Shown here: positions 1 through 64,000 of the stretch, in pieces
Layout of the letters: every line of letters starts with the position of its first letter
Numbering within the stretch: position 1 is the stretch's first letter
NCBI RefSeq assembly: GCF_900215535.1
Contig: NZ_OCND01000002.1
Span: forward strand, 434,001-498,000
Direction of reading: 5' to 3'
Source: Pseudoxanthomonas wuyuanensis
GTDB taxonomy: Bacteria; Pseudomonadota; Gammaproteobacteria; Xanthomonadales; Xanthomonadaceae
DNA length: 64,000 nucleotides
The notes under the pieces: generated by a model
What the model saw: only the letters and a program-made list of their open reading frames with translations
Databases searched by the model: none
Told to the model about the DNA's origin: nothing
Position numbers and translations under genes: made by a program

Positions 1-317
1 CCCGGTTCGGTATCGCCGGCGCCTACCGCAAAGGTCTGCCCGACCAGCGTCTGATCGGCCAGCGAACCGAAGATCAGCCGGCTGCCCTGCAGGGTGAAGC
101 CGAGCAGCTTGACGAAGCCGGCGCTGAGCGCGTCGAACACCGCGGCGCCGAAAGGCGTCAGCAGCACGAAGCAGGCGATGACGATCTGCAACGCCACCCC
201 GGTCAGCACCAGCTTCCAGTCGACCGCACGGCGGTTGCTGGAAAACAGCCAGACAATGGCAAGCAGCACCGCCAGCCCGAACAGACCGAAGCCAATCCGC
301 CCCAAAACTTCCAGCAT
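1..317 (-). CDS. NupC-type concentrative nucleoside transporter (N-terminal part)
   Basis: The reverse strand reads from an ATG at 317 to the window edge, giving about 105 residues that begin MLEVLGRIGFGLFGLAVLLA. Two hydrophobic helices (about residues 5-24 and 36-55) flank the stretch SSNRRAVDWK, and the segment AGFVKLLGFTLQGSRLIFGS follows; this is the layout of the N-terminus of NupC/CNT proton- or sodium-coupled nucleoside symporters of the inner membrane. The remaining three quarters, with the nucleoside-binding core, lie outside the window, so substrate preference cannot be judged. It is transcribed in the same direction as the GDT1-family exporter upstream, with about 120 bp between them. 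Confidence 0.8.
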   Translation of the reverse strand, partial: MLEVLGRIGFGLFGLAVLLAIVWLFSSNRRAVDWKLVLTGVALQIVIACFVLLTPFGAAVFDALSAGFVKLLGFTLQGSRLIFGSLADQTLVGQTFAVGAGDTEP

Positions 318-440
318 GGATTCCCCGCAGCGCGTTGTTGTTATTCGAAGCGTCGCAGTCTAGCAGGCCGCGCCGGCCGCCCTTCCTGAACGGCGGCGCG
401 GCGCTTGCGGGCCGAACAATCAAGCAATTGCGTGCCGGCT

Positions 441-1010
441 CTAGACGCCATTCCAGCCGACCCAGATCGCCAGCGCCAGGAAGACCAGCGCCGCCACCGC
501 GTGGGCCAGCCGCAGCGGCAGCCGGTCGGCAAAACGATGACCCAGCCATACCACCGGCACATTGGCCAACAGCATGCCCAGCGTGGTGCCGGCGACGATC
601 TGCCACAGCGGCTCGTAGCGGGTCGCCAGCAACACCGTTGCCACCTGGGTCTTGTCGCCGATTTCGGCCAGGAAGAACGCCAGGCAGGTTGCGGTGAATG
701 CGCCGAAGGCCGGCAGCGCGGCGTCCTTTTCGTCCAGTTTGTCCGGTTTCAGTGTCCAGACGGCCACCGCCAGGAAGCTGGCCACCACGCCCCAGCGCAG
801 CCATTCGGGCGACAGCCAGCGCGACAGGCCGGCGCCCAGCCAGGCGGAAATGGCGTGATTGATCAGCGTTGCCGCCAGGATGCCCAGCGCGATCGGCCAG
901 GGTTTGCGGAAGCGCGCGGCCAGCAGCAGCGCCAGCAACTGGGTCTTGTCGCCGATTTCGGCCAACGCGACCGTGCCGGTGGAAACCAGCAAGGCTTGCA
1001 GGGAAAGCAT
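441..1010 (-). CDS. GDT1/TMEM165 family (UPF0016) divalent cation exporter, probably Mn2+
   Basis: A 189-residue polytopic membrane protein with two copies of the family signature E-x-G-D-K-(T/S): AEIGDKTQ at about residues 17-24 and 115-122, each at the start of a three-helix half. The inverted two-fold repeat is the hallmark of GDT1 transporters, which move Mn2+ (and Ca2+) out of the cytosol; bacterial members such as Vibrio MneA export manganese. The start was chosen at MLSLQALL because the signature helix begins there and GGAG (1017-1020 reversed) precedes it; the reading frame stays open further upstream, but that part is the leader RNA. The Mn2+ riboswitch upstream supports manganese as substrate. 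Confidence 0.9.
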   Translation of the reverse strand: MLSLQALLVSTGTVALAEIGDKTQLLALLLAARFRKPWPIALGILAATLINHAISAWLGAGLSRWLSPEWLRWGVVASFLAVAVWTLKPDKLDEKDAALPAFGAFTATCLAFFLAEIGDKTQVATVLLATRYEPLWQIVAGTTLGMLLANVPVVWLGHRFADRLPLRLAHAVAALVFLALAIWVGWNGV

Positions 1011-1084
1011 CAACAGCTCCGGGGCCGGGCATTCGCGTAAGCGAAGGCAAACGCCGCGCAGCCCGGCCCGGGACACGCAGCGTC

Positions 1085-1200
1085 TGCCTTCGGTCTTGCC
1101 CGATGGAAGCTTTACGCTTCGATCCCGTACGCCATGGCGATGGCCAAGTATGTTGACGCACGGTCCCGCACGCAACGGATGGGCTACTCCCCGGAAGGAA
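1085..1200 (-). promoter_or_regulatory. yybP-ykoY manganese riboswitch
   Basis: Read on the minus strand, the leader of the GDT1 gene contains GGGGAGTAG (1192-1184), then GTCAACATA (1157-1149), then GCAAGACCG (near 1098-1090), in the order and spacing of the conserved loops of the yybP-ykoY aptamer, which senses Mn2+. The closing helix P1 can be seen: CCTTCC at 1198-1193 pairs with GAAGG at 1091-1087. The 3' strand of P1 also pairs with a downstream stretch (1054-1043), giving an alternative hairpin that would compete with the aptamer. Such leaders are known in front of mntP, P-type ATPases and UPF0016/GDT1 exporters, which matches the gene here. Confidence 0.85.
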
Positions 1201-1288
1201 GAGCGCGCATTGTACAAGCCCGGCTGCAGGCGTGGGTAAACTCTTCTCATTCCATCGTGACGCGCCGCCGCCGGCCGTGGAGTCCGCC

Positions 1289-2260
1289 ATGCAGTACCGC
1301 CGCCTGGGTTCGTCCGGTTTGCCATTGTCCGCACTGTCGTTCGGCGCCTGGATGACCCTGGGCCACCGGGTGGACCGCGAACGGGCGCGCGAACTGATCG
1401 CCGCCGCGCGCGACCACGGCGTCAATTTTTTCGACAATGCCGAAACCTATGCGCATGGCGAGGCCGAGCGGGTCATGGGCGATGCCCTTCATGAACTGCG
1501 CATGCCGCGCGATAGCTACTGCGTCTCCAGCAAGGTCTATTTCGGCGCGGTCGATCGCCCGGCGCCAACCCAGCGCGGGCTGTCGCGCAAGCATGTGGTC
1601 GAAGCCTGCCACGCGGCGTTGAAGCGGCTGCGGGTGGACTATCTGGATCTGTATTTCTGCCACCGTCCGGACCCGGACACGCCCATCGAGGAAACGGTAT
1701 GGGCGATGGACGATCTGATCCGGCAGGGCAAGGTGCTGTACTGGGGCACGTCGGAATGGCCGGCGGCGCAGATCCGCGAAGCGGCCAGGATCGCCCGTGC
1801 CCATCATCTGCACCGGCCGACGATGGAGCAGCCGCAGTACAACCTGCTGCACCGGCAGCGGGTGGAACTGGAATACGCCCCGCTGTACGCCGAACTGGGA
1901 TTGGGTACGACCACCTGGTCGCCGTTGGCCTCGGGGCTGCTGACCGGCAAGTACGACCAGGATTTCGGTACGCAGACCCGGCTCGGCGAACCGGAACACG
2001 GCTGGCTGCAGAAGCTGGTCGTCGGCGACAGCGGCCAACGCCGGCTCGAGCGCGCCCGCGGTTTTGCCGCGGTGGCCGCAGAGGTCGGCGAACGCCCGGC
2101 CCCGCTGGCGATCGCCTGGTGCCTGCGCAATCCGAACGTGTCGACCGTCGTGCTGGGCGCCAGCCGCTTGCCGCAACTGCTGGAAAACCTGTCGGCGCTG
2201 GATCTGGTGCAGCGCTATGACGATGCCGTCTGGGCGCGGCTGGAAGCGGCGGTCGGCTGA
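1289..2260 (+). CDS. Aldo/keto reductase, Kv-beta-like
   Basis: A 323-residue NADPH-dependent aldo/keto reductase, expected to be a cytosolic (beta/alpha)8 barrel. The catalytic tetrad is visible: D49 and Y54 in NFFDNAETYAHGE, K82 in SSKVYFG and H125 in YFCHRPDPD. The C-terminal part carries the cofactor-binding segment WSPLASGLLTGKY and, near the end, IAWCLRNPNVSTVVLGAS. Length and spacing match the voltage-gated potassium channel beta-subunit/YghZ branch. The ATG at 1289 starts directly at the conserved MQYRRLGSSGL; an earlier in-frame codon at 1232 would only add leader sequence. It stands alone between the divergent GDT1 gene and the haem operon. The physiological substrate cannot be inferred. 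Confidence 0.9.
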   Translation: MQYRRLGSSGLPLSALSFGAWMTLGHRVDRERARELIAAARDHGVNFFDNAETYAHGEAERVMGDALHELRMPRDSYCVSSKVYFGAVDRPAPTQRGLSRKHVVEACHAALKRLRVDYLDLYFCHRPDPDTPIEETVWAMDDLIRQGKVLYWGTSEWPAAQIREAARIARAHHLHRPTMEQPQYNLLHRQRVELEYAPLYAELGLGTTTWSPLASGLLTGKYDQDFGTQTRLGEPEHGWLQKLVVGDSGQRRLERARGFAAVAAEVGERPAPLAIAWCLRNPNVSTVVLGASRLPQLLENLSALDLVQRYDDAVWARLEAAVG

Positions 2261-2302
2261 GTTGCCGCCTGCCGGGCTGCCGCTGGGCGACTATTGACTA
2301 AG

Positions 2303-2321
2303 TAATGAGAATCATTATCAT
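2303..2321. promoter_or_regulatory. Fur box upstream of hemP
   Basis: The 19 bases TAATGAGAATCATTATCAT match the Fur consensus GATAATGATAATCATTATC closely, including an uninterrupted AATCATTATC half. It lies about 30 bp before the hemP start codon, so iron-loaded Fur should repress the whole haem uptake operon. The assignment rests on motif similarity and on the iron-related genes downstream. Confidence 0.85.
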
Positions 2322-2351
2322 CTGAATCCGTTCCGCCACGGAGCTACCCGG

Positions 2352-2552
2352 ATGACCGCACGCATCACCCATCTGCCCACTGCCGAAACCCTGTCGCTGC
2401 GCGCCCGCAGCGCGCCGCAACCGCAACCCGCCGATGAGGCCCTGGACAGCGACAGCCTGCTCAAGGGCCGCCGCGAGATCCTGATCCGCCACGGCGACCG
2501 GGTTTACCGGCTGCGCCACACCAGCAACGACAAGCTCATTCTGACCAAGTAG
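2352..2552 (+). CDS. hemP: Haemin uptake protein HemP
   Basis: A 66-residue small cytosolic protein whose second half, LLKGRREILIRHGDRVYRLR followed by KLILTK, is the HemP family core. The family lies next to haem receptors in many Proteobacteria; in rhizobia and Burkholderia a relative (HmuP) acts as an activator of haem receptor expression, and that role is likely here by analogy only. It is the first gene after the Fur box and is followed 134 bp later by the TonB receptor, with a perfect stem-loop in between. The charged linker of about 35 residues before the core is not conserved in any way I recognise. Confidence 0.92.
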   Translation: MTARITHLPTAETLSLRARSAPQPQPADEALDSDSLLKGRREILIRHGDRVYRLRHTSNDKLILTK

Positions 2553-2574
2553 GTCCGGCAGGTCGCCACACCAC

Positions 2575-2598
2575 CGACTGCGGCAAAGACCGCAGTCG
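2575..2598 (+). promoter_or_regulatory. Intercistronic stem-loop between hemP and the haem receptor
   Basis: CGACTGCGG (2575-2583) and CCGCAGTCG (2590-2598) form a perfect 9-bp stem with a 6-nt loop. No T-run follows, so it is not a simple intrinsic terminator. It may stabilise the hemP end of the transcript or set the ratio between hemP and the receptor. The structure is direct; the role is a guess. Confidence 0.55.
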
Positions 2599-2686
2599 TC
2601 GGTCCAGGTGCGACCGGCCAAGTCATCTCTCCCCCTGGGCGCCAGCCATCGTCACGCCAGCCCGCCAGGCAATCTGCCAAGGAACC

Positions 2687-4930
2687 GTGAAAGCGATGCG
2701 CTATACCCTTTTGACGTCGGCCCTGTGGCTGGCGCTGGCCGCGACTGCGCGGGCCGATACCGCTGCCGATGCCGCCGACGCGCCAATGCACGAATTCGAC
2801 CGCGTGCAGGTCACCGCCACCCGCACCGAACGCGCCGTCGCCGATGTGCCCAACACGGTCGATGTGATCGACCGCGAGCAGATGGACGACCGGCTGATCC
2901 GCAACATCAAGGACCTGGTCCGCTACGAGCCGGGCGTGTCGGTGACCTCCAGCTTCGGCCGCTTCGGTCTGGGCGGTTTCCGCATCCGCGGGCTGGAAGG
3001 CAACCGGGTACGTATCCAGACCGACGGCATCCCGGTATCGGACGCGTTCTCCATCGGCAGTTTTTCCAACGCCAACCGCAACTTCGTCGATCTGGATACG
3101 CTCAAGCGCGTGGAAATCGTGCGCGGGCCGACCAGTTCGCTGTATGGCTCCGATGCGTTGGGCGGCGTGGTCTCGTTCATCAGCAAGGATCCTTCGGACT
3201 ACCTGAAGGACGGCAAGGACGCCTACTTCGGTTTCAAGCTGGGCTACGAAGGCAGCTGGGACGGTTTGTTCGGCGGCGCTACCGCAGCCTTCGGCGGCGA
3301 GCGCTGGAGCGGTCTGGTGGCGGTCGGCCACCGCCAGGGCAAGGCAACCGAGAACCAGGGCGATGTCGGCGGCGTCGGCGCCGCGCGCACCCGGCCCAAC
3401 CCGCAGGAGCGCGATGGCCGCAGCCTGCTGACCAAGCTGGTGTTCGCGCCCAGCGAAAGCCAGCGGTTCAAGCTGACCGTGGAAGGCAACGAGGACAGCA
3501 CCGACACGGATGTGCTGACCGCACATACCAACCGCGCCGAGCAGCCCGCGGCCACCGCGTGGGTGGACTCGCAGACCGCGCGCGACCGCCAGACACGCGC
3601 CCGCGCATCGTTCGCGCACGAGATGGATGCGGTCGGAGCCGGTTTCGCCGACAGCCTGGATTGGCAAATCTACCGCCAGGACAGCGAGACCACCCAGTAC
3701 ACGCGCGAGGAGCGCACCCTGCCGGCACCGACCCTGCGGGACATCAGGGAGCGCGAATTCAACTTCGACCAGCGCACATACGGCCTGCAGGCCAACGTCC
3801 GCAAGGGCTTTTCCACCGGCAGCGCGCAGCACGATCTGGCCTATGGACTGGACGTCGCCCGGGCCGAAACGCGGCAGAAGCGCGACGGCCTGCGCACCTT
3901 CCCGCTGACCGGCGCGAGCACGCCTGCGATGCTGCCGGACGTGTTTCCGGTACGCGACTTCCCGATCAGCAAGACCACCACCGCGGCGCTGTACGTGCAG
4001 GACGAAATCGCATTCGCCGACGGCCGCCTGCGCCTGGTGCCGGGCGTGCGCGTGGATCATTACCGGCTGAAGCCGGAGGTCGACAACATCTTCGCCGAGG
4101 ACAATCCCGGCGTCGCCGCCAGCGATGTCAGCGAGACCAGCGTGTCGCCCAAGCTGGGCATGGTCTGGCACTTCAACGGCGACTGGTCGCTGTTCGGCGG
4201 CTATGCGCGCGGCTTCCGCTCGCCGCCGTACAACGATGTCAACATCGGCTTCACCAATGTCATGTTCGGCTACACCGCCATCGCCAACCCGGATCTGAAG
4301 CCGGAAACCAGCGACGGGGTGGAACTTGGCCTGCGCTTCTCGGGCGGAGCGGTCTACGCCAGCCTGGCCGGCTACTACAACCGCTACGACGACTTCATCG
4401 ACTCGATGCGATTGATCGGACGCAACGCGGACGGATTGTGGGTCTACCAGTCGCAGAACATCGCCGAGGCGGAAATCTACGGCGCCGAACTGAAAGCCGG
4501 CGTCGATCTGGGCAGGCTGTCCGAAACCTGGGATGGCTGGTCGCTGCGCGGCGCGGCGGCCTGGTCGCGCGGGCAGGACAAGACCGATGACGTGCCGCTG
4601 GACAGTGTGGATCCGCTGACCGCGACGCTGGGACTGGCGTACGGGCGCGGCGTCTGGGGTGCGGAACTGGCCGGCCGCTTCGTCGACCGCAAGCGTCGGG
4701 TTTCCGACGCGGAGCAGTATTACCGCCAGGGCGGCTATGCGGTGCTGGATCTGTTCGCGCACTGGAACTTCGCCCCCGGCGCACGCTTCAACGTTGGCGT
4801 TTTCAATCTGGCCGACCGCAAGTACTTCGATGCCGGCGACATCGCCTTGGTCAGCGCCGGCAGTGCCGTGCTGGATCGCTACAGCAGCCCCGGCCGCAAC
4901 CTGTCCGCCAGCCTGTCGGTGGAGTGGTAG
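2687..4930 (+). CDS. TonB-dependent haem/haemoglobin receptor
   Basis: A 747-residue outer-membrane receptor. A signal peptide (about residues 1-23, cleavage near TARA-DT) is followed by the TonB-box/plug region: VQVTATRTERAVADVP, then FRIRGLEGNRVRIQTDGIPV, and VEIVRGPTSSLYGSDALGG. The rest is a beta-barrel with the common motif NPDLKPETSDGVELG, ending in an aromatic residue (SLSVEW). The plug and size agree with the TonB-dependent haemoglobin/haemin receptor family, which brings haem into the periplasm using ExbBD-TonB energy. Position after the Fur box and hemP supports haem rather than siderophore uptake. No periplasmic binding protein or ABC transporter for haem is in the window, so the inner-membrane step must be encoded elsewhere. 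Confidence 0.9.
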   Translation: MKAMRYTLLTSALWLALAATARADTAADAADAPMHEFDRVQVTATRTERAVADVPNTVDVIDREQMDDRLIRNIKDLVRYEPGVSVTSSFGRFGLGGFRIRGLEGNRVRIQTDGIPVSDAFSIGSFSNANRNFVDLDTLKRVEIVRGPTSSLYGSDALGGVVSFISKDPSDYLKDGKDAYFGFKLGYEGSWDGLFGGATAAFGGERWSGLVAVGHRQGKATENQGDVGGVGAARTRPNPQERDGRSLLTKLVFAPSESQRFKLTVEGNEDSTDTDVLTAHTNRAEQPAATAWVDSQTARDRQTRARASFAHEMDAVGAGFADSLDWQIYRQDSETTQYTREERTLPAPTLRDIREREFNFDQRTYGLQANVRKGFSTGSAQHDLAYGLDVARAETRQKRDGLRTFPLTGASTPAMLPDVFPVRDFPISKTTTAALYVQDEIAFADGRLRLVPGVRVDHYRLKPEVDNIFAEDNPGVAASDVSETSVSPKLGMVWHFNGDWSLFGGYARGFRSPPYNDVNIGFTNVMFGYTAIANPDLKPETSDGVELGLRFSGGAVYASLAGYYNRYDDFIDSMRLIGRNADGLWVYQSQNIAEAEIYGAELKAGVDLGRLSETWDGWSLRGAAAWSRGQDKTDDVPLDSVDPLTATLGLAYGRGVWGAELAGRFVDRKRRVSDAEQYYRQGGYAVLDLFAHWNFAPGARFNVGVFNLADRKYFDAGDIALVSAGSAVLDRYSSPGRNLSASLSVEW

Positions 4931-4935
4931 CGGCG

Positions 4936-5583
4936 ATGGCCGGCGTGTTGCGGGCAGAGGCGTCCGGCGCCGCCGCCAAGACGCCGCCGGACTTGCCGAA
5001 ACCGCAGCTGCTGGCCGCACTGGGCACGGTGCTGTGCCTGTACCGGCCCCAGCATGGCGGTGAACTGAGCGGCTGGACGCAGGCGGTACGTGCGGAGGTG
5101 CGCGCCGGCGTCGACAGCGACGGCCTGTGCGAAAGCCTGCTGTTCTTCGATGGCGAAGGCCGTTGTTGCTGGCGCCTGTACCTGTTGCCGGACAGCGACT
5201 TTCTGGCCTGGGACAGGTTGCTGGCGACGCTGCCGCCTTGCCGCGAAGCGGAAGCGGCCGGCGGCATAGGCGAGCGCCTGTGGCGAAGGCTGGCCGGTCG
5301 CCTGCTCGGCGAGAAATGGCGCGCGTCCGCATTGCGTCTGCATCTGTTGCACAACCCGGCCGGGCCGTGGGCGCTGGCCGCCAGCCCTGCGCGGATATCG
5401 CCGTTGGGCGCGACCACCGCCCGCCGCATCCTGCTGGCCGAAGGCTCCGAAGGGGAACTGCCGGTGGACGACTGCTGTTGCGCAGGCGCTGCGGCGCGTA
5501 CGGCATCCGCGCGAACAACCTCAACTCCCGATGCTGGCAACGCCGGCACCTGGGTCATCCCCAACCAGAGAACGCAACCATGA
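4936..5583 (+). CDS. Unknown protein of the haem uptake operon
   Basis: A 215-residue protein that I do not recognise with confidence. It begins 5 bp after the receptor stop and its own stop overlaps the next gene by ATGA, so it is translationally embedded in the haem operon. No signal peptide or membrane helix is visible, suggesting the cytosol. Features: a W/C-rich segment CCWRLYLLPDSDFLAWDRLL, a basic stretch LWRRLAGRLLGEKWRASALR, and a C-terminal DDCCCAGAAARTA with three adjacent cysteines followed by a low-complexity tail. A GTG at 4924 overlapping the receptor stop is an alternative start. A haem-handling role (trafficking or degradation) is inferred only from location. Confidence 0.7.
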   Translation: MAGVLRAEASGAAAKTPPDLPKPQLLAALGTVLCLYRPQHGGELSGWTQAVRAEVRAGVDSDGLCESLLFFDGEGRCCWRLYLLPDSDFLAWDRLLATLPPCREAEAAGGIGERLWRRLAGRLLGEKWRASALRLHLLHNPAGPWALAASPARISPLGATTARRILLAEGSEGELPVDDCCCAGAAARTASARTTSTPDAGNAGTWVIPNQRTQP

Positions 5584-6545
5584 AACTGCCGCTAGCCATG
5601 TCCGCCCTGCTGGGCATCTGTTCGCCCGTCCTTGCCGCATCGCCCGGGGCGGACGATGCTGCCCGCGATCGCCGGTCGATCTTGGCGATGCAGGGCGAAT
5701 ACCTGGTCGACTTCGCGTTCGACGAAACCGTGCTGCTGAAGCCCGGTTACCAGCGCCAGCCGGCGATGCGCAGCGGCGGCGACGAGACCGTCATCGTCGT
5801 CGAGGATTCATCGGTCGACGGCGTACCGAAGAAAATCGTGCTGCAGCACATTCTGGTCGATCCCAAGAGCGGCCATGTCACCAAGCATTGGCGGCAGGAC
5901 TGGACGTATCAGGCGCGGCAACGCTTCGAGTTCACCGCCGATCAGACCTGGCAGGTGCGCGCCATTCCGGCCGGCCTCGCCGACGGTGCCTGGACCCAGT
6001 GCGTCTATGAAGTCAGCGATGCGCCGCGCTACTGCGGCAGCGGGCGCTGGGAATACGCCAACGGCATCGCCAGTTGGACCAGCGACCCGAGCTGGCGGCC
6101 GTTGCCGCGGCGCGAATACACCAAGCGCAGCGACTACAACGCGCTGTCGGTGGTCAACCGGCACACCCTGACGCCCAACGGATGGACCCACGAGCAGTTC
6201 AACACCAAGGTGCTGCGCAAGCCGGATGGCAGCCACGAGGAGATCGCGCGCGAGTTCGGTTTCAACGACTACCAGAAGACCAGCGAAACCGACTTCAGGC
6301 CCGCCTACGATTACTGGAATGCGACCCGGGACTACTGGGCCAAGGTGCGCGGCCACTGGGACCGTTACCTGGATCAGGCCCCAGGCGTGCACCTGAAGAC
6401 CAAGGTCGACGGCATGGCGATGATCGTTCCGTTGTTCACCCAGGCCGGCGATGTGCAGGCCGGCAAATCGGTCGCCGATGCCGACATCGCTGCCGTGTTC
6501 GAACAATGGGTCGAACCTGCGCCGGCGGCGTCGGCGGCGCGCTGA
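5580..6545 (+). CDS. DUF6607-like exported protein, last gene of the haem operon
   Basis: A 321-residue protein with a signal peptide (MKLPLAMSALLGICSPVLAA). The mature part is rich in aromatic residues and has WTYQARQRFEFTADQTWQVR, QCVYEVSDAPRYCGSGRWEY and the tail PLFTQAGDVQAGKSVADADI; I recall this pattern from the DUF6607 family of periplasmic proteins often found beside TonB haem receptors. Biochemical function is not established as far as I know. The ATG overlaps the previous stop as ATGA, so its expression is coupled to the haem genes. It is followed by a repeat dyad that may end the operon. The reading frame is open further upstream, but that part is an overlap with the preceding gene. 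Confidence 0.75.
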   Translation: MKLPLAMSALLGICSPVLAASPGADDAARDRRSILAMQGEYLVDFAFDETVLLKPGYQRQPAMRSGGDETVIVVEDSSVDGVPKKIVLQHILVDPKSGHVTKHWRQDWTYQARQRFEFTADQTWQVRAIPAGLADGAWTQCVYEVSDAPRYCGSGRWEYANGIASWTSDPSWRPLPRREYTKRSDYNALSVVNRHTLTPNGWTHEQFNTKVLRKPDGSHEEIAREFGFNDYQKTSETDFRPAYDYWNATRDYWAKVRGHWDRYLDQAPGVHLKTKVDGMAMIVPLFTQAGDVQAGKSVADADIAAVFEQWVEPAPAASAAR

Positions 6546-6611
6546 CGCGCTTCGAGCCTGCTCTTCGGAAGGAATCGCCTTTCTTGAGGGTGAGGGGAAG
6601 TAGAGCCTCCC

Positions 6612-6681
6612 TGTGGGAGCGACGTAAGTCGCGATGAAGCTTTCCCGGTATAGCCTCATCGCGACTTACCTCGCTCCCACA
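6612..6681. repeat. REP-like palindromic dyad, copy 1
   Basis: Two inverted arms, TGTGGGAGCGACGTAAGTCG (from 6612) and its near-complement CGACTTACCTCGCTCCCACA (to 6681), enclose about 18 bp. Each arm also contains a small internal dyad (GCGAC..GTCGC). The same unit occurs at 20078-20147 and 56601-56668, with a degenerate copy at 25105-25163. This copy sits between the converging haem operon and the PDZ-protein gene. Confidence 0.85.
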
Positions 6682-6790
6682 AAAATTTTTTAGGCTTCGG
6701 AATTTCTTTCCCGAACCCGGAAACCTGTCCAGGAACCGATGGCCACCGACCTCCTCGTAAAGACTTTTCTCGCTGGAGGAGCCCCCCCCC

Positions 6791-6823
6791 CAAAAAAAAA
6801 AGCCCCCGCGGGCCGCGGGGGAG
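6791..6823 (-). terminator. Rho-independent terminator of the sigma/anti-sigma/PDZ operon
   Basis: On the minus strand a GC-rich hairpin (CTCCCCCGCGG / CCGCGGGGG, 6823-6803) is followed at once by ten T (6801-6792). It lies about 55 bp after the stop codon of the PDZ gene. A run of ten G (minus strand) continues beyond the T-run, making an unusual homopolymer pair. Confidence 0.85.
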
Positions 6824-6875
6824 TAGGGGAATGGACAGCTTTCTGGTTGTTCGCTTCTGATCGTTCCGGCTCTGT

Positions 6876-8036
6876 TCAAAGCGCTCTGCCAGCGGCAATC
6901 GACATCCGTTGGGTGATGCGAGCGGATGGCAGCGAGCCCGCGCTTGGCGCCGCCGCCGGCTTCGGCGCAACCGGTGGTGCCGGCGGTGCAGGCGGCGCGG
7001 GCGGGACAGCAGGCAATGGAATCCGCAATGGCATTGCCTTGGGAATGGTGATGCGCACATTGCCGGCGCGGCGGTCGCGCAGGTATTCGACTCCCAACTG
7101 GCTGTCGGCCGGACGGCCGCGCAAGGCATTCATCACCTCGCGCGGTGTGGATACCGGCTTGCCATCGACCTTGCGGATCACATCGCCAGGTTGCAGTCCT
7201 TCCAGTTCCGGACCGGTCGACAGCACCAGCACGCCGCGGTCGGCGCCGAAGTAGCGGCCCAGCTGCGGATCCAGCGACGCCAGATTGAGTCCGTTCCAGC
7301 GGAACGCTTCGGTCAGCGCCGGCAGCAGGCAGTCCTTGCCATTGCAGGCGGGGTTGCCGAGGCGTTGCAGCTCCTGCTGCACTTCCGGGACGATGCCCAG
7401 CGTCAGCGCAGGGATGTCGATGTCCAGTTCGTCGAGCGAGGCCAGGCTGCCGCGGACCTGCTCTGCCAGCGCCTGCGCATCCAGCGCAGCCACTGCATCA
7501 TTGCCGAAGTTGAACACCATCACCGGCTGGCCGATTTCCGGCACGACCTGGACGGTGCGCTCGCGGCCATCGCGGCGATAGGTCAGCGAAATCGGCGAGC
7601 CGGCTTTCAGGTCGGCCAGTTCGGCGCGTGCGCGTTCGCTGCGCTGCTCGCCGCTATCGCCCTGGATGGCCTTGCCGCCGATACGCAGCAGCTGATCGCC
7701 GGCCTTTAGGCCGGCTTTGGCCGCGCCGCTGTCCGGCGTCACCCCGGTGACGCGGACGCCCGCCTCGGGGTCGGGCGCCAGCAATACGCCGATGACCGGC
7801 TTGCGTTCGATGCTGCGCTCGAACGCCATCGCCGCGCCGCGCCGGCCGGCGCCGCCCGACAGTTCGGCGACCCGTTTGGCGGCGCGCTGCAGTTCGGCGC
7901 GGGCGGCGGCCAGCTCCTGCCGGCGCGTGGCGTCGGCGGTGTCCTGGCTGCGCACGGCCGGCGCCAGCAACAGGCCCGCCGACAGCAGACTGGCCGACAG
8001 CAGCGAGACGGAAAGAAAGGAGTGGCGAAGTTTCAT
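6876..8036 (-). CDS. Periplasmic protein with two PDZ domains
   Basis: A 386-residue exported protein: signal peptide to about residue 30 (VRSQD), a short helical segment rich in A/E/R (36-60), PDZ1 about 78-166 (SGAAKAGLKAGDQLLRIGGK), PDZ2 about 255-332 (LEGLQPGDVIRKVDGKPVST), and a proline/alanine tail with repeated PPAPPAPP (344-360). No trypsin-like or metalloprotease catalytic motif is present, so it is not a Deg protease. Two cysteines (231, 236) lie between the domains. It is the last gene of an operon with an ECF sigma factor and its anti-sigma factor, starting 29 bp after the latter, so it may be a sensor, adaptor or main target of that sigma factor. ATG at 8036 follows directly on an exported-protein start; upstream reading frame is the anti-sigma gene in another frame. 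Confidence 0.85.
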   Translation of the reverse strand: MKLRHSFLSVSLLSASLLSAGLLLAPAVRSQDTADATRRQELAAARAELQRAAKRVAELSGGAGRRGAAMAFERSIERKPVIGVLLAPDPEAGVRVTGVTPDSGAAKAGLKAGDQLLRIGGKAIQGDSGEQRSERARAELADLKAGSPISLTYRRDGRERTVQVVPEIGQPVMVFNFGNDAVAALDAQALAEQVRGSLASLDELDIDIPALTLGIVPEVQQELQRLGNPACNGKDCLLPALTEAFRWNGLNLASLDPQLGRYFGADRGVLVLSTGPELEGLQPGDVIRKVDGKPVSTPREVMNALRGRPADSQLGVEYLRDRRAGNVRITIPKAMPLRIPLPAVPPAPPAPPAPPVAPKPAAAPSAGSLPSARITQRMSIAAGRAL

Positions 8037-8065
8037 GCTGACCTCATGACTGGTGCGCTTTCGGT

Positions 8066-8848
8066 TCAATAGATATGCAGGCTGTCGCTGCCGGCATTGC
8101 CGCTGGCGGCCAGCCAGCGCTGGGTCCCCTCCAGGCCGGCGAGTTGCCGCAGTGCATCGACGCGTTGCTGCCAGAGTTCGCGCTGCGGAACGTCGCTGCC
8201 TGGCTGCGACAGTGCGTGATCGATGACGGCAATGCGGTCCTGCAGCGCCACGGTCATCGCCATCGCCGGTCCGCTGGCGACACGCTCGTCCTGCATCTGG
8301 GCCAACAGGGATTCCAGATGCGCGGACTCCAGGTACAGCGCCTCCAGCGCCGGTTCGGTGCCGGCCACCGCCCTGTCGCCGGTGGCCGGCGCATCGGCGG
8401 CCGCGGCGGCGCGCGCCGGCCGGTCCGTAGTCCGCTGCGGCGCCGGCGTGGCGGTCGCGCCAGCCGCGGGCGGATTGCCGCGGGAATCCGCCAATCGTTC
8501 CGTCGCAGTCGCCGGCGACAACGCTGATGCTGGTTCGGCCGCCGGTTCCGGCATGGCGGCAACGGCGGCGGTCTCGGTTGCCGGCCGCGGGCCGGCCGGG
8601 TTTGTCGCCACCGGCGCAGTGGGTGCCGGTGGCGAAGCCCTCCACCACAGCAGCGGCACGACGGCCAGGGTTGCCAGCGTTGCGGCAGCCGCCATCGCAA
8701 CCGGCCAGCGCCGGTGGCGGCGTCGCACCGGCGGCAACCGGCCGGCGATGCGGTCCCAGCCGCCGGGCGGCGGCGACTCCAGCGGCAGTGCGGCCAGCGC
8801 CTGCTGCCAGTCGCCGGGGACATCGATAGGGGCATTGGCATCAGGCAT
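8066..8848 (-). CDS. Membrane anti-sigma factor-like protein
   Basis: A 260-residue single-pass protein. The N-terminal about 45 residues (WQQALAALPLE..GGWDRIAGRL) would face the cytoplasm and bind the sigma factor; a membrane helix follows a basic stop (RRRHRRWPVAMAAAATLATL, helix about 49-69); then a long alanine/proline linker (70-160) and a helical periplasmic end (about 165-260, ALEALYLESAHLESLLAQMQ) that may form a coiled coil. It overlaps the sigma gene by 8 bp. There is no ZAS zinc motif (HxxxCxxC), so the assignment is by layout and neighbour rather than by a recognised domain. Confidence 0.75.
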   Translation of the reverse strand: MPDANAPIDVPGDWQQALAALPLESPPPGGWDRIAGRLPPVRRRHRRWPVAMAAAATLATLAVVPLLWWRASPPAPTAPVATNPAGPRPATETAAVAAMPEPAAEPASALSPATATERLADSRGNPPAAGATATPAPQRTTDRPARAAAAADAPATGDRAVAGTEPALEALYLESAHLESLLAQMQDERVASGPAMAMTVALQDRIAVIDHALSQPGSDVPQRELWQQRVDALRQLAGLEGTQRWLAASGNAGSDSLHIY

Positions 8849-9407
8849 GGGCGGGTTCCTCGATTTGCAGCAGTGTGCGCAGGCGGCGAGTGCCGCGCGC
8901 GAGTTGCGATTTGGAAAAACTGGGCGTGCGCTGCATCAGGCCGGCAATCTCCTCATGGGTATAGCCCTCGGCGTGATACAGCCACAGCACGCTGCGAGTG
9001 GTGGCCGGCAGCTTCGCCAGCGCGCGCTGCAGCAGTGCGGCATCGGCCGCGGCTGGCGGCAGGGGACCGCTGTCGCCGGGCAACTCGTCTTCTTCGACGT
9101 TGATTTCCGCCACCAGCCGGCGCTGGCGCCGCAACCGCATCAGCGCCTCGTTGACCGCGATCTGGCGCAGCCAGCCCCAGAACGGGCTGCCGCCGCGGTA
9201 GTCGCCGATGTGATGGAACAGTTTCAACATGGTGTCCTGCAGTACTTCAGCAGCCTCTTCGCGGTCGCCGCAGATGCGCAGCGCCAGGGTGAAGACCGGG
9301 CGTTCGAAGCGGCGGTAAATCTGCTCGAACGCGTCCTGCCGCCCGCCGCGGGCGCGGTCGAGCAGGGTGTCGGGTACATCGATGGCGAAGCTGGAGACGG
9401 GCGGCAT
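8841..9407 (-). CDS. ECF-type RNA polymerase sigma factor
   Basis: A 188-residue sigma-70 family protein with the ECF two-domain layout: region 2 (FEQIYRRFERPVFTLALRIC, then EEAAEVLQDTMLKLFHHIGD, WGWLRQIAVNEALMRLRRQR) and region 4 (LPATTRSVLWLYHAEGYTHE followed by EIAGLMQRTPSFSKSQLARG). The start at 9407 (MPPVSSFAID) places region 2 at the usual distance; an upstream Met at 9446 is possible. It heads the three-gene operon with the anti-sigma factor and the two-PDZ protein. The stimulus is unknown; PDZ partners suggest envelope or misfolded-protein stress. Confidence 0.92.
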   Translation of the reverse strand: MPPVSSFAIDVPDTLLDRARGGRQDAFEQIYRRFERPVFTLALRICGDREEAAEVLQDTMLKLFHHIGDYRGGSPFWGWLRQIAVNEALMRLRRQRRLVAEINVEEDELPGDSGPLPPAAADAALLQRALAKLPATTRSVLWLYHAEGYTHEEIAGLMQRTPSFSKSQLARGTRRLRTLLQIEEPAHA

Positions 9408-9487
9408 GTATCTCTCTGGATGCGGCACCGGGCAAAACCGTCGCAACCGTCGGCGTCCGGACCGGATCCCGGCCGCTGGCGTACGTC

Positions 9488-9493
9488 TATACT
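9488..9493 (+). promoter_or_regulatory. Likely -10 box of the band-7 operon
   Basis: TATACT lies 36 bp before the ATG of the band-7 gene. No good -35 hexamer is visible at 17-18 bp upstream, so the promoter call is weak. A strong ribosome-binding site, GGAAAGGAAGGGG, lies between it and the start. Confidence 0.35.
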
Positions 9494-9528
9494 CGCTCCA
9501 TATCTAGGGAAAGGAAGGGGTAGTTGGC

Positions 9529-10485
9529 ATGTTCGAGACAAGTTTTCTGGCGCTCATCATCCTGTTCGCCGGGGTAATCGTGCTGTTCAAGGCGGTGCGG
9601 ATGGTGCCGCAGGGCTATGAGTGGACGGTGGAGCGCTTCGGCAAGTACACCCACACGATGACCCCGGGCCTGCACTTCCTGATCCCGGTGGTCTATGGGG
9701 TCGGCCGCAAGGTCAACGTGATGGAGCAGGTGCTGGACGTGCCCAGCCAGGAGGTCATCACCAAGGACAACGCGGTGGTGAAAGTGGATGGCGTGGTGTT
9801 CTTCCAGGTGCTCGATGCGGCCAAGGCCGCCTATGAAGTGTCCAACCTGGAGATTGCGACCATTGCGCTGGTGCAGACCAATATCCGTACCGTGATCGGT
9901 TCGATGGACCTGGACGAGTCGCTCAGCAACCGCGAAACCATCAACGCGCAGCTGCTCAACGTGGTCGACCAGGCCAGCAACCCGTGGGGCATCAAGGTCA
10001 ACCGCATCGAAATCCGCGACATCCAGCCGCCACGCGATCTGATCGACTCGATGGCCCGGCAGATGAAGGCCGAGCGCGAAAAGCGCGCGCAGATCCTGGA
10101 AGCCGAAGGGTCCCGGCAATCGGAAATCCTGCGCGCCGACGGCGAGAAGCAGGCCGCAGTGCTGGAAGCCGAGGGTCGCAAGGAAGCCGCGTTCCGCGAT
10201 GCCGAGGCGCGCGAGCGCCTGGCCCAGGCCGAGGCCAAGGCGACCGAGATGGTGTCCGACGCGATCGCCAAGGGCGATGTGCAGGCGATCAACTACTTCA
10301 TTGCGCAGAAGTACGTGGAGGCCTTCAAGGAACTGGCCACCGCACCCAACCAGAAGTTCGTGCTGATGCCGATGGAAAGCAGCGGCATCATCGGTTCCAT
10401 CGCGGGCATTGCCGAACTGGCCAAGGAGGCGCTGGGCAAGCAGCAGGCCGCGCCGCCGCGCGTGCCGCCGCGGGCGGGAGGCTGA
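9529..10485 (+). CDS. SPFH/band-7 membrane protein (stomatin/QmcA type)
   Basis: A 318-residue inner-membrane scaffold protein: N-terminal helix (about 5-25, FLALIILFAGVIVLFKAVRM), the SPFH domain (about 20-180) with ERFGKYTHTMTPGLHFLIP and NRIEIRDIQPPRDLIDSMAR, a charged coiled coil (about 180-240, repeated EAEGRKEAAFRDAEARERLA) and a hydrophobic C-terminal patch. This matches stomatin/QmcA (YbbK) proteins, which form oligomeric rings in the membrane and regulate proteases such as FtsH. The NfeD-like gene begins 4 bp later, the usual pairing. Confidence 0.93.
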   Translation: MFETSFLALIILFAGVIVLFKAVRMVPQGYEWTVERFGKYTHTMTPGLHFLIPVVYGVGRKVNVMEQVLDVPSQEVITKDNAVVKVDGVVFFQVLDAAKAAYEVSNLEIATIALVQTNIRTVIGSMDLDESLSNRETINAQLLNVVDQASNPWGIKVNRIEIRDIQPPRDLIDSMARQMKAEREKRAQILEAEGSRQSEILRADGEKQAAVLEAEGRKEAAFRDAEARERLAQAEAKATEMVSDAIAKGDVQAINYFIAQKYVEAFKELATAPNQKFVLMPMESSGIIGSIAGIAELAKEALGKQQAAPPRVPPRAGG

Positions 10486-10488
10486 GCC

Positions 10489-10920
10489 ATGCGCTGGGAT
10501 GTGGTCAGCTGGGCGGCGATAGCGCTGCTGTTGTTTGCGGCCGAGGCGCTGGCACCGGGCGCGTTCATGCTGTGGATGGGTTTTGCCGCGGTCGCGCTGT
10601 TCCTGGGCGTGCTGCTGATCCCGGGAATCCCGCTGCTGGCGCAGGTGGCGGCTTTCGTCGTGCTGAGCTTCGTCTCGATCCAGATCTACCGTAAATGGTT
10701 CCGCGCGCATGCGCGGCAGAGCGACAAGCCGCTGCTCAACCGCCGCGCCGAACAGTTGATCGGCCTGGTCGCGCCGCTGGATCAGGCGATCGCTGGCGGC
10801 CGCGGTCGGGTCAAGCTGGGCGATGCGTACTGGGTGGTGCAGGGTCCCGATCTGCCGGCAGGCACGCCGGTGCGGGTTATCGCCGTGGATGGGATGACGC
10901 TGAAGGTGCAGGAGGCCTAG
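10489..10920 (+). CDS. NfeD-like membrane protein
   Basis: A 143-residue protein with three membrane helices (about 5-22, 27-45, 47-63) and a C-terminal OB-fold-like domain (GLVAPLDQAIAGGRGRVKLG, then WVVQGPDLPAGTPVRVIAVD), typical of short NfeD/YbbL proteins. It is paired with the SPFH gene 4 bp upstream; NfeD and SPFH proteins are known partners in the membrane. The next gene starts on the base after its stop codon. Confidence 0.9.
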   Translation: MRWDVVSWAAIALLLFAAEALAPGAFMLWMGFAAVALFLGVLLIPGIPLLAQVAAFVVLSFVSIQIYRKWFRAHARQSDKPLLNRRAEQLIGLVAPLDQAIAGGRGRVKLGDAYWVVQGPDLPAGTPVRVIAVDGMTLKVQEA

Positions 10921-11424
10921 ATGCGTTGGTGCCTGTGGTGGTTGCTCGCCGCGGTGCCGGCGACCGGATGGGCCAGCGGGCTGGTTGGCCGCACCGTACC
11001 GCCGTATCCGGACGGACTGCAGGACATCGGCGGCAGCTGCCTGTCCGATTCCAGCGACTATGATCGCGTTTGCGATTATTCGATCGGGTTGCTGGCCGAG
11101 GCGGCGGACGACGCCGATGCCGAACCGGCGCCGCGCTACATCGTCGCCGCCCGCCTGGCCGGCCGCGACGGCCAGCAGGCGTTGTGGGAGATCACCGATG
11201 CCCAGCCCTATCCCAAGGTCGGCGAGCAGTTCCATCTGCAGACCGGCACTTGCCGCGTCGATGGCCATGACGACGGCATGCTGGCGGCGGTCGTGCGCCA
11301 GGACCCGGCACACGAGTTCCTGACCGAGGTCGCCTGGGCGCGCCGGCTGGATCTGGCCAGCGGCAAATTCGTGCCGGCGGCGGGCAAGGTGGACTGCATC
11401 AACGAAGCCTACTTCGGCCTTTGA
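10921..11424 (+). CDS. Unknown exported protein, third gene of the band-7 operon
   Basis: A 167-residue protein of unknown family with a signal peptide (MRWCLWWLLAAVPATGWASG). Cysteines occur in GGSCLSDSSDYDRVCDYS, TGTCRVDG and VDCINEA, so two disulphides in the periplasm are possible. The start codon touches the NfeD stop (TAG|ATG), which argues for translation from the same mRNA. The N-terminal WCLWWLL is unusually tryptophan-rich for a signal peptide. Nothing in the sequence indicates a catalytic role. Confidence 0.75.
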   Translation: MRWCLWWLLAAVPATGWASGLVGRTVPPYPDGLQDIGGSCLSDSSDYDRVCDYSIGLLAEAADDADAEPAPRYIVAARLAGRDGQQALWEITDAQPYPKVGEQFHLQTGTCRVDGHDDGMLAAVVRQDPAHEFLTEVAWARRLDLASGKFVPAAGKVDCINEAYFGL

Positions 11425-11489
11425 CGCGGCGCTGCGGCGCGCGCCTGCGCCATCTGGGATAATGCCGGTCTTTGAGCCGGGAACCCGTC

Positions 11490-12596
11490 ATGATCCAGAA
11501 GACCATCCTCAACGACACCCACCGCGCGCTCGGCGCCAAGATGGTCGACTTCGGCGGCTGGGACATGCCGATCAACTACGGGTCCCAGATCGAAGAGCAC
11601 CACCAGGTACGTCGCGATGCCGGCATGTTCGACGTCAGCCACATGACCGTGGTCGATCTGCGCGGGGCGCGCACGCGCGAGTTCCTGCGCCGGCTGCTGG
11701 CCAACTCGGTGGACAAGCTGAAGAGTCCGGGCAAGGCCTTGTATACCTGCATGCTGGACGAGCGGGGCGGAGTCATCGACGATCTGATCGTCTATTTCAT
11801 GGCCGACGACTTCTTCCGGTTGGTGGTCAATGCCGCCACCCGCGAAAAGGACCTGGCCTGGATCCGGCAGCAGGCGGCCGCCTTCGAAGTCGAGGTCGGC
11901 GAACGGTCGGATTTTGCGATGATCGCGGTACAGGGCCCCAACGCGCGCGCCAAGGTGCAGACGCTGCTACGCGAATCCGACCGCGCAGCCGCCGGCAAGC
12001 TCGGCCGCTTCGCCGCCATCGAAGCGGTCACCGGCGATGGCGTGCCGCTGTTCCTGGCCCGTACCGGCTACACCGGCGAGGACGGCTTCGAGATCGTATT
12101 GCCCCAGGCCAGTGCGGTGGCGTTCTGGAATGCGTTGCTGGAAGCCGGCGTCAAACCGGCCGGCCTGGGCGCGCGCGACACGCTGCGGCTGGAAGCCGGC
12201 ATGAACCTGTACGGCCAGGACATGGATGAATCGGCGACGCCCTACGAAGCGGCGCTGGCGTGGACGGTCGCGCTGGACGAAGGCCGCGACTTCATCGGTC
12301 GCAGCGTGCTGGAACGGCAGAAGGCTGCCGGTGCGCCGCGCCAGTTGATCGGTCTGGTGATGGACGAAAAAGGCGTGCTGCGGCATGGCCAGAAAGTGCT
12401 GACCGCCAATGGCGAGGGCGAGATCCTGTCGGGTACCTTCTCGCCGACGCTGGGCAAGGCGATCGCGTTCGCGCGCGTGCCGGCCGGCGCTCCCGGCGAC
12501 GTGCGGGTGGACATCCGCGGCAGGGAAGTGCCGGTACGCGTGGTCAAGTTCCCGTTCGTCCGCGAGGGCCAGCCGCAACCGGGAGTGCTTGAGTGA
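11490..12596 (+). CDS. gcvT: Glycine cleavage system T protein (aminomethyltransferase)
   Basis: A 368-residue cytosolic enzyme that takes the aminomethyl group from the lipoyl arm of GcvH and gives methylene-tetrahydrofolate and ammonia. It has [19 protein letters not shown] at the N-terminus, [16 protein letters not shown], the folate-site region [15 protein letters not shown], and [20 protein letters not shown] with the conserved aspartate. Length fits the family (about 364). ATG at 11490 was chosen over an upstream TTG since MIQKTILND is the family start. A GATAAT hexamer lies about 27 bp upstream. gcvH lies two genes downstream; gcvP is not in the window. Confidence 0.96.
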
Positions 12597-13219
12597 GTGC
12601 GGGCGCGCAAGTCGACTATTACTTCAGCCTGGTATCGCCGTACGCCTATCTGGGCCATGCGGCCTTTCTTGACCTGGCGCATCGCCACGGTGCGACGGTG
12701 GCCTACCGGCCGGTGCGCCTGCTGGAAGTCTTCGCTGCCGCTGGCGGAGTGCCGCTGGGGCAACGGACGCCTTCGCGCCAGCGCTACCGGTTGCTGGAAC
12801 TGCAGCGCTGGCGGCAGGCCCGCGGACTGCCGCTGAACCTGCATCCGGCATTCTTTCCGGTCGACGGTTCGCTGGCCGACTGCGCGGCGATCGCGCTGAC
12901 CCGGCTGCAGCGCGATCCCGAAACTTATATCCGCGATGCGTTCCGTGCGGTGTGGGTGGACGAACGCAACCTGGCCGACCGGCAAACGATTGCCGAACTG
13001 CTGGCCAGGGCCGGCCATGATGCCGACGCCGTGCTGGCGCTGGCATCGGGCGAAGCGGTGCAGGCCGCCTACCGCGCCAATACCGAAGCGGCCGCTGCCG
13101 CGGATCTGCCCGGCGTGCCCGGCTACGTGCTGGCCGGCGAAGCGTTCTGGGGACAGGACCGCATCGAGATGCTCGGGCAGGCGCTGCAGAGCGCCCGCCC
13201 CCCTTACCGCGCCCACTGA
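12593..13219 (+). CDS. DsbA-family / 2-hydroxychromene-2-carboxylate isomerase-like protein
   Basis: A 208-residue protein with the kappa-class GST/HCCA isomerase fold signature: [18 protein letters not shown] at the N-terminus, where the serine of SPYAYLG takes the place of the thioredoxin cysteine; [20 protein letters not shown] in the middle; and the cis-proline region [20 protein letters not shown] at the end. Family members isomerise 2-hydroxychromene-2-carboxylate with glutathione in aromatic degradation, but no such pathway is here, so the substrate is open. The GTG start overlaps the gcvT stop by 4 bp, indicating co-translation. Confidence 0.88.
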
Positions 13220-13304
13220 AATCCGTTGCCGCCTTCCCCCGGCGATTTACTCCGCTAAACTACCCACCCGTTCCCCGCCCACACGCAAAAACCGGAGTGC
13301 CAAC

Positions 13305-13697
13305 ATGAGCGAGATTCCCGGCGATCTCAAATTCCTCAAATCCCACGAATGGGCCCGCGTTGAAGGCAACGGCCGCGTCACGGTCGGCATCTCCGACCAT
13401 GCGCAAGGCCTGCTGGGCGACCTGGTCTACGTCGAACTGCCCAACGTCGGCGACCGCATCGAAGCCGGCAACGCCAGCGCGGTGGTCGAGTCGGTCAAGG
13501 CCGCTTCCGACGTCTACAGCCCGCTCACCGGCACCGTGGTCGAGGTCAACACCGCGCTCGCCGACAAGCCGGAAACCATCAACGAAGACGCCTATGGCGA
13601 AGGCTGGATCTTTGTGCTGGAAATCGAGGACCCGGACCAGATCAACGATCTGCTGGGGCCGGACGACTACGCCGAGTTGCTCGAAGACGAAGACTGA
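13305..13697 (+). CDS. gcvH: Glycine cleavage system H protein (lipoyl carrier)
   Basis: A 130-residue lipoyl carrier that shuttles the aminomethyl intermediate between GcvP, GcvT and dihydrolipoyl dehydrogenase. The lipoylated lysine is K65 in [30 protein letters not shown] starts the fold and [20 protein letters not shown] ends it. Length is that of the family (about 129). A TAAACT hexamer about 45 bp upstream could be the -10 of an own promoter, separate from gcvT. A terminator follows 25 bp after the stop. Confidence 0.97.
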
Positions 13698-13722
13698 AAT
13701 CCCAGGGTCTTCCTGCGCCACG

Positions 13723-13752
13723 ACCGGCCGCCTTGTGCGGCCGGTTTGCTTT
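13723..13752 (+). terminator. Rho-independent terminator of gcvH
   Basis: ACCGGCCGC and GCGGCCGGT form a perfect 9-bp GC-rich stem with a 5-nt loop (CTTGT), followed by the T-rich TTGCTTT. Confidence 0.75.
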
Positions 13753-14216
13753 GCGGCGTATGCCGGCGATGGCCGCTTTCCGAATCCTGCCCACGGCGGC
13801 GCCGTGCCTGCCGACGAACGGTAGGCGAATGCATCCGGCTGCCGTTGAGCCACCGGTTTGCGCCGCATGCCTCGATGCCGCCTTGGCGTCGGCTTTGCGC
13901 GCATGCGAATGGCTCGCATCGGAGCCGGGCGTTTGCGGACGGCATGGTTCAACCCGCCAGCGTCGAACAGCGCCGGTAGCGAATGCGACGCCCGGTTTGC
14001 GGGCGTCAAAAAACTCGCGCCGGCGTGTCGCCGCCGCCGCCGCCGATGCGGATCGGGATGCGACTCGCGCGCATCGATACCTGCCGGCAGTGCCGCGCGA
14101 AGGCAAAAAAGTTCGCGCAAATTCGCGCAATCGGGCTTGTGCGACGCGAAATCGGCAATCGGAAATCACTTTTTTTTTAGCTGCCGTTTAGGACGCCGAA
14201 GCGGCCTGGCGAAGTA
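13753..14216. other. Intergenic stretch after gcvH, no gene seen
   Basis: About 460 bp without a credible coding frame; open frames here have no family signature or ribosome-binding site. It holds a GCC-type repeat run (CGCCGCCGCCGCCG near 14032) and a run of nine T at about 14170-14178 without a good hairpin in front. Confidence 0.5.
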
Positions 14217-14363
14217 GCGGCACAAGCAAGCGCCAGCCGTAGGCAAGGCGCGTTGTGCCGAAAGGAAAATAAAAAACGCCTAGTTTTATAGGTGTTTTTT
14301 TTCTGCGCGAAGATGCGGGTGCGGCCGCGTTCGGCGAAGGCGCACGCGCAGCGCGCCTTCGCC
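14217..14363. other. Cluster of strong hairpins between gcvH and the histone H1-like gene
   Basis: Two perfect stems lie here: CGGCACAA (14218-14225) with TTGTGCCG (14253-14260), which also encloses GCGCC/GGCGC; and GGCGAAGGCGC (14333-14343) with GCGCCTTCGCC (14353-14363). An A/T-flanked terminator hairpin (14275-14302) lies between them. The first stem plus the terminator would make a small RNA on the plus strand; no promoter was identified. Confidence 0.5.
14275..14302 (+). terminator. Terminator hairpin with T8, possibly bidirectional
   Basis: AACGCCTA and TAGGTGTT form an 8-bp stem (one G.T pair), followed by a run of eight T. A run of six A precedes the stem, so it could also work on the minus strand. 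Confidence 0.7.
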
Positions 14364-14420
14364 ATGGGCGGACGACCGGTAGCTGCCGTCGACGCGGTAA
14401 AAAAAAGTTTCGCAAAACAG

Positions 14421-14449
14421 TTGACACCTTGAAAAAGCGTGATTAGGTT
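14421..14449 (+). promoter_or_regulatory. Sigma-70 promoter upstream of a candidate small RNA and the H1-like gene
   Basis: A consensus -35 TTGACA (14421-14426) is separated by 17 bp from TAGGTT (14444-14449). The surrounding sequence is AT-rich against a GC-rich background (AAAAAAAGTTTCGCAAAACAG just before). Transcription would start near 14456. Confidence 0.7.
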
Positions 14450-14455
14450 TCGCCC

Positions 14456-14626
14456 AGCAGAAGATGCCTGCGAAAGCGAGTGAGCCGGATCAACACGACA
14501 GCGCGAGAGACAATAGCGCCAACCGTCCAAGCCAAAGCCATGGTGGACGCAGGCCTCGCTTCCCCCGAGAAAACGCATTTCGCTTCCGACAACGCACCCG
14601 TGCCGCTCTGCGACGCGGGTGTTTTC
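14456..14626 (+). ncRNA. Candidate structured small RNA or 5' leader
   Basis: About 170 nt follow the promoter at 14421-14449. The 5' end (14461-14472) can pair with the 3' end (14614-14625) in twelve consecutive pairs, four of them G.U, closing the whole RNA as one long stem. The 3' part can instead form a terminator-like hairpin, CACCCG (14595-14600) with CGGGTG (14616-14621), followed by TTTTCG. There is no coding frame with a ribosome-binding site. A 6S-like RNA would have this overall form, but I cannot match its conserved bases. It could also be part of the long leader of the H1-like gene, whose start is 185 nt further on. Confidence 0.45.
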
Positions 14627-14810
14627 GTATATGTGAGGGGCCATGATTCGGCGGTGCCGGCCCCTATCCAATCCGTACCGGTGCGCCTGGCGTGCCGGCG
14701 GCTGCCTGCGGGTCCGACTCCCGCGGCGCTCTTGCAACTGGGCCTGCCTCCGGGCAGAAATGCTGTAAGCAGACGTAACAATCCATAGTTCATTGACGAG
14801 GAGCCATCAC

Positions 14811-15239
14811 ATGGCAACGAAGAAAGCTGCGAAGAAAAAACCGGCCGCCAAGAAAGCCGCCAAGAAGGTCGCCAAGAAATCGGCAGCCAAGAAGGCAGTG
14901 AAGAAGGCCGCCAAGAAGGTCGCCAAGAAGGTCGCCAAGGCCAAGAAGGCGGTGAGAAAGGTCGCCAAGAAGGCTGCCAAGAAAGTAGCCAAGAAGCCGG
15001 CGAAGAAGGCCGCCAAGAAGTCGGTCAAGAAGGCTGCCAAGAAAGTAGCCAAGAAGAAGCCAGCCAAGAAGGTCGCCAAAAAGGCTGCCAAGAAAACCGC
15101 CAAGAAGGCTGCCAAGAAAGTAGCCAAGAAGAAGCCAGCCAAGAAGGCTGCGAAGAAGGCCGCCAAGAAGCCTGCCAAGAAAGCCCGAAAGAAAGCGGCC
15201 CCGGTCGCGCTGCCGGCAACCCCGGCTCCGCTGATCTAA
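14811..15239 (+). CDS. Histone H1-like DNA-binding protein (KAAKK repeats)
   Basis: A 142-residue, almost wholly repetitive basic protein built from units such as KKAAKKVA and KKPAKKAA, with a short non-basic end (APVALPATPAPLI). It resembles the C-terminal domain of eukaryotic histone H1 and the AlgP/Hc1-like bacterial proteins, which bind and condense DNA. The start is fixed by GAGGAG (14799-14804) 6 nt before ATG at 14811. A promoter lies about 360 bp upstream, leaving a long leader or a separate small RNA, and a strong terminator follows. Exact repeats inside the gene suggest that its length changes by recombination. Confidence 0.9.
   Translation: MATKKAAKKKPAAKKAAKKVAKKSAAKKAVKKAAKKVAKKVAKAKKAVRKVAKKAAKKVAKKPAKKAAKKSVKKAAKKVAKKKPAKKVAKKAAKKTAKKAAKKVAKKKPAKKAAKKAAKKPAKKARKKAAPVALPATPAPLI
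15026..15147 (+). repeat. Exact 47-bp direct repeat within the H1-like gene
   Basis: The 47 bases from 15026 to 15072 recur without a change at 15101-15147, 75 bp (25 codons) apart; part of the unit also occurs near 14969. The spacing keeps the frame. Confidence 0.85.
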
Positions 15240-15267
15240 GCCAGCCCCGATTAGCCGTATCCATCAG

Positions 15268-15304
15268 ACTCTCTCCCCGTGCCCAGCGGGGAGGGAGTTT
15301 TTTT
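15268..15304 (+). terminator. Rho-independent terminator of the H1-like gene
   Basis: CTCTCCCCG and the downstream CGGGGAGGGAG form a GC-rich stem around TGCCCAG, followed by seven T. It lies about 30 bp after the stop codon. Confidence 0.9.
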
Positions 15305-15362
15305 ATGGCCGGCGGTGTAGCCTTGCCGCAGGTTCTACGGGCAGGCCGCAAGGGGCGGAGCG

Positions 15363-15896
15363 ATGAAACTGTTGAAATGGTTGCTGGGAATTCTGTTGCT
15401 GCTGGGCCTGTTGCTGGTGGCTGGCGGCCTGTTGCTTCCGGCCAGTACGCATGTCGAACGGACCACCGTCATCGAGCGGCCGCCGGCGGAGGTGTTTGCC
15501 GTGCTCGACTCGTTCCAGCGCTTCAATCAATGGTCGCCGTGGGCAGAGTACGACCCGGACGCGGCCTACACATTCGAGGGTCCAAGCCATGGCGTGGGCG
15601 CGAAGATGAGCTGGGTTGGCGACCGTTCGGTCGGCAGCGGCAGCCAGACCATCCGCGAAAGCGTTCCCCACAGCCGTATCGTGGTGGCGCTGGAGTTCGG
15701 CGGGGATGCGTCCACCGCCAGCTATGCGCTGGTCCCGGAGGGCAGCGCCACCCGGCTGACGTGGAGTTTCGATACCGAACACGGTTTCAACCCGTTCGCG
15801 CGCTGGATGGGGCTGCTGTTCGAAAAGATGGTGGGTGGCGACTACGAAAAAGGCCTGGCGAAGCTGAAAGCGCTGCTGGAAAGCGAACCGCGATGA
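15363..15896 (+). CDS. SRPBCC (START-like) family protein
   Basis: A 177-residue protein with an N-terminal membrane anchor or signal (KLLKWLLGILLLLGLLLVAG) and a START/polyketide-cyclase-like fold: ERTTVIERPPAEVFAVLDSF and FNQWSPWAEYDPDA, then ALVPEGSATRLTWSFDTEHG and a C-terminal amphipathic helix (DYEKGLAKLKALLES). Proteins of this shape bind a hydrophobic ligand in a helix-grip cavity. It lies alone between the H1-like gene and the convergent serine hydrolase. No ligand can be inferred. Confidence 0.85.
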   Translation: MKLLKWLLGILLLLGLLLVAGGLLLPASTHVERTTVIERPPAEVFAVLDSFQRFNQWSPWAEYDPDAAYTFEGPSHGVGAKMSWVGDRSVGSGSQTIRESVPHSRIVVALEFGGDASTASYALVPEGSATRLTWSFDTEHGFNPFARWMGLLFEKMVGGDYEKGLAKLKALLESEPR

Positions 15897-15924
15897 ACCA
15901 GGCTGCCGGTGCCGGCAGCTCGAT

Positions 15925-17301
15925 TCAATCGGGAGAGGCGGCGGCGCGGGTTGCTGATCTGCCGCTGTCGTTGACCGGCGCGGCGGGCCCGGCCATCAGC
16001 AGCTCATCGGTCAGCGGCGTATCCAGCCACGGCTGAAGCGGAAGCCCCAGGGCCTTGTCGAGGATGGTCGGCAACAGTCCGGAAGGGACGTTGCTGTCGC
16101 CGTTCCACAGGATTGCCACGCCCAGGTCCCGTTCCGGCACCATCGCGACCAGGCCGCGGTAGCCCTGCACCGCGCCGGCATGGAAAACCACCTTCTGTCC
16201 GCCGTAGTCGAACACGCGCCAACCCAGCGCATAGCTGGCCGAATAGATCCGCTCCCGCCGCCAGCCGGCGCGCATTTCGCTGGGGGTGGCGATGATTGGC
16301 GCATGCAGCGTGGCCAGCAGCGGCGCCGGCAGTACGTCGGGGCGATGGCCGGTCTGCGCCAGCAGCCATTGCGCCATGTCGCTGGCGCTGGCGTTGACGC
16401 CGGCGGCGGGCGCCAGCCGGTAGTAGGTGGGCTTGGGCGTCAGCGATACCCAGCCGTTGCGGCTGCGCACATGCGGGCGCGCCCAACTCGCGCTGCTCTG
16501 GATGCCGGCCAGACCCATGCTGGCATCGTTCATGCCCAGCGGCTTGAACAGCCTGCGCTCGACGGCCTGTTCGTAGAAGCTGCCGCTGGCGGCGAACACC
16601 ACGTCGCTGATCAGGCTGAAGGCGACGTTCTGGTAGGCATAGCACTGCCCCGGCGCGCAGGTCAGCGGCGCGGAGGACAGCTTCTGCGAAACGTGGTAGT
16701 ACTCGGCATTGGCCTCGATATCCCTGTCGAAGGCGTTGTAGTTCTTCAGCCCGACCCGATGGCTCAGCAGATCCGCAACGGTGACTCGCCGCGTCGCCCA
16801 TGGGTCGCTGAGCTGGAAGCCGGGCACGTAATCGCTGACCTTGCTGTCCCAGCGCAGCGAACCGTCGGAAACCAGCAGTCCGGTCATGGTGCCGGCGAAG
16901 GCCTTGGACAGCGACGCGAGCCGGAACACGGTATGCGAATCCACCGGCTGCGGATTGACCACATCGGTCACGCCGTAACCACGGGCGCTCAGCACGCGGC
17001 CGTTCTGCACGATCGCCATCGCCAGGCCCGGTACGCGGTGGCCGTAGGTCAGCTCCTCGGCCATCGCCTCGAACATGCGCACATCGAATCCCTGCGCCGG
17101 CGGCAGCACGCGTTGCTGGCTCAGCGCAACCTGGTAGGCGCGCGGTTGGGTCGGCGATTCGTAGTGCGGCGCGGAAGCGACCGGCGAGGGATTCCAGTTG
17201 GACGGCGTCTGTGCGGTGGACGACAGCGCCAGCGGCAGCAGCATGCCCGCCAGTCCCATGCGCACCGATTGCAGCCTGCACCGGATAAGCTTGTCTTTCA
17301 T
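15925..17301 (-). CDS. Exported serine hydrolase, class C beta-lactamase/esterase family
   Basis: A 458-residue protein with a signal peptide (SVRMGLAGMLLPLALSSTAQ, cleavage near residue 30). It has the three penicillin-binding-type motifs of the beta-lactamase (S12) family: S130-L-S-K133, Y223-Q-N225, and H374-A-G376 in place of K-T-G, which is usual in AmpC-like esterases and D-aminopeptidase relatives. Family members hydrolyse beta-lactams, esters or D-amino peptides in the periplasm; the HAG motif favours esterase or peptidase activity over true beta-lactamase. The ATG at 17301 (MKDKLIRCRL) gives a proper signal peptide. It diverges from the LemA gene 80 bp away. Confidence 0.87.
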   Translation of the reverse strand: MKDKLIRCRLQSVRMGLAGMLLPLALSSTAQTPSNWNPSPVASAPHYESPTQPRAYQVALSQQRVLPPAQGFDVRMFEAMAEELTYGHRVPGLAMAIVQNGRVLSARGYGVTDVVNPQPVDSHTVFRLASLSKAFAGTMTGLLVSDGSLRWDSKVSDYVPGFQLSDPWATRRVTVADLLSHRVGLKNYNAFDRDIEANAEYYHVSQKLSSAPLTCAPGQCYAYQNVAFSLISDVVFAASGSFYEQAVERRLFKPLGMNDASMGLAGIQSSASWARPHVRSRNGWVSLTPKPTYYRLAPAAGVNASASDMAQWLLAQTGHRPDVLPAPLLATLHAPIIATPSEMRAGWRRERIYSASYALGWRVFDYGGQKVVFHAGAVQGYRGLVAMVPERDLGVAILWNGDSNVPSGLLPTILDKALGLPLQPWLDTPLTDELLMAGPAAPVNDSGRSATRAAASPD

Positions 17302-17381
17302 CGTGCGCGTGGCCTGCGTAAGCTGTAGCTGTCCGGATAATAGCTCCGCACTTTCTGATTGCACAAACGGGGAGAAGTTCC

Positions 17382-17987
17382 ATGTCCATCTTGTTCATCT
17401 TGTTGATGATTGTCATTGGGTTGGCCGTGGTCGTCGGTTTGTGGGGCGTCGGCATCTACAACGGCCTGATTACGGCCCGCAACGCCTTCAAGAACGCCTT
17501 CGCCCAGATCGACGTTCAGCTTCAGCGCCGTTTCGACCTGATTCCCAATCTGGTCGAAACCGCCAAGGCCTACATGAGCCATGAGCGGCAGACGCTGGAA
17601 GCGGTGGTTGCCGCGCGGTCGGCGGCGCAGTCCGGCCTGGCCGCGGCCAAGGCCAATCCGGGCGATCCGGCGGCCATGGCGCAACTGGCCGCCGCCCAGG
17701 GCCAGCTGAATGCGGGCCTGGGGCGGCTGCTGGCCATCGCCGAGGCCTACCCGGATCTGAAGGCCAACCAGAACATGATGCAGCTCACCGAAGAGCTGAC
17801 CAGCACCGAGAACAAGGTCGCGTTCGCCCGCCAGGCCTACAACGACGCGGTGATGGCCTACAACATCAAGCGCGAGGTATTTCCGGCCAGCCTGATCGCC
17901 GGCGCCTTCAACTTCACCCCGGCCGCGCTGCTGGACATTCCGGCCGACAAGGCGGAAGTGCGCGAAGCGCCGAAAGTGCAGTTCTGA
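17382..17987 (+). CDS. lemA: LemA family protein
   Basis: A 201-residue inner-membrane protein: one N-terminal helix (about 2-25) followed by an all-helical domain with the family signatures YNGLITARNAFKNAFAQIDV, QLQRRFDLIPNLVETAKAYM and LTEELTSTENKVAFARQAYN, and the closing FNFTPAALLDIPADKAEVRE. LemA proteins commonly pair with an HtpX-like M48 peptidase or a TPM-domain protein; the M48 gene follows here, after a palindromic repeat, so the two probably act together at the membrane. Confidence 0.95.
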   Translation: MSILFILLMIVIGLAVVVGLWGVGIYNGLITARNAFKNAFAQIDVQLQRRFDLIPNLVETAKAYMSHERQTLEAVVAARSAAQSGLAAAKANPGDPAAMAQLAAAQGQLNAGLGRLLAIAEAYPDLKANQNMMQLTEELTSTENKVAFARQAYNDAVMAYNIKREVFPASLIAGAFNFTPAALLDIPADKAEVREAPKVQF

Positions 17988-17991
17988 GCGA

Positions 17992-18117
17992 CCGGGAATC
18001 GGGAATGGGGAATCGGCGGAGCACCTGGCTGGCTTCGGCCGCGCTTCGGGATTGCCCTGAACCATCCATGGCACCGGCCTCCTCCCGATTCCCGACTCCC
18101 GATTCTCCACTCCCGGC
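17992..18117. repeat. GGGAATCGG-type inverted repeat
   Basis: The arm CCGGGAATCGGGAATGGGGA (from 17992) is faced by the inverted arm CCCGATTCCCGACTCCCGAT (from 18083) and its partly repeated continuation. The loop of about 65 bp is ordinary. Such units are frequent between genes in Xanthomonadaceae. It fills most of the gap between lemA and the M48 peptidase. Confidence 0.75.
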
Positions 18118-18123
18118 TTTCCG

Positions 18124-20058
18124 ATGAACTTCTTCGAGCACCAGGCGGCCGCGCGCCGCAGTTCCACGCGGATGATCGTGCTGTTCGCGCTGGCGGTGCT
18201 GGGCATCGTGGTGGCGGTGGACGTGGCCGTGGTGGTGGTGTTCGGCGGCCTGCGCGGCGCCAGCGGCGGCTCGATGGTGGGCCTGCTGGCGTTCGCCACG
18301 CTGGCCACGGTGGCCGTCATCGGCCTGGGCTCGCTGTACCGGCTGGCGTCGCTGCGCGGCGGCGGCGAGACGGTGGCCCTGCAGATGGGCGGCAGCGAGG
18401 TGCCGGAAAACACCTCCGACCCGCAGCTGCGCCGGCTGCGCAACATCGTCGAGGAGATCGCCATCGCCTCCGGGGTTCCCGCGCCCAAGCTGTATGTGTT
18501 GGAGCATGAGAGCGCCATCAACGCCTTCGCCGCCGGCTATTCGCCCTCCGATGCGGCGGTGGCGGTGACCCGCGGGGCGCTGGAACGGCTCAACCGCGAC
18601 GAACTGCAGGGCGTCATCGCCCACGAATTCAGTCATATCCTCAACGGCGACATGCGCCTGAACATCCGCCTGATGGGCGTGCTGTTCGGCATCATGATGC
18701 TCAGCATCATCGGCCAGCGCGTACTGATCTACGGCCGCGCCGGACGCGGCCGGGAAGGCCAGGCGGTATTGATCGTCGCGTTGGTGGCGATGATTGTCGG
18801 CGGCATCGGCCTGTTCTTCGGCCGCATGATCAAGGCCGGTGTCAGCCGCCAGCGCGAAATGCTGGCCGATGCCTCGGCGGTGCAGTTCACCCGCCAGACC
18901 GTCGGCCTGGCGGGCGCACTGAAGAAGATCGGCGGCCTGCACGAGGGTTCGCAGCTCAGCGACAAGGGCAAGGCCGAGGAGGTCAGCCATATGCTGTTCG
19001 GCGAAGGCGTGGCGTTCTCCAGCCTGTTCGCCACCCATCCGCCGCTGATCGAGCGCATCCGCAAGCTTGACCCGCTGTTCAACCCGCAGCAGTTGCAGGA
19101 GCTGTCGCGGCGCTGGTCGGTGGCGCCGCCTGACGGGCTGCAGGAAGACATCGCGATGGGATTCGCCCCGGCCCAGCCTTCATCGCGGCCGGTAGCGATG
19201 CCGCAGCCGCTGCCGGCGACCATGCACTCGCTCGACATCACCCCGCCAATGGTGGCCGCGCAGGTGGCCACGCCGGCCCAGGACGACTATCGCCGTGCCC
19301 ACACGCTGGTGGAAACGCTGACCCCGGCGCTGCGCACGCTGGCCCGCCAGCGCGATCAGGCGATGCCGCTGTTGCTGGCGCTGCTGCTGGACGATGGCGA
19401 GGGAATCGCCGGCAAACAGCGCGTCGAAATCACGTCGCGAATGGGCGAGGCCATCGCCCGCCAGGCCGCGGAGCTGCGCCAGCAACAACTGCAGGCATTG
19501 CATCCGATGCTGCGGCTGCCGCTGGCCGCACTGGTGTTTCCGGTCCTGCGGATGCGCCCGCGCCCGCAACTGGAAACGTTCCTGGACACGGTGGAAGCGG
19601 TGGTGCATGCCGATGGCCAGGTGTCGCTGTTCGAATACTGCCTGGCGCGGCTGTTGCAGGTGCAACTGCGCGAATCGCTGGACCCGGCGCGCTATGCCAG
19701 TTTCGGACGGCGCAAGCCGGGCAACGTCAAGCGCGAGTTCGCGATTCTGCTGGCGGTGGTGGCGCAGGCCGGTCATGCGGAACCGGCAGAAGCACAACGC
19801 GCCTACCTGGCCGGATTGCAACGGATATTGCCGCGCGATCATATGCCGTATGCGCCGCCTGGCCAGGGCGTGCAGGCGCTGGATGAGGTGTGGGAGCCGC
19901 TGGACGCGCTGGACCCGCTGGCCAAGCAGGTGATGGTGGAAGCCATTACCGCCGCCGTCAGCCACGATGGCCGCGTCAGTGTGGCCGAGGCCGAGCTGTT
20001 GCGTACCATCTGCGGCGTGCTGCACTGCCCGCTGCCGGCCATGCTGGAGCGGAGCTAG
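18124..20058 (+). CDS. HtpX-like M48 metallopeptidase with a long C-terminal domain
   Basis: A 644-residue membrane protease, about twice the length of HtpX. Two N-terminal helices (about 17-40, 53-72) precede the zinc site H167-E-F-S-H171 in LQGVIAHEFSHILNGD; two more helices (about 183-201, 214-232) and the third zinc ligand E245 (SRQREMLADASAV) follow. The catalytic domain ends near 310 (HPPLIERIRKLDP). The rest, about 320 residues, is cytosolic and helical and contains two segments with a D-G-x-V-S-x-x-E pattern (HADGQVSLFEYCL near 493; SHDGRVSVAEAELL near 613), reminiscent of TerB-like acidic metal-binding domains. It follows lemA and likely acts with it in membrane protein quality control. 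Confidence 0.9.
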   Translation: MNFFEHQAAARRSSTRMIVLFALAVLGIVVAVDVAVVVVFGGLRGASGGSMVGLLAFATLATVAVIGLGSLYRLASLRGGGETVALQMGGSEVPENTSDPQLRRLRNIVEEIAIASGVPAPKLYVLEHESAINAFAAGYSPSDAAVAVTRGALERLNRDELQGVIAHEFSHILNGDMRLNIRLMGVLFGIMMLSIIGQRVLIYGRAGRGREGQAVLIVALVAMIVGGIGLFFGRMIKAGVSRQREMLADASAVQFTRQTVGLAGALKKIGGLHEGSQLSDKGKAEEVSHMLFGEGVAFSSLFATHPPLIERIRKLDPLFNPQQLQELSRRWSVAPPDGLQEDIAMGFAPAQPSSRPVAMPQPLPATMHSLDITPPMVAAQVATPAQDDYRRAHTLVETLTPALRTLARQRDQAMPLLLALLLDDGEGIAGKQRVEITSRMGEAIARQAAELRQQQLQALHPMLRLPLAALVFPVLRMRPRPQLETFLDTVEAVVHADGQVSLFEYCLARLLQVQLRESLDPARYASFGRRKPGNVKREFAILLAVVAQAGHAEPAEAQRAYLAGLQRILPRDHMPYAPPGQGVQALDEVWEPLDALDPLAKQVMVEAITAAVSHDGRVSVAEAELLRTICGVLHCPLPAMLERS

Positions 20059-20077
20059 GCTGAGCGTCGCCCCCCCT

Positions 20078-20147
20078 TTGTAGGAGCGACGTAAGTCGCG
20101 ATGAAGCTCTCATGGGAAAGCCCATCGCGACTTACTTCGTTCCTACA
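20078..20147. repeat. REP-like palindromic dyad, copy 2
   Basis: TTGTAGGAGCGACGTAAGTC (from 20078) faces the inverted GACTTACTTCGTTCCTACA (to 20147). Same unit as copy 1, lying between two converging genes (the M48 peptidase and the GMC oxidoreductase). Confidence 0.85.
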
Positions 20148-20164
20148 GTCAGCCGTCCTGAGCC

Positions 20165-21754
20165 CTACAGCGGCGTCCTGCCGCGGATCAGATCCGCGGC
20201 GCGCTCGGCGATCATGATGACCGGGGCGTTGGTATTGCCACCGATCAGCGCCGGCATCACCGAAGCGTCGACAACGCGCAGGCCATCGACGCCGCGCACC
20301 CGCAGTTGGGCATCCACCACCGAGCCGTCGTCGCTGCCCATCCGACAGGTGCCCACAGGGTGGTAGACGGTCTCGGCCTTGGCGCGAACGAAGTCGGCCA
20401 GTTCGGCATCGGACAGGTCCATGCGCGCCGGAAAAATCGGCGCGCCGCGATAATCGTCGAAGGCCGCTTGCGCGAACAGCTCGCGCGACAACCGGGCGCA
20501 TTCGACCATCATCTTCAGGTCGAAGCCCTCCGGATCGCTCAGATAGTTCGCCTCGATACGGGCCGCAGCGCGCGGATCGGCGCTGTCGAGGGTTATCCGC
20601 CCGCGGCTGCGCGGGCGCAGGAAGCATGCGTGCAGCGTATAGCCGTCGCCGGCCAGGCGATTGCGGCCATGGTCGTCCAGCATCGCCGGGACGAAATGCA
20701 GCTGGATGTCGGCTCGCCCGTCCGGCGCCAGCGGCGAGCGCACGAACGCGCCAGCCTCGGCGATGTTGCTGCTGCCCGGGCCGCGGTGCCCGCGCAGGAA
20801 GTAGTCCAGGGCGGTCCTGATTTCGCTGGTGCGGTCGTAGCTGACGGGTCGGGTGCAGTGCTGCAAGGTGCAGATGTCCAGGTGGTCCTGCAGGTTCTGC
20901 CCGACCTGCGGCGCGTCCACCTGCACGCCTATGCCATGTTGGCGCAGCTGGGCAGCCGGGCCGATGCCCGAAAGCATCAACAGCTGCGGCGAATTGATCG
21001 TGCCGCCGCACAGCAGCACCTCGCGTTCGGCACGGACCTGGATCTCGCGGCCGCGGCGGGCATAGGCCACGCCGATGGCACGGCCGTTTTCCAGCAGCAC
21101 GCGCCGCACCAGCGCGCCTGTGACGATATGCAGATTGGGCCGGCCGCGGGCAGGATTGAGATAGGCCACCGCACTGGAGCAGCGCGCACCGTCCTTCTGG
21201 GTGACCTGATAGAAGCCGAAACCGGCCTGGTGGGGGCCGTTGAAATCATCGTTGCGCGCGTAGCCCGCCTGCGCTCCGGCCTCGACGAACGCCGCCGACA
21301 ACGGATTGGTGTAACGCAGGTCCGAGACGTACAACGGGCCATCGCCGCCATGCAGCGCATCGGCTCCCCGCGCGTTGCGCTCGGAGCGCTTGAAGTACGG
21401 CAGCGCGCTGTTCCAGCCCCAGCCCTCGGCGCCGTTGCCGGCCCAGTCGTCGTAGTCGGCGGGAACGCCGCGGATATAGCACATCGCATTGATCGAGCTG
21501 GAACCGCCCAGTACCTTGCCGCGCGGCCACCACAGGCGGCGGTTGCCCAGTTGCGGCTCCGGTGCGGTGTCGTAATTCCAGTTCACCCCTTTCTGCCCCA
21601 CCAGCTTGGCCAGCCCGGCCGGCATGTGGATGAACGGGTGCCAGTCGCGCGGGCCGGCTTCCAGCAGCAGCACACGGCAATTCGGGTCTTCGGACAGGCG
21701 GTTGGCCAGCACGCAGCCGGCCGAACCGGCGCCGATGATGATGATGTCGTACAC
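20165..21754 (-). CDS. GMC family FAD oxidoreductase (choline/alcohol dehydrogenase type)
   Basis: A 529-residue flavoenzyme. The N-terminus has the FAD-binding Rossmann motif [19 protein letters not shown] and the GMC signatures [20 protein letters not shown] and [17 protein letters not shown]; the C-terminus has the catalytic pair, His in [14 protein letters not shown] and Asn in [14 protein letters not shown]. This agrees with BetA/AlkJ-type dehydrogenases that oxidise a primary alcohol and pass electrons to the respiratory chain. No betaine aldehyde dehydrogenase or BetI is nearby, so choline is not supported as substrate; a long-chain or polyethylene-type alcohol is as likely. The start [10 protein letters not shown] leaves no room for a signal peptide. 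Confidence 0.93.
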
Positions 21755-21983
21755 GCAGCAACCTGTTCCGAAGACCGGCCGAAGCTAGCCGGCGGGGGTA
21801 GAGCAAATGCTCGGCGCGATGCCGTACGCATTCGAACCGCCGCAAACGCATGGTTCTGGAACACGGCGGGCCATGAAACCGCTGGCGATGTTGCAGTGCA
21901 TCGGATACCGTGCGCGCGTAACGACGGCGAGGTTGCGCGCGAATGTGGGCTGACAATCACCAAAACAGGGGCAGGGTGCCCGC

Positions 21984-23321
21984 TTGAACGCTTCAGCCGG
22001 CACACCGCACGCGCTGGAACGGTTCCGCGCCGCGTTGCGCGAGTCGCCACCGCTGTTCTGGTCGTTCCTGTATTTTTTCTGCCTGCTCAGCGGCTATTAC
22101 GTACTGCGGCCGGTGCGCGAGGCGATGGGAGCCTCGGCCGACGTGCAGGCGATCTTCCCGCCGGCCATGATCGAGTTCTTCGCCGCGCGCGGGATGGCGC
22201 TGAAGGACTTCACCCTGCAGGTGCTGTTCACCTGCACCTTCATCATCATGCTGCTGCTGCAGCCGGCCTACGGTTGGCTGGTCAGCCGCTACCCGCGGCG
22301 CGTGTTTCTGCCGGCGGTATACGGCTTCTTCATTGCCACCCTGCTGGTGTTCTATGTGTTGTTCGACAGCGGGGTGCCGGGTCGCGGCATGGCGTTCTTC
22401 CTGTGGATTACCGTATTCAATCTGTTCGCGGTGGCGGTTTTCTGGAGTTTCATGGCCGATGTGTACAGCAACGCCGAGGCGCGCAGGTATTACGGCTACA
22501 TCGGCGCGGCAGGGACCATTGGCGCCATTCTCGGTCCCATCCTCACCCGCACCTTCGTCGAACGCATCGGCATTGCGAACCTGATGCTGGTGTCGGCCGG
22601 CTTTCTTTTCGCCTGCATCGTCTGCCTGTTGCGCCTGCGTCTGTGGGCGGTGGCACGCGAGCAGGAGCGCCGCACCGCCAGCGGCGAGGTCCCGATGGGC
22701 GGCGAGATCCTGGCCGGCCTCAAGCTGGTAGCGCGCGAGCCATTGCTGCGCTGGATGGCGGTGCTGGTGGTGATGGGCGTGGGCGTGGGCACGCTGCTCT
22801 ACAACGAACAGGCAGCGATCGTGCGCAAGTTCTATCCCGATGCGCAGGCCGCGACCGCCTACTACGCCAGCATCGATCTTGCGGTGAACGCGCTGACGCT
22901 GACCGTGCAGTTGCTGGTGACCCGATGGCTGATGTCGCGCTTCGGCATCGCCCCAGCCCTGTTGATTCCCGGCGCTGCAATCATACTGGGCTATGCGGTG
23001 CTGTCGGCCTCGCCGCTGCCGATGATCGTGGCCATCGTCCAGGTGGTCACGCGCAGCAGCGAGTTCTGCCTGGCCAAGCCGGCGCGTGAAACCATCTATA
23101 CCCGTGTTGGCCGCGAGTGGCGCTACAAGGCCGGCGCGGCGATCGATACGGTCGTCTACCGGGGCGGCGACCTGAGCTTCGTCTGGCTGCACAAGCTGCT
23201 GTCGGCGTTCGGTTCCAACGTGGTGTTCGGGGCCGGCCTGCTGATCGCCGCCGGCATGACTTTCGGCGCATGGCGGCTGCTGCGCGAGGAGTCCAAGCTG
23301 CCTTCCGAACGCGCCGCCTGA
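21984..23321 (+). CDS. NTP/NDP-exchange (ATP/ADP antiporter)-like MFS transporter
   Basis: A 445-residue protein with about 12 hydrophobic helices. The first (PLFWSFLYFFCLLSGYYVLR) ends in PVREAMG, the form seen in NTT/TlcA-type nucleotide transporters and their free-living relatives, and YYGYIGAAGTIGAILGPIL is an MFS-like glycine-rich helix. The last third has the conserved CLAKPARETIYTRVGREWRYK followed by AGAAIDTVVYRGGDL, also typical of this group. True ATP/ADP exchange is known from obligate intracellular bacteria; relatives in free-living bacteria have no proven substrate. The start is a TTG behind GGGGCAGGG, chosen for lack of a better codon. A Tat-signal epimerase follows by 22 bp. 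Confidence 0.8.
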   Translation: MNASAGTPHALERFRAALRESPPLFWSFLYFFCLLSGYYVLRPVREAMGASADVQAIFPPAMIEFFAARGMALKDFTLQVLFTCTFIIMLLLQPAYGWLVSRYPRRVFLPAVYGFFIATLLVFYVLFDSGVPGRGMAFFLWITVFNLFAVAVFWSFMADVYSNAEARRYYGYIGAAGTIGAILGPILTRTFVERIGIANLMLVSAGFLFACIVCLLRLRLWAVAREQERRTASGEVPMGGEILAGLKLVAREPLLRWMAVLVVMGVGVGTLLYNEQAAIVRKFYPDAQAATAYYASIDLAVNALTLTVQLLVTRWLMSRFGIAPALLIPGAAIILGYAVLSASPLPMIVAIVQVVTRSSEFCLAKPARETIYTRVGREWRYKAGAAIDTVVYRGGDLSFVWLHKLLSAFGSNVVFGAGLLIAAGMTFGAWRLLREESKLPSERAA

Positions 23322-23343
23322 GCGGCGCCTACCGGAGTTTCTT

Positions 23344-24522
23344 ATGACTTCACGCCGCGACTTCCTGGCCGCCGGTTCCGTTGCCGCCGCCTGGATGGCG
23401 TTGCCCGGCGCCGCCCGTGCCGTTGGCCGGAAATCCGCCGGACCGCTGGACATTCTGATCCTGGGCGGTACCGGTTTCCTTGGCCCGCATTTCGTCGAGG
23501 CCGCGCGCAACCGCGGCCACAAGCTGACCCTGTTCAACCGCGGCAAAAGCAATCCCACCCGCTTCAGCGGCGAGGAGTTCCAGGACATCGAGCAACTCAG
23601 GGGCGACCGCAAGAGCGATCTGGCGGCGCTGGAAGGCGAGCGGCGCTGGGATGCGGTACTGGATACGTCCGCCTACCTGCCGGCCGATGTCAAGCGCTCG
23701 GCCGAACTGCTGGCCCCGCGCGTGGGCCAGTACCTCATCATCTCGTCCATTTCGGTCTATGCCGACAACAGCACGCCCCATGCCGACGAAACCGCGGCGG
23801 TGGCCACGCTGGCGGACCCTACCGTCACCGAGATCACCGGCGAAACCTATGGCGGCCTGAAGGCATTGTGCGAACAGGCGGCAGAAGCGGCCTTGCCCGG
23901 CCGTACCACCGTGGTCCGGCCCGGCCTGATCGTCGGCCCCGGCGATACCACCGACCGCTTCACCTACTGGCCGGCGCGCGCGGCGCGCGGTGGCGAGATT
24001 CTTGCGCCAGGTGCGGCCGATAATCCAACCCAGGTCATCGACGTGCGCGATCTGGCCGAATTCCTCGTCCATCTGTTCGAGACCCGCAACTTCGATGTCT
24101 TCAATGCCGATGCGCCGGCCGGCAAGCTGACGATGGGCGCCGTGCTGGCGGCCTGCCAGAAGGCCGCTACGGAGGCCAACCGGATCCAGTGCGTGCGTGC
24201 GCCTTGCGAGCAGCCGGCAGCAGCCAGCTCCAGCGTGACCTGGGTGCCGGCCGGTTTCCTTGAACAGCAACAGGTCAGCGCCTGGCAGGACATGCCAGCC
24301 TGGATTCCGCCGACCGGCGAATACGCGGCATTCGGCCTGCGCAGCACGGTCCGCGCGCAGGCGGCGGGGCTGAAGTACCGGCCGCTGGAAGCCACCGTAC
24401 GCGACACGCTGCAATGGTGGCTATCGTTGCCGGAAGAACGCCGCGCCAAACCCAAGGCCGGTATTTCCCCCGAACGCGAGGCCGAGGTGCTGAAAGCCTG
24501 GCATGCGAGCGCCAAGCCGTAG
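23344..24522 (+). CDS. Tat-exported NAD-dependent epimerase/dehydratase-like protein
   Basis: A 392-residue short-chain dehydrogenase/reductase of the extended type with a twin-arginine signal (TSRRDFLAAGSVAAAWMALP, cleavage near ARAVG). The Rossmann motif GGTGFLG is at 41-47 and the catalytic pair Y169-GGL-K173 is present. SSISVYADNSTPHADE is the serine strand. Export by Tat implies that the cofactor is bound before secretion. A substrate (nucleotide sugar or other) cannot be named. It lies 22 bp after the NTT-like transporter, so the two are probably co-expressed. Confidence 0.88.
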   Translation: MTSRRDFLAAGSVAAAWMALPGAARAVGRKSAGPLDILILGGTGFLGPHFVEAARNRGHKLTLFNRGKSNPTRFSGEEFQDIEQLRGDRKSDLAALEGERRWDAVLDTSAYLPADVKRSAELLAPRVGQYLIISSISVYADNSTPHADETAAVATLADPTVTEITGETYGGLKALCEQAAEAALPGRTTVVRPGLIVGPGDTTDRFTYWPARAARGGEILAPGAADNPTQVIDVRDLAEFLVHLFETRNFDVFNADAPAGKLTMGAVLAACQKAATEANRIQCVRAPCEQPAAASSSVTWVPAGFLEQQQVSAWQDMPAWIPPTGEYAAFGLRSTVRAQAAGLKYRPLEATVRDTLQWWLSLPEERRAKPKAGISPEREAEVLKAWHASAKP

Positions 24523-24739
24523 CAACGCGATCTGCGGCGGGGTACGAGAGCCGTGGCGTTCCCGCGGTGCGGTGCCTGCCATCGAGCCATGCCAGGAAAG
24601 GTCCGGGTTTCCATATGGAGGGTTTGCGGTAGCCATTCCTGCGGTTGAAAGCCGCCGGGACGCAGATATGCGAGCAGGTTTCTGGGCGCCGCCGCCCACT
24701 GGCGCTATGCTTGCCGCAAATCCGCGTGGGGAGATTCGC

Positions 24740-25093
24740 ATGAGTTTGCTTGCCTGTGCACTGGTGCTGCTGGTCGCGCTGCTGCACCTGTACTTCCTGG
24801 TGCTGGAAATGTTTTTCTGGACCAAGCCGCTGGGGCTGAAGACCTTCCGCAACACACCGGACAAAGCGGAAATCACCCGCGTATTGGCCGCCAATCAGGG
24901 CCTTTACAACGGCTTTCTGGCCGCCGGCCTGGTATGGGGCCTGGTCACAGCGCAGTGGAACGTGGTGCTGTTCTTCCTGGGCTGCGTGATCGTCGCTGCG
25001 CTCTATGGCGCATACAGCGTCAACAAGCGCATCTTTTTCGTACAGGGCGTCCCGGCCATTGCGGCAATGGCGGCTGTGCTGGTGGCCTTTTGA
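24740..25093 (+). CDS. DUF1304 family membrane protein
   Basis: A 117-residue protein with four hydrophobic helices (about 2-24, 50-68, 71-90, 97-116). The segment LYFLVLEMFFWTKPLGLKTF with TRVLAANQGLYNGFLAAGLV is characteristic of DUF1304, small inner-membrane proteins of unknown function. ATG at 24740 is preceded by GGGGAGATTC. A TATGCT hexamer about 40 bp upstream may be its -10. The 217 bp before it hold nothing else I can see. Confidence 0.88.
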   Translation: MSLLACALVLLVALLHLYFLVLEMFFWTKPLGLKTFRNTPDKAEITRVLAANQGLYNGFLAAGLVWGLVTAQWNVVLFFLGCVIVAALYGAYSVNKRIFFVQGVPAIAAMAAVLVAF

Positions 25094-25104
25094 ACCAGCC
25101 CGCT

Positions 25105-25163
25105 CTTGTAGGAGTGATGTCAGTCGCAACAGTCCGTCAGCAGAGCCCACAGCGACTTGCCTG
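25105..25163. repeat. Degenerate REP-like dyad, copy 4
   Basis: CTTGTAGGAGTGATGTCAGT (from 25105) resembles the left arm of the dyads at 6612, 20078 and 56601; the right arm (AGCGACTTGCC) is worn. It again lies between converging genes. Confidence 0.6.
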
Positions 25164-25181
25164 CCCGGCATGGCGGAGTCG

Positions 25182-25562
25182 CTACCCGGACAACAGCGGC
25201 AGCGCGAACAGCAACGCGCCCAGTACGAACAGCGCGGTCAGTATGTGCACCAACGGTCTATTGATGCGCAGGAATACGAACTGTTCGATGGTGCGGCCAA
25301 CCCAGAACAGCGACATGAACCCCAGCAGCGCATTGCCTAGCGGCGTGCGTAGCAGATCATCGGTAAAAACGAGGCATGCGGCGCCGGCGCCGGCAAAAAC
25401 GTAAATCAGCCGCAGATTGAGAATCTGGGTGACTGCGCGGGTGGCGACATTGGTTTCAGAAAGAGCGCGAGGCCATTGGAACAGCTTCCAGAACGCCAGA
25501 TGGAACAGCGCGAAGCCAAAGCTGTGTAGTCCCGCCAGCTGGATCAACAGTTGTTTGGACAT
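25182..25562 (-). CDS. Small four-helix membrane protein, unknown
   Basis: A 126-residue protein with four predicted helices (about 4-26, 47-64, 72-90, 101-123) and conserved-looking histidine and tryptophan residues in LAGLHSFGFALFHLAFWKLF. I do not recognise its family. It shares the direction of the thioesterase-like gene 27 bp upstream, so the two may form an operon. Confidence 0.75.
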   Translation of the reverse strand: MSKQLLIQLAGLHSFGFALFHLAFWKLFQWPRALSETNVATRAVTQILNLRLIYVFAGAGAACLVFTDDLLRTPLGNALLGFMSLFWVGRTIEQFVFLRINRPLVHILTALFVLGALLFALPLLSG

Positions 25563-25589
25563 GCCGGCCCTCCGACCGTTCGGAGCGCC

Positions 25590-26066
25590 TCAACTGGCAC
25601 GCGGTTTCGGCGACACCCACATCGAAATGCGGGCGCGGAACACTATCTCATCCTGCGGGTTGCTGATCGACACGAGCATCGGCAGTTCGTAGCCCTCGGA
25701 AGAGTCCTGCGGTACGAACTCCGGCGTGGCGACGGCGCGCATCGTGCCGACCGCCTTTTTCAGGTACTCCACTGTCATGCCCTTGGGAATCCAGCGCATC
25801 GAGGCCGGAATGCTGACATCGGTGGTCAGCCCGCCGATGAATTCGGCCAGGTTGCACAAGGCGATGGCGTGCACGGTGCCGAGGTGGTTGGTGACGCTGC
25901 GGCGATGCGCGATGGCCGCCTCGCCGCGACCGGGTTCCAACAGCATCATGCGCGGCCGGATGCTGGCGAAGTACGGTGCCTTGAAGCAGATCAGGCGCGA
26001 GAACATCCAGTTGCCGAACGGCTTGCGGCTGAGCTTGCGGTAGATCTTCAGGACGTTGGCGCTCAT
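25590..26066 (-). CDS. Hotdog-fold thioesterase-like protein (DUF4442/PaaI type)
   Basis: A 158-residue single-domain protein with a hotdog-like core: NHLGTVHAIALCNLAEFIGG, where HAIALCNLAE lies in the central helix, and VEYLKKAVGTMRAVATPEFV for the following strands. Such proteins hydrolyse acyl-CoA thioesters or serve as acyl-binding proteins. ATG at 26066 (MSANVLKIYRKLS) gives the usual N-terminal helix. It lies downstream of fadE on the same strand, separated by a repeat element, which fits a role in fatty acid turnover; this link is inference. Confidence 0.83.
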   Translation of the reverse strand: MSANVLKIYRKLSRKPFGNWMFSRLICFKAPYFASIRPRMMLLEPGRGEAAIAHRRSVTNHLGTVHAIALCNLAEFIGGLTTDVSIPASMRWIPKGMTVEYLKKAVGTMRAVATPEFVPQDSSEGYELPMLVSISNPQDEIVFRARISMWVSPKPRAS

Positions 26067-26084
26067 CGGAGGCTCGCTTTCAGG

Positions 26085-26268
26085 CCCCTCCCTTGCGCAG
26101 CAGGGGAGGGGGAAGGGGTTGAGTCCGGGGGCGGGATTGTTCCCGGCCGAAATGGAATATCCATCGAGCATGCGAAGCGGACGCCGCAGCCGATGCGGCT
26201 TCCTTTCGGAAACACGCCTGGCTCCGGCTTGCCCTTTCCCGACCTTCCCCCTGCTTCGCAAGGGGAGC
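26085..26268. repeat. Intergenic element with long imperfect terminal inverted repeats
   Basis: CCTCCCTTGCGCAGCAGGGG (from 26087) and, inverted, the stretch ending 26268 (CTTCCCCCTGCTTCGCAAGG) are imperfect complements over about 40 bp. Each arm is itself a hairpin. The element fills nearly all of the gap between fadE and the thioesterase-like gene. It has the look of a short non-autonomous mobile or extragenic repeat. Confidence 0.6.
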
Positions 26269-26273
26269 GGCGA

Positions 26274-28751
26274 TCAGGCCGCTTCGCGCGGCTGGCGCTT
26301 GTGCTGCGGCAGATCGTAGTAGCTGGCAGCACGCAGTTCATGCACGTCGAAATCATCCACGGTGATGGTTTCCAGCGTGATGGCGCGCAGCTCTTCCAAC
26401 TGCTTGCGCTCCTCCACGGTGATCCAGCCTTCGCGCACGCCTTCGTCCAGTTGCGCGCCGTAGTCCAACGCCTCGATGCCCTTGGTCTTCAGCGCCTTCA
26501 GGAACTTGCGCTCCACCGGCTCGGCGGCGATGGCGGTAGCCAGATAGCTGGCGATGCGGCCACCCGGGTTGTTGGCGCACGGGGTCAGAAACACACCATG
26601 GGCCAGGCGTTCGCGTGCTTCGTTGGGCGCCATCAGCAGCGCCGCCACGCGGTGACCCAGGCGGTCGCCGGGCGCTTCGGCGCGACGGCCCCATGGGAAG
26701 ATCAGCGCCCACATCAGCCAACCCACCGGACGGATCGGGAAGTTGCGCAGCGCGGCCGACAGCGCCAGTTCGATCTTGTGCACACTGTCGTGGAAGGCCC
26801 AGGCCAACAGCGGCTGATCGGCCTGTGGCGCGCCTTCGTCGTGGTAGCGCTTGAGCATGGCGCTGGTCATGTAGATGTGGCTCAGCACATCGCCCAGGCG
26901 GCCGGACAGCGACTCCTTGAACTTCAGCTTGCCGCCCAGCGTCAGCATCGATACGTCGGCCATCAGCGCCAGGTTGGCCGAATAGCGATCCAGCTTGCGG
27001 AAGTAGCGGCGGGTGTAGTCGTCGCCCGGCGCCGAACCGATCTTGGCGCCGGTCAGGCCGAACCAGAACGAGCGCACCGCGTTGGAGATCGCAAAGCCGA
27101 TATGGCCGAACAGGTTGCGGTCGAACTCTTCCACGCCGGCCTTGAAGTCCGGGTTCTGCGCGGCCTTCATTTCCTTCATCACCCATGGATGGCAGAGTAT
27201 CGCGCCCTGACCGAAGATCAGCAGGCTGCGGGTCATGATGTTGGCGCCTTCCACGGTGATGGCGATTGGCGCGGCCTGCCAGCTGCGGCCGGCGAAATTG
27301 CGCGGCCCCAGGATGATGCCCTTGCCGCCGATCACATCCATCACATCGCTGATGACTTCGCGGCTCATGGTGGTGCAGTGGTACTTGGCGATCGCCGACG
27401 GCACCGATGGCACGTCGCCGCGGTCCACCGCCGCCGCCGTGGCCTGCGACAGCGCGCTGATCGCGTAGGCCTTGCCGCCGATGCGGGCCAGCGCTTCCTC
27501 CACGCCTTCGAAGCGGCCGACCGACAGGCCGAACTGCTTGCGAATGCGCGCATAGGCACCGGTCACCACCGCACCGGCCTTGGCGCCACCGCTGGCGGTG
27601 GAAGGCAGGGTGATGGAGCGACCCACGGCCAGGCATTCGTTGAGCATGTTCCAGCCCTTGCCGGCCATCTCCACGCCGCCGATCAACTGGCTCAGCGGGA
27701 TGAACACCTCGCGGCCGTGGATGGGACCATTCTGGAACGGCGAGTTGAGCGGGAAATGGCGGCGGCCGATCTCCACGCCTGGGGTGTCGCGCGGCAGCAG
27801 CGCCAGCGAGATGCCGATGTCCTGGGTATCGCCGATCAGGCCATCCGGGTCGTACATGCGGAAGGCCAGGCCGATCAGCGAGGCGACCGGCGCCAGCGTG
27901 ATGTAGCGCTTGTCGAAGGTCAGCTTGACGCCCAGCACGTTGGCGCCGTTCCAGTCGCCCTTGCAGACGATGCCGTAGTCGGGAATCGAGGTGGCATCGG
28001 AACCGGCGAACGGTCCGGTCAGGCCGAAGCAGGGTACTTCCTGACCGCTGGCCAGGCGCGGCAGGTAGTAGTCCTTCTGCTCCTGGGTGCCGTAGTGGTT
28101 CAGCAGCTCGCCCGGGCCCAGCGAGTTGGGCACGCCGACGGTGGAGCTGACCACGCTGGAAACCGAGGCGATCTTCTGGATCACCTTGTGATGCGCCAGC
28201 GCCGAGAAACCCAGGCCGCCGTACGCCTTAGGGATGATCATGCCGAAGAACTTGTTCTTCTTGATGAAGTCCCACAGTTCCGGCGGCAGGTCGGCGTGGA
28301 CGTGGGTGATTTCCCAGTCGTTGGTCATCCGGCACAGCTCTTCGACCGGGCCGTCCAGGAACGCCTGTTCTTCGGCGGTGAGCTGCGGCTTGGGATAGTT
28401 CAGCAGCTTGTTCCAATCCGGGTCGCCGGTGAACAGTTCTCCCTCGAACCCAACCGAACCGGTTTCCAGCGCAATGCGCTCGGTCTGCGACAGCGGCGGC
28501 AGCACCTTGCGGAAGAACTTCAGCAGTGGCGAAGTGATCAGTGGCTTGCGGATGGCCGGAATCAGCAGCGGCACCGCAATCAATGCCACGAAGATTGCGG
28601 CGATGGCCGTGGCGATCGGGTTGGCGCCCACCAGCCAGCAGGCGACCAGCAGAGTTGCGGTGATGGCCGCCCAGTACGCCAGCCGCAGACGGTGGTAGGC
28701 GGCAAAGGCGCCGACCAGCAGGAAGGCGATAAAAGGGGCGACAATGCTCAT
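26274..28751 (-). CDS. fadE: Acyl-CoA dehydrogenase FadE (large, membrane-associated type)
   Basis: An 825-residue enzyme for the first step of fatty acid beta-oxidation, close in length to E. coli FadE (814). The N-terminus has two or three hydrophobic helices (about 3-22, 24-42, 46-66), then the ACAD domain with TNDWEITHVHADLPPELWDF, IPKAYGGLGFSALAHHKVIQ, and GQEVPCFGLTGPFAGSDAT in the flavin/substrate loop; the C-terminal half holds ALDYGAQLDEGVREGWITVE. The ATG at 28751 overlaps the hydrolase stop (ATGA), so the two genes are co-translated and probably under the divergent TetR regulator. A longer open frame upstream is the hydrolase gene in another frame. Confidence 0.95.
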   Translation of the reverse strand: MSIVAPFIAFLLVGAFAAYHRLRLAYWAAITATLLVACWLVGANPIATAIAAIFVALIAVPLLIPAIRKPLITSPLLKFFRKVLPPLSQTERIALETGSVGFEGELFTGDPDWNKLLNYPKPQLTAEEQAFLDGPVEELCRMTNDWEITHVHADLPPELWDFIKKNKFFGMIIPKAYGGLGFSALAHHKVIQKIASVSSVVSSTVGVPNSLGPGELLNHYGTQEQKDYYLPRLASGQEVPCFGLTGPFAGSDATSIPDYGIVCKGDWNGANVLGVKLTFDKRYITLAPVASLIGLAFRMYDPDGLIGDTQDIGISLALLPRDTPGVEIGRRHFPLNSPFQNGPIHGREVFIPLSQLIGGVEMAGKGWNMLNECLAVGRSITLPSTASGGAKAGAVVTGAYARIRKQFGLSVGRFEGVEEALARIGGKAYAISALSQATAAAVDRGDVPSVPSAIAKYHCTTMSREVISDVMDVIGGKGIILGPRNFAGRSWQAAPIAITVEGANIMTRSLLIFGQGAILCHPWVMKEMKAAQNPDFKAGVEEFDRNLFGHIGFAISNAVRSFWFGLTGAKIGSAPGDDYTRRYFRKLDRYSANLALMADVSMLTLGGKLKFKESLSGRLGDVLSHIYMTSAMLKRYHDEGAPQADQPLLAWAFHDSVHKIELALSAALRNFPIRPVGWLMWALIFPWGRRAEAPGDRLGHRVAALLMAPNEARERLAHGVFLTPCANNPGGRIASYLATAIAAEPVERKFLKALKTKGIEALDYGAQLDEGVREGWITVEERKQLEELRAITLETITVDDFDVHELRAASYYDLPQHKRQPREAA

Positions 28752-29725
28752 GGACTTGCTCCGGGGACGGATTCGGTGGCAGCGGGTTCGGTGAAGCCGG
28801 ATTCGATGGTGGCGCTGGTTGTGCGCAGATCCGCCAGATATTCCAGCACGGTGGCGGTAAACGCATCGTTGTCGTCGCCGGCCACCATATGAGTGGCCTG
28901 CGGCAGATGGACGTGGCGCGCATGCGGTGCCAGCGTCCTGAATTCCTCGACGGTCTGCTCCGAGACCAGATCGCTGCGGCCGCCGCTGATCAGCAGTATC
29001 GGGCAGCGGATACCGCGTGCGGCTTCCGCGATGGCGTCCTGGTGCTGTTCGCTGTCGCGCGCCAGTTCGTCGACCAGGCGCGGGTCCCAATGCCAGCGCC
29101 AACGTCCGTCATCGCCTTCGCGCAACAGTTCGCGCAGTTCTTCGGGCGACTTGCGCGTGCGCCGGTGCGGCAAATAGGCGGCAATGGCGTCGCTGGCGTG
29201 CTGCAGAGAATCGAAGCCTTCCGGGAAGGCGGTCATGAAGCCGAGAATGCGCTGCATGCCGGCCGATTCCCAGCGAGGGGTGATATCCACCAGCACCATG
29301 GCGCTGAACAGGCCCGGCCAGCGCGCTTCGGCGATGAGTCCGAACAGGCCGCCCATCGAAGCGCCGACCAGTACCGGGGCCGGTGAGCATTCGCCTGCCA
29401 CGATGATCAGATCGTCGGCGAACTGGTCGCCGCTGTAGGGCTGATCCGGCGCGTTGCGCTGCGATTCGCCATGGCCACGCGCGTCGTAAGCCAGCCCTGA
29501 GTATCCCTTCGCGGCCAGTGCGCTACCGGTTCGTTGCCAGGCGTTGCGGGTCTGGCCGAAGCCATGGGCATAGAGCAGGCGGGTTTGCGGCTGCAGCGGA
29601 ATGGCCGCCGGGAATGTTCCTGCAGACAGCTTCAAGCCATCGGCGCCGATCAGGCCGGTGCGCGGAACGCTGGTTGCCGGTGTCGAATTGGCCAGGAGCT
29701 CAGCAGGAGGAAGGGATGTCACCAT
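28748..29725 (-). CDS. Alpha/beta hydrolase, first gene of the fadE operon
   Basis: A 325-residue alpha/beta hydrolase. It shows the oxyanion strand LLYAHGFGQTRNAWQ, the cap entry LAYDARGHGESQRN, the nucleophile elbow VLVGASMGGLFGLIAEA (Ser in GASMGG), the acid region LISGGRSDLVSEQT and His in LPQATHMVAGDDNDA. The substrate may be an acyl ester feeding FadE. The start at 29725 lies at the predicted transcription start (leaderless); another Met six codons earlier (29743) is possible but falls inside the promoter. Confidence 0.88.
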   Translation of the reverse strand: MVTSLPPAELLANSTPATSVPRTGLIGADGLKLSAGTFPAAIPLQPQTRLLYAHGFGQTRNAWQRTGSALAAKGYSGLAYDARGHGESQRNAPDQPYSGDQFADDLIIVAGECSPAPVLVGASMGGLFGLIAEARWPGLFSAMVLVDITPRWESAGMQRILGFMTAFPEGFDSLQHASDAIAAYLPHRRTRKSPEELRELLREGDDGRWRWHWDPRLVDELARDSEQHQDAIAEAARGIRCPILLISGGRSDLVSEQTVEEFRTLAPHARHVHLPQATHMVAGDDNDAFTATVLEYLADLRTTSATIESGFTEPAATESVPGASP

Positions 29726-29762
29726 ACGGTCTAGTATGGGCATCCGGATTTAGAGTAGTCAA
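29722..29762 (-). promoter_or_regulatory. Promoter and TetR-type operator of the hydrolase-fadE operon
   Basis: On the minus strand TTGACT (29762-29757) and CATACT (29738-29733) are separated by 18 bp, giving a start of transcription near 29726. The 18-bp sequence CCATACGGTCTAGTATGG (29722-29739) has perfect 6-bp inverted arms and covers the -10 and start, the position of a repressor site. A similar half-site, CGTATGG, lies at 29851-29857 close to the TetR gene, which suggests autoregulation. Confidence 0.6.
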
Positions 29763-29869
29763 TCGGTTTATTGCCCAGTGAAGCAACGCAAGCATTTGAT
29801 TTTGAAGATTTTGTGTTGCGTTGCAGCAAACGTACCGCAACAAACCTCGCCGTATGGTTAAATGCGGTT

Positions 29870-30469
29870 ATGAGCACGCCTGCCGCCCGTGAAGACCAAC
29901 CGACCTCCCCCCGCACCGCGCGCCTGAGCGCGGAGGATTGGGCGCAAGCCGCGCTGGATCTGATCGCGGAACAAGGCGTATCGGCGGTGGCAGTGGAGCC
30001 GCTGGCGCGCCGGCTGGGCGTGACCAAGGGCAGCTTCTACTGGCATTTCCCGTCGCGCGACGCCTTGCTGCAGGCGGCGCTGGAGCGCTGGGAGGTGGTG
30101 GAACAGGAAAGCGTGTTCGGAAGCCTGGAAAAAGTCCCCGACCCGCGTGAGCGCCTGCGTGCGCTGTTCCAACTGGTCGGTCACGAAGTGAAGCCGCATA
30201 TCATCTACAGCGAACTGCTGAAGGCGCTGGACCACCCTGCGGTGCAGCCGGTGATCGACCGCGTTTCGCAGCGTCGCATGGACTATCTGATCGCGTCGTT
30301 CCGGCAGGCCGGCCTGGGCAGGACCGATGCCTACCATCGCGCGCGGCTGACCTATGCAGCCTACGTAGGCTTCCTGCAGCTGTCGCTGCAGTTGCAGCAG
30401 CCGCGCATGACGCATGAGGAATTCGAGGCTTACCTGGAACATGTGATCTCGACGTTGATTCCGGCCTAG
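29870..30469 (+). CDS. TetR family transcriptional regulator, probably of fatty acid degradation
   Basis: A 199-residue regulator. The N-terminal HTH reads WAQAALDLIAEQGVSAVAVE followed by PLARRLGVTKGSFYWHFPSR with the typical TetR recognition helix; the C-terminal ligand domain is helical. ATG at 29870 (MSTPAARED) was chosen because an upstream open frame contains no ribosome-binding site. It diverges from the hydrolase-fadE operon, so an acyl-CoA-responsive repressor like FadR/PsrA is the best guess. Confidence 0.92.
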   Translation: MSTPAAREDQPTSPRTARLSAEDWAQAALDLIAEQGVSAVAVEPLARRLGVTKGSFYWHFPSRDALLQAALERWEVVEQESVFGSLEKVPDPRERLRALFQLVGHEVKPHIIYSELLKALDHPAVQPVIDRVSQRRMDYLIASFRQAGLGRTDAYHRARLTYAAYVGFLQLSLQLQQPRMTHEEFEAYLEHVISTLIPA

Positions 30470-30491
30470 CCATCGCGCAACGCCGGCTTGT

Positions 30492-30932
30492 TCATGACGG
30501 CAGGTCGGGCGTTCCGTTGAGCGCGGGAACCACCGCACCGCCGCCGCGCTTCAGTTCAGACAGCCTCGCCACCACGTAAGCCAGCAGGGCCACCACGAAG
30601 AACGCCAGCAGCATCCAGGCGATACCCTGCAAAGTCTCGATCACCGTACGGTAGACCTCCAGCACCCAGCGTTCCGGAGTCAACGCGATAATCTTCGCTT
30701 TCTCCGCCCATTGCGGGGCGGTGATATAGCGCTCCAGCTCATGGATGCGCACGCCGGAGGAGATGCCGACCACCAGGATTGCGAACTTCATGTACTGCAG
30801 CCAGGCCGCACTGATGCTGTCGGCGATGATGCGGCTGAGAATGCGTTCGATGGATTGCGAGAATGCGCGACTGACCGCCCAGGCGACGGTGGCGGACAAC
30901 AGCAGGGTGACGGCGAGCAGGGTCAGGAACAT
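30492..30932 (-). CDS. Small membrane protein, unknown
   Basis: A 146-residue protein with an N-terminal helix (MFLTLLAVTLLLSATVAWAV), a central helix (AAWLQYMKFAILVVGISSGV) and a C-terminal one (TLQGIAWMLLAFFVVALLAY). The stretch SGVRIHELERYITAPQWAEK between them is polar. I do not recognise the family. The start was taken at 30932 where the first helix begins. It reads in the same direction as the DUF2145-like gene 32 bp upstream. Confidence 0.72.
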   Translation of the reverse strand: MFLTLLAVTLLLSATVAWAVSRAFSQSIERILSRIIADSISAAWLQYMKFAILVVGISSGVRIHELERYITAPQWAEKAKIIALTPERWVLEVYRTVIETLQGIAWMLLAFFVVALLAYVVARLSELKRGGGAVVPALNGTPDLPS

Positions 30933-30964
30933 GGGGTGTCCACAGGTCAGGAAAGAGGTCGGAG

Positions 30965-31783
30965 CTACGCGGGTCCTGGTTGCGCTTGTCGTTTGCCGCC
31001 GCGCCATTCTTCCTGCCGTTCCACATATCCGGCCCGATCCAGGTAGCGGAAGATTGAACGCACGGTGATGACGGGGTAGTCACCCGATAGCCGGGTGACG
31101 ACCGGATGGTCGGTGAAATCGGCATTTGCCGAGAGCAATCCGCCCAGTACGCGCCTGGAATAGGGGATGTGAATCGTGTCCGGTAGGAAACCGTCGCTGC
31201 GGGCGAAAGCGTAGGCGGTGGCGCGGTCGTACACGGCGCGGTCGGCCAGTGCGGACGCCATCATCTCGACGAGCCAGGCGGTGGAATTCTGATAGTCGCC
31301 GCTGCCGGGACGTGCGATCAGGTTGTAGCGCGGATGGTGCAGGCTGTGGCGCGGCATCTGCTTCAGGCGTTCGCTCAGGCGTTCCGCCGCGTGCGGCTTG
31401 AACCAGACGATGCGCAGATCCTGGTTCACCAGATCATCGGAGAAGAAGTTCACCAGTCCCTGCGCATAGAGCCCGGAGCGGTCGCTGCCGCATTCGTTGA
31501 GCAGGTGCACCACCGTCCAGCGGCCATGCGCGTGGTCGCGCACGACGAAGCCGGCATGGCTGTAGACCAGGCCTTGTTTGGACAGGTCGGTACCGACGCG
31601 TGCGATCAATGCGACCGGCGCATCGACCTCATCCAGTGCCGCCGCCGCCAGCAATGCGGTGCGTGCCGCAGCCTCCAGCTTGTGCGGCGCGACTTCCTGC
31701 TGCTGGCAGCCGTTGCCTGCGTTGGCTGCCGCAGCCATCAGCAACAGACCCGACAGCAGCATCGCGGAGCAAGTGCGTGCCAT
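30965..31783 (-). CDS. DUF2145-like exported protein
   Basis: A 272-residue protein with a signal peptide (MARTCSAMLLSGLLLMAAAA, cleavage near ANAGN). It matches my memory of the DUF2145 family: VALIARVGTDLSKQGLVYSH, then HAGFVVRDHAHGRWTVVHLL, NSTAWLVEMMASALAD, and the closing VVTRLSGDYPVITVRSIFRY. The pattern of conserved cysteine in LNECG and His/Ser residues near SHAGF resembles an NlpC/P60-like hydrolase, but I would not claim activity. It stands 3 bp after an alanine/glycine-rich exported protein; the two are often neighbours. Confidence 0.82.
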   Translation of the reverse strand: MARTCSAMLLSGLLLMAAAANAGNGCQQQEVAPHKLEAAARTALLAAAALDEVDAPVALIARVGTDLSKQGLVYSHAGFVVRDHAHGRWTVVHLLNECGSDRSGLYAQGLVNFFSDDLVNQDLRIVWFKPHAAERLSERLKQMPRHSLHHPRYNLIARPGSGDYQNSTAWLVEMMASALADRAVYDRATAYAFARSDGFLPDTIHIPYSRRVLGGLLSANADFTDHPVVTRLSGDYPVITVRSIFRYLDRAGYVERQEEWRGGKRQAQPGPA

Positions 31784-31786
31784 GGC

Positions 31787-32227
31787 TCACCCGCCGTAGC
31801 GATGGCTGTGGATATGCGGGCGCACGCTGTCGTTGGCGATAAAGCACAGCGCTTCGCCGGCCGCGCTGATGATCCAGCCCGTCGCCACTGCAGCGACGCT
31901 GACCGCGGTGCCGACCGCGATGCCCAGCCGGCGCACGGCGTCCACCGACAGGTAGACCACGAACGAGGCACCCGCGCCGGCCACTGAGATCGTGACCGCC
32001 ACGCTGCCGGCCGCTGCGCCGATGCCGGACACCACCGCCGAAGCGCCATGCCCCAGCGCATGCACGATGGCCACTGGCACCTCCACCGACGCGGCGAGGC
32101 TCGCTTGCGAATGGCGGCTGGCGCCATCGGATTGCGGGACGCTGGCGGCCGGGGCCGACCAGCCTGTCAACAGGCAGCCGGCGAAGGCGAGCAGCAATGG
32201 AACGGGACGGGATGTCGTGCTGGCCAT
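31787..32227 (-). CDS. Unknown exported Ala/Gly/Val-rich protein
   Basis: A 146-residue protein with a signal peptide (PVPLLLAFAGCLLTGWSAPA) and two glycine/alanine/valine-rich hydrophobic stretches (about 52-84 and 88-124: HALGHGASAVVSGIGAAAGS; GIAVGTAVSVAAVATGWIIS), possibly membrane-inserting. The end IHSHRYGG is histidine-rich. It lies 3 bp before the DUF2145-like gene, so it belongs to the same operon. No function can be named. Confidence 0.72.
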   Translation of the reverse strand: MASTTSRPVPLLLAFAGCLLTGWSAPAASVPQSDGASRHSQASLAASVEVPVAIVHALGHGASAVVSGIGAAAGSVAVTISVAGAGASFVVYLSVDAVRRLGIAVGTAVSVAAVATGWIISAAGEALCFIANDSVRPHIHSHRYGG

Positions 32228-32335
32228 ACGGGTTCCTCCTTGGACGCCGCAGAATGGGGGCCGGTGTCATCTGCTTGCAACGAGCGTCGACGAGGTAAGC
32301 TCTGATGCAACAACCAGTATAGGAATACGATACCC

Positions 32336-33079
32336 ATGGCGGTCTCTGTCGATCTGATCGATGCGTTGAAGCGCTGTCTGCGTGCGCAGGACATGACCTA
32401 TCGGGATCTGGCGGCGCAGATCCGGCTTAGCGAAGCGGCGGTCAAGCGGATGTTTTCGCGACGGGCGATGAGCCTGCAGCGGCTGGAACAGATCTGCGAT
32501 GCGCTGGACGTGGGCCTGGCCGAGTTGAGCGCCGAGGCCAGCCGCGGTCGCAAGGCCATGGCCCAGCTCAGCGAGGCCCAGGAGCAGGCGCTGGTTGGCG
32601 AACCAGCGCTGCTGCTGGCATTGTTCCTGACCCTCAACCGCTGGCGACAGGCCGATGCGCTGGCGCATTTCGGCTTCACCCCGGCGCAATGGACCGCATT
32701 GCTGGTCAAGCTGGACCGGCTGGGCATCATCGAACTGATGCCGGGCAATCGCGGAAGGGCGCTGACCGCACGCAATTTCCGCTGGCGTGCCGATGGCCCG
32801 ATGGAGCGCTATTTCCGCCACACGCTGCTGACCGACTACTTCGCTGACCCGTTCGATGGCGAGCAGGACGCGTTGCTGTTGCTCAGCGGCGCGCTGAGCA
32901 TCGAAGGGGTCAGGCATGTGCGGCAGCGGCTGGAGGAAGTGGCCCGCGAGTTCGATGCATTGCTGGCGCGCGACGCCACGCTGCCGGCCGAAGAACGCAT
33001 CGGCGTCAGCCTGGTGCTGGCGCAGAAGCCGTGGCTGTTGCAGCTGTTCCAGCCGTATCGCCGGCCACGGCAGCAATAG
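32336..33079 (+). CDS. XRE-type HTH regulator with a C-terminal winged-helix-like domain
   Basis: A 247-residue protein. Residues about 5-60 form a lambda-type HTH (MTYRDLAAQIRLSEAAVKRM, then SLQRLEQICDALDVGLAELS). The remainder has a second DNA-binding-like section around FTPAQWTALLVKLDRLGIIE and a helical tail. It diverges from the unknown/DUF2145 pair, 108 bp apart; the imperfect dyad GTATAGGAATACGATAC at about 32317-32333 directly before its start is a possible operator. Target genes are unknown. Confidence 0.85.
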   Translation: MAVSVDLIDALKRCLRAQDMTYRDLAAQIRLSEAAVKRMFSRRAMSLQRLEQICDALDVGLAELSAEASRGRKAMAQLSEAQEQALVGEPALLLALFLTLNRWRQADALAHFGFTPAQWTALLVKLDRLGIIELMPGNRGRALTARNFRWRADGPMERYFRHTLLTDYFADPFDGEQDALLLLSGALSIEGVRHVRQRLEEVAREFDALLARDATLPAEERIGVSLVLAQKPWLLQLFQPYRRPRQQ

Positions 33080-33199
33080 ATCTCCTAGCGGCGCCCTTTC
33101 CCCCTACTCGAGGTGACCTGCTGACTGGCCGTTCATCGTTGTCCTCGTTATTGGCTTGGGACATTGGTATCATTTTGGTCTCACCTTCGAGGGCAAGGC

Positions 33200-34999
33200 A
33201 TGAACGCAGCGGTCGACCTATTCAAGACGGATTCCCAGGGCAGTCGGCTGGAGGCCCTGAATGCCTGGGTGGCCGAAGTCGCCGCACTGACCCAGCCCGA
33301 CCGCATCCACTGGTGCGATGGCAGCGACACCGAAAACGCCGCGCTGGTCCGGCAGATGCAGGCCGATGGCAGTCTGTTGCCGCTCAATGCCGACACCCAT
33401 CCCAACAGCTGGCTGCACCGCTCCAGTCCCAGCGATGTGGCGCGGGTCGAACATCTGACCTTCGTCTGCACACCCCAGCAGGAAGACGCCGGCCCCAACA
33501 ACCACTGGATGGCCCCGGCCGAGGCGCATGCGAAGATGGATGCGCTGTTCGCCGGTTGCATGCGCGGCCGGACCCTGTACGTGGTGCCTTATTGCATGGG
33601 GCCCATCGATTCGCCGCTGGCGCGCTGCGGCGTGGAGATTACCGACTCGCCCTATGTGGTCGCCAACATGCGCATCATGACCCGCATGGGCGCTGCGGCG
33701 CTGGCGCGCATCGAGCGGGAGGGCGAGGCTGGCGGCGCGTTCGTGAAGGGCCTGCATTCCATCGGCGAGCTGGATCCGGACCGCCGCTTCATCATGCATT
33801 TCCCCGGGGAACTGACCATCAAGAGCTACGGCTCCGGCTATGGCGGGAATGCCTTGTTGGGCAAGAAGTGCCATGCGCTGCGCATCGCCTCGCACCAGGC
33901 CCGTAGCGAAGGCTGGTTGGCCGAGCACATGCTGATCGTCGGCATCGAGAACCCGCAGGGCGAGACCCATTACATCGCCGCGGCGTTCCCGTCGGCCTGC
34001 GGCAAGACCAACCTGGCCATGCTGATTCCGCCGGAAGGCTATCGCCAGGCCGGTTGGAAGGTATGGACGATAGGCGATGACATCTGCTGGATGCGCCCCG
34101 GTGCCGACGGCCGTCTGTATGCGATCAACCCGGAAGCAGGCTTTTTCGGCGTGGCGCCGGGCACTTCGCAAAAGTCCAATCCCAACGCGCTGGCCAGTAT
34201 CGGCCGTGACACCATCTTCACCAATGTCGCGGTGACCGAAGACAACCAGCCGTGGTGGGAAGGCCTGGACAAGCGCACGCCCAAGCGGGATTGGCAGGGC
34301 CGCTCGTTCGACCCGGTCAACGGCCCGGCCGCGCATCCCAACTCGCGCTTCACCGTTTCGGCCAGGCAATGCCCCAGCTATTCGCCGCGAGCCGAAGATC
34401 CCCAGGGCGTGCCGATTTCGGCCATCGTGTTCGGCGGCCGCCGCGCCTCGCTGGTGCCACTGGTGTTTGAGGCGCGCGACTGGACCCACGGGGTGCTGGT
34501 GGGGGCGGCGATGGGCTCGGAAACCACCGCTGCTGCCACCGGCGCGGTTGGCGTGATGCGCCGCGACCCGATGGCGATGAAGCCTTTCTGCGGCTACAAC
34601 TTCGCCGACTATTTCGCGCACTGGCTGTCGTTCGACCAGGCCGGCGCCAAGCTGCCGAAGATCTTCCACGTCAACTGGTTCCGCAAGGGCGACGACGGCC
34701 AGTTCCTGTGGCCGGGTTTCGGCGACAACCTGCGCGTACTGGAATGGATGATCAAACGGGTCAAGGGGCAGGCCGAAGCGGTGGAAACCCCCATCGGCTA
34801 CCTGCCCGACGCCGATACGCTCAATCTGCAGGACCTGTCGCTGTCCGACGAAGCCCGGGTCAAGCTGTTCTGGTTCGACCAGGAAGGTTGGCGGGCGGAG
34901 TTCGACGGTATCGGCCAATTCCTGGCCGAGTTCGGCGCGCGCACCCCGCAGGCGCTGAAGGACGAACAGCGGCGCATCGCCGCCCTGCTGGCTGGTTGA
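33200..34999 (+). CDS. pckG: Phosphoenolpyruvate carboxykinase (GTP)
   Basis: A 599-residue cytosolic enzyme of the GTP-using class, converting oxaloacetate and GTP to PEP, GDP and CO2 in gluconeogenesis. The P-loop/kinase-1a sequence AAFPSACGKTNLAMLIPPEG with the class-defining reactive cysteine is near residue 272; GSGYGGNALLGKKCHALRIA is upstream, the metal-site DDICWMRPG follows, and GFFGVAPGTSQKSNPNALAS lies after it. Length is normal (about 600). ATG at 33200 (MNAAVDLFK) is preceded by GAGGGCAAGG. A TATCAT hexamer about 35 bp upstream may be the -10. Confidence 0.97.
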   Translation: MNAAVDLFKTDSQGSRLEALNAWVAEVAALTQPDRIHWCDGSDTENAALVRQMQADGSLLPLNADTHPNSWLHRSSPSDVARVEHLTFVCTPQQEDAGPNNHWMAPAEAHAKMDALFAGCMRGRTLYVVPYCMGPIDSPLARCGVEITDSPYVVANMRIMTRMGAAALARIEREGEAGGAFVKGLHSIGELDPDRRFIMHFPGELTIKSYGSGYGGNALLGKKCHALRIASHQARSEGWLAEHMLIVGIENPQGETHYIAAAFPSACGKTNLAMLIPPEGYRQAGWKVWTIGDDICWMRPGADGRLYAINPEAGFFGVAPGTSQKSNPNALASIGRDTIFTNVAVTEDNQPWWEGLDKRTPKRDWQGRSFDPVNGPAAHPNSRFTVSARQCPSYSPRAEDPQGVPISAIVFGGRRASLVPLVFEARDWTHGVLVGAAMGSETTAAATGAVGVMRRDPMAMKPFCGYNFADYFAHWLSFDQAGAKLPKIFHVNWFRKGDDGQFLWPGFGDNLRVLEWMIKRVKGQAEAVETPIGYLPDADTLNLQDLSLSDEARVKLFWFDQEGWRAEFDGIGQFLAEFGARTPQALKDEQRRIAALLAG

Positions 35000-35215
35000 A
35001 GCGCGCCCGGCTATCGCGGTCCGGACCGCCGCGATAGCCGCAGGTCGGGGACCGTTTCCCTGGCGCTGTTTCGGTGGGCGGTGCGGCGCCGGCCTGCCGG
35101 AAGAGGCATTACCGGAACCGGTCCATTCCCGCGCCGAAATCCGGATGACCGTTTAAACCACGCGGCCCGCAGCGACATCCAAGTCGTTATGCTGAACCCA
35201 GCCGTGAGCGACTTC

Positions 35216-35782
35216 ATGACCGATACGACCGCCGCCGAGGCGGCCGCCGAAACCGATGCCGCGCTGGCGCGTTCGGCGGCGGCCGGCGATGTCCCGGCTT
35301 TCGAGCGCCTATATCGCCGTCACGCCGGCCGGGTGCATGGCGTGATCGTGCGGCTGGTGGGCGGGCAGGGCGTGCGCGCCGAGGACCTGACCCAGGAAGC
35401 CTTCGTGCGCGCCTGGCAGGCGCTGCCGAAATTCCGTTTCGAAAGCGCGTTCGCGACCTGGCTGCACCGGCTGGCGGTCAACACCGCGCTGATGGAACTG
35501 CGAAGCCGGCGCAGCCTGCCTCGTTTCGATGACGATGATGAAGCGCTGGATGATTTCGGTACGCCCGACTCGGCCGGGCAGGGTACTGCGCTGTCGCTGG
35601 ACCTGGAGCGCGCTGTCGCGGCGCTGCCGCCGCGCGCCCGCGCGGTGCTGGTGCTGTACGACGTGGAAGGGTGGAAACACGAAGAGATTGCCGGCGAGCT
35701 GGGCATGGCGGTGGGCAGTTCCAAGGCCCAGTTGCACCGCGCACGCCACCTGCTGCGCGAACGTTTGGGAGTAGAAGCATGA
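35216..35782 (+). CDS. ECF-type RNA polymerase sigma factor
   Basis: A 188-residue sigma factor: region 2 (FERLYRRHAGRVHGVIVRLV, then AEDLTQEAFVRAWQALPKFR and FATWLHRLAVNTALMELRSR) and region 4 (LPPRARAVLVLYDVEGWKHE followed by EIAGELGMAVGSSKAQLHRA). An acidic linker FDDDDEALDDFG separates them. I chose MTDTTAAE (35216); an upstream ATG at 35189 overlaps a TATGCT that looks like the -10 box. Its stop overlaps the next gene (ATGA), which encodes the probable anti-sigma factor. Confidence 0.93.
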   Translation: MTDTTAAEAAAETDAALARSAAAGDVPAFERLYRRHAGRVHGVIVRLVGGQGVRAEDLTQEAFVRAWQALPKFRFESAFATWLHRLAVNTALMELRSRRSLPRFDDDDEALDDFGTPDSAGQGTALSLDLERAVAALPPRARAVLVLYDVEGWKHEEIAGELGMAVGSSKAQLHRARHLLRERLGVEA

Positions 35783-36255
35783 ACACGCAAGACGAATCGC
35801 TGCGCTGGCGCCTACGGGCAATGCGCGAGGACATGGCGCCTTCCCGCGATCTATGGCCGGATATCGCGGCCCGTATCGCCGAGGCGCCGCAGTCGCCCAT
35901 CCAGCCGGTGGAACCGATCACCCGGTCCCATCGCATCATGCCCTGGGCGATGGCGGCCTCCGCGCTGCTGGCGCTGGGTCTGGCCTGGCAATTGGGGGTG
36001 ATGAAACCGCATGCCGAACCGTTGCTCCAACGCGAAGCCGCTTCACTGACGCGCGACTACCAGGGCGCCGTGGCCGAACTGGAAAGTGCCGGAACGCCAC
36101 CGGAAATCGCCCCCGCGCTGGCGGCGCTGGATCGCAGCGCCGCCCAGATCCGCAGCGCCATCGATGCAGATCCCAATGCCCGATTCCTGCTGGACCAGTT
36201 GCGGCGCACCTACGCGCGGCGCCTGGCGCTGACCCAGCGCGCCGTGATGACTTGA
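35779..36255 (+). CDS. Anti-sigma factor-like single-pass membrane protein
   Basis: A 158-residue protein with a cytosolic N-terminus (ESLRWRLRAMREDMAPSRDL then WPDIAARIAEAP), a membrane helix (about 54-74, IMPWAMAASALLALGLAWQL) and a short helical periplasmic end (about 90-158). It overlaps the ECF sigma gene by 4 bp, the usual arrangement of a sigma factor and its membrane anti-sigma factor. No zinc motif is present. The DUF4097 gene begins 10 bp later. Confidence 0.82.
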   Translation: MNTQDESLRWRLRAMREDMAPSRDLWPDIAARIAEAPQSPIQPVEPITRSHRIMPWAMAASALLALGLAWQLGVMKPHAEPLLQREAASLTRDYQGAVAELESAGTPPEIAPALAALDRSAAQIRSAIDADPNARFLLDQLRRTYARRLALTQRAVMT

Positions 36256-36265
36256 GGACTCCACC

Positions 36266-37165
36266 ATGTTCCGTTCCCTGCTTGTTGCCGCGGCGCTGAC
36301 CGCAACCGCATTGGCCCCCGATGCCATCGCGCAGAGTGCCATCGACCAGACCCGCCCACTGGATGCACGCGGGCGTATCGATATCGACAACGTCAAAGGC
36401 CGCATCGAAGTCCGCGCCTGGGACCGCGATGAAGTGAAAATCACCGGCACGCTGGGCGAAGGCGTCGAAAAGCTGGTGGTCGAGGGCGACCGCCGGCATC
36501 TGCTGGTACGGGTGCAGTACCCCAGGGGCAGCGGCTGGGGCGGCAGGCAAGCCGGCTCCACCGATCTGCGCCTGACCGTGCCGGTCCGGGCCGAACTGGA
36601 CATCGAATCGGTATCCGCCAACGTCGACGTTTCGGGCGTCGCCCCGCGCCAGCTTTCCATCGACACGGTCAGCGGCGATGTGATCGCCATTGGCGCACCA
36701 GCCAAGGCCGATATCGAGGCGGTCAGCGGCAGCCTCAATCTGACCCTCAACAGCGGCGACGTCGTTGCCGAAACCGTCAGCGGCGACATCCGCCTGCAAG
36801 GCCGCCTCAACGGCGACATCAGCACCGAAACCGTCTCCGGCAGCATCCTGGTCGCCGTCAACGGCGAGCGCGTCAAGGAACTGAGCGCCAGCACCGTCAG
36901 CGGCAGCGCGAACGTCTCCACGGGGCTGGCGACCAACGGCAAAATCAAGATGGAATCGGTCAGCGGAAACCTGACCCTGCGCCTGCCCAGCGACGCATCC
37001 GCACAGGTGCGCGGCGAAAGCTTCAGCGGCCGGCTCAAGGCGACCGGCGTCACCATCGAAAAGCGCCGCGGCCCCGGTTCCAGCTTCCAGACCCGCTACG
37101 GCAGCGGCGACGGCGACATCAGCGTGACCACATTTTCGGGGAATGCGGAGGTGCGGGTGGAGTAG
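36266..37165 (+). CDS. DUF4097 family exported beta-solenoid protein
   Basis: A 299-residue protein with a signal peptide (MFRSLLVAAALTATALAPDA, cleavage near AIAQS). The mature part is a run of short beta-strand repeats around S-G-x-(V/I) turns: IDIDNVKGRIEVRAWDRDEV, SVSANVDVSG, DTVSGDVIAIG, AVSGSLNLTLNSG, ETVSGDIRLQG, ETVSGSILVAV, STVSGSANVST, SVSGNLTLRL. This is the DUF4097 (putative adhesin-like) pattern, a right-handed beta-helix presumably in the periplasm. As third gene of an ECF operon it may be the sensor or main product; in relatives it occurs next to the same pair. Confidence 0.87.
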   Translation: MFRSLLVAAALTATALAPDAIAQSAIDQTRPLDARGRIDIDNVKGRIEVRAWDRDEVKITGTLGEGVEKLVVEGDRRHLLVRVQYPRGSGWGGRQAGSTDLRLTVPVRAELDIESVSANVDVSGVAPRQLSIDTVSGDVIAIGAPAKADIEAVSGSLNLTLNSGDVVAETVSGDIRLQGRLNGDISTETVSGSILVAVNGERVKELSASTVSGSANVSTGLATNGKIKMESVSGNLTLRLPSDASAQVRGESFSGRLKATGVTIEKRRGPGSSFQTRYGSGDGDISVTTFSGNAEVRVE

Positions 37166-37200
37166 CATCTCTATAGACCGTTCCCCGCTATCCTGGTAGC

Positions 37201-37455
37201 GCTAGAGCATTTTCGTTTCAGGCCATAACATATCGTCTGGAGCCGCCCCCTTCCCTTTGGGGCAAGGAGTCCAAAGGGTGGATGAGGGAATGGCATTGAT
37301 TCACTATTCGCGTTTTTTGCAAGCGGACATTTTCTTCTTTCATCCGTCCCTGTCCGTCACCTTCTCCCAAAGGGAGAAGGGAAAGGCGTGTTGTTTCGAA
37401 GGAATCCGGCCTGGCGAGGGCGACGAATCAATACTTGAAATGAAAATGCTCCAGC
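37201..37455. mobile_element. Candidate MITE-like element, 255 bp with 20-bp terminal inverted repeats
   Basis: The left end GCTAGAGCATTTTCGTTTCA (37201-37220) and the reverse complement of 37436-37455 agree at 18 of 20 positions. Inside are subterminal inverted stretches (CCCCCTTCCCTTTGGGG near 37246 against CCCAAAGGGAGAAGGG near 37367) and a perfect hairpin CCTTCTCCC-AAA-GGGAGAAGG (37360-37380). There is no transposase frame. It marks the boundary between the core ECF operon and the lower-GC accessory region. No clear target-site duplication is visible. Confidence 0.5.
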
Positions 37456-37592
37456 TACGGTCATGTTCATGAGATTACGAATGTTGTCGGAAATGCGTAT
37501 CGGATAGCTTCAACGCACGCTCGTTTGCTGGCCAACAGAATGCAGTTGACGGAGTAAAGGATGTCTCCATTCGGGATACGGGGAGTCGAGGT
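37456..37592. other. Leader region of the first TPR-sulfotransferase gene
   Basis: About 137 bp with no gene. It is relatively AT-rich; TTGACG (37547-37552) is a possible -35 but lies close to the start codon. GGGGAG at 37580-37585 is the ribosome-binding site of the GTG start at 37593. Confidence 0.4.
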
Positions 37593-39413
37593 GTGAAAAT
37601 CGAAGGAGTAGAGGCGCTATTTCACGAGGGGCGGTACAGCCAGGTCGAAATGCTGGCGCGAAAAGCGCTAGCGGACATGCAGAATGGGGATGTGGGCGCT
37701 TCGTGGCTGAGCCTGCTTGCCTTCAGCCTTGCGGCACAGGCACGCCCACAGGAGGCGCGGGAGATATTCGCGAGACTTGCCCGGCAGCAGGCGCACGAAC
37801 CGGTGCACTTGCTCAATCTTGGTAACGCCTGTCTTGAGGTGGGAGATCCACAGGCAGCCGTCGAAGCATTCGAGCGGGCACATTCAATGGGTGCAGAGGG
37901 GACCGCCTACTTGCTTGGATATGGTTTGGCTTTGCTCGCCTGCGCGAAGTTCGATCAGGCACGAGAACTGCTGGCTGAGGCGCATGCGCTGGAGCCTGAT
38001 GCAGTGGACGTGCGTCTGGCGTACGCGCAATGCTTGGCCGAACTGGAATACTTCGACCGGATAGAGGGACTTGTTGGGTCCTTGAAAGAGGATGCGCTGA
38101 CACAGGAGCAACGGCGAGTGTTGGCATGGCTGTTGGCGCAGGCAGGCGATGATGAACGAGCCGTAGCTGCATACCAACGTTTGCTCATTGCGGATGCAGA
38201 TGATGTGGAGTCACGGATAAAGTTGGGGCTGTTATTCGAACGGCTGAATCGCCTTGACAAAGCTGAAGCGCTGCTACTGCACAAATCGGTCGCCCAGGCA
38301 CCTATCGATGCCATGAAGGCATTGGCGCTGGGAAGGCTGCGACGAAGATTGGGAGACGGTGCAGGTGCTGCCGTGTTGCTGGAGCAGGGGAGAGCGCTTG
38401 CATCGGGAGGCGCAATGATGGCCCAGATCCACTTTGAGTTGGCCAAGTGCTATGACGGTACGGACCAACCTGACGCTTGCATGGCCGCGCTTGCTATTGC
38501 GCACGAGCAGGCGGAAGTGGCGTTCCAACAGCGCTTTCCAAATGTGTCGCGCTACGACGTTCTAGGATGGCTGAAAGAGCGGGTCGAACATGATGCGCCC
38601 GTAGCTTGGCAGATGCCTATCGAGGATGGGACTGCACAAGACCCAGTATTCCTGGTCGGATTTCCGCGCTCTGGCACGACGTTGCTTGAGCGCGTACTTG
38701 ATGCCCATCCAGCCCTGAGTGTGCTGGACGAACGGCCAGCGCTGGAGGCTGCCATTGCCGAGTTGTGGCGGTTGCCCCGCTGGCGCGACCAGAGCCTGTC
38801 TGATGCATTGGATGGCCTCGATCCCGCAGTACTTCATACTGCCCGGAGCATCTACTGGCGGGAGGTGGAGCGGCATGTCGTGCCGCATGGAAGGCTGGTG
38901 GACAAGTACCCACTCTATTTGACGCGAGTGCCGTACGTAGCGCGGCTGTTTCCCAGAAGCGTCTGGTTGCTGCTGCTACGCCACCCCTGTGATTGCGTAC
39001 TCAGCTGCCATATGCAGGCATTTGGAATGAATGGTGGGGCGCTTGTTTTTCGAACCATTGAAACAACGGCCGAGGCATATGCGGCCGCAATGGAGCATTG
39101 GGAATCGCAGATATCAAGAACGCCCATGCCGGTGCATACATTGCGCTACGAGGATCTGGTGACGGATTTTCACGGTCAGTTGGACCGTGTGATGGCCTTT
39201 TTGTCACTTGCGCGGACAGCTACGCAGGATGACTTCAGCATGAAGGCGGCTCATCGCGATCGACGAATTAATACCCCCAGCTATTCGCAGGTGATACAGC
39301 CAGTCAATTCGTCAGCGATCGGCCGCTGGCAGCGCTACCGGCGATATTTCGGCGAACGTACGCTCGGCCTGTTGCGTCCTTGGGCGGAGCGCTACGGCTA
39401 TAGCCTGGAATGA
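37593..39413 (+). CDS. TPR-sulfotransferase fusion protein A
   Basis: A 606-residue protein: tetratricopeptide repeats over about residues 1-320 (GRYSQVEMLARKALADMQNG; HLLNLGNACLEVGDPQAAVE; DVRLAYAQCLAELEYFDRIE; KLGLLFERLNRLDKAEALLL) and a PAPS-dependent sulfotransferase domain (about 345-600). The 5'-phosphosulfate loop is G356-FPRSGTTLLERVL and the 3'-phosphate site R-HPCDCVLS near 463-471. ETTAEAYAAAMEHWE and RYEDLVTDFHGQLDRVM are typical of Sulfotransfer_3 proteins. No signal peptide is seen, so action is cytosolic. The start is GTG at 37593. It converges with the 2OG dioxygenase, their ends overlapping by 16 bp. TPR parts usually bind protein partners, so a protein or peptide acceptor is plausible. 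Confidence 0.87.
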   Translation: MKIEGVEALFHEGRYSQVEMLARKALADMQNGDVGASWLSLLAFSLAAQARPQEAREIFARLARQQAHEPVHLLNLGNACLEVGDPQAAVEAFERAHSMGAEGTAYLLGYGLALLACAKFDQARELLAEAHALEPDAVDVRLAYAQCLAELEYFDRIEGLVGSLKEDALTQEQRRVLAWLLAQAGDDERAVAAYQRLLIADADDVESRIKLGLLFERLNRLDKAEALLLHKSVAQAPIDAMKALALGRLRRRLGDGAGAAVLLEQGRALASGGAMMAQIHFELAKCYDGTDQPDACMAALAIAHEQAEVAFQQRFPNVSRYDVLGWLKERVEHDAPVAWQMPIEDGTAQDPVFLVGFPRSGTTLLERVLDAHPALSVLDERPALEAAIAELWRLPRWRDQSLSDALDGLDPAVLHTARSIYWREVERHVVPHGRLVDKYPLYLTRVPYVARLFPRSVWLLLLRHPCDCVLSCHMQAFGMNGGALVFRTIETTAEAYAAAMEHWESQISRTPMPVHTLRYEDLVTDFHGQLDRVMAFLSLARTATQDDFSMKAAHRDRRINTPSYSQVIQPVNSSAIGRWQRYRRYFGERTLGLLRPWAERYGYSLE

Positions 39414-39988
39414 TGCTGCGGGAAACGTAGGTAAGTGGACAGGATGTATTTGTCCTGGCTTGGAGAAGGCAGGCCTTGATGCGCGTACATCCAGTACGGT
39501 GGAAACATCAGTAGCCGTCCGGCACGTGGCGACACGCTGATGTCCAATCCAGGAAACCACGTCTGGCCGCCATCCTCCACATCGTTGAGATACCAGAGGA
39601 ACACTAGATAGCGGTCGCAAACTTCGTTGATCGAATCAAAGTGGGTCTGGAATTGTTCTTCACCATCCGCGTTGTAGCGTTTAAGAATTAGCGGACTAAG
39701 CAATGGGCTGTCCGGCACAGGAATCGGCAGCCCGACGTCCTGATTGTAGCGCTTCAGTTGTTCGCTGATCTGCGATCGAAAGAAAGCCAGGAACGCATTA
39801 TCGGACAAACGACTGACATCCAGTTCAGTCCAGGCACTGTTCTCCAGTCCCGGACGCACGCCGCGACCATTGCGTACCTGGAAGCGCGCCAGCGTATTAA
39901 ATGAGTCGATCAGCCGGCGGCAAAGGTCCGCCGGCAGATTGTCGTCATAGCAGCGGACAAAATGCCGCAGCGTCGGTGCACTGGACAT
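39398..39988 (-). CDS. 2-oxoglutarate/Fe(II) dioxygenase, prolyl 4-hydroxylase-like
   Basis: A 196-residue protein with the double-stranded beta-helix motif of prolyl hydroxylases: H116-F-D118 and H170 bind iron and K180 would bind 2-oxoglutarate. The text between (ILKRYNADGEEQFQTHFD; RYLVFLWYLNDVEDGGQTWF; SPRAGRLLMFPPYWMYAHQG) is typical of the P4Hc family. The start was taken at 39988 (MSSAPTLRHF), 46 bp after the receptor stop; a longer form starting at 40081 would overlap the receptor gene. It is probably co-transcribed with receptor A. Family members hydroxylate prolines or other side chains in proteins and peptides; the partner here is unknown. Confidence 0.87.
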   Translation of the reverse strand: MSSAPTLRHFVRCYDDNLPADLCRRLIDSFNTLARFQVRNGRGVRPGLENSAWTELDVSRLSDNAFLAFFRSQISEQLKRYNQDVGLPIPVPDSPLLSPLILKRYNADGEEQFQTHFDSINEVCDRYLVFLWYLNDVEDGGQTWFPGLDISVSPRAGRLLMFPPYWMYAHQGLPSPSQDKYILSTYLRFPQHHSRL

Positions 39989-40034
39989 AACCGCTGCGGC
40001 ATCTACCGCAGCGGTCGTCTGCTTCTTCAGCCCG

Positions 40035-42968
40035 TCAGAAACGGGCTGTCCAGCGCATCCAGTAGAACCGGCCGATGGCATCGTAGGTCCGCATGTCGGT
40101 GGAGGCGTTGAAACCAGAATAGACCAGTGGCGGCTGACGGTCGGTGAGGTTCCGCACGCCGATCTGGATCGAACTGTTGTTCAGACCTTCGAACCGATAG
40201 CCGATCTGGAAGTCGGTCTGAGTGAACGATGGTACGCGACGCTTTGCCACATAACCAGGCTCGGTAACGTCTGCCACATCCGGTGCTTCATAGACATGAT
40301 GCACGTAACGAGTCGTCAAACTGGCACTAACATTACCAAGCCTCCAACTGATGTCGTTGAGGGCGCGCCAGCGGGCCAAGTTACCGAATCCAGAAGAGGT
40401 CGAGTCGACGAAAGTTCCTGCCAGTCCACTACTTTCCGGAATACCCGGGAAGGCACCTACGTCGCTGCTCGGGTCACCAGCCAATAGCCGTACGTCGTAC
40501 TCAGCCAGATAGGTGCTGTCCAAGTTCCAGCTGAACCTGCCCCATGAGGTTTCCGGGAACAGATACCGCAGACCAATGTCGACGCCGCTCGTCTTCATCG
40601 TACCGAAGTTGCCGATGAGATTGGTCATCTGTGCAACATCGCCGCTATCATCGCGAACGAAGGTATCGCAGAACCGGCCGAAGCTATAGCACTGGTTCAG
40701 CATTACGTTTTCGGGCAAGTTGGTGATGAAGTCATCCAGCTTCACACGCCAGTAGTCGACCGTCACGCTGAAGCCTTCAAGCCAACTTGGGCTGTAGACG
40801 AAACCGTAGGTCAGCACGTCACCCTGCTCAGGCTGCAGATTGGGATTGGCAACTTGGAACGAGGTGACTTGGCTGTTGCTCTGGCGGAAGGAGCCGTCGG
40901 TGGGTACCCCGGCACAAGCACGAGGGTCCGCCGTCGCTTGACCGGTGTAACCGTTGCAAGGGTCGGTGTAGGTATTTGCGCTGGGGACGGTAGGTGCAAA
41001 CAAGTCGCCAATGGTCGGAGCGCGGAATACGTCTGCATACGTGGCGCGAACCAATAGATCGGAAACCGGCTTCCATTCCACGCCGATCTTGGAATTGGTC
41101 GTATCACCGAAGTTGGAATAATCCGAATAGCGGGTGCCCAGAGATACGTTCAGCTTCTCGGCGAAAGGCATGTCAGAGAGCACAGGAATCAGCGCTTCGG
41201 CATAAATTTCGTTGACGTCGAACGAACCGTTGATGTCGCCGAAGGTGCAAGCTTCCTGGGTGATCTTACAGACTGTTTCGCCCGGCGGAATGATGGTCAG
41301 GAAATCGCTGGAGGAACTTGCTGATTCCTCTCGCCTCTCCACCCCGACAGCCAATGACATCATGCCAGCGGGAAGTTCAAACAAATCGCCGGTGACGTTT
41401 GCGCTGAAGACCTTCAGCACATTCTCATTCGTGTTGTGGATGGTCGGATTGATCAAATCCAGCGCGGCCAACTGCGCCTGGCCAGCGGGCGTGTTCGGAT
41501 CCGGTGCAGGTCCCATAAAGTTAACGGGCAAACAACCCGGAATGGCTGTTGCGGCGTCACCTGGAGTACGGACGCAGATCGGGTTGCCGGTTGCAGGGTC
41601 AATCATGGAAGGCCCCAGAGCCTCGGTCAAGGCGGGGCTGTACAGGTAACCACGTACCGTCGAAGACTGAGGAGTGCGACCGTAGCCATACGACGCGTCC
41701 CACGTCCAGCTACTATCGCCGAATGCTCCACGAAGGCCGGCCGTGATCTGGTACGTTTCTGTCTCGAAACGTGTGGTACGAGTCGGAATGAAGTCGCGCA
41801 GGCGCAGGCGGGCGTCGGTGATGTCTACACCGAAGGGGTTGTAGATGCTGTCCGCGCTGATCGGCACATTATCTACAGCGGCACGGCCATCGAACGGCAG
41901 TGGTGCGATAAAGAAAGCAGAGTCCGTGCGCAACCAGGAGCCGAGTAGGAAGGCCTCTACGTTGTCCGAGATCTGATAGTTTCCGCTCAAGAACAGCGCA
42001 GTGCGCTCCTGCGGCGTCAGGTTGAGGTTGCCGTCAGCCTGGAAGTTGTAGACATCAGCGGAGGGATTGAAACAGCGGAAGTCCGATTGCGACGAGCCGG
42101 GACTGCCATCGATGCGGGTCAATACTACATTGGATCCGGCTCCGCAATTTGGATCGGTAAGATCCACGCCAGTGGCGGCGGAGCGCGGCACGACATAGCG
42201 GCCGGTCAGGATGCGGCTGGTACCGCCAATGCCATGCTCACCGGCATACAGCTGGTAGGGTTGGCTGGAATAGGCGCGGTCAGCGGCGCTGACTGAATCT
42301 TCTTGGTCGTAACTGGCACCGAGCATCAGTCGCCCGCGCTCACCCGTCATGCCGAAGATGGCGTCATAGCGTTCCGTATTGGCGTCGCCACGTGAAGAAA
42401 CACCATAGAAAGCGCTGGCTTCCAGCCCATCAAAATTCTTGCGAAGGATAAAGTTGACTACGCCGCCGATGGCGTCTGATCCATAAATCGCCGAAGCACC
42501 GTCCTTCAGAATCTCAACACGTTCGATTAGGCCCATCGGGATGGAGTTGATATCGACAGCACCGTTGGCATTGGAAACGGTACCGATCCAACGCCTGCCA
42601 TCTACTAGGACCAAGGTCCGGTTCACGCCCAAGCCACGCAGATCTACGGTGGCCGCACCCGCGCCGCCACCGTTGTTCACCTGTGGATTGGTAGCTGCGC
42701 CAGAGATGGCTGGACTGCGCTGCAGGAATTCGCCTACGGTTGCAGCACCGGAATTCTCGATAGTCTGGCGATCAATCGTGAACACTGGGCTGGAGGTTTC
42801 CATGTCTGCGCGCTTGATGCGTGAACCGGTAACCTCGATGGTGTCCAGAGTCTTCGCTTCGTTGCTGGCTTCCTGTGCGAATACGGCCCCCGTACTGGCG
42901 ATGCTGGCCGTACTCACAGCTAGGGCGAAGCTGATCGCCTCGCGCAGCTTTGTGGTCTTCTGGTTCAT
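40035..42968 (-). CDS. Large TonB-dependent receptor A
   Basis: A 977-residue outer-membrane receptor. The extended signal peptide MNQKTTKLREAISFALAVST is nearly the same as that of receptor B. After cleavage near VFAQEA come the TonB-box-like TIEVTGSRIKRADMETSSPV, the plug motifs VDLRGLGVNRTLVLVDGRRW and VEILKDGASAIYGSDAIGGV, and a long barrel with FRAPTIGDLFAPTVP and NPNLQPEQGDVLTYGFVYSP, ending IGRFYWMRWTARF with the terminal aromatic. The loops are long, as in receptors for oligosaccharides or peptides rather than siderophores. No Fur box is seen upstream. It lies just before the 2OG dioxygenase and is probably co-transcribed with it. Confidence 0.92.
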   Translation of the reverse strand: MNQKTTKLREAISFALAVSTASIASTGAVFAQEASNEAKTLDTIEVTGSRIKRADMETSSPVFTIDRQTIENSGAATVGEFLQRSPAISGAATNPQVNNGGGAGAATVDLRGLGVNRTLVLVDGRRWIGTVSNANGAVDINSIPMGLIERVEILKDGASAIYGSDAIGGVVNFILRKNFDGLEASAFYGVSSRGDANTERYDAIFGMTGERGRLMLGASYDQEDSVSAADRAYSSQPYQLYAGEHGIGGTSRILTGRYVVPRSAATGVDLTDPNCGAGSNVVLTRIDGSPGSSQSDFRCFNPSADVYNFQADGNLNLTPQERTALFLSGNYQISDNVEAFLLGSWLRTDSAFFIAPLPFDGRAAVDNVPISADSIYNPFGVDITDARLRLRDFIPTRTTRFETETYQITAGLRGAFGDSSWTWDASYGYGRTPQSSTVRGYLYSPALTEALGPSMIDPATGNPICVRTPGDAATAIPGCLPVNFMGPAPDPNTPAGQAQLAALDLINPTIHNTNENVLKVFSANVTGDLFELPAGMMSLAVGVERREESASSSSDFLTIIPPGETVCKITQEACTFGDINGSFDVNEIYAEALIPVLSDMPFAEKLNVSLGTRYSDYSNFGDTTNSKIGVEWKPVSDLLVRATYADVFRAPTIGDLFAPTVPSANTYTDPCNGYTGQATADPRACAGVPTDGSFRQSNSQVTSFQVANPNLQPEQGDVLTYGFVYSPSWLEGFSVTVDYWRVKLDDFITNLPENVMLNQCYSFGRFCDTFVRDDSGDVAQMTNLIGNFGTMKTSGVDIGLRYLFPETSWGRFSWNLDSTYLAEYDVRLLAGDPSSDVGAFPGIPESSGLAGTFVDSTSSGFGNLARWRALNDISWRLGNVSASLTTRYVHHVYEAPDVADVTEPGYVAKRRVPSFTQTDFQIGYRFEGLNNSSIQIGVRNLTDRQPPLVYSGFNASTDMRTYDAIGRFYWMRWTARF

Positions 42969-43065
42969 TCTCTCTCCGAGTGAGTCTAGTGCCTAGGGAT
43001 GCCTGGCCGGCAGTCCAAATGCAGCCGCCAAGAAGCCAGGTTTCCCAATCATAGACTTGGTTTCA

Positions 43066-43085
43066 GAAGAATTAAAGTGTCGTTA
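43066..43085 (-). promoter_or_regulatory. Leader motif shared by the two large TonB receptors (copy A)
   Basis: On the minus strand TTAACGACACTTTAATTCTT lies about 98 nt before the start codon of receptor A. An aligned copy (TTTACAAGACTTTAATTCCT) lies about 102 nt before receptor B. The core ACTTTAATTC is the same in both. It may be a promoter element or an operator. Confidence 0.5.
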
Positions 43086-43299
43086 ATCTCCATAATTCAT
43101 AGCATTTGAGCACTCATTCCCGATTTTATGAACCCGAACCGTTCAGGGAGTAAAAGCGATTAGGTTGGCGCACCGCGTGGCCCCAGAAGATTGCCCATGC
43201 AAAAGATCAGGCCGGTCGCTGGCCAAGCTAGGCTGCACTCTTTAGCTCGGCGGCGGGAGGGTGTCATGGTCAAGGGTATGGTGATTCAACGGCGGGGCT

Positions 43300-44530
43300 T
43301 GATAGCTGGAGCAGGGGCCTGCTGCAGCGCAGCGCGATGCTGGAATGCCTGGGACCGGGGTTGTGACGGATGAGGTCTGTGGCCAGACGAGCCGAACAGG
43401 CGGACTCGCGACCTGCCCGCTATTGGAGGATTCGATCGAACTGCCGACGCCGCGGTGCTGGTGCACATTCGCTGGTGCGACTCATGGTTTGATTCGCAGG
43501 CCCGGTCAAGTCTGGCTCGGAGCGTGCTGCGTCTGTCTGGCAGACCTCGATCCTGCCCGTGACAAGCTCGTCTGGCGGCCAATTACCCATTCAGCTTCAC
43601 GGCCTGGTCCCGCGGCACGCTTTCGCGGCGGTTTCGGCTTGCCCCGGTGCAGGATGGTGACCCCTTCGACCTCGCGGCCGCGATAGCCAGGATCCACGAC
43701 CGCCGTCTTCGGCTTCTGCCCGCTAACGAGCCCGAGCTGCTCAAGCTGTTCTTCCAGCATGTGGCCGTCGCATGGGGTGCCTGCAAACCTCCGTGCGCCG
43801 ACCACCAGCCCCTTCCGGCGGGGCACGGCAATGCCCACCTTCACCGAACTCGTACGGCTTGCGCGCCTTGCCTTTGCCGATGCACTTCACCTCCGGCGCG
43901 TGCAGCGCATACAGCTTGCCGCTGTCCTTCGGACGCTGGCTCCGGACCCGCTCAGCCTGCTCCAGCCAGACCTGCATCTGGTCGAGGGTGGTTGCATCGA
44001 GGGTGTCCAACTGCCGCCCGATATCCCGGGTCACTCGGCCCAGCAGTGTGCGCTGGCGCGCAACGCCCGACGCATCCGCTTGAACCGGCGCGCGTGCGCG
44101 TGCCGCCCGGCCTTCCTGGCCAGACCGGAAGCTTCACGGTCGTAGGCCTGCCCAGCCTTATCCCGTTGCGCCGGCTCAGCAGTGCCAGCTTCTTGCGCGC
44201 CATTTCCAGCAGCCGGCTATCGGTCGGGTGGGTGATGGCCTTCCTCCTGTACCGTGGTATCCACCATCACCCGCGACGGTTCCCGGGTATCGACCGCCTT
44301 CATCGACCGTGCCGCAGCAATCGTCTGCGCCAGCAACTCTTCCATCCCTACCTCGCCCAGCCGCTGACGCCAGCGCGTGAGCGAACTCGGGTTGCACGGT
44401 AGCTTCGTCTGGAACACCACCCGGTGAAGAGCTGCCAGTACGGGTTCTCCAACCAGCGCACGCAGACATCCTCGTCCGACAGATCGTAGGCGTGCTCGAT
44501 GAACGCTGGATTCGACGTGATTCAATCGCC
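43300..44530 (-). pseudogene. Decayed IS5-family transposase
   Basis: Read on the minus strand, consecutive segments of one transposase appear in different frames: FIEHAYDLSDEDVCVRWLEN (from about 44506), NPSSLTRWRQRLGEVGMEEL and VMVDTTVQE (about 44390-44255), ARKKLALLSRRNG (about 44200), TRDIGRQLDTLDATTLDQMQ with KARKPYEFG (about 44030-43840), and VVDPGYRG with GVTILHRGKPK (about 43700-43650). These are the N-terminal and DDE-domain motifs of IS5-group transposases (first Asp in VDTT, second in VVDPGY). At least three or four frameshifts break it, and I could not find intact terminal repeats. It lies between the two receptor/sulfotransferase sets. Confidence 0.85.
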
Positions 44531-44596
44531 ATGTGAATCGAAAGTCAAAACGCCCGTTGCGACTCTATGGAAGACTGGTGATGTCGTTCGAGAGCT

Positions 44597-46171
44597 TCAT
44601 TCACAAGAGATGCCCGAATCCATCAGCATCTGTTTGAGGCCGTCCATCTGCGTGCCGTAGCGCTTCCATCTGCCCAGGGCTGAACGGTAGATACCTTCGC
44701 GTACCTGTACGGCACTGGCGGTGGCAACTGGTGCGGCGTTTTTCTCGAAGCGTCGACAGGCCTCATCCCAAGGTAGGTTGCAATGGGAAAGTAATTTCCT
44801 GATGTTTGCCTCCTGCTCCTCGACCAGAGATTCGTAGCGAACTTGCAATATCCTGCCGGGGAGGGCTTGGTCCCAATGCGCCATCAGCCGATCGAACAGA
44901 ATGTAGTAGTTGCCCGTGTCCATTAGATCGTAGGAATAGTCGAAATACGGAGATTCGGGTGCGAATAGCTGTCTGAAATTGCTTAGGCAAGTGTCCATGG
45001 GATTGCGCCTCACGCACACGATTTTCGCGTTTGGCAGCGACATGGCGATGTACCCCAGGTACATGAAGTTGTGCGGAAGCTTGTCGGTGAAGAATGGGGA
45101 CGAGCCCACTAGTGGCTTGGTGCTGGCCAAGTAGGCTGCTCCCAATCTCTCCCAGTCAATATCCGTGGCTTTGGAAATGTGTTCGGGATTGAACATCTCG
45201 AATCCTGGCCCACCTAGTGCCCTTTTCCAGGCGGAGGGAAAGCAGTGCAGTTCGCCGGCTGAATGTACAAGCGGATGGCTGGACAGGATCCTATCCACCA
45301 GCGTGGTACCGCTACGGGGCATGCCGACTATGAAGATCGGCCCTTCCTCGCTGCAACCTGTGGGAGACAAGGCTGCTTCTGCCCATGGGAAGTTGCAGGC
45401 CAGCGCGTTGAATAACGCGTTCTCTCGCTCCCTCGAATATCCCAGCAGAGATTTTGGCGTATGCTTGCCAATGGAGTAGTGGTTGAAGGCTTTTTCGTAC
45501 TCCCCTATGTCTTCCAATTCTTTGGCCAAGGCCATGTTCAAGTAAGTTGTGGCGGTCACTCTGCCGACTACACCGGCAATGAGCCTGGAAAGCCTCGGGA
45601 TATGATTGGAGGCAATGGTTTGCTTGCGGATTTGTGCCAGAGAATGATGTGCCCTCCAATGATGAGGGTTGATGGCCAGACAGGCTTCGAGTTCGTGTTC
45701 GGCTTCCTCCAGTCTGCCGAAGAATGTCAGGGTCGTACCCAGGTTGAATCTGAATCCATCGTTCGTCGGCGTGATGCCGACCGCACGCTGGAATGCAATC
45801 AATGCGTTGGCGTGAGCATGGCATTGGCTGAAGATCACGCCAAGAGTGTCGTGAGCCAGGGCGTCTCCGGGGGCCACCCTTTCCATTGCGCGCTCGGCTT
45901 CCTGCAGCGCTGCGCCATAGTCCTGTAGCGAAGCATGGGTCCGGGCTAGGAGCAGTCTGAATTCCATGCGAGAGCCGTCCAGTGCCGCTGCCCGTTTCAG
46001 GTGGCCCAACGCTGAGAGGTTTTCATTGCGCTCTAGCAGTGACACGCCGGCAATGTAATGCGCGTCAGGATCCTGCGGCGAGCTGTCCAGTACTCTGGCT
46101 GCCAACGCTCCGGCTTGTTCCCAGCGGCACTGCTGCAGGGCGACGATCGCCTGCTGAATATCCGGATGCAT
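44597..46171 (-). CDS. TPR-sulfotransferase fusion protein B
   Basis: A 524-residue protein with the same layout as fusion A: TPRs over about 1-215 (IQQAIVALQQCRWEQAGALA; AHYIAGVSLLERNENLSALG; FRFNLGTTLTFFGRLEEAEH), then a sulfotransferase domain with the PAPS loop G283-MPRSGTTLVDRIL and the 3'-phosphate site VRRNPMDTCLSNF. Also seen are SSHPLVHSAGELHCFPSAW, FFTDKLPHNFMYLGYIAMSL and RYESLVEEQEANIRKLL. ATG at 46171 (MHPDIQQAI) follows AGGAA; an upstream Met at 46273 is less likely. It lies downstream of receptor B on the same strand, with a terminator between them, so transcription is probably separate. Sequence identity with A is limited to motifs, so the pair is not a recent duplication. Confidence 0.87.
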   Translation of the reverse strand: MHPDIQQAIVALQQCRWEQAGALAARVLDSSPQDPDAHYIAGVSLLERNENLSALGHLKRAAALDGSRMEFRLLLARTHASLQDYGAALQEAERAMERVAPGDALAHDTLGVIFSQCHAHANALIAFQRAVGITPTNDGFRFNLGTTLTFFGRLEEAEHELEACLAINPHHWRAHHSLAQIRKQTIASNHIPRLSRLIAGVVGRVTATTYLNMALAKELEDIGEYEKAFNHYSIGKHTPKSLLGYSRERENALFNALACNFPWAEAALSPTGCSEEGPIFIVGMPRSGTTLVDRILSSHPLVHSAGELHCFPSAWKRALGGPGFEMFNPEHISKATDIDWERLGAAYLASTKPLVGSSPFFTDKLPHNFMYLGYIAMSLPNAKIVCVRRNPMDTCLSNFRQLFAPESPYFDYSYDLMDTGNYYILFDRLMAHWDQALPGRILQVRYESLVEEQEANIRKLLSHCNLPWDEACRRFEKNAAPVATASAVQVREGIYRSALGRWKRYGTQMDGLKQMLMDSGISCE

Positions 46172-46377
46172 CTGATGAATTCCTGTAGTCGTTGAATCGC
46201 ATCCACTGAGGACTGTCATGCGGGCATCGGCCGTGTGATGAGTCATGCATGCTTCCCGCATTGTGCCAAACACTGGCCGCGGCAGATCGAACCCAAGGTC
46301 GCATTCGAACTCGCACTGCGCCTAACCCGGGACTTCACCGGTGTTGAGAGCACGTGGCTGGCTTCTTTTCTGGCGGC

Positions 46378-46411
46378 AAAAAACTACAGCCCCTTGCGGG
46401 GCTGTAGTCGA
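46378..46411 (-). terminator. Rho-independent terminator of receptor B
   Basis: CGACTACAGCCCCGC on the minus strand pairs with the following GGGGCTGTAGT around a short loop and is followed by six T (46383-46378). It lies about 30 bp after the stop codon of receptor B. Confidence 0.9.
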
Positions 46412-46440
46412 TGCAAACAACCTCTGATGCTATAGCAGGA

Positions 46441-49308
46441 TCAGAACTTCTGCTGGTAACGGGCGTAGAGGAAGCGACCCAGGTCGTGACCGCCGTAGAA
46501 CGAAAAGCCAGAAGCCGGGCTGGTGAAGAAGATCGGTGGATCCTTGCCGAATACGTTGTTGGCGCCGATCGCGATCCGTGCGTTCCATGGGGCAGACCAG
46601 CTTACCTGCAGGTCGTGGAAGGTGACCGAGCCAACACGGTTCATTGGAACGACTGAGCCCTGAGTCCATGGGGCCTGGTAATTCGGGTGCGAGCAATGCT
46701 CGTCGAAAAAGCACTCTTCCTTGGCGCCGGAATTATAGCGCATGCCCCAGGTGACGCCGAAATCGTTGAGAGTCCAACCCAGGTTCAGGTTGGAGCGGAT
46801 GCGGAAATTGACGCCGTTGTTGTCCGCGATGCCGTTGCTCTGTTCCGGGACGGTGTCTGCATCATTGGTCGACTTGAGTTCGTAGAGGCTGACGTAGGTC
46901 GTTGACCACTTCGCGTTGAATCGACCGTAGTCGGTATCCAGAACGTAGTTCAGATCCAGGTCGTAACCTTCGGTCTCGGTGTAGCCGGCATTGCGGCCAC
47001 CATACGACAAGTTGGTGACGATGTTGCCGAGGGCCGGATCACGCGAGAACAGGCCGCAACGGCTTTCGATCAGCGCCACGTAGCAGTCGCTCAGAATGTC
47101 GTTCGGGTGATCGGAAACGACCGTGTTGTTGATCCTGATGTTCCACCAGTCCAGTGCAACGGTCAGGCCCTGTGCAAAGCTGGGGCTGTACACGAAGCCG
47201 ACGGTCTTCGACTTGGAGAATTCCGGTTCCAGGAAGGGGTTGGAACCCGAGCGGAATGGTACCGGAGTCTGGGCGGCGGGTGTGTCGGTGACTTCGAAGC
47301 CCTGCTTCAGCTGGCGGTAGTCGGCAGGCACGTCCTGGAGACAGCGGGGCGAACCGGCGGCGTCTCCAAAAACGCTGTCGCAAGGGTCACGGAAGCCCGT
47401 GGTAAAGGTGTCCGTAGTGCCGCCGTACAGGTCGCCGATGGTCGGGGCGCGGAAGCCCTCGGACCAAGTAGCCCGGACCAGCAGATCGTCGATCGGACGC
47501 CACTTCAGGCCGAACTTGTTATTGGTGGTGTCGCCGAAGGTGTCGAAATCCGAGTAACGGGTGGCCACGCTCAGGGACAGTTCCTTGGCGAAGCTGAGGT
47601 CGGCCAGAATCGGGATGTTCAACTCGGCATAGACTTCATCCAGCGAGTATGAACCATAGGTCGGACCAGAAGCTAAGTTGGTGGAGTTGCCCGACTGCGC
47701 AATGGCGTCCGGAGTGAAGCCACCTTCTTCCTTGCGGTGTTCGACACCCACCGCGAAGGCCAGGTCGCCGGCCGGCAGCGTCCACAGCGAACCCGTCAAG
47801 TTGGCGAAGTAGTTGTTGGTCTCGGTTTTGCCCAGCGCGTGTTCCTGCTTGTACAGGAACGCCTGCACTGCTGGATCCTCCAGCGAGTTGGCCACTGCGC
47901 CAGTGCCGAAGCCGGCAAACGGGTTCCACGGCACACAACCGGCGATGACGCTGTCCGGCGCCCCGTTCTGGCCCTGGGTACCGCAGACGATCTGGCCCTG
48001 AGAATTCATGAACGACGGACCCACCGCCAGGCGGATGTTGGGGATATACAGGTTGCCGTTGTTGATGATCTGGAGGTCGTTCTCGTTGTACATGTAGCCG
48101 GCATCCCAGTCGAAATACCGGTCACCGATGTTGAACGAGCCTTCCAAAGCCGCGGTGAAGCGCCAAGTGGTCTGATTGGTGTCCGTGGTGCGCGGCACTT
48201 CCCATCCACGGCGACGCCAGTTGACCGGGTCGGTACCGCCAGTCGGGTTGAAATAGCTGGCGGCGGACATTGGGGCCTGGATGGCGGCAGCTTGGGACTG
48301 GGTCGGATAACCGGCGATCTGACGGAACGACTGGCGTTTGGTGTAGCCCAGGTCGGTAACGAAACGGACCTTATCCGTCAAATCGTAGTTTGCGCTGACG
48401 AACAGTGAACGGCGTTCGAGCGGAGTGAGCGTATGCATCTGGTCGCTCGGCTTGCTGGTGTCATCCGCCGTCTGGTTGTGCCAACCACCGGGACCCAGCG
48501 CATCGCTGCCACGATCGGCGACCTGCCAGGGGCCGGTGCTGCCGACGCGCCAATTGCCCCACTGGCCGACGACCGTGGTGCTGTACTGCGGGTAGCCCGG
48601 ATAGCTGTCGTTGGTAAACCAGCGGTCGCGAGCCCAGACACCGTCTTCCTTGTGGTACTCGGCCCCGATGGTGAGCGAACCGCGATCGCCTGCCATGCCG
48701 ATCATGAAGTCGTAGGTCTGTTTCTGCCCATCGCCCTCGTCGTACTGGCCAAAGTAGACATTGGCTTCGGCGCCTTCAAAGTTCCGGCGAGTGATGATGT
48801 TGATCACACCGGCCATGGCATCGGAGCCATAGATAGAGGAAGCGCCGTCCTTCAGGACATCGATGCGCTCAACCACGACAGACGGTATGGTGGAAACGTC
48901 TTGGAAACCATCGGGGCTGATGCCCAATCGCTTGCCATTGAGCAGCACCAAGGTGCGCTGAGCCCCGAGGTTGCGCAGGTCGATGTATTGGCCACCGGCT
49001 TCCTGGTTGGCCGTCAGCGGCGAGGTGCGACTGAAGGTTGGATTGCCCGCGGAACTGATGTTTTGCAGGATGTCGGCAACGGTGTTGAAGCCACCGGCCT
49101 GGATATCTTCGCGACTGATCGTCAGGACCGGCTGCGCGTTCTCAAGTTCGACCTGGCGGATGCGGCTGCCGGTAACTTCAATGCGGTCCAGCGTGGTTGT
49201 TTCCGTTGCTTCCTGGGCAATGGCAGCGCCAATACCTGCGGACGAAACTGTTCCGACCGCAAGCGCGAAGGTAATCGCGTCACGGAGTTTGGTGGTGTTG
49301 CAGTTCAT
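46441..49308 (-). CDS. Large TonB-dependent receptor B
   Basis: A 955-residue outer-membrane receptor, related to receptor A. The signal peptide MNCNTTKLRDAITFALAVGT (cleavage near AIAQEA) is followed by IEVTGSRIRQVELENAQPVL, plug motifs YIDLRNLGAQRTLVLLNGKR and IDVLKDGASSIYGSDAMAGV, and barrel motifs FRAPTIGDLYGGTTDTFTTG and LEPEFSKSKTVGFVYSPSFA; the end is LGRFLYARYQQKF. Long loops rich in W, Y and P (e.g. WARDRWFTNDSYPGYPQYST) suggest a large ligand such as a glycan or peptide. It has its own terminator and a leader of about 250 bp with the motif shared with receptor A. Confidence 0.92.
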   Translation of the reverse strand: MNCNTTKLRDAITFALAVGTVSSAGIGAAIAQEATETTTLDRIEVTGSRIRQVELENAQPVLTISREDIQAGGFNTVADILQNISSAGNPTFSRTSPLTANQEAGGQYIDLRNLGAQRTLVLLNGKRLGISPDGFQDVSTIPSVVVERIDVLKDGASSIYGSDAMAGVINIITRRNFEGAEANVYFGQYDEGDGQKQTYDFMIGMAGDRGSLTIGAEYHKEDGVWARDRWFTNDSYPGYPQYSTTVVGQWGNWRVGSTGPWQVADRGSDALGPGGWHNQTADDTSKPSDQMHTLTPLERRSLFVSANYDLTDKVRFVTDLGYTKRQSFRQIAGYPTQSQAAAIQAPMSAASYFNPTGGTDPVNWRRRGWEVPRTTDTNQTTWRFTAALEGSFNIGDRYFDWDAGYMYNENDLQIINNGNLYIPNIRLAVGPSFMNSQGQIVCGTQGQNGAPDSVIAGCVPWNPFAGFGTGAVANSLEDPAVQAFLYKQEHALGKTETNNYFANLTGSLWTLPAGDLAFAVGVEHRKEEGGFTPDAIAQSGNSTNLASGPTYGSYSLDEVYAELNIPILADLSFAKELSLSVATRYSDFDTFGDTTNNKFGLKWRPIDDLLVRATWSEGFRAPTIGDLYGGTTDTFTTGFRDPCDSVFGDAAGSPRCLQDVPADYRQLKQGFEVTDTPAAQTPVPFRSGSNPFLEPEFSKSKTVGFVYSPSFAQGLTVALDWWNIRINNTVVSDHPNDILSDCYVALIESRCGLFSRDPALGNIVTNLSYGGRNAGYTETEGYDLDLNYVLDTDYGRFNAKWSTTYVSLYELKSTNDADTVPEQSNGIADNNGVNFRIRSNLNLGWTLNDFGVTWGMRYNSGAKEECFFDEHCSHPNYQAPWTQGSVVPMNRVGSVTFHDLQVSWSAPWNARIAIGANNVFGKDPPIFFTSPASGFSFYGGHDLGRFLYARYQQKF

Positions 49309-49409
49309 TCTCTCTCTCCCGAATAGGGGTGAACACTTAGGTAGCCCTCAGCACAACCAAACGTTGAAAGCTGCAAAGTGAGGGGTGACCGGATACTAGT
49401 CGGATTCGG

Positions 49410-49432
49410 AGAGGAATTAAAGTCTTGTAAAG
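49410..49432 (-). promoter_or_regulatory. Leader motif shared by the two large TonB receptors (copy B)
   Basis: TTTACAAGACTTTAATTCCT on the minus strand, about 102 nt before the start codon of receptor B; see the copy before receptor A. The flanks are AT-rich in a GC-rich genome. Confidence 0.5.
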
Positions 49433-49569
49433 ATTTAAGAATAACGACGTAAATTTGACACCGCGGCCGCGGGGTCGAGTTAACCCAATGGGGATGCCTG
49501 CAATGCTGCGCTACGACGCCAACGAGAAGGCAGCGGGTGCTCCGACCCTACGGCAGGGTATGTCCCGCC

Positions 49570-50451
49570 TCAGAGGTCCTGCTCGTACCGAACGTAAGGC
49601 ACGGTGCCTTCGTCGACATTCTCATTATTCAGTGAGAATGGATTCTTGCCGCGGGTGACGACGTTTTCGGCGCCCACGGTGAGTTGGCCGCTCCAGGGGG
49701 TGCGCCAGGTGACGCCCAGGCCCAGGCCTTCCCATTTGCCGGGTTGGCCGGGGACATCGACGACACGGCCGATGATGTTGGCGCTGAATGGGCCGTAGCC
49801 GCCGCCGATGCTCAGACTCTTGCTGTTCCAGTTGTCGGCCAGGGCGGGGACATCGGCGGGCGAAACCAACCGGGCACGGGCGACGGTGCCGCCGATGGAA
49901 ACGAAGCCTTCGGTGCCGATGTCCTTCTGGCCGAACACGGCCAGATCGCTCTGTTCGATGCGGTTGCCGGCATTGCGGCCCGACGACAACCAGGCGGGCA
50001 GCGTGTCGCGGCCGGTGCCGACCGACAGCCCCAGCCGGCCGCCAGGGCGCGCCAGCGCCGCGCCAGCGCTGGCGCGCTGGCTGAGCGGGTTGTTGTCGTC
50101 GCCGTCGCCCAGGGTGGCCAGCATGCAATGGCTGGCGAGATTGCCGATGCTGCCCACAATGCCGCTCTGGCGATTGCAGACCAGGCCCAGTTCGTCGCCA
50201 GCACTAAGGCCAAAGGCGGTGGTCAGCGTGTTGCTGCCGAAGCGCCAGCGGGCGCCTGCGGTGGATTCGCCGGTGGGTTCCAGCAGCAGCACCGCTTCGA
50301 CTTCGCCGCTGGTGTTGTTCCAGACAGGCAGTGCGGTGGCGTTGCGGGCGGAAGCAGGCTTGGCCTGGGTCCTGGATTGCGCATGCGCGCCCGCCGCCAC
50401 GCCCAAGGCGAGCAACACAGCGAATGGCAATCGGAGGCAACGCAGGTTCAT
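49570..50451 (-). CDS. Small outer-membrane beta-barrel-like protein, unknown
   Basis: A 293-residue protein with a signal peptide (LPFAVLLALGVAAGAHAQ). The mature part is rich in glycine and alternating hydrophobic strands (ARWRFGSNTLTTAFGLSAGD; GRLGLSVGTGRDTLPAWLSS; SLSIGGGYGPFSANIIGRVV; WEGLGLGVTWRTPWSGQLTV). The end GAENVVTRGKNPFSL...PYVRYEQDL looks like the last strands of a TonB-dependent receptor (compare GANNVFGKDPP...LYARYQQKF of receptor B), but no plug is present. Two cysteines (CNRQSGIVGSIGNLASHC) could pair. It is probably a porin-like or accessory outer-membrane protein. It lies upstream of receptor B, divergent from nothing, and downstream of hslO. Confidence 0.7.
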   Translation of the reverse strand: MNLRCLRLPFAVLLALGVAAGAHAQSRTQAKPASARNATALPVWNNTSGEVEAVLLLEPTGESTAGARWRFGSNTLTTAFGLSAGDELGLVCNRQSGIVGSIGNLASHCMLATLGDGDDNNPLSQRASAGAALARPGGRLGLSVGTGRDTLPAWLSSGRNAGNRIEQSDLAVFGQKDIGTEGFVSIGGTVARARLVSPADVPALADNWNSKSLSIGGGYGPFSANIIGRVVDVPGQPGKWEGLGLGVTWRTPWSGQLTVGAENVVTRGKNPFSLNNENVDEGTVPYVRYEQDL

Positions 50452-50567
50452 GGCTGGCTTCAGACTCCGTTTGACGGGCGGAGTTCCCCTGCTGAAGGGG
50501 AACCGATGCTATGCGATTTATGTTTCCTTAACAAGTCCCCGGGGTGTCGCAATCCCCTGTGCGACGG

Positions 50568-51461
50568 CTACTGAAGCCGGTCAGGAGCAGAAATTCCGAC
50601 CGGCGGTAGGGCAAAGAGTTCCCCGATGTCTTCAGCGGAGAACAGGTAGCGCTGTCCACAGAATTCACAACGCACCTCGGCCATGCCATCGGACAGGGCT
50701 GCTGTGGCTTCCTCTTGCCCCAGCGATTGCAGCATGCCGGCTACCCGTTCGCGTGAGCAAGAGCAGGCAAAGCGAACTGGGCGCTCGGTCAGGATTTGCG
50801 GCAATTCTTCGTGGAACAGCCGGTGCAGCAGCAGAGCCGGGGGGGTGTCCAGCAACTCCACTTCGCCGAGCGTGTCGAACAGCGCCCCGGTACGGATCCA
50901 GCCGTCGGCGTCGCCTTCGTCGCCGGGCAGCTTCTGCAGCATCAGGCCGGCTGCGCGCTGGCCGTTGGCGGCCAGCAGCAGGCGAGTGGGCAACTGTTCG
51001 GACTGGCGGAAGTAGTCTTCGAACGCTTCCGCCAGCCTGCCCGCCTGCAGCGCCACCAGGCTCTGGTAGCGCTGCGGCTCGCGCGGGTCCAGTCCCGGGT
51101 TTTCGATGGTGATGGCCAGCAGCGCGTCCTGACCGAGACGGCGCAGGTCGCGCGGCGCATCCTGGCCTTGCGTCAGCTGGACGATGCCACGGATGGTCCC
51201 GGCGGCGGTGCATTCGGCAAACAGCGTGCGCAACGCGCCGTGGCTGCGCAGTTGCACCGACAGCCGGCCGTCCACCTTGGTATGCCCGGTGAACAACGCG
51301 GCCGCTGCACAGGCCTCGCCCAGCAGTTCAGTGGCGGCGGCCGGGTAGTCGGCGCGGGCAAGAATGGTCTGCCAGGTGTCGTGCAGATGCACGCTGACGC
51401 CGCGGACGCCTGCCTGGGGCAGCAGGAATCGGGTCAGACGATCGGTCGGGGGCGCGGTCAC
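50568..51461 (-). CDS. hslO: Redox-regulated chaperone Hsp33
   Basis: A 297-residue cytosolic holdase activated by oxidation. The C-terminal zinc site is C-x-C (FACSCSRERV) and, about 30 residues on, C-x-x-C (VRCEFCGQRYLF). The N-terminal domain has LGEACAAAALFTGHTKVDGR and the ENPGLDPREPQRYQSLVAL region. Length is usual (about 290). It stands alone, divergent from mtgA. Confidence 0.95.
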   Translation of the reverse strand: MTAPPTDRLTRFLLPQAGVRGVSVHLHDTWQTILARADYPAAATELLGEACAAAALFTGHTKVDGRLSVQLRSHGALRTLFAECTAAGTIRGIVQLTQGQDAPRDLRRLGQDALLAITIENPGLDPREPQRYQSLVALQAGRLAEAFEDYFRQSEQLPTRLLLAANGQRAAGLMLQKLPGDEGDADGWIRTGALFDTLGEVELLDTPPALLLHRLFHEELPQILTERPVRFACSCSRERVAGMLQSLGQEEATAALSDGMAEVRCEFCGQRYLFSAEDIGELFALPPVGISAPDRLQ

Positions 51462-51580
51462 GGGAAATCCGGGGTTGGGTATGCGGGATAAGCGATGGCA
51501 TCGGCATAATGACGCCGATGCGCAACGACGAAGGCCAATAGCATGGGGACGAACGATGCCCGCCTCAAGCCGGGGAAGGC

Positions 51581-52312
51581 ATGAACGCGCGGAGAAACGC
51601 GGGAGGTTCCGGGCGCCTTCGCCGCTGGCTGCGCTGGCTGCTGGCGTTGCCCTTCCTTTTCGCCGCCGCCAGCGCGCTGCAGGTTGCGGTGCTGCGGTTC
51701 GTCGATCCGCCGTTCACGGCGTTCATGCTGGCCCGTCAGGCCGAGGCCTGGGGGCAGGGGCAGCGGTCGTTCCGGGTAGCCTACCAATGGCGGGATCTGG
51801 AGCGAATCTCGCCCCACCTGCCGCTGTCGATGGTGGCGGCCGAGGACCAGAATTTCGCCCACCACCATGGTTTCGACCTTCAGGCCATCGAGAAGGCCCG
51901 CATCAACAACGCCAAAGGGCGCAAAGTCCGCGGCGCCAGCACCATCACCCAGCAGGTGGCCAAGAACCTGTTCCTGTGGCAGGGCCGCAGTTGGGTGCGC
52001 AAGGGACTGGAAGCCTGGTATGCGCTGCTGATCGAACTGCTGTGGCCGAAGACCAGGATTCTGGAGGTCTATGCCAATGTCGCCGAGTTCGGCGATGGCG
52101 TTTACGGTGCGCAGGCGGCCGCCCGGCACTTCTGGGGCAAGGACGCCGCCGCCCTGTCCGCCGCCGAAAGCGCGCGGCTGGCGGCGGTGCTGCCGTCTCC
52201 GCGCCGGTACGATGCCCGGAACCCCGGTCCCTACGTGCAACGGCGCAGCCAGTGGATACAGCGGCAGGCCCGGCAGATCGGCGGCACCGGCTATCTCGAA
52301 ACCCTGGAATGA
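51581..52312 (+). CDS. mtgA: Monofunctional peptidoglycan glycosyltransferase
   Basis: A 243-residue GT51 enzyme anchored by one N-terminal helix (about 16-38, [20 protein letters not shown]). The catalytic motif is [16 protein letters not shown] (first catalytic Glu); [40 protein letters not shown] and [20 protein letters not shown] are the other family motifs. It polymerises lipid II into glycan strands in the periplasm. It lies 7 bp before the glycosyltransferase gene, so they share an operon. Confidence 0.96.
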
Positions 52313-52319
52313 CCGAGCC

Positions 52320-53342
52320 ATGACGAATCAACGCCTGACCGTGGTCATTGCCGCGCACAACGAGGCCCAGGCACTGCCGGTACTGCATCCGCGGATCGCC
52401 GCGGCGCTGGAACAACTGGACGGCATCGAAGGCCGCGTCCTGTATGTGGACGATGGCAGCACCGACGCAAGTTGGGCCGTGCTGCAGCGGATCGCCCAGG
52501 CCGATAGCCGGGTGGCATTGCTGAGGCTGTCGCGCAACTTCGGCAAGGAGGCGGCGCTGACCGCCGGTCTGGACCAGGTGGAAGCGGGGGCGGCGATGAT
52601 TCTGGACGCCGACGGACAGGACCCGCCGGAGCTGATTCCGCAGTTCGTCGCACGCTGGCGCGAAGGCTACGACGATGTGCACGGCACACGCATCCAGCGC
52701 GAAGGCGAGGGCTGGCTGAAACGGGCGACCGCGCATGGGTTCTACCGCTTCATCGGTCGGCTGTCGAAAACGCCGATACCGGCCGACACCGGCGATTTCC
52801 GCCTGCTGTCGCCGCGTTCGCTGAGCGCATTGAAACAACTGCGGGAACGCCACCGTTTCATGAAGGGGTTGTTCGGCTGGGTCGGTTTCAATCAGATCGC
52901 CATTCCGTACCGGCGCCAGGCGCGGCTGGCCGGCCGCAGCAACTTCGGCTTTTGGCGGCTGTGGAACTTCGCCCTGGAAGGCATCACCAGCTTTTCCACC
53001 GCGCCGCTGCGCGCGGCCACCTATCTTGGGGTGTTGACGGCACTGGTCGCCTTCGCGTTTGCGCTGTGGATCGTGATCAAGGCGATGCTGTGGGGCGATG
53101 CGGTGGCCGGCTGGCCGACCATGATGAGCGTGATCCTGTTCCTGGGCGGCGTGCAGCTGGTTGCGCTGGGTCTGATCGGCGAATACCTGGGCCGGTTGTA
53201 CGAGGAATCCAAGCAGCGCCCGCTGTACCTGGTCGACGTATGGCAACCGGCTGCCGGAGGAGTATCCTCTGGGCAACAGCCCAGTTCGGACGGAGGCTCC
53301 CATGCGCACGGTAAGTCAGCTGTTGGAAGGCAAACCCCCTGA
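52320..53342 (+). CDS. Family 2 glycosyltransferase (polyprenyl-phosphate sugar synthase type)
   Basis: A 340-residue GT2 enzyme. The catalytic domain has TVVIAAHNEAQALPVLHPRI, LYVDDGSTDASW, ILDADGQDPPELIPQFVARW and DTGDFRLLSPRSLSAL; two C-terminal membrane helices follow (about 236-258 and 270-292) with GLIGEYLGRLYEESKQRPLY. This layout is that of GtrB/ArnC/DPM1-like proteins that load a sugar onto a polyprenyl phosphate. The last 14 codons overlap the next gene, and the tail (SSGQQPSSDGGSHAHG) is low-complexity, so it probably arose by read-through into the following start region. The acceptor pathway (LPS, teichoic-like, or protein) is not shown. Confidence 0.92.
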   Translation: MTNQRLTVVIAAHNEAQALPVLHPRIAAALEQLDGIEGRVLYVDDGSTDASWAVLQRIAQADSRVALLRLSRNFGKEAALTAGLDQVEAGAAMILDADGQDPPELIPQFVARWREGYDDVHGTRIQREGEGWLKRATAHGFYRFIGRLSKTPIPADTGDFRLLSPRSLSALKQLRERHRFMKGLFGWVGFNQIAIPYRRQARLAGRSNFGFWRLWNFALEGITSFSTAPLRAATYLGVLTALVAFAFALWIVIKAMLWGDAVAGWPTMMSVILFLGGVQLVALGLIGEYLGRLYEESKQRPLYLVDVWQPAAGGVSSGQQPSSDGGSHAHGKSAVGRQTP

Positions 53343-53730
53343 GGTCTTCGCGGTCAGCCCGGATGATTCGGTGTTGACGGCGATCAAGCTGATGGCGGAG
53401 AAAGGGATTGGCGCAGTGCTGGCGATGCAGGGCGCGCAGCTGGCCGGCATCGTTTCCGAACGCGACTACGCCCGCAAGATCGTCCTGCATGGCCGCTCGT
53501 CGGCAGACACGGCGGTGCGCGACATCATGACCGCGCGGGTGGTGACGGTGGGTCTCAACGATACTGTCGACCGTTGCATGCAAATCGTCACCGAAAACCG
53601 GATCCGTCATCTGCCGGTGATCGAATCCGGAAAGGTGGTTGGCGTGGTTTCGATCGGCGACCTGGTCAAGGCGGTGATCGAGGATCAGCAGGTCGAACTG
53701 GAACAGCTGCAGCGCTATATCGCCAGCTGA
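53302..53730 (+). CDS. Twin CBS-domain protein
   Basis: A 142-residue protein made of two CBS domains (about 8-60: VFAVSPDDSVLTAIKLMAEK with GIVSERDYARKI; and 72-128: TARVVTVGLNDTVDRCMQIV with VVGVVSIGDLVKAVIEDQQ), which pair to bind an adenine nucleotide. Such stand-alone proteins are regulatory or sense energy state. A good ribosome-binding site, CGGAGG (53290-53295), lies inside the glycosyltransferase gene, confirming the overlapping start. Confidence 0.93.
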   Translation: MRTVSQLLEGKPPEVFAVSPDDSVLTAIKLMAEKGIGAVLAMQGAQLAGIVSERDYARKIVLHGRSSADTAVRDIMTARVVTVGLNDTVDRCMQIVTENRIRHLPVIESGKVVGVVSIGDLVKAVIEDQQVELEQLQRYIAS

Positions 53731-53757
53731 CCGGCCTTGCCCAAGGCGCCGGCCGGA

Positions 53758-55710
53758 CTATTTCGCGTAGCTGCCGCCGCAACCGCTGTCTTCGCCGGGC
53801 CCGGTTTCGATGGTCGCCAGCAGCGCCGCCGGCGGTGCGATAGTGGTCAGCGCCAGCGCCGCCGCGCCGCGCAGGCCCAGGCGCTTGAAGTCCGGACGGA
53901 ACGACGGATTCTTGAACGTGCCGCTGACCACCAGCGGCGAGCGCAGCGACAGGATGCTGCGGTCCTTCGGGCGCGGGCGCAGCAACAGGTCCAGCGATTC
54001 GTCCTTCAGATTGATGCTGCCCTCGCCGACGATGATGGTGTCGGTCGAATCGAACGCCAGCGCACGGGCCCGCATCAGACCGTCGTCGACCGCGAAATCG
54101 CCGAAGGCGCAGCGGACGGGGATGACGCGGTCCTTGGTAAGCAGGAACTTCAGCGCTTCGGCGATATCCAGCCCGGCCAGTTCCATCAGCAGGTTGCTGA
54201 TCTGCCCGCGGCCCATGCCTAGAGCGATATCGCCGTCGGCGCTGCCGAGGATGGCAGCGACCGAATTGCCCGTGCCGCGGATGGCGATATCGCCGCCGAT
54301 GCGGCCCACCGCGTCGCGGGTGAGCTCGGCGTCGGGAAACAGCTTGCCCAGATCCAGCCCGCGCAATGCCACTTGCGCGTGCGTCTGGATGGTCTGCTTG
54401 CGTGCGTCCATGCGGATGTTGGAGCGGATATCGCCGCCGGCGACGCCGAAATTCAGCGGCTCCAACCGCAGCAGACCCGCTTCGAGCCGCAGATGGGCGT
54501 CCATGTCGTCCAGCGGCAGCGATGGCGCCAGGATGCGCTGCGCACGCAGGCGGACATCGGCGTCCATCGAACGCAGCTTGGTCAGATCGTATGGCGTATC
54601 CGGCAGCACGCGGGTGTCCGCGGCCGCGCGTGCTGCCTGCGCGCGGAGTTCGTCATTGCTGGTTTCGCCGCCGCCGCTCTGCGGCGGCGCGCCGACGAAA
54701 CCGGCCAGGTCGTCGAAATCCAGGCGTTTGGATGCCAGATCGGCCTTCAGCAGCAGGCGGTCGCCACTGGTATCGATGATGGCGGTTCCTCCCAGGTCGC
54801 TGTCGCCGACAACGCCATTGAAGCGGTCATAGCGCCAGATCTGGCCATCGCGGCGGAAGCGCCCATCGAAGCGGTACGGCGGGGTTGCGGGAATGGCCAG
54901 CCCGAACAGCGGGTACAGATCTTCCATGTTCTGCCCGGACAGCGCCATGCGCAGATCGAAGTCGCGCAAGCGGAACGGATCGACCAGCTCGCCACGCGCG
55001 TGGGCGTGGGTGGCGCCGGCGCTGGCGCGCAGATCGATGCGGTAGGGCTTGTCGCTGTTGCGCAGTTCCAGCGGCGATTCGGCGCGACCGGATACGGTGA
55101 AACGATTGTTGGCCCACCGGCCGCCGCCTTTCAGCGTGACGGCCGGTGCGCTGTCGTTGCTGCGCGGAGGCAGGCTGTTGACGTCGATGCGGATGTCGGT
55201 GTTCCGCCTGTCATCGACAAAGCGCAGCGCTCCCTGTTCGATCCATATTTTGCGAAAAGTCGGCGGCGTGCCGCTGCCATCATCGTCGCCGAAGATCCAG
55301 TTGCCCTTGCCTTCGGGTCCGGTTTCCAGCCGCAGCAAGGGTTTGACCAGGCGGATTTCCGGAATGCGCACGGAGCGGCGAAAGATCAGCGGCCAGATTT
55401 CGATGTCCAGCTCGGCATGTTCGGCGGCCGCCATCACCGGCTCCTTGGACCAGGCCGCATTGCCGAAACGCAGTTGCCCGGCCCGAACCGTGGTCACGCG
55501 GCCCAGATCCACGTCCAGATTGCCCGCTATACGGAACTCGCGCTGCGTCTGCGCGCTGACCCGGCTTTCCAGCGGGCCCTTGAACCAGTTCCAGTCGAAC
55601 AGGACCCACAACGCAATCAGCGCCGCGGCGCCCAGTGCCAGCAGCAGGAGAGCCCGCCGGGAAGGAGGTCTGCGCAGAAAACGCGTCTTGCTGGAACGCG
55701 TGCTGTCCAT
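53758..55710 (-). CDS. AsmA family protein
   Basis: A 650-residue protein with one N-terminal helix (about 20-40, ALLLLALGAAALIALWVLFD) and a long periplasmic part. The start RVSAQTQREFRIAGNLDVDL and the C-terminal AsmA-like segment DAELTRDAVGRIGGDIAIRG, LMELAGLDIAEALKFLLTKD, DGLMRARALAFDSTDTIIVG, ESLDLLLRPRPKDRSILSLR are typical. AsmA proteins are bridge-like (VPS13-related) and move phospholipids between the membranes; smaller AsmA members regulate envelope assembly. The tail has two cysteine/serine-poor residues of no note. It converges with the CBS gene. Confidence 0.92.
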   Translation of the reverse strand: MDSTRSSKTRFLRRPPSRRALLLLALGAAALIALWVLFDWNWFKGPLESRVSAQTQREFRIAGNLDVDLGRVTTVRAGQLRFGNAAWSKEPVMAAAEHAELDIEIWPLIFRRSVRIPEIRLVKPLLRLETGPEGKGNWIFGDDDGSGTPPTFRKIWIEQGALRFVDDRRNTDIRIDVNSLPPRSNDSAPAVTLKGGGRWANNRFTVSGRAESPLELRNSDKPYRIDLRASAGATHAHARGELVDPFRLRDFDLRMALSGQNMEDLYPLFGLAIPATPPYRFDGRFRRDGQIWRYDRFNGVVGDSDLGGTAIIDTSGDRLLLKADLASKRLDFDDLAGFVGAPPQSGGGETSNDELRAQAARAAADTRVLPDTPYDLTKLRSMDADVRLRAQRILAPSLPLDDMDAHLRLEAGLLRLEPLNFGVAGGDIRSNIRMDARKQTIQTHAQVALRGLDLGKLFPDAELTRDAVGRIGGDIAIRGTGNSVAAILGSADGDIALGMGRGQISNLLMELAGLDIAEALKFLLTKDRVIPVRCAFGDFAVDDGLMRARALAFDSTDTIIVGEGSINLKDESLDLLLRPRPKDRSILSLRSPLVVSGTFKNPSFRPDFKRLGLRGAAALALTTIAPPAALLATIETGPGEDSGCGGSYAK

Positions 55711-55808
55711 GCGGCCAATATAGAAGGCCGGCGTTCAGGGCCTGCGAAAGCCGCGTCAACGCATCAGGGTGAGCGGCAACGACGGTTCAGTTACGAGGCT
55801 GGTACCGT

Positions 55809-56507
55809 TCAGCCGCCCTGCAGCCGGGGCCGCAACACCTGTTCGGTGACGGCCACGTAATGGCAGACGCTGCCCGCAATGACAAACAGGTGCCAGATGG
55901 CGTGCGAGTAGCGGATCGATTCGCGATGGTAGAAGAACGTACCCAGGGTGTAGAACACGCCGCCGGCCAGCAGCCAGCCCAGCGTCCAGCCATCCAGCGA
56001 GGTCAGCAGCGGTTTGATCGCCACGATCACCAGCCAGCCCATCGCAATGTAGATGATGGTCGACAGCAGCTTGAAGCGGCCGGTATAGAACAGCTTGAAA
56101 ACCACCCCGGCCACGGCAAGCGTCCAAATCGCGGCGAACAGGCTCCAGCCCCATGGCCCGCGCAGGCCGATCAGCGTGAAAGGCGTATAGGTGCCGGCGA
56201 TCAGCAGGTAGATGGCGCAATGGTCGAACACCTTCAGCCGCGCCTTGGCGATGGGGTGCTGGATGGCGTGGTACAGCGTGGAGGCGGTGTACAGCAGCAG
56301 CAAGGTCACGCCGAATACGATGGCCGCGCCCAATTGCCAGGCATCGCCATGCAGCGCCGTCAGCGTGATCAGCACCGCGCCGCCGGCCAGCGCTGCCGCC
56401 GCGCCCAGGCCGTGGGTCAACGCGCTGGCGATTTCGTCGCGGATCTCCGCCCGGCGGACGGCATGGGGGTCGTGGGAGTTCATGGCGGGCGAGGAGTCGG
56501 GGCTCAT
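55809..56507 (-). CDS. Haemolysin III family (PAQR-like) membrane protein
   Basis: A 232-residue protein with seven predicted helices. The family motifs EIASALTHGLGAAAALAGG (near 26-44), LLLYTASTLYHAIQHPIAKA with LKVFDHCAIYLLIAGTYTPF, and HAIWHLFVIAGSVCHYVAVT contain the three conserved histidines (S-x3-H in TLYH, H-x3-H in the last helices) of the PAQR/HlyIII superfamily, a metal-binding site. The name comes from Bacillus cereus; most members are not haemolysins and may be ceramidase-like hydrolases. A repeat dyad lies 94 bp upstream. Confidence 0.9.
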   Translation of the reverse strand: MSPDSSPAMNSHDPHAVRRAEIRDEIASALTHGLGAAAALAGGAVLITLTALHGDAWQLGAAIVFGVTLLLLYTASTLYHAIQHPIAKARLKVFDHCAIYLLIAGTYTPFTLIGLRGPWGWSLFAAIWTLAVAGVVFKLFYTGRFKLLSTIIYIAMGWLVIVAIKPLLTSLDGWTLGWLLAGGVFYTLGTFFYHRESIRYSHAIWHLFVIAGSVCHYVAVTEQVLRPRLQGG

Positions 56508-56600
56508 GCGGCGACGTTACCGCATTGCATCATTTCCCGCATCCGCACCCTGGCGGGGCTTTCAGCCGGGAGTCGGCCGCAACGGGCGGGGCGATCCCAT

Positions 56601-56668
56601 TGTGGGAGCGACGTAAGCGCGATGAAGCATTATCGGTAACGCTTCATCGCGACTTACGTCGCTCCCAC
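56601..56668. repeat. REP-like palindromic dyad, copy 3
   Basis: TGTGGGAGCGACGTAAGCGC (from 56601) faces GCGACTTACGTCGCTCCCAC (to 56668), with GATGAAGC / GCTTCATC continuing the pairing inward. One T is lost in the left arm compared with the other copies. It lies just after prfC. Confidence 0.85.
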
Positions 56669-56707
56669 GGCAGACATGAGGAGAGGAAGACGAGGAGGGC
56701 GGCCAGC

Positions 56708-58342
<1,635 letters not shown>

Positions 58343-58389
58343 GGCGATGGCGCCCGCGCGGGCGCGACTGGAGAACGGGAAGCTGGCGA

Positions 58390-59352
58390 TTATAGCGCCC
58401 GCGGGGCTGCCGCCGGCGCCGGCGGCTCCTGGCTGGGGAACTTCAGCTGCCCGAGCGGGCCGAACATGCGGAACGGAATCGACTCCAGCCGCATGCCGCG
58501 GTTGACCTGGATGGCGAAATGCAGGTGCGGCGCGGTGGAAAAACCGGTGTTGCCGGACAGGCCGATGTACTGGCCCTTGCGCACATACTGGCCGACCCGC
58601 ACCTGTACCCCCTCGGGCTTGAGGTGGGCATACACCGCCATCGTGCCGTCGGCATGCAGAATGCGGATGAAGTTGGCGCGACCGCCGAATTTCTCGCGAT
58701 TCAGCCCTGCCTTGTCGAAATCCGATTCGACCTGCATCACCACGCCTTCGCGGACAGCGACTATCGAGGTCCCCTCCGGCACCGCGAAATCGATCGCATG
58801 CAGGTTCTGCGCATCGCTGTGGCTGAAGCTGCCGCCCGGGCCTTGATCGACACGCACGCGGCCGTAGTCGAACGGCAGCCGGTAGTCGTAGTCCTGGGGA
58901 TGGGCGGCCGGGTCGCCGGGCAGGGCATCCAGCAGCAATTCGAAATCGCCGCCGCGCATCGGGTCGGTCACCACGATGTCGGCCACCAGCACGCTGCTGC
59001 GCGCCGGGACCGTCGCCCGCGCCGGCAACGCCGGCCGGCCGACCACGTTGCGGTCGCGCTTGAACCGCAACTGCACCTCGACCGGGCCATGCATCAGATT
59101 GTCGGCCCAGGCCTGGTAGCGCAATCCCTTGTTCTCCAGGCGCAGGCGGACCAGCGCGCTGGGCGGATTGCGGAAGCGGATCACATCCACTCCGTCGGCG
59201 GCCAGATCGCCGGCCTCCGGCGGACGATCGCCGTACTGGGTATATCCCTGCTTGTCCTTCCAGCGGTACAGGCGGGCGGCCTCGGCCGGCGCCAGGCCCG
59301 TGCAGAGCAGGATCAGGGACAGTGCGATGGTTGCAGCGGTTCGCATCGCCAT
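58390..59352 (-). CDS. M23 (LytM) peptidase with N-terminal DUF4124 domain
   Basis: A 320-residue exported protein: signal peptide ([20 protein letters not shown]), a DUF4124 segment ([20 protein letters not shown]), a beta-rich middle part and a C-terminal LytM domain (about 180-300). The zinc ligands are in [11 protein letters not shown] (H-x3-D) and in APHLHFAIQ (H-x-H); [20 protein letters not shown] lies before them. It probably cuts peptidoglycan cross-links in the periplasm. It starts 2 bp after the lipoprotein gene, so they form an operon with it. Confidence 0.92.
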
Positions 59353-59354
59353 GC

Positions 59355-60446
59355 TCAGCGTCCGCAGTCGTCCCGCAGTTGCAGGGCGCGTACGATGTCG
59401 CGCAGATCGAACGCCGCCAGCGACTGATCGTTGTGCAGCGCGAACAGCGCGCCGGCCGGGAAGCGGGCGGTGGGCGAAGCATGCACCGTCTCGCCGTCGG
59501 TATTGGCGACCTGCTCGCCGGCGAAGACGCCGCGGGGCTCCAGCGTGGCGCGATCGAAAAGCCGGAACAGCGTGGGACTGACCTGATCCACGGCCACCCA
59601 ATAGCCATCCTCGAACGAGCAGGCCCACAGCGCAATGCCTTCGGCATCGGCGTCGAAAGGAGGCAGGCTGCGGCCGCGGTAGGGTCCGTTCAGCGAGTAC
59701 TCGCGCAAGGTCGAACCGACGCGGCGGTCTTCCTCGGCAATCAGCAAGCGGTCGTGCACCGGGTCGCCGGCGATCGATTCCACCATCCGCAGCGCCCCGT
59801 CCTCGCCGGTGTCGCCGAACGCGCCCAGGTAGTCGGCCTGCACGCCGGCGCCTTCCAGGGTGACCCGGAAGCGCTTGACCCGCTGGTCCAGTTCCGCCAT
59901 TGGCGGCAACAGACCGGTCTTGAAATCGGCCATGAAACTGTCGGTAACCAGCACTTCCAGCTCGCCGGGCCCGGTTTCGTGCAGCCAAAGCCCGTAGGGC
60001 ACCTGCAGCTGCTCCTCGCCGAAGCTGCCGCGCGGGATGAAATCGGGCAGTTCGAACACCTGCACGCGGCGGTTGTCGCGCTCGACCACGAACACGGCGT
60101 CGCCGAACACGGCAATGCCGTTGGGCCGCTTGAACTGGCCGGGGCCGTGTCCGGGTTCGCCGAAGGTGCGCAGGCGCTGACCGCTGTCGCCGTCGTAGAC
60201 GGCCAAGCGGTGGCTGGACTTGGCGGTGGCGATCAGCCAGACCCCGCCGTCCTCGGTGGGCCAGGCGGCAACCGAATCCAGTTCGTCCCCGGCGACGGGC
60301 GCGGAAATCCAGGCTTCCGGCAGCACCGCGTCCGCCGCGGTCACAGCGCTCGGGGCGGGCGGGCGGGAGGCATTGGGAGCAGGGGCGGTGGCGCAGGCGG
60401 ACAGCAGGGCGGCGCACAGGGCGCCGGGCAGGAATTTCCTTGTCAT
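59355..60446 (-). CDS. Beta-propeller lipoprotein (NHL/phytase-like)
   Basis: A 363-residue lipoprotein: start [19 protein letters not shown] with lipobox L-S-A-C at residue 18. The mature part has repeated beta-propeller blades: [80 protein letters not shown], then [20 protein letters not shown]. This resembles NHL-repeat and beta-propeller phytase proteins (the latter bind Ca2+ and hydrolyse phytate). Asp/Glu-rich loops ([14 protein letters not shown]) would suit Ca2+ binding, but I cannot confirm the phytase site. The Met at 60446 gives the lipobox at the right distance. Confidence 0.8.
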
Positions 60447-60500
60447 GTGGAAATTATGCGGCATGGCCGCCGTCTCCGGGAGGGAGGCGGCCAAAACTCT

Positions 60501-60529
60501 ATCGCTTTATCCGAATAAAGCGATTGACA
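60501..60529 (+). promoter_or_regulatory. Palindromic operator and -35 box of the met operon
   Basis: ATCGCTTTAT (60501-60510) and ATAAAGCGAT (60515-60524) form a perfect 10-bp inverted repeat with a 4-bp centre. The -35 hexamer TTGACA starts within its last base (60524-60529), and the weak -10 CAAGCT (60547-60552) follows at 17 bp. A repressor or activator bound here would act on transcription in addition to the riboswitch. The protein is unknown; an ArsR-type (SahR-like) or LysR-type regulator are possibilities. Confidence 0.6.
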
Positions 60530-60557
60530 TCCCGGTTTTGCGCTGGCAAGCTGGCCT

Positions 60558-60690
60558 CACCATCGAGACCGGCGGAGGGACAGGCCCTTTGATGCCGGGG
60601 CAGCCAGCGACGCGCAAGCGCCGTGGTAGGTGCCAAATCCTGCGGGGATTTCGCTTTTTCCAGAAGCGAGCGTCCGCCGAAAGATGGTTC
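60558..60690 (+). promoter_or_regulatory. SAM-I riboswitch (S-box)
   Basis: The RNA has the S-box conserved order: CCATCGAGACC (5' strand of P1 and the kink-turn side), GGCGGAGGGACAGGCCCTTT, GATGCCGGGGCAGCC, GGTAGGTGCCAAATCCTGC, and CGAAAGATGG. P1 forms from CCATC (60560-60564) and GATGG (60683-60687). This aptamer binds S-adenosylmethionine. After it come two perfect hairpins without a T-run (CCGTGC/GCACGG near 60694; CGAGCT/AGCTCG near 60716), so the switch more likely acts on translation or through Rho than through an intrinsic terminator. It precedes metX, as expected. Confidence 0.92.
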
Positions 60691-60794
60691 GATCCGTGCC
60701 TCTGCACGGCGAACGCGAGCTCCGCGAAGCTCGATGGTTGTAGTCCTTTCGCCAGGTTGGACCAGGCGAACGGCCACTCCCATTGGATACCGCC

Positions 60795-61838
60795 ATGAGC
60801 TTCGTCAACACCGCCCTGCAATCCGCCACGACCGCTGTCTCGCCCGTCGCTGATGCGCTGTCGTATCAGCGCGACGACGACGCATCCGCGCGCCGCGGCG
60901 AGATCGTCCTGGACCTGGCGATGCGGCACGCCGGCACCCGGACGGTGCGCCTGCGCTACGAATTGCATGGCCCGGCCGATGCGCCGGTGGTGTTCGTCGC
61001 CGGCGGCATTTCCGCGCACCGCCATCTGGCCGCCAACGATGTCTTCCCCGAATCCGGCTGGCTGAATGCGCTGGTCGGCACCGGCCGCGCGCTCGACCCA
61101 AGTCGCCGTCGCCTGCTGGCAATCGACTTCATCGGCGCCGACGGCCATCTGGACGTCCCCATCGAAACCGCCGATCAGGCCGACGCCATCGCCCATCTGC
61201 TGGATGCGCTGGCGATCGGCCAGCTGCATGCCTTTGTCGGCTACTCCTACGGCGCACTGGTGGGTCTGCAACTGGCCGCGCGGCACCCATCCCGGCTGCA
61301 GCATCTGGTCGCCGTCAGCGGCGCCCACCGCGCGCATCCTTACGCGGCGGCCTGGCGCGCGTTGCAGCGGCGTGCGGTGCTGCTGGGCCAATTGCAATGC
61401 GCCGATGCACAGGGCCTGTCGCTGGCGCGCCAGTTCGCGATGCTGAGCTACCGCACGCCGGAGGAGTTCGACGAGCGCTTCGACGCGGCGCCGGAGATCG
61501 TCAACGGCCGTGTGCGCTGCGCTGCCGAGGATTACCTGGACGCTGCCGGCGCGCAATACGTCGCCCGTACCCCCATCAACGCCTACGTGCGCCTGTCCGA
61601 ATCCATCGATCTGCACCGCATCGATCCCGCCGCCATCGGCGTGCCCACCACCGTGGTCGCGGTGGAAGGCGACCGCCTGGTGCCGCTGTCCGATTCGGTG
61701 GCGCTGGTCGAAGGGCTGGGTACGCTCGGCCAGCTGCGCGTGCTGCGCTCGCCGTACGGCCACGACGCCTTCCTGAAAGAAACCGATCGCATCGACGCGA
61801 TCCTCGCCAGCGCCCTGCGCACCGGAGAAACCGCATGA
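60795..61838 (+). CDS. metX: Homoserine O-succinyl-/acetyltransferase of the MetX family
   Basis: A 347-residue alpha/beta-hydrolase-fold acyltransferase that activates homoserine for methionine synthesis. The nucleophile elbow is in FVGYSYGALVGLQLAA (Ser in GYSYGA), Asp in VVAVEGDRLVPLSDS, and His in SPYGHDAFLKE. The oxyanion region is VFVAGGISAHRHLAANDVFP. Classical MetX has G-S-M-G-G at the elbow; the G-Y-S-Y-G-A form is the one I associate with Xanthomonas-type succinyltransferases, so succinyl-CoA is likely but not proven. ATG at 60795 follows the SAM riboswitch; a TTG 12 bp earlier is possible. It overlaps metB by ATGA. Confidence 0.9.
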   Translation: MSFVNTALQSATTAVSPVADALSYQRDDDASARRGEIVLDLAMRHAGTRTVRLRYELHGPADAPVVFVAGGISAHRHLAANDVFPESGWLNALVGTGRALDPSRRRLLAIDFIGADGHLDVPIETADQADAIAHLLDALAIGQLHAFVGYSYGALVGLQLAARHPSRLQHLVAVSGAHRAHPYAAAWRALQRRAVLLGQLQCADAQGLSLARQFAMLSYRTPEEFDERFDAAPEIVNGRVRCAAEDYLDAAGAQYVARTPINAYVRLSESIDLHRIDPAAIGVPTTVVAVEGDRLVPLSDSVALVEGLGTLGQLRVLRSPYGHDAFLKETDRIDAILASALRTGETA

Positions 61839-63085
61839 GCCAGCTTCAAACCAGCCAGTTCCACAGCGAGGCTGCCGAAACCGCCGAAGAAGTCCCGTGT
61901 CGTGCCGCTACCGCCGCCGTGCGCGCCGGCATCGACCGCGACACCGCCTACGGCGCGGTAACCCCGCCCATCGTGCTGTCGTCGAATTTCAGCTTCGACG
62001 GTTTCGGCAACAAGCGCGAGTACGACTACACCCGCAGCGGCAATCCCACCCGCGACCTGCTGGGCGAGGCGCTGGCCGAACTGGAAGGCGGCGCCGGCGG
62101 CGTGGTCACCTCCACCGGCATGGGCGCCATCAACCTGGTGCTCAACGCGCTGCTGCAGCCGGGCGAGAAACTGGTGGTGCCGCACGATGCCTACGGCGGC
62201 AGCTGGCGGCTGTTCAATGCGCTGGCCAAGAAGGGCCACTTCGACCTGATCACCGCCGACCTGACCGACCCGCGCTCGCTGGCCGATGCGCTGGCGCAAT
62301 CGCCGAAGCTGGTGCTGATCGAAACCCCGTCCAATCCGCTGCTGCGCATCACCGATCTGCGCTTCGTCATCGATGCCGCGCACAAGGCTGGGGCGATCAC
62401 GGTGGTCGACAACACCTTCCTGTCGCCGGCCTTGCAGAAGCCGATCGAATTCGGCGCCGATCTGGTCATTCATTCGACCACCAAGTACATCAACGGCCAC
62501 AGCGATGTGGTCGGCGGCGCGGTAGTGGCGCGCGATGCCGAATTGCACCAGCAATTGGTGTGGTGGGCCAATGCGCTGGGCCTGACCGGTTCGCCGTTCG
62601 ACAGTTTTCTGACCCTGCGCGGTCTGCGTACGCTGGATGCGCGCCTGCGCGTGCACCAGGAAAACGCCGATGCCATCGCCGCGCTGCTGGACCAGCATCC
62701 AGCGGTGTCGCAGGTGTATTTCCCGGGGCTGGCCTCGCATCCGGGCCACGCGCTGGCCGCGCGCCAGCAGAAGGGCTTTGGCGCGATGCTGAGCGTCGAG
62801 CTGGATGGCGGCGAGGCGGCGGTGCGTGCGTTCGTCGATGGCCTGCGCTACTTCACCCTGGCCGAATCGCTGGGCGGCGTGGAAAGCCTGGTCGCGCATC
62901 CGGCGTCGATGACGCATGCGGCAATGACGGCCGAGGCCCGCGCCAAGGCCGGCATTTCCGGCGGGCTGCTGCGGCTTTCGGTCGGCATCGAGGCGACCGA
63001 GGACCTGCTGGCGGACCTGTCCCGTGCGCTGGCACGCGCGGAACTGGCCGCCGCCGAATCCAAACGCAAACTCGCCGACGCATGA
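61835..63085 (+). CDS. metB: Cystathionine gamma-synthase / O-succinylhomoserine (thiol)-lyase
   Basis: A 416-residue PLP enzyme of the Cys/Met metabolism family. The PLP lysine lies in VIHSTTKYINGHSDVVGG; also present are YDYTRSGNPTRDLLGEALAE, GGVVTSTGMGAINLVLNALL, VPHDAYGGSWRLFNAL, ETPSNPLLRITDL and ESLGGVESLVAHPASMTHA. It would join O-succinylhomoserine with cysteine (MetB) or sulfide (MetZ); the two are hard to tell apart by eye. It starts inside the metX stop and its own stop overlaps hom, so the three are coupled. Confidence 0.93.
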   Translation: MSQLQTSQFHSEAAETAEEVPCRAATAAVRAGIDRDTAYGAVTPPIVLSSNFSFDGFGNKREYDYTRSGNPTRDLLGEALAELEGGAGGVVTSTGMGAINLVLNALLQPGEKLVVPHDAYGGSWRLFNALAKKGHFDLITADLTDPRSLADALAQSPKLVLIETPSNPLLRITDLRFVIDAAHKAGAITVVDNTFLSPALQKPIEFGADLVIHSTTKYINGHSDVVGGAVVARDAELHQQLVWWANALGLTGSPFDSFLTLRGLRTLDARLRVHQENADAIAALLDQHPAVSQVYFPGLASHPGHALAARQQKGFGAMLSVELDGGEAAVRAFVDGLRYFTLAESLGGVESLVAHPASMTHAAMTAEARAKAGISGGLLRLSVGIEATEDLLADLSRALARAELAAAESKRKLADA

Positions 63086-64000
63086 GCGCCGTCGTCCGAC
63101 TGGCCGACGCGCCGGTGGCGGCAGCGCCGCGGCTGGCGTTGCTGGGCACCGGCGTGGTCGGCAGCGCGTTCGTGGCGCGCTACCGGCAACTGACCGAACG
63201 CGGCGTCCGCCTGCCGGCGTTCGGCTGGTTGGCCAATTCGCGGGCTTTGCATCGCTGCGGGGAAGATCCTGCCCAGGCCCTGGGCCAGGCCGTCGCCGCC
63301 CCCGTCCGCAGCCAGACGCTGCCGCCATGGGCGGAGAACGAAGGCCTGCGCGGCGGCGATATCGTCGTCGATGCCACCGCCAGCGAGACCGTGGCCGACT
63401 GGCATCCGGAGTGGCTTGCGCGCGGGGTGCATGTGGTGACCGCCAACAAGCTGGGTACCGGCGCCAGTGCCCTGCGCGCGCAGGCGATCCAGCATTCGCT
63501 GGAGGCAGCCGGTGCGCGCTATGGCGACAGCGCCACCGTTGGCGCGGGCCTGCCGCTGCTGTCCAGCCTGCGCGCACTGGTGGCCGGCGGCGACCGCATC
63601 CATCGCGTCGAAGGCGTGCTGTCCGGTTCGCTGGCGTGGCTGTTCAACCGCTACGACGGCTCGAGGCCGTTTTCGCAACTGGTCCGTCTGGCGCGCGATG
63701 CCGGCTACACCGAACCGGATCCGCGCATCGACCTGTCCGGCGAGGACGTGCGCCGCAAGCTGTCGATCCTGGCGCGCGCGGCGGGGTTGCCGTGGCAGGC
63801 CGAGCAGGTGCAGGTCGAATCGCTGGTGCCCGCGACGCTGGCAGCGCTGCCGCTGGAGCAGGTGGACGCGGCACTGGAGCAACTGGATATTCCGCTGGCC
63901 GGGCGGCTAGGCCTGGCCCAGCGCGACAACGCCAGACTGCGTTTCATTGGCCGTTTCGACCGCGATGGTGCGGGCGTGGGACTGCAGGCGCTGGCGCCGG
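63082..64000 (+). CDS. hom: Homoserine dehydrogenase (5' part, runs off the window)
   Basis: The first 306 codons of a homoserine dehydrogenase start with ATGA over the metB stop. The NAD(P)-binding motif LALLGTGVVGSAFVARY is near 19-35, the stretch DIVVDATASETVADW and VHVVTANKLGTGASALR (catalytic-site lysine) follow, and SATVGAGLPLLSSLRALVAG, EGVLSGSLAWLFNRYDG and DAGYTEPDPRIDLSGEDVRR are the family signatures, with the catalytic Asp/Lys in the last. There is no aspartokinase domain at the N-terminus, so it is like the C-terminal half of ThrA/MetL alone. It supplies homoserine to MetX in the same operon. Confidence 0.93.
   Translation, partial: MSAVVRLADAPVAAAPRLALLGTGVVGSAFVARYRQLTERGVRLPAFGWLANSRALHRCGEDPAQALGQAVAAPVRSQTLPPWAENEGLRGGDIVVDATASETVADWHPEWLARGVHVVTANKLGTGASALRAQAIQHSLEAAGARYGDSATVGAGLPLLSSLRALVAGGDRIHRVEGVLSGSLAWLFNRYDGSRPFSQLVRLARDAGYTEPDPRIDLSGEDVRRKLSILARAAGLPWQAEQVQVESLVPATLAALPLEQVDAALEQLDIPLAGRLGLAQRDNARLRFIGRFDRDGAGVGLQALAP

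Follow-up and report, generated by a model that had tools for sequence, protein, structure and literature searches.

Organization of the locus

The window, the whole stretch of 64,000 nucleotides of Pseudoxanthomonas wuyuanensis DNA that we analysed, holds two TonB-dependent receptors (TB1 and TB2), two fusions of a TPR region to a sulfotransferase domain (ST1 and ST2), and one P4H-like oxygenase (P4H); the original prediction had placed all five correctly (Table 1). Each of the five genes is an open, high-scoring frame. On alignment with homologs, the true start of P4H is probably 39991, hence it would not overlap TB1, and that of ST2 probably lies near 46171. Both receptors match the plug and barrel models of Pfam (TB1: PF07715 at 7e-25, PF00593 at 2e-39; TB2: PF07715 at 4e-19, PF00593 at 1e-34) and are 35% identical to each other (BLASTP); no siderophore-receptor model matched TB1 above its cut-off. 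The PAPS motifs of the sulfotransferases are intact, as previously asserted (GFPRSGTT and RHPCDCVLSC in ST1, GMPRSGTT in ST2), and inspection of ST1, ST2, and P4H revealed no hydrophobic N-terminal signal sequence, in keeping with the claim that the sulfotransferases lack a signal peptide.

Table 1. Features of the receptor and enzyme locus (positions in the window)
Feature	Coordinates	Strand	Domains and family matches
ST1	37593..39413	+	TPR (~residues 1-315) fused to TPST-like sulfotransferase domain (~345-606); Pfam PF13469 and TPR
P4H, P4H-like 2OG-Fe(II) oxygenase	39398-40081 (listed ORF)	-	Pfam 2OG-FeII_Oxy_3, PF13640
TB1, TonB-dependent receptor, conserved partner of ST1	40035..42968	-	Pfam Plug and barrel
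Leader upstream of TB1	42969..43086	-	Partly conserved with L077 and L079
ST2, second TPR-sulfotransferase	44597-46273 (listed ORF)	-	TPR and Sulfotransfer_3 (Pfam PF13469)
TB2, second TonB-dependent receptor	46441..49308	-	Pfam Plug and barrel
XOO1806-family protein, flank of the locus	49570..50451	-	NCBIfam NF052276, 429 bits

The composition of ST1, P4H, TB1, and ST2 sets them apart: their G+C content is 0.56-0.59, versus 0.65 for the whole window, and their third-position G+C is 0.62-0.67, versus mostly 0.75-0.88 in the surrounding genes. The 1.6-kb gap between TB1 and ST2 contains no recognisable gene or remnant. In the 4.67-Mb genome we counted 56 Plug matches, six Sulfotransfer_3 matches (three of them TPR fusions), and a single gene of the P4H clade.

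The leader of TB1 is 73% identical over 126 nt (blastn) to the sequence preceding TB1 in one related locus (L079). A 61-nt segment of leader and signal peptide (MN..TTKLR[ED]AI.FALAV) is common to TB1 (42916-42976) and TB2 (49256-49316); it was absent from the other receptor loci of this genome among the 30 read, and it is not general in TB1 orthologs. We considered the signal-peptide leader 'TTKLR[ED]AI' as a docking tag and rejected it as a general one, since the pattern occurs in only eight of 79 TB1 receptors.

Conservation of TB1, ST1, and P4H as a module

Relatives of ST1 and P4H from the whole bacterial order were picked by similarity of the enzyme, not by proximity to a receptor, and we fetched the genomic surroundings of each. 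A TB1-clade receptor lies at most 5 kb from 78 of the 84 ST1-clade genes, with a gap below 600 bp at 69 of the 84, and P4H is found within 5 kb of 40. Seen from the oxygenase, a TBDR is at most 5 kb away for 40 of the 47 P4H-clade genes, and receptor and sulfotransferase are both that close for 39, several of the exceptions falling at contig ends. Adjacency of TBDR and 2OG oxygenase is thus conserved across genera. After dereplication of ST1 at 65% identity, 29 of 34 clusters keep TB1. Weaker P4H homologs (146-175 bits) are distant from sulfotransferases of the ST1 clade. A scan of genome contigs with a single protein returned only three close relatives.

The order of the genes varies: we observed TB1>ST1>P4H (18), TB1>P4H with ST1 convergent (eight), ST1>TB1>P4H (five), and TB1> ST1< P4H> (three). 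Their pairwise distances are strongly correlated (0.82 for TB1 and ST1, 0.75 for TB1 and P4H), whereas the correlation of TB1 with its chromosomal neighbour Hsp33 is 0.16 (16 loci). Since order and strand vary while the genes co-diverge, TB1, ST1, and P4H appear to move as a unit. Many of the modules with P4H occupy one site, the same as in the window, between PEPCK/sigma/DUF4097 and XOO1806/Hsp33; others are elsewhere on the chromosome, for instance in Stenotrophomonas (L009, L011) and in L142. The TB1 of the window is 85% identical to that of Stenotrophomonas, and ST1 52%. Six sampled relatives of the same genus (G008, G015, G017, G024, G030, G031) carry at the same chromosomal site a TB1 only ~44% identical, and one of them (G031) has in addition a module at another place, with a TB1 77% identical to that of the window. 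From these identities and shared sites, the module appears to travel, or to be replaced, as a unit.

TB1, ST1, and P4H together form a conserved module, which is the core of our finding. The receptor-sulfotransferase-P4H linkage is kept in many genera with rearranged order, and the neighbourhood is not a proximity peculiar to one genome, the outcome that would have refuted the original prediction. In two genomes without P4H, remnants of the gene stand beside intact ST1 and TB1 (L231, ~14051-14206; L232, ~4973-5212), a probable case of recent loss judging from the residual sequence. The XOO1806-family protein borders modules in many genomes; it is a conserved flank, outside the mechanism proposed below. 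A profile of its C-terminal part also fits the last TB2 strand, and it may be a small outer-membrane barrel linked to the locus.

ST2, TB2, and the wider pairing of receptors with TPR-sulfotransferases

Two receptor-enzyme sets had been predicted, of which the ST1/TB1 set stands, with P4H part of it; the pairing of ST2 with TB2 is not conserved. At least six other genomes (L077, L079, L144, L145, L157, L166) have an ortholog of TB2 (669-1066 bits) that adjoins TB1 or ST1, with no ST2 between them. Given this recurrence, TB2 is an optional member of the module. ST2 is probably a local addition, and ST2-TB2 is a weaker, local pairing.

Elsewhere, enzymes of the ST2 type often adjoin other receptors. 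Tandem pairs of ST2-type TPR-sulfotransferases lie directly beside a protein of ~1050 residues (L092-L096, L100, L102, L106), in most of those loci a recognisable TonB receptor; the tandem pair plus receptor is a second conserved receptor-sulfotransferase arrangement. The third TPR-sulfotransferase of the P. wuyuanensis genome (L072, G000:C14:189001-209000, at 9306-10880) is a close relative of ST2 (532 bits), adjoins a protein that by eye is TraB/GumN-like, and lies ~3.9 kb from a TonB receptor; it is duplicated in L097. On Pseudoalteromonas plasmids (Alteromonadales; L263, L266, L267) a TonB receptor is immediately followed by a TPR-sulfotransferase, and a Novosphingobium plasmid (L264) brings together a receptor, a sterol desaturase, and a TPR-sulfotransferase. 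There seems to be a wider rule that TPR-sulfotransferases adjoin TonB receptors, with ST1/P4H/TB1 as its tightest case.

Relatives and catalytic residues of the enzymes

Among PDB structures, the catalytic domain of ST1 is closest to the human protein-tyrosine sulfotransferases. It matches 8w5z (TPST) at 7.5e-15 over domain residues 8-259 and TPST2 at ~1e-13; the next-best other family is CurM (1.4e-4), and the glycan (heparan sulfate) sulfotransferases reach only E 0.18-1.1. Residues R359, E380, K438, R463, and S471 are present in all 82 ST1 homologs, the equivalence of the catalytic R/E/K being taken from the alignment with TPST; in human TPST2 the catalytic Arg, Glu, and Lys are R78/E99/K158. 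Whole-domain homology, the catalytic R/E/K, and the 3'-phosphate motif, sequence features expected of the TPST family, are thus all found in ST1. The AlphaFold2 model of ST1 is confident only in the TPR part, and a Foldseek search with it returned TPR superhelices alone, such as that of O-GlcNAc transferase. For ST2, TPST is again the best solved relative, with the same ranking of families at weaker scores.

The profile of the P4H family places it nearest to the prolyl 4-hydroxylases, the closest solved structures being bacterial members (2e-9). The iron triad HxD...H is intact (H147 and D149 in 47 of 47 sequences, H201 in all 46 that could be resolved), and K211, ten residues past the distal His, is likewise present in 46 of 46 resolved sequences. 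Collagen-type prolyl hydroxylases as a rule carry at this position the Lys that binds 2OG. No PiuC/PKHD model of NCBIfam matched P4H at E<=1, a comparison without a positive control, as a control 2OG oxygenase of the same genome gave none either. The AlphaFold2 model of P4H has a mean pLDDT of 38.9.

Related modules often contain a third enzyme, TPR-AspH, in which a TPR region is fused to an aspartyl/asparaginyl beta-hydroxylase domain (PF05118, Asp_Arg_Hydrox); it occurs in 46 of 82 module loci (e.g., L076:12818-14146). Among solved structures human AspH comes nearest to it (1.3e-24), and 43 of 47 sequences have the motif HxGxTN. The nearest curated NCBIfam models are the lipid hydroxylases OlsC (102 bits) and LpxO (58 bits), each scoring well under its cut-off. 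TPR-AspH was not found in the P. wuyuanensis genome by a search that succeeded in identical form in three positive-control genomes. P4H and AspH are each missing from about half of the module loci, and thus neither is essential. TPR-AspH also occurs near other sets of receptor and TPR-sulfotransferase in genomes of the same genus (L098, L099, L101, L103, L104, L107).

Search for the substrate

In a search for a linked precursor peptide, none of 768 small ORFs in the gaps of the modules was common to more than four loci. The recurrent neighbours, only some of which are annotated with family models, include no recognised exporter, inner-membrane transporter, regulator, biosynthetic core, glycosyltransferase, or glycan or lipid gene. 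Methanobactin-type RiPP clusters pair a TBDR with a sulfotransferase. Here we found no conserved precursor, and MbnA, MbnB, and MbnC went unrecognised among the recurrent neighbours listed, of which only some carry family annotation. With no conserved precursor ORF, TB1 is therefore the only constant partner that is not an enzyme.

Turning to the receptor itself, comparison of TB1 sequences revealed no Pro confined to P4H-linked receptors, and most of the conserved Tyr residues of TB1 also occur in TB2 and, within the region compared, in an unlinked paralog that P. wuyuanensis carries at G000:C19:211715-214549. Among residues that might track the enzymes, only R252, Q310, D360, and Y441 follow P4H, and they are too confounded with phylogeny to interpret.

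Proposed function and alternative explanations

According to the original prediction, the target of the enzymes is the receptor, a ligand of it, or a partner peptide, and we infer as much here. We suggest, with a probability of about one half, that TB1, ST1, and P4H (elsewhere also TPR-AspH) constitute one module whose target is a polypeptide required by TB1, most probably TB1 before its export. ST1, P4H, and TPR-AspH would all modify proteins in the cytoplasm: ST1 would hold a polypeptide with its TPR solenoid while its TPST-like domain moves sulfate from PAPS, most likely to a tyrosine, and P4H would hydroxylate a residue, likely a proline. TB1 would be modified in the cytoplasm, while it awaits Sec export in unfolded form; a partner or ligand peptide from another locus is a less likely target. 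A polypeptide is the most likely kind of substrate because the three families are best known for polypeptide modification and no precursor, transporter, glycan, or biosynthetic genes were recognised among the neighbours; TB1 is the most economical candidate because it passes through the cytoplasm unfolded. Against tight co-evolution of enzyme and substrate counts the far stronger conservation of TB1 than of ST1 (85% versus 52%). The proposal is weakened further by the lack of a Pro specific to P4H-linked receptors, by the broad sharing of the conserved Tyr residues, by the loci without P4H or AspH, and by the lipid substrates of OlsC and LpxO, the characterised bacterial PF05118 enzymes that come nearest. 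More specifically, the module may be a cytoplasmic counterpart, devoted to one receptor clade, of the modification set of the animal secretory pathway, comprising tyrosine sulfation, proline hydroxylation, and aspartate/asparagine hydroxylation, with a receptor that needs to be modified before export in order to work; this stronger version we regard as rather doubtful.

The main rival to modification of the receptor, following the proposals for CciO and PiuC, is that the enzymes act on the ligand of TB1, making, capping, or breaking down an imported small molecule or short peptide, as with CciO/PiuC/YbiX. TonB receptors ordinarily import ligands, pairs of a receptor and a cytoplasmic 2OG oxygenase are known with three ligand-centred models (PMC12004947; PMC12004943), and the Novosphingobium plasmid locus with its sterol desaturase hints at small-molecule chemistry, albeit with a sulfotransferase of a different clade. 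Such a pathway would nonetheless have to do without a biosynthetic core, exporter, inner-membrane transporter, or regulator recognised among the recurring genes. TPR solenoids are, moreover, unusual in small-molecule sulfotransferases, and it would leave three unrelated families, whose best-known members modify polypeptides, converging on one receptor. We consider a role centred on the ligand to be a serious possibility, if on the whole somewhat unlikely. It is quite unlikely, in our judgement, that the enzymes act on an exported protein or peptide from another place in the genome, for which TB1 serves as uptake or export channel or as receptor. Bacteria do sulfate exported peptides, as RaxST does RaxX (PMC6637879), and TB1 is without a modification signature; yet no precursor was found nearby, and the substrate would have to exist wherever the module moves, the module being found at several chromosomal places.

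Modification of an envelope glycan or lipid, with the receptor nearby only through clustering of such loci, would fit the breadth of Sulfotransfer_3 and the presence of the lipid hydroxylases OlsC and LpxO in PF05118. We think it very improbable: the partner of the module is specific to one receptor clade, the recurrent neighbours include no recognised glycosyltransferase or lipid gene, and glycan sulfotransferases match ST1 far less well than TPST does (E 0.18-1.1 versus 7.5e-15). The objection that the sulfotransferase might act on a polysaccharide, raised with the original prediction, is disfavoured on the same grounds, as protein-tyrosine rather than glycan sulfotransferases are the closest relatives of the catalytic domain and glycan genes are missing from the recognised recurrent neighbours. 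Finally, the genes might be neighbours by chance or by inherited chromosomal position, with no functional link, considering how common receptors are (56 Plug matches in 4.67 Mb) and how many modules with P4H share the PEPCK...Hsp33 site. From the P. wuyuanensis genome we estimated that a random gene lies at most 5 kb from any receptor in about 1-2 cases in 10, and from a TB1-clade receptor (two members in the genome) in <1%, as against the 78 of 84 observed. Together with the changes of order, the several chromosomal sites, and a co-divergence that is mutual rather than with Hsp33, this makes coincidence scarcely credible.

Comparison with known systems

The animal enzymes TPST1 and TPST2 align with ST1 over the whole catalytic domain, with the R/E/K residues and the C-terminal block ...S..QV..P.N..A..W kept; ST1 differs in being bacterial, cytoplasmic by prediction, and fused to a TPR solenoid. 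Similarly, human AspH has the same order of TPR and oxygenase domains as the bacterial TPR-AspH, and its TPR domain binds the peptide substrate; the human enzyme resides in the ER lumen, where its targets are EGF-like domains (PMC6817910), whereas the bacterial enzyme is predicted to be cytoplasmic. Within bacteria, the RaxST-RaxX-RaxAB system of Xanthomonas, from the same order, provides tyrosine sulfation by a TPST-like enzyme (PMC6637879). The layout here is different, as had been noted: no RaxX-like double-glycine precursor or ABC exporter was recognised in the TB1 module, the sulfotransferase is fused to TPR, and a receptor takes the place of the exporter.

By analogy, the closest precedent for the module is found in CciT-CciO of Caulobacter and PiuA-PiuC of Pseudomonas. 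In these, as in Fiu-YbiX of Escherichia coli, a TonB receptor adjoins a cytoplasmic 2OG-Fe(II) oxygenase, and the pairs are broadly co-conserved. They are also functionally important (PMC12004947, PMC12004943): in Caulobacter, iron import through CciT depends on CciO (PMC12004947). The earlier statement that no such system is known must accordingly be narrowed, given that the pairing of a receptor with a cytoplasmic dioxygenase is on record (CciT-CciO, PMC12004947); as for the version with a sulfotransferase, we found no description of a receptor-linked TPR-sulfotransferase, or of its combination with P4H and AspH, in the open-access literature searched. Unlike the known pairs, which have neither sulfotransferase nor AspH, the module described here includes a sulfotransferase and, in other genomes, AspH, and its oxygenase, whose closest matches are prolyl 4-hydroxylases, carries a Lys ten positions beyond the distal His.

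Pairs such as PiuA-PiuC and CciT-CciO bear on iron uptake and on resistance to siderophore antibiotics, and they raise the question of why an outer-membrane receptor needs a cytoplasmic enzyme. To this partnership of receptor and dioxygenase the TB1 module adds two types of enzyme of known protein-modifying chemistry. If the receptor is what they modify, a bacterial outer-membrane protein would carry sulfated tyrosine, for which we found no earlier description. The sequences of a receptor and, next to it, of enzymes resembling those that decorate human proteins suggest that a receptor or its partner is modified in a hitherto undescribed manner.
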